Assembly: GCA_020441225.1 (NCBI GenBank) | Contig: JAGRMP010000663.1 | Span: 1-8,296, forward strand | Source: Maritimibacter sp. | Lineage (GTDB): Bacteria > Pseudomonadota > Alphaproteobacteria > Rhodobacterales > Rhodobacteraceae | Length of the DNA: 8,296 nt | Reading direction: 5' to 3' | In this document: piece after piece, positions 1 through 8,296 of the stretch | Layout: each line of letters starts with the position of its first letter | Numbering within the stretch: position 1 is the first letter of the stretch | The notes under the pieces: model-generated | Database searches by the model: none | What the model was told of the DNA's origin: nothing | What the model saw: the letters and a program-made list of their open reading frames with translations, nothing else | Position numbers and translations under genes: made by a program

Positions 1-17
1 AGGATGAACCGTGTCAC
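1..17 (-). CDS. Possible start of an ABC-transporter permease (partial, cut by window edge)
   Basis: Reading leftward from a GTG at 17-15, the visible codons give M-T-R-F-I followed by CT, which can only be Leu. This fits the usual N-terminus of DppB/OppB-type permeases, which often begin MTRFILRRLL-like. The position also fits, because family-5 binding-protein genes are commonly followed by two permease genes and one or two ATPase genes. A G-rich purine stretch on the minus strand (complement of roughly 25-36) could serve as ribosome binding site, but its spacing is not ideal. Only five codons and two bases are seen, so this is an inference from context; a chance GTG remains quite possible. 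Confidence 0.35.
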
Positions 18-53
18 GCTGTCTGCCCCGCCCTGTCAGCTGTTTTTGTGGTA

Positions 54-82
54 GACCGGACCACCGCACGGGTGGCCCGGTC
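54..82 (-). promoter_or_regulatory. Stem-loop in the binding-protein/permease gap (mRNA-stabilising or attenuating hairpin)
   Basis: Arms at 54-65 and 71-82 are complementary over 12 positions around a 5-nt loop (66-70). The only non-Watson-Crick pair (positions 60 and 76) becomes a U-G wobble in the minus-strand transcript, so the stem is intact in that RNA. It starts 17 bp beyond the stop codon of the binding-protein gene. On the minus strand the stem is followed by an A-rich stretch (complement of the T run at 43-47), not a U tract, so it does not look like a standard intrinsic terminator. Hairpins at this place in transporter operons are known to protect the upstream binding-protein mRNA and lower expression of the permease genes; that role is inferred here. 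Confidence 0.55.
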
Positions 83-99
83 CGCCGGACGTATCGTTC

Positions 100-1674
100 T
101 TACTTCGCTTTCTCGATCCAAACGTCACGGAAGCCGTCATTCACGCCGAAGGCAGTGTTGACCGGGTTCTTGATGTTGCAGCGATAGATTGTGGGGAAGC
201 CCAGTTCGAGCAGCCACAGGTTGGGCACGTCGCTGACAATCTGATCCTGGATCGTCTTGTAGGCCGCGGCCCGGTCGTCGGGGCTGGCCATCAGCGCCGC
301 TTCGTCGAACATCTTGTCGACTTCGGGGTTCTGGTAGTTGGCAACGTTGTTCCAGGGGCTGCCGACCTTGGCATTGGTGCTCATATAGGTCCGCGAGACA
401 CCCAGGGCCGGATCGCCGTACTGGTAGAGGTAGGTGAAGGCGAGATCGAAGTCGCGGTCACTGACCTTCTGGTTCCAGCCCGCCACGTCCGACGGCACAA
501 TCTCCACTTTTATCCCGATCTCAGTCAGGTTCTGCTTCACCGCTTCGGCCCAGCGTTGCCAGGTCTCGCCATAGGGCAGGCCCAGAAGGCGGATGGTTTC
601 GCCGTTGTAGCTCGATTCCGACAGAAGCTTTTTGGCCTTCTCTGGGTCATAGGAGATGTCGGGAGTAGAGTCGGAATAGAACCGGGTCGAAGACGACAGC
701 GGACCGGTGGCGACCTTGCCCAGACCGTTCCATAGCGCGTCCTTGGCGAATTCACGATCCAGTGCGTGCATCATCGCCTGGCGCACTTTCACATCGTCCA
801 GCGGCTTGTTGTTCAGGTTGATCCAGAGCCACGAAAGCGGCCCGAAGTACTCCCACCCCTTGTCGGTGATGCAGGTGTTCTCCATGTCGCGGATACGCGG
901 CACATCGAAGTTCTCGATCGAGCCACCCGGCAGCACGTCTACCTTGCCGGTCTCATAGGCGACCGCACGCGAGGCGGCATCGGGGATCACGTGGTAGTAA
1001 ACCTCGTCCACGTGAGGCTTGCCCTCCATGTAGTAGTCCGGGTTCTTGACCAGGTGGATGTAGCTGCCCTTGACCCATTCGTCGAACTTGAACGGTCCGG
1101 TGCCGATCGGGGTGTTGTTCGCCGGGTTGTTGGCGAAATCGGTGCCTTCGTAGATGTGCTTCGGAATCATCGGCGCGGTGCCAGGCTCGAAGATGCCGAT
1201 GAAGGGCCCGAAGGGCTGCTTCAGGTTGAAGACCACCGTGTGATCGTCGGGCGTCTCGATGCTTTCGACATGCTGCATGTAAGTGCGCATGCGCGAATGC
1301 GATTCACGCAGGAACTTGTCCATCGAGAACTTCACGTCCGCCGAGGTGAACGGCTTACCGTCATGGAAGACAACACCCTTACGCAGCTTGAAGGTGTAGG
1401 TCTTGCCGTCTTCCGAAATCTCCCACGACTCGGCCAGCTGACCGGTCGGCTGGAGATTCGCGTCATAGCGCAGCAGGCTTTCGTAAATATCGCCCGCAAC
1501 CATCTGCGTGGGGCCATTCTGAATCAGACCCACCATTAGCCCTGGCGGTTCGGGCTGGATAACGACGTTCAGCGTACCGCCCTGTTGCGGCGTGCCGTCC
1601 TGCGCGGCCATCGGCCCCACCAGGACAAAGCTCGCCACGGTGGCTGCAATTGCAAACTTGAGTTCTCTTAGCAT
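100..1674 (-). CDS. Periplasmic ABC-transporter substrate-binding protein, family 5 (peptide/dipeptide type)
   Basis: This 524-residue protein should capture its ligand in the periplasm and deliver it to an ABC importer. Residues 1-24 form a signal peptide: basic start, hydrophobic core 7-20, and a likely cut near Ala24 before QDG. There is no lipobox cysteine, so it should be free in the periplasm. The mature protein has the SBP_bac_5 hallmarks: GGTLNVV at 32-38, the signature block around 92-120 (YTFKLRKGVVFHDGKPFTSA, then DVKFSMDK), and GTGPFKF at 191-197. Length is normal for the family. The ATG at 1674 is supported by an AGGGA ribosome site (complement of 1681-1685) six bases upstream. 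Cys268 and Cys499 are candidates for a disulfide. The family binds peptides, nickel, opines, glycosides and other ligands, so the substrate cannot be read from sequence. The gene lies 110 bp downstream of the regulator on the same strand and may share its transcript. Confidence 0.93.
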   Translation of the reverse strand: MLRELKFAIAATVASFVLVGPMAAQDGTPQQGGTLNVVIQPEPPGLMVGLIQNGPTQMVAGDIYESLLRYDANLQPTGQLAESWEISEDGKTYTFKLRKGVVFHDGKPFTSADVKFSMDKFLRESHSRMRTYMQHVESIETPDDHTVVFNLKQPFGPFIGIFEPGTAPMIPKHIYEGTDFANNPANNTPIGTGPFKFDEWVKGSYIHLVKNPDYYMEGKPHVDEVYYHVIPDAASRAVAYETGKVDVLPGGSIENFDVPRIRDMENTCITDKGWEYFGPLSWLWINLNNKPLDDVKVRQAMMHALDREFAKDALWNGLGKVATGPLSSSTRFYSDSTPDISYDPEKAKKLLSESSYNGETIRLLGLPYGETWQRWAEAVKQNLTEIGIKVEIVPSDVAGWNQKVSDRDFDLAFTYLYQYGDPALGVSRTYMSTNAKVGSPWNNVANYQNPEVDKMFDEAALMASPDDRAAAYKTIQDQIVSDVPNLWLLELGFPTIYRCNIKNPVNTAFGVNDGFRDVWIEKAK

Positions 1675-1784
1675 TGATTTTCCCTGTCGTTGTTATTGAT
1701 TGAATTCAGTTGCCCCAACCTCACCAGAACAAAGAAGCTGATGGCAGGACAGCCGGTGCCGACTCGTGAGACGTGACTCTCGCT

Positions 1785-2441
1785 TCAGGCGGAGCTCAGC
1801 GTTTTGATGTATGCAACGATCCCCTCTCTTGCCATTATGATATCTTCTCGCATCCCATCGCGGGCCAGCTCGGATTCACCCTTCGCACAGGCGGCGACGA
1901 TGATGTGGTGGCGTTTGACCATGTCCTGCGTGGCCGTTGAGAAATATCCCGATAGCAACGGCCCCATGCGAAGCCAGAGCTGCCCGAGCATGCTCAGAAG
2001 CACCGGCATGTTCGCGATCTCGGCAAGGGCGAAGTGAAACTGCTGGTTCAACTCGTTCGCCTGCGACCACCGCTTGGCGTCAATCGCTTCGGCGTTCCGC
2101 TCCACCAGCCGCTGCAGCTGCGCGACGTCCTTGTCCGTCGCCATTATTGCGGCGCGCTCTGCGGCGAGCCCTTCAAGCTCCGCGCGGATTCGAGAGATCT
2201 CGAGATACTCTTCGACCGAAAGCACAGGCACACGCACGTCGCGCACGGTGCGCTGCTCCAGAGCATTGTCGCGTAGCAGGCGCTGAACGGCGTCCCGCAC
2301 CGGCGTGGAACTGGTGCCCAACGCCTCGCCCAGCCCCCGAATAGTAATCTTTTGATTCGGCCGAAGCTTGCCGCGCATCAGATCCTGGCACACCCGCCGA
2401 TAGATCGCGTCCCCGAGCGAATCCTTGCTGATCTCTTTCAT
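1785..2441 (-). CDS. GntR-family transcriptional regulator, FadR subfamily with FCD domain
   Basis: This 218-residue protein has a winged helix-turn-helix at about 8-75 (IYRRVCQDLMRGKLRPNQ, then GLGEALGTSSTPVRDAVQRL) and an all-helical FCD ligand-binding domain at about 78-212. The HTH pattern, with TPVRDAVQRL in the recognition region, is typical of GntR proteins. FCD members usually sense a small organic acid, often through a metal held by an Asp/Asn and three His. Here N132, H136 and H178 or H179 fit that set, but the last His near residue 200 appears to be Asp or Glu (sequence MRED at 197-200), so the metal site may be altered. It is divergent from the five-gene plus-strand operon and adjacent to a near-perfect inverted repeat, so it most likely represses that operon and itself. 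The ATG at 2441 has only a weak ribosome site; see the short leader frame that overlaps it. Confidence 0.92.
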   Translation of the reverse strand: MKEISKDSLGDAIYRRVCQDLMRGKLRPNQKITIRGLGEALGTSSTPVRDAVQRLLRDNALEQRTVRDVRVPVLSVEEYLEISRIRAELEGLAAERAAIMATDKDVAQLQRLVERNAEAIDAKRWSQANELNQQFHFALAEIANMPVLLSMLGQLWLRMGPLLSGYFSTATQDMVKRHHIIVAACAKGESELARDGMREDIIMAREGIVAYIKTLSSA

Positions 2442-2464
2442 TTCGCTTTGGGCGCCGCGCTCAC
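2438..2464 (-). CDS. Possible 8-codon leader frame coupled to the GntR start
   Basis: On the minus strand a strong purine tract, AGGGAGGG (complement of 2473-2480), stands 8 nt before a GTG at 2464-2462. The GTG opens an 8-codon frame (M-S-A-A-P-K-A-K) whose TGA overlaps the regulator's ATG as ATGA. The regulator's own ATG lacks a good ribosome site, and no ATG, GTG or TTG start in its frame lies between the tract and 2441. Translation initiated at this tract could therefore feed the regulator by stop-start coupling. A frame this short can arise by chance, so this is speculative. Confidence 0.25.
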   Translation of the reverse strand: MSAAPKAK

Positions 2465-2607
2465 GACGAACGCCCTCCCTTTCTATTTTGATGCATCATG
2501 CATCATATGAGTTGAAGCCGCAAACTAAAACTGCAATGCTACCACCGACCGCGCGCAAACCGATCGGCCAGCCGCGAACTCTAAGAACAGTCAGGGATGG
2601 TCTGAAC
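2442..2607. promoter_or_regulatory. Divergent control region between the regulator and the catabolic operon
   Basis: This 166-bp gap should hold the promoters of both divergent units. I see no convincing -35/-10 pair. Possible -10 elements are TATGAG on the plus strand (2506-2511) and TATGAT on the minus strand (2507-2502). Both overlap or abut the right end of the inverted repeat at 2489-2505, so a protein bound there could block transcription both ways. The stretch 2512-2600 holds no hairpin followed by a T run and no other repeat that I can see. Promoter positions are inference only. Confidence 0.5.
2489..2505. promoter_or_regulatory. Candidate GntR operator: 17-bp inverted repeat
   Basis: The sequence TGATGCATCATGCATCA is an inverted repeat of two 8-bp arms (2489-2496 and 2498-2505) that are perfectly complementary around a single central base at 2497. 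It also contains the perfect palindrome TGATGCATCA (2489-2498), and ATGCATCAT occurs twice with a 7-bp period (2491-2499 and 2498-2506). It lies 48 bp upstream of the regulator's start and 103 bp upstream of the operon's first start. Size, symmetry and place fit an FCD-type GntR dimer site. The assignment to this regulator is inference. Confidence 0.65.
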
Positions 2608-3636
2608 ATGAAAGCCTTTTTCGATGCTCGACAGCTGGGTCATGCGCCGGATATTTATTTCCGTCGCGGCGCCGCAATGCCACATCAGGAACAGCCCCGC
2701 CGAGCAGAACTGCTGCGCGATATGCTGATCGCCGAAGATTTCAGCATTAGCGCGCCGCGCGACCACGGGCTGGCGCCAATCAAGGCAGTCCATAATCCTG
2801 ATTACGTCGATTTCTTGCCCGACGCCCATGCCCGTTTCGTCGCCGACGTCGGCCCCGACGCGCTGGCGATTCCAACGGCCCATCCGGGCCGACGCCGCGG
2901 GAAGGAACCGAAGGATATTCACGGCCAGCTGGGTTGGTGGATGACGGACACCTCGACCCCGCTGACCGCGGGCAGTTGGGACGCCGCCTACTGGTCTGCC
3001 CAGACCGCCGTAGAAGGTGCCGAGGAAATTCTGTCCGGTGCGCGTGCAGCCTATTCGCTCTGTCGGCCGCCTGGACATCATGCGATGCGCGACTGTTCCA
3101 ACGGGTTCTGCTTCTTCAACAACGCCTGCATCGCCGCGCATCACTTGACCAGCAAATACCGCAAAGTGGCGCTAATCGACGTGGACGTGCACACCGGCAA
3201 CGGCTCCCTCGACATCCTTTACGAACGTGGCGACATCTTCTTCTGCTCGCTGCACCCGGACCCGAAGACCTATCCCACCTTCTACCTCGGCCATGCCGAC
3301 GAAACCGGCGCAGGTGAGGGCGAAGGCGCATCGATGAATATCCTCTTGGAACGGGGCGCGGGCGAAAGCGATGTCCTGGCCGCACTCGACAAAGGGCTGG
3401 CGGCAATTCGCGATTTCGGCGCCGAAGCTTTGGTAGTCTCGCTGGGGTTCGACATGGCTGCCGACGACCCGCTGGCGGCTGTGGCCGTGTACCCGGGGGG
3501 CTTTGCCGAAATGGCCCGGCGCCTGGCCGCGATGAACCTCCCCACTGTGCTCGTGCAGGAAGGCGGTTATCTCGGGCCGTCGCTGACTGACAATGCTCGC
3601 GCATTCCTGACGACCTTCCGCGAGGCGATTCGATGA
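2608..3636 (+). CDS. Acetylpolyamine amidohydrolase-like deacetylase (HDAC superfamily)
   Basis: This zinc-dependent amidohydrolase has 342 residues, close to the family length, and probably cleaves an N-acetyl or similar amide in the cytoplasm. Visible signatures are SLCRPPGHHA (150-159) with the catalytic His pair H157/H158, FFNNACIAAHH (169-179), the metal ligands D193 and H195 in DVDVHTGNG (191-199), the third ligand D282 in SLGFDMAADDP (278-288), and the catalytic-type Tyr321 in EGGYLG. The long loop before DIHGQLGWW (103-111) is typical of the polyamine branch. Two features are odd: T196 replaces the second His of the usual DxHHGNG, and the acidic positions I recall as conferring polyamine specificity in Mycoplana AphA (E106, E117) appear as H105 and S117. 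Acetylpolyamine may therefore not be the substrate. I chose the ATG at 2608 because homology begins there and AGGGA lies 10 nt upstream. The stop overlaps the next gene by 4 nt. Confidence 0.9.
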   Translation: MKAFFDARQLGHAPDIYFRRGAAMPHQEQPRRAELLRDMLIAEDFSISAPRDHGLAPIKAVHNPDYVDFLPDAHARFVADVGPDALAIPTAHPGRRRGKEPKDIHGQLGWWMTDTSTPLTAGSWDAAYWSAQTAVEGAEEILSGARAAYSLCRPPGHHAMRDCSNGFCFFNNACIAAHHLTSKYRKVALIDVDVHTGNGSLDILYERGDIFFCSLHPDPKTYPTFYLGHADETGAGEGEGASMNILLERGAGESDVLAALDKGLAAIRDFGAEALVVSLGFDMAADDPLAAVAVYPGGFAEMARRLAAMNLPTVLVQEGGYLGPSLTDNARAFLTTFREAIR

Positions 3637-5195
3637 CTTCTCGCCCTGACGAGATGAACGGCGCCGAAAGCGTGGTTCGCAGTCTTCATGCCGAAGGCGT
3701 CGACGTCTGCTTTGCCAATCCGGGCACCTCGGAAATGCAGTTCGTCGACGCGCTGGACCGCACGAAGCTCATGCGCTGTGTTCTGGGGCTTTTCGAGGGC
3801 GTGGTGACGGCGGCCGCCGACGGCTACGCGCGCATGGTCGGCAAGCCGGCGGTGACGCTCCTGCACCTCGCGCCCGGCTTCGCCAATGCTGCCGCGAACC
3901 TTCACAATGCCCGCAAGGCGCGGGTGCCGATGCTGAACCTTGTCGGGGATCACGCGCTTCGCCACCAGAAATACGACGCTCCGCTGTCGGCTGATGTGGA
4001 GGGCGCCTGCAGACCCTTCAGCGACTGGGTGCGTTCCGGCCGCGACGCGGCGAGCTTTGCCGCCGACGCGATGGAAGGCCTGGCCGTGGCCAAGGGCAAG
4101 CCCGGCCGGATCGCCACATTGATCGCACCCGCCGATATCGGCTGGGATGCAGGGGGAAAGGTGGCCAAGCCGACTACACCCTCTGCCGCCGCCCCGCTGG
4201 ACGAAAATACATTGTCGGACGCCGTCGCCGCGCTGGAAAGCGGAGACAGGACGGTGATCATCGCCGGCCTGTCCGTGCTAGAGGACACTGTCGCTCTGGC
4301 GCGCCTGCAAGGCATCGCCGAGAAGACGGGGGCGGATCTTCTCGCTCCGGTCTCGAACCGACGGATGGAGCGCGGTCATGGCCGCGTAGCGATGAAAAAG
4401 ATCCCCTACCCGATCAACGATGCTCTTGAAAAGCTGGCGCCGTATGCTCGAGCAATCCTAGTGGAAACCCAGCCGCCGGTAGCGTTCTTCGCCTATCCGG
4501 GCAAACCCAGCCTGCTGCTGCCCGAAACCTGCAGGACAACCGTTCTCGCCGACGTTGATGGCGATGGCCCTGCCGCCATCGCTGCGCTTGCTGATCGGGT
4601 CGGCGCACGCGCAGTCACCCCGCGCGACAATGTACCGCCACCGGTACCGCAGGCTGGCAAGCTCACCGCCGAAGTCATCGGCGCCGTCCTGTCCAACACG
4701 CTCCCCGAAGGTGCCATCGTCATCGACGAGGCCGTCTCGTCGAGCGGTATCATCTTTCCATCCGGCGATAGCGCGGCGCCCAACTCCTGGCTAGCGCTGA
4801 CCGGCGGTTCGATCGGCATCGGCATTCCGCTTTCGGCGGGTGCAGCCATCGCCTGCCCGGACCGACCGGTGATCGCGCTTCAGGCTGACGGATCTGCCAT
4901 GTATACGTTGCAGGGTTTGTGGACGCAGGCTCGCGAAGGCGCAAATGTGACCACCGTGATCCTCGCCAACCGCGCCTATGACATCCTGAAGGGTGAGCTT
5001 CACAACGTCGGCGCCCAACCGGGCCCAGATGCGCTGAGCATGCTCAATCTCGATCGGCCCGACCTGGATTTCGTGGCGCTTGCCAAGGGCATGGGCGTTC
5101 CGGCCCGTCGGGTCGAGGACGCGCAGGACTTCATGCGCACGCTGAAACAAGCGATGTCCGAACCCGGCCCCTTCCTGATCGAAGCCATGATCTGA
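3633..5195 (+). CDS. Thiamine-diphosphate enzyme, acetolactate synthase/benzoylformate decarboxylase-like
   Basis: This 520-residue ThDP enzyme would decarboxylate a 2-oxo acid or join or split carbon-carbon bonds through an activated aldehyde. Domains in order are an N-terminal pyrimidine-binding domain (about 8-175, with NPGTSEMQFVDALD at 29-42 and the cofactor-activating E55 in LFEGVVTAAADGYARM), a central domain (about 190-325), and a C-terminal pyrophosphate-binding domain (about 345-520). The Mg/ThDP motif, usually GDGS followed about 25 residues later by NN, appears as ADGS (418-421) and AN (445-446). The overall pattern matches proteins often annotated as acetolactate synthase large subunit-like, but no small regulatory subunit is nearby and branched-chain amino acid synthesis does not fit the context. 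The start at 3633 overlaps the preceding stop (ATGA) and has GAGG seven nt upstream. The ATG at 3654 (Met8, before NGAESVV) is a possible alternative because homology begins there. The exact reaction is unknown. Confidence 0.88.
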   Translation: MTSRPDEMNGAESVVRSLHAEGVDVCFANPGTSEMQFVDALDRTKLMRCVLGLFEGVVTAAADGYARMVGKPAVTLLHLAPGFANAAANLHNARKARVPMLNLVGDHALRHQKYDAPLSADVEGACRPFSDWVRSGRDAASFAADAMEGLAVAKGKPGRIATLIAPADIGWDAGGKVAKPTTPSAAAPLDENTLSDAVAALESGDRTVIIAGLSVLEDTVALARLQGIAEKTGADLLAPVSNRRMERGHGRVAMKKIPYPINDALEKLAPYARAILVETQPPVAFFAYPGKPSLLLPETCRTTVLADVDGDGPAAIAALADRVGARAVTPRDNVPPPVPQAGKLTAEVIGAVLSNTLPEGAIVIDEAVSSSGIIFPSGDSAAPNSWLALTGGSIGIGIPLSAGAAIACPDRPVIALQADGSAMYTLQGLWTQAREGANVTTVILANRAYDILKGELHNVGAQPGPDALSMLNLDRPDLDFVALAKGMGVPARRVEDAQDFMRTLKQAMSEPGPFLIEAMI

Positions 5196-5218
5196 AGCAA
5201 CTGGCCAAAGGATCCCTC

Positions 5219-6508
5219 ATGACACTTGACCCCGAACTGCGCGACCGTATTCAGAAAGCCGTTTCTGACAGGTTCGATGACCAGGTCGCTTTTACGCAAG
5301 CCCTTGTCAGAATGCCCTCGCTGCGCGGACGCGAACACCCGGTCCAGGATTTCCTGTTCTCGGAACTGCGGAAGCGCGGCTTTGCGATGGACCGTTTCGG
5401 GATGGACCGGAATGCCATCTCAACCCATGAGGGCGGCTCGAAATTCTCGGACGACCATTCGGATGCCCCCATCGTTGTAGGCATCCACCGCCCGCGCGAA
5501 GAAATGGGCCGTTCGCTTATCCTTCAAGCGCATGTGGACGTGGTCCCCGAGGGGCTGCCTGAAATGTGGTCCGACCCGCCCTTTACCGGCAGGGTTCACG
5601 GCGACTGGATGTATGGCCGGGGCGCGGCCGACATGAAAGCGGGCGTCGCGGCCAATATTTTTGCGCTCGATGCGCTGCGCAGCATTGGCCTCCAACCCGC
5701 AGCCACAGTCTACGTGCAATCGGTCGTGGAAGAGGAAAGCACCGGCAACGGCGCCCTTCAGACCTATCTGCAAGGCTACTCGGCCGATGCCGTGCTGATC
5801 CCCGAGCCCGAGGACGAAATGCTGGTGCGTGCCAATACCGGCGTGCTGTGGTTCCAGGTGCAGGTGCGTGGCGTGCCGGTGCATGTGCGCGAGATGGGCG
5901 AAGGCGCCAATGCGATCGACGGCGCAACCCGCGTGATGGCAGCCCTGCACGAAATGGAAGCGGAGTGGAACGCCGACAAGGTCAATCATCCCCACTTCGA
6001 GTCCGAAGACCATCCGATCAACCTGAATATCGGAAAGATCGAAGGCGGCGATTGGGCATCCTCCGTCCCCAGTTGGTGCAACATGGATTGCCGAGTATCC
6101 ATCTATCCCGGTCGCAGCGCCGAAGATGCAGCGCGGGAAATCCAGGACCGCATTGCCACCTTTGCCAAGGGTGACGCCTTCCTGTCGAACAACCCGCCGC
6201 AAGTGGTATTCAACGGGTTCTTCGCCGAGGGATACGTGCTGGAGCCCGGCAGCGACGCGGAATTGGTACTGAGCCGCGCCCACGAATCCGCCATTGGTGC
6301 GCCGCTCAAGTCCTTCATGACGGCAGGATACCTCGATACCCGCGTATACGCGCTTTACAACAAGATCCCGGCGCTCTGCTACGGCCCGGTGTCGCGCAAC
6401 ATCCATGGCATCGACGAATGTGTCAGCTTGTCGTCAGTCAAGCGCATCACGACTGCAATGGCACTGTTCATAGCCGAGTGGTGCGGCGTCGAGCCGGTGG
6501 AACCCTGA
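5219..6508 (+). CDS. M20-family metallo-amidohydrolase (ArgE/DapE-type deacylase)
   Basis: This 429-residue cytoplasmic dizinc enzyme of the ArgE/DapE/CPG2 fold should hydrolyse an N-acyl amino acid or a related amide. Metal and catalytic signatures are complete: H105 and D107 in QAHVDVVP, the bridging D138 in GRGAADMKAG, the Glu cluster 171-173 in VVEEESTGNG, E196 in IPEPED, and H396 in NIHGIDE. The inserted dimerisation domain spans about 205-320 and keeps H222 and the GANAID segment. The start ATG at 5219 has AAAGGA six nt upstream and follows the previous stop by 23 bp, the largest gap in the operon. It is the second amide-cleaving enzyme here and has an unrelated fold to the first, so the pathway substrate may carry two acyl groups, or two different substrates may feed it. 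The acyl donor cannot be named from sequence. Confidence 0.92.
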   Translation: MTLDPELRDRIQKAVSDRFDDQVAFTQALVRMPSLRGREHPVQDFLFSELRKRGFAMDRFGMDRNAISTHEGGSKFSDDHSDAPIVVGIHRPREEMGRSLILQAHVDVVPEGLPEMWSDPPFTGRVHGDWMYGRGAADMKAGVAANIFALDALRSIGLQPAATVYVQSVVEEESTGNGALQTYLQGYSADAVLIPEPEDEMLVRANTGVLWFQVQVRGVPVHVREMGEGANAIDGATRVMAALHEMEAEWNADKVNHPHFESEDHPINLNIGKIEGGDWASSVPSWCNMDCRVSIYPGRSAEDAAREIQDRIATFAKGDAFLSNNPPQVVFNGFFAEGYVLEPGSDAELVLSRAHESAIGAPLKSFMTAGYLDTRVYALYNKIPALCYGPVSRNIHGIDECVSLSSVKRITTAMALFIAEWCGVEPVEP

Positions 6509-7572
6509 TGCGACCACCTCCAGGTTTCCTTCCGGAGACTCCGCCCGATCTTCTGGCTCACGCGGCCCTGACCATTTCGCCCGAACAGGCAGCGGAAATG
6601 GCCGACGAACTTTTCGATGTCAGGGGCGAGGTGCTGCGGCTCAACGCCGAGAAAGATGCGAACTTTCGCATCACGCCCGAGGTCGGGCCGCCGATGCTGC
6701 TCAAGATCACCAATGCCGCCGAGGATCGCGGGGTTACCGAGATGCAAACAGCGGCCTTGCTACACTTGGCCCGCGTCGATCCAGGCCTTCCAGTACCGCA
6801 TGTCCTGCCGGCTCGGAACGGAGCGCCATCGCAGCTCGTTTCGCTGTCTGACGGGAAGGCACATGTCGTGCGCCTGCTTACCTTCCTGGACGGCACTACG
6901 CTCAGCTCGGCCGGGACCGCTTCGACCCTCCACTACCGCATCGGCGCCCTGCTGGCCCGCCTGACCGTTGGCCTGCAGGGTTTCACCCACCCGGCCAGCG
7001 ACCATGTCCTGCAGTGGGACATCAAGCAGGCGCACCGGCTTCGCCCAATGCTGGACGCGGTGGAGGAGCCCGATCTGCACCGCCGTCTGACACGTCTGAT
7101 AGACCAGTTCGAGGCAGAGATCGCGCCGCGCCTGACCCGCCTGCGGGCACAGGTCGTGCATAATGACTTTAATCCCCACAACCTACTGGTCGACACGCCG
7201 GCCGCGACCCGTCTGACCGGGGTGATCGATTTCGGCGATATGGTGCATACGCCCATCGCCTGCGACCTGGCCGTGGCATGTTCCTATCATGTACAGAACG
7301 GGCCGCAGCCTCTGGCCGCCGTTGCGCGCCTGATTGCGGGCTACGCGACCCAGTTGCCGCTAACGGATGATGAGTTCGCCCTTCTGCCCGATTTGATGCG
7401 CCTGCGCCATGCCACGACTCTCGCTGTCGGAGCGTGGCGTGCCCGTCGCTATCCCGAAAACGCCAGCTATATCCGCCGCAATGCCGCCGCATCGCTGCGT
7501 GGTCTGACGACGCTGGACCGAATGGGCAACCAGGCCGCGCTCGCCGCCCTGCAACCGGAGCAGATCCCATGA
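6508..7572 (+). CDS. APH-fold small-molecule kinase, hydroxylysine kinase-like
   Basis: This 354-residue aminoglycoside-phosphotransferase-fold kinase probably phosphorylates a hydroxyl on an amino alcohol or hydroxy amino acid using ATP. Visible elements are the ATP-binding Lys66 in LLKITN, helix-C-type Glu78 in TEMQ, the hinge-region block VVRLLTFLDG (120-129), the catalytic loop HNDFNPHN (218-225, with D220 as base and N225 as metal ligand), and DFGD (241-244). Several stretches resemble vertebrate hydroxylysine kinase (HYKK/AGPHD1) as I recall it: NFR near 52-54, VRLLT, HNDFNPHN for HGDLNDHN, VIDFGDM and YPENASY (315-321). The start at 6508 overlaps the upstream stop as TGATG and has GGTGGA six nt before it. 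An in-frame extension to 6418 is possible but lies inside the M20 gene and lacks homology. The next gene encodes a phospho-lyase-like PLP enzyme, the natural partner of this kinase class. The substrate is inferred only. Confidence 0.85.
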   Translation: MRPPPGFLPETPPDLLAHAALTISPEQAAEMADELFDVRGEVLRLNAEKDANFRITPEVGPPMLLKITNAAEDRGVTEMQTAALLHLARVDPGLPVPHVLPARNGAPSQLVSLSDGKAHVVRLLTFLDGTTLSSAGTASTLHYRIGALLARLTVGLQGFTHPASDHVLQWDIKQAHRLRPMLDAVEEPDLHRRLTRLIDQFEAEIAPRLTRLRAQVVHNDFNPHNLLVDTPAATRLTGVIDFGDMVHTPIACDLAVACSYHVQNGPQPLAAVARLIAGYATQLPLTDDEFALLPDLMRLRHATTLAVGAWRARRYPENASYIRRNAAASLRGLTTLDRMGNQAALAALQPEQIP

Positions 7573-8296
7573 CCATGATCAACGCTTTCGACCAATCCGG
7601 TGCTGACCGCCTCCCAACCGAGGATCGCGAACTGATCGCCCGGCGAGAGAAGGCGCTCGGTCCGGCTTATCGCCTGTTTTACGAGGAACCGCTTCACATC
7701 ATCCGAGGCGAAGGCGTTTGGCTGTGGGACAAGCAGGGGCGCAGGTATCTCGATGCCTATAACAATGTCGCTTCGATGGGCCATTGCCACCCGCGCGTGG
7801 TGCAGGCGATTACCGCGCAATCGGCGGTTCTAAACACACACACACGATACCTGCATGACAGCATCGTAACCTATGCCGAGCGCCTGCTGGCCACCATGCC
7901 CGACGCGCTGGGGCACATGATGTTCGCCTGCACCGGTTCCGAGGCCAATGACCTGGCCCTGCGCATTGCGCGCCGCGTTACCGGCCGGCAGGGCGTCATC
8001 ATCACCCGGCTCGCCTATCACGGCGTCACCGAGTCGGTATCTGAGCTTTCGCCCTCCCTCGGGGATTTCGTGCCACGCACCTCCCGTGTCCGCCTAATCG
8101 ACGCGCCCGACGGACTGCGGGTGTCACCGACCGAGCAGGGTGCAAAACTGGCGGACGACCTCGCCCAGGCAATCGCCGAGATGCGTGCTGATGGCATCGA
8201 ACCGGCGGCATTTCTTGTCGATACGATCTTTTCAAGCGACGGGTTGTATCCGGATCCGGCAGGCTTCCTACAGCCCGCAGTGGACCTGATCCGCTC
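7569..8296 (+). CDS. Class-III PLP enzyme, AGXT2L-type phospho-lyase-like (partial, 3' end missing)
   Basis: The first 242 codons of a class-III aminotransferase-fold protein are visible; the frame is open to the window end. The start ATG at 7569 overlaps the kinase stop as ATGA, with GGAG eight nt upstream; the ATG two codons later (7575) is an alternative. Residues 60-96 (YLDAYNNVASMGHCHPRVVQ to LNTHTRYLH) carry the YNNV, GHCHP and NTxTRYLH signature I associate with AGXT2L1/AGXT2L2. Those enzymes use PLP to eliminate phosphate and ammonia from phosphoethanolamine or 5-phosphohydroxylysine instead of transaminating. TGSEAND (122-128) supplies the cofactor phosphate-binding turn and YHG (150-152) the ring-stacking Tyr. 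The segment LVDTIFSSDG (216-225) replaces the usual EPxxGxxG of ordinary aminotransferases. The catalytic Lys lies beyond the window. A true aminotransferase is the main alternative. Confidence 0.88.
   Translation, partial: MTMINAFDQSGADRLPTEDRELIARREKALGPAYRLFYEEPLHIIRGEGVWLWDKQGRRYLDAYNNVASMGHCHPRVVQAITAQSAVLNTHTRYLHDSIVTYAERLLATMPDALGHMMFACTGSEANDLALRIARRVTGRQGVIITRLAYHGVTESVSELSPSLGDFVPRTSRVRLIDAPDGLRVSPTEQGAKLADDLAQAIAEMRADGIEPAAFLVDTIFSSDGLYPDPAGFLQPAVDLIR

Follow-up and report, generated by a model that had tools for sequence, protein, structure and literature searches.

A kinase acting together with a class-III phospho-lyase is established chemistry for ethanolamine and 1-amino-2-propanol, and the RMM pathway of 1-amino-2-propanol/aminoacetone utilization includes such a kinase and phospho-lyase. 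Enzymes of the AGXT2L group are known from vertebrates or, in bacteria, as enzymes that stand alone. The arginine transaminase pathway involves AruI, a ThDP-dependent 2-oxo-acid decarboxylase, and an arginase-fold guanidinobutyrase. Here, we analyze an 8,296-nucleotide stretch of DNA from Maritimibacter sp. (the window) in which genes for an HDAC-family deacetylase, a ThDP enzyme, an M20 deacylase, an APH-fold kinase, and a probable class-III phospho-lyase lie head to tail, divergent from genes for a GntR regulator and a peptide-type importer. We tentatively propose, with a confidence a little short of even, that these genes form a self-contained accessory catabolic island by which an N-acylated amino-alcohol compound is imported, deacylated, phosphorylated, and eliminated to an aldehyde. 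The initial annotation had held that no named pathway uses this set. For the kinase and phospho-lyase this was too strong in view of the ethanolamine/aminopropanol chemistry and the kinase's match to 6ef6; for the whole five-family combination, however, no paper was found in the open-access literature at the level of titles and abstract openings.

Profile matches and the sequence itself confirmed the five packed genes and their previously described junctions (Table 1): the HDAC and ThDP genes overlap by 4 nt (ATGA), 23 nt separate the ThDP and M20 genes, the M20 and kinase genes overlap by 1 nt (TGATG), and the kinase and phospho-lyase genes by 4 nt (ATGA). The adjoining peptide-type importer was likewise verified, as a family-5 solute-binding protein behind a GntR/FCD regulator. 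The interval originally claimed (2608..8296) contains the five genes but leaves out this divergent operon, which belongs to the same unit. The solute-binding protein matched 12 NCBIfam models but stayed under the curated cut-off of each. Seohaeicola zhoushanensis matches the window at 99.3% identity, and its operon stops after gene five. In the locus of the window's own species (L011; host genome, G001), the solute-binding protein gene is followed on the same strand by two permease genes, an ATPase gene, and an SDR gene, and a 358-aa protein had no family match. The window end truncates the fifth gene, of which L011 and L001 have complete copies.

Table 1. Features of the window and the matches that identify them
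Feature	Positions	Strand	Basis
Family-5 (dipeptide/nickel-type) solute-binding protein	100..1674	-	PF00496, 317.7 bits
GntR/FCD-family regulator, first gene of importer operon	1785..2441	-	PF07729 and PF00392
Predicted operator TGATGCATCATGCATCA (odd palindrome, 17 bp) in the 166-bp GntR-HDAC intergenic region	2489..2505	.	pattern scan
HDAC-superfamily deacetylase, acetylpolyamine-amidohydrolase-like	2608..3636	+	PF00850
ThDP-dependent enzyme, PRK07586 group, benzoylformate-decarboxylase-like	3633..5195	+	NF005760, 679.6 bits (cut-off 363)
M20 ArgE/DapE-type deacylase	5219..6508	+	NF005306, 677.9 bits (cut-off 376)
APH-fold small-molecule kinase	6508..7572	+	PF01636
Class-III PLP enzyme, cut by window end	7569..8296	+	PF00202

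A genome scan with two peptide patterns yielded 51 loci. The 23-locus set used below comprises the 22 loci with an HDAC at least 80% identical (L011 to L030, L049, and L053) and the plasmid locus L001; outside this count are 20 loci with an HDAC 59 to 73% identical (L031 to L048, L051, and L054) and nine at 25 to 41% (L050, L052, and L055 to L061). The 23 loci are not independent because L001 and L025 are from the same species and L011 is from the window's species.

In the pathway that we propose, every reaction, the order of steps, and the substrate are what we infer. The GntR regulator would act at one 17-bp operator to control two divergent operons, one for the peptide-type importer and one for the five enzymes. 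The imported compound would be an N-acylated amine with a hydroxyl next to the terminal N-acyl nitrogen (most likely N-acetyl); it would probably also have an alpha-amino acid end that carries another acyl or peptide bond. The HDAC would take off the terminal acyl group and the M20 enzyme the other; the kinase would phosphorylate the hydroxyl adjacent to the freed amine, and the phospho-lyase would then eliminate phosphate and ammonia, leaving an aldehyde. The 2-oxo acid to be decarboxylated by the ThDP enzyme would arise from the amino acid end through a transaminase encoded outside the operon, which has no alpha-transaminase or aldehyde dehydrogenase gene. Omega-N-acetylated hydroxylated diamino acids of the 5-hydroxylysine type or shorter are a candidate substrate class. 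The steps first suggested, from uptake and deacylation to O-phosphorylation and elimination yielding an aldehyde, fit the families. The unit is conserved and has a shared predicted operator, and the fifth gene is phospho-lyase-like.

The closest PDB sequences to the window HDAC are acetylpolyamine amidohydrolases, and H157, H158, D193, H195, D282, and Y321, which we take to be the Zn ligands, the tandem catalytic His residues, and the Tyr, are kept in 100 of 100 aligned copies (residue counts exclude copies with <85% query cover or below score limits). Thr196 is present in all 46 copies at least 55% identical, the window counted (T-type copies), versus His in 52 of the 54 others. All T-type copies carry the RPP (R153-P154-P155) and EGGY (E318-Y321) motifs, which PMC11532494 ties to acetyl preference. 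The PIS motif, which the same paper gives as typical of bacterial polyamine deacetylases, is P288-L289-A290 in the window HDAC; L289 is invariant in T-type copies and is followed by A in 34 and S in 12. Window His105 sits where Pseudomonas ApaH has His106; this column holds Phe, Asn, or Tyr in 20 of the 46 T-type copies and, thus, the pocket may vary. HDAC loci L008 and L010 gave no lead.

The PDB relatives and the His105 match would suit an acetylated hydroxypolyamine, e.g., N-acetyl-2-hydroxyputrescine, as substrate, with the HDAC as a true acetylpolyamine deacetylase, the kinase and lyase producing 4-aminobutanal, and the M20 and ThDP enzymes serving a linked acid. A Chelatococcus cluster (L066) in which ALDH and GabT genes lie together with genes for a ThDP enzyme, importer, HDAC, GntR, Zn-hydrolase, kinase, and phospho-lyase points the same way; we count this cluster in favor of the amino-alcohol pathway as well. 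Nevertheless, we consider this route unlikely: the replaced PIS motif argues against it, an ArgE/DapE-type M20 enzyme and a 2-oxo-acid ThDP enzyme indicate a carboxylate, which polyamines lack, and the importer is peptide-type, not polyamine-type.

For the N-acylated amino-alcohol pathway that we favor, the enzyme expected to act on the 2-oxo acid is the ThDP enzyme, a probable 2-oxo-acid decarboxylase. Its nearest PDB match is benzoylformate decarboxylase, and E55, H78, D419, G420, and N446 are kept in 25 of 25 aligned copies. It scores 201.9 bits against the benzoylformate decarboxylase model (PRK07092; cut-off 493), and all 25 copies read FF close to where the second active-site His (His281) would be expected. 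At 114.1 bits it is also far below the cut-off of 538.35 for the biosynthetic acetolactate synthase large subunit (TIGR00118), and acetolactate biosynthesis was rejected. Relatives at 64 to 67% identity, from a search in which three candidates were scored per genome, sit with other importers and amidohydrolases, and the substrate is therefore not readable from the family; neighborhoods L074 to L077 and L154 to L158 gave no lead. At least 97% of 37 copies of the M20 enzyme retain H105, D138, E171, E172, E196, and H396; its neighborhoods in Acidiphilium and Paroceanicella gave no lead.

The APH-fold kinase is, judged from sequence and structure model, probably an amino-alcohol kinase. Its sole PDB sequence match, 6ef6, is titled aminopropanol kinase; the best fold match of the model (pLDDT 85.5) is homoserine kinase, whereas aminopropanol kinase ranks third in Foldseek and ninth when matches are ordered by Z. 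H218, D220, N225, and D241 are conserved in 97% or more of 22 copies. The class-III PLP enzyme is probably an O-phosphoamine phospho-lyase: the complete fifth-gene copy of T. mobilis (L001) is nearest to the phospholyase 5g4i and the ethanolamine-phosphate phospho-lyase 6tor, at 378 and 339 bits, versus 202 bits for the best transaminase, GABA transaminase. These similarities, together with the name acetolactate synthase carried by the ThDP group, would also accommodate simple amino-alcohol amides (N-acyl-1-amino-2-propanol or N-acylethanolamine) that are imported, cleaved, and converted by kinase and lyase to propanal or acetaldehyde, which the ThDP enzyme would join to pyruvate in an acyloin formation. 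This, too, appears improbable, because two distinct deacylases and a peptide importer exceed what simple amides need, the ThDP enzyme is far below the acetolactate synthase cut-off, and the HDAC-ThDP pair is kept without an adjoining kinase/lyase pair in L024 and Azospirillum L004. The latter arrangement also leaves room for a ThDP substrate from outside the amino-alcohol branch; the strain of L004 has a kinase/lyase pair with the operator core on another plasmid (L065).

Among the solved fold members listed, most are transaminases or racemases, and relatives are annotated as aminotransferases. A reading in which the class-III enzyme simply acts as an omega-aminotransferase and the kinase has another purpose, with no phosphorylation/elimination pair, is nonetheless quite improbable. 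The bit scores favor phospho-lyases, the phospho-lyase group stands apart from the PRK06105 aminotransferases found in these clusters (25 to 33% identity), and kinase and lyase genes are adjacent in annotated loci L002, L006, L062, L064 to L066, and L071. The L002 pair is distant (kinase, 26%; lyase, 47%). In the plasmid collection, the nearest such pairs that are not part of the set (L062 and L064) have a diol dehydratase and a sugar importer as neighbors and no HDAC, which counts against the proposed pathway.

The proposed island would be under a single regulator. Across loci, the predicted operator has the pattern TGATGCAT(C/G)ATGCATCA; it lies upstream of the HDAC gene with at most one mismatch in 20 of the 23 loci and was not found in L018, L024, and L029. 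The GntR regulator would bind the 17-bp site. The window's site is the only copy within two mismatches in the host genome (5.5 Mb), and a reversed control pattern had 0 matches in 26 genomes. An importer was found in 22 of the 23 loci, an SDR gene closes its operon in nine, and the GntR gene is beside the solute-binding protein gene in 18; GntR is not beside the importer in L015, L018, L028, and L029, and L024 is without both. Solute-binding protein neighborhoods L069 and L073 gave no lead. Elsewhere, the palindrome or its 10-base core precedes GntR and the kinase/phospho-lyase pair of Azospirillum L065, with no HDAC there, and lies between GntR and a divergent PRK06105-group class-III aminotransferase in five Marivita-type loci and G120 (GntR 65% identical to the window's) or between GntR and an aminotransferase plus an aldehyde dehydrogenase in G219. 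The regulators at these sites are orthologous to the window's GntR. Across these loci, a regulator of this type thus accompanies one or the other of two terminal amine-to-aldehyde routes. Off-island two-mismatch matches occur in G201, G204, G208, G209, G210, G211, G215, G217, G218, and G223, and in G205 inside an unlabelled ORF, as is the one-mismatch site of G157; G219 has three extra matches away from the island, the third at two mismatches, and G213 five near-copies and one further two-mismatch site. A Fisher test of the perfect core with versus without GntR (P = 0.0027) takes no account of relatedness, and we do not count it as evidence.

In Comamonadaceae L006, one HDAC gene is beside a PRK06105-group aminotransferase gene and a second beside kinase and phospho-lyase genes, as if for plain and hydroxylated amines. 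It is possible, and we suggest this more specific idea with considerable reserve, that the genes represent a transferable pathway, not described before, that acts on N-acylated hydroxy-diamino compounds, e.g., of the N-acetylated hydroxylysine type, and in which a distinct Thr196-type HDAC would be a catabolic small-molecule deacetylase and the kinase/phospho-lyase pair would replace the aminotransferase of non-hydroxylated analogues under the same regulator type. Siderophore breakdown was considered as well because two related clusters (L005 and L070) adjoin siderophore genes.

Several lines of evidence support that the gene grouping is more than chance. First, the five genes are in order in 20 of the 23 Rhodobacterales loci with the close HDAC type, including L016 (APH and AT3 interrupted) and L023 (M20 5'-truncated), with the M20 gene missing in L049, and the HDAC-ThDP 4-nt overlap is present in 22 of 22 loci. 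In this neighborhood comparison, which had been set as the refuting test, the genes are kept together in relatives. Second, seven genes are under purifying selection (pN/pS 0.11 to 0.42, three comparisons each). Third, when 40 regions surrounding more distant HDAC paralogues were examined at our own thresholds, none contained a ThDP, APH, or phospho-lyase gene; the regions represent 40 of the 70 other genomes in which an HDAC match was seen, chosen in list order from the top, leaving out weaker matches and one at a contig end, and seven are shorter than 19 kb. Although relatives of the genes occur in other contexts, a chance or loose grouping of unrelated catabolic genes is highly improbable and was rejected on conservation, the kept order, overlaps, and common operator contradicting it. 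The spread of this HDAC type is sporadic; the host's is the only one among 198 sampled family genomes to have it. Anti-phage defence was rejected (no PADLOC match for six proteins), and ectoine-type and beta-lysine-type routes were dropped, as no ectoine hydrolase or beta-keto-acid cleavage enzyme is among the seven window proteins.

If correct, the proposed pathway would give a small-molecule catabolic role to a bacterial HDAC-family branch usually named after histones or polyamines, would illustrate how kinase/phospho-lyase modules and aminotransferase modules replace one another under a common type of regulator, and would point to an unrecognized nitrogen compound eaten by marine bacteria. 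Because a single operator would serve two divergent operons, the substrate would be findable by a simple induction screen.

The locus resembles four described systems in part. With bacterial acetylpolyamine amidohydrolase (ApaH; cluster 4 in PMC11532494), the HDAC shares family, catalytic residues, and the RPP and EGGY motifs, but it differs in the replaced PIS motif and in Thr196 for His. The nearest solved relatives of the fifth gene, 5g4i and 6tor, link it to the AGXT2L-group ethanolamine-phosphate and 5-phosphohydroxylysine phospho-lyases, a system that includes hydroxylysine kinase; here, by contrast, the probable phospho-lyase belongs to an uptake operon. The RMM pathway pairs an APH-fold amino-alcohol kinase with a class-III PLP phospho-lyase, to which the present probable kinase and phospho-lyase may correspond, and the SDR at the end of some importer operons is a further resemblance, whereas the present operon adds the HDAC, M20, and ThDP enzymes and the importer. 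The shell protein family PF00936 had no match in the host genome, and a microcompartment pathway in the host was rejected; matches were present in four of 21 T-type genomes searched (of 22, G208 left out), in G200 and G201 on contigs other than that of the operator site, in G219 >2 Mb from the site, and in G211. Finally, the pairing of a ThDP decarboxylase with an arginase/deacetylase-fold hydrolase is, by analogy, the logic of the arginine transaminase pathway, except that acetyl rather than guanidino chemistry would be involved, a kinase/lyase pair stands in place of the transaminase, and the ThDP enzyme scores 118 bits against the 5-guanidino-2-oxopentanoate decarboxylase model with its cut-off of 500.

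The window carries five plus-strand genes, whose products belong, in order, to the HDAC superfamily, the ThDP enzymes, the M20 deacylases, the APH-fold kinases and the class-III PLP enzymes; the last is a probable phospho-lyase. The minus strand encodes a GntR/FCD regulator and then a family-5 solute-binding protein. The 4-nt, 23-bp, 1-nt and 4-nt junctions given for this operon by the initial annotation are as read in the window sequence. The Seohaeicola zhoushanensis locus, L011, is 99.3% identical to the window across all 8296 bases; there, the importer operon extends through genes for two permeases, an ATPase and an SDR. The fifth enzyme gene stops 322 bases short of the contig end. In the Tritonibacter mobilis plasmid locus, L001, the first long ORF beyond the fifth gene lies on the opposite strand.

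The arrangement is mostly conserved among loci with the close HDAC type. A species-genome collection scanned with an HDAC alignment gave 51 loci, and we compared a set of 23, i.e., 22 with an HDAC at least 80% identical plus L001. The 4-nt HDAC-ThDP overlap is present in 22 of the 22 loci having the ThDP gene on the contig, and the five-gene order is kept in 20/23, the exceptions being L021 (contig edge), L024 (HDAC-ThDP alone) and L049 (without M20). The importer is present in 22/23 loci and a GntR gene adjoins it in 18/23; L016 and L023 carry one or two genes as broken copies. Comparison of the Seohaeicola copy with three others gave pN/pS values of 0.11-0.42 for all seven genes tested, with several near saturation at synonymous sites. 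Two observations identify the five-gene/importer unit as a sporadic accessory island. First, while 71 of 198 genomes sampled from the family have an HDAC relative at E 1e-40, only the genome of L011 (the host genome) has the close type, the next best being 49% identical. Second, ThDP relatives above 67% identity occur in 1/394 genomes, again that of L011. ThDP relatives of 64-67% identity end another peptide-type importer operon (L154-L157), in L155 alongside amidohydrolases, a hydantoinase, a carbon-nitrogen hydrolase and a racemase.

The grouping with the ThDP, kinase and lyase genes goes with the close HDAC type in this sample, because none of 40 regions around more distant HDAC paralogues (42-49% identity) from the same family sample encodes ThDP, APH or phospho-lyase proteins at the thresholds used. 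A beta-keto-acid cleavage enzyme (BKACE) gene is present in 23 of these regions, 17 of which also have a class-III aminotransferase gene. This separate aminotransferase/BKACE/HDAC operon, with all three genes together in 17/40 regions, is frequent in the family sample (L078-L117, e.g., L080, L081, L084, L093 and L104) and is perhaps for an N-acetylated beta-amino acid, e.g., acetyl-beta-lysine. The catalytic residues are intact in 100/100 aligned HDAC copies. Beside H195, Thr196 replaces His in all 46 copies at least 55% identical, including that of the window; position 196 is His in 52/54 others. Because the 46 include Nitratireductor, Paracoccus and Marivita copies without ThDP, the Thr196 signature marks a group wider than the five-gene operon.

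Based on sequence, the regulator is predicted to bind a 17-bp palindrome upstream of the HDAC gene. Within one mismatch, this predicted operator is present there in 20/23 loci, comprising the 18 that have GntR and also L015 and L028, and is absent from L018, L024 and L029. Of the 19 genomes searched that have it at the locus, 9, including the 5.5-Mb host genome, contain no other site within two mismatches; each of the remaining 10 contains at least one. As a control, the reversed pattern gave no occurrence in 26 genomes. Among the 198 family genomes, three have the predicted operator within one mismatch. These are the host, G120, where the match is exact, and G157, where it falls within an unlabelled ORF. 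The G120 site is flanked by the start of a GntR gene, whose product is 65% identical to that of the window, and by a class-III aminotransferase gene divergent from it; two extra sites in G219 have a GntR (45%) on one side and, on the other, an aminotransferase gene, which an aldehyde dehydrogenase gene follows. The 10-base core similarly lies between GntR (42-48%) and a divergent aminotransferase gene in the Marivita-type loci L032, L034, L035, L038 and L039. These aminotransferases are 54-64% identical to those of Thioclava and Paracoccus, the latter an NCBIfam PRK06105 member. In the Azospirillum locus L065, which has no HDAC, the core precedes both GntR and a kinase/phospho-lyase pair. The core occurs 27 times in the 2.3 Mb examined (window and L011 counted apart), 26 times at these HDAC-upstream, GntR/aminotransferase and L065 places and once within a LysR gene in L002. 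The genome of L026, G213, has five copies of TGAAGCATCATGCATCA, near the operator in sequence, on several contigs; these are possibly a repeat element.

Positions of the predicted operator and of features at compared loci
Locus	Position	Feature	Surroundings
Window	2489-2505	Predicted operator, 17-bp odd palindrome TGATGCAT(C/G)ATGCATCA	Divergent GntR-HDAC region
L011	906-1982	358-380-aa protein; no Pfam/NCBIfam match at limits used	Flanked by GSAM-like aminotransferase and second HDAC, adjoining island
L053	18448-19590	358-380-aa protein	As in L011
L029	16359-17471	Extra HDAC, 43% to Azospirillum HDAC	After fifth gene of operon
L062	5259-12348	Kinase/phospho-lyase pair, nearest outside island in plasmid collection (with L064)	Propanediol/glycerol-type dehydratase, SDR, sugar-type importer
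L064	5259-12348	As in L062	As in L062
L005	1-4689	Related HDAC/importer cluster	Siderophore uptake or siderophore-type synthesis genes
L070	18776-25476	Related HDAC/importer cluster	As in L005

Among the clusters compared, importers of the same clade adjoin HDAC genes with changing partners. These are M20, a 2-hydroxyacid dehydrogenase and a class-II aldolase in Nitratireductor and Paracoccus, and M20, a ketopantoate-reductase-like protein, a Zn-hydrolase, ThDP and BKACE in Azospirillum L004, the strain of which carries the L065 kinase/lyase pair on a different plasmid. A Comamonadaceae plasmid encodes an aminotransferase with an HDAC, and a second HDAC with kinase and phospho-lyase; a Chelatococcus cluster combines ALDH, GabT, ThDP, HDAC, Zn-hydrolase, kinase and phospho-lyase. 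Thioclava and Rhizobium lusitanum clusters, without HDAC, encode an aminotransferase, an amidase, a kinase and a phospho-lyase. The common theme is a deacylase that may free a terminal amine, combined with one of two modules, an aminotransferase or a kinase/phospho-lyase pair, to act next. Neither module is seen in the Nitratireductor clusters.

Kinase/phospho-lyase chemistry and each single family are already known. For the five-family combination, we found no description in the titles and abstract openings of the open-access literature searched. The aminopropanol microcompartment pathway differs in its shell proteins, for which the host genome yielded no gene. From enzyme families and gene context, we suggest as most likely that the importer takes up an N-acylated compound, from which the HDAC would strip the terminal acyl group and M20 would cut a second acyl or peptide bond; the kinase would then phosphorylate the hydroxyl adjacent to the freed amine, and elimination by the phospho-lyase would yield an aldehyde. 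As a guess, the substrates are omega-N-acetylated hydroxylated diamino acids, proposed because they jointly fit two deacylases, a carboxylate-type M20, the kinase/lyase pair and the ThDP enzyme. The ThDP enzyme, in turn, would decarboxylate a 2-oxo acid derived from the other end of the compound, a step proposed mostly by analogy with the arginine transaminase pathway, in which a ThDP enzyme decarboxylates a 2-oxo acid.
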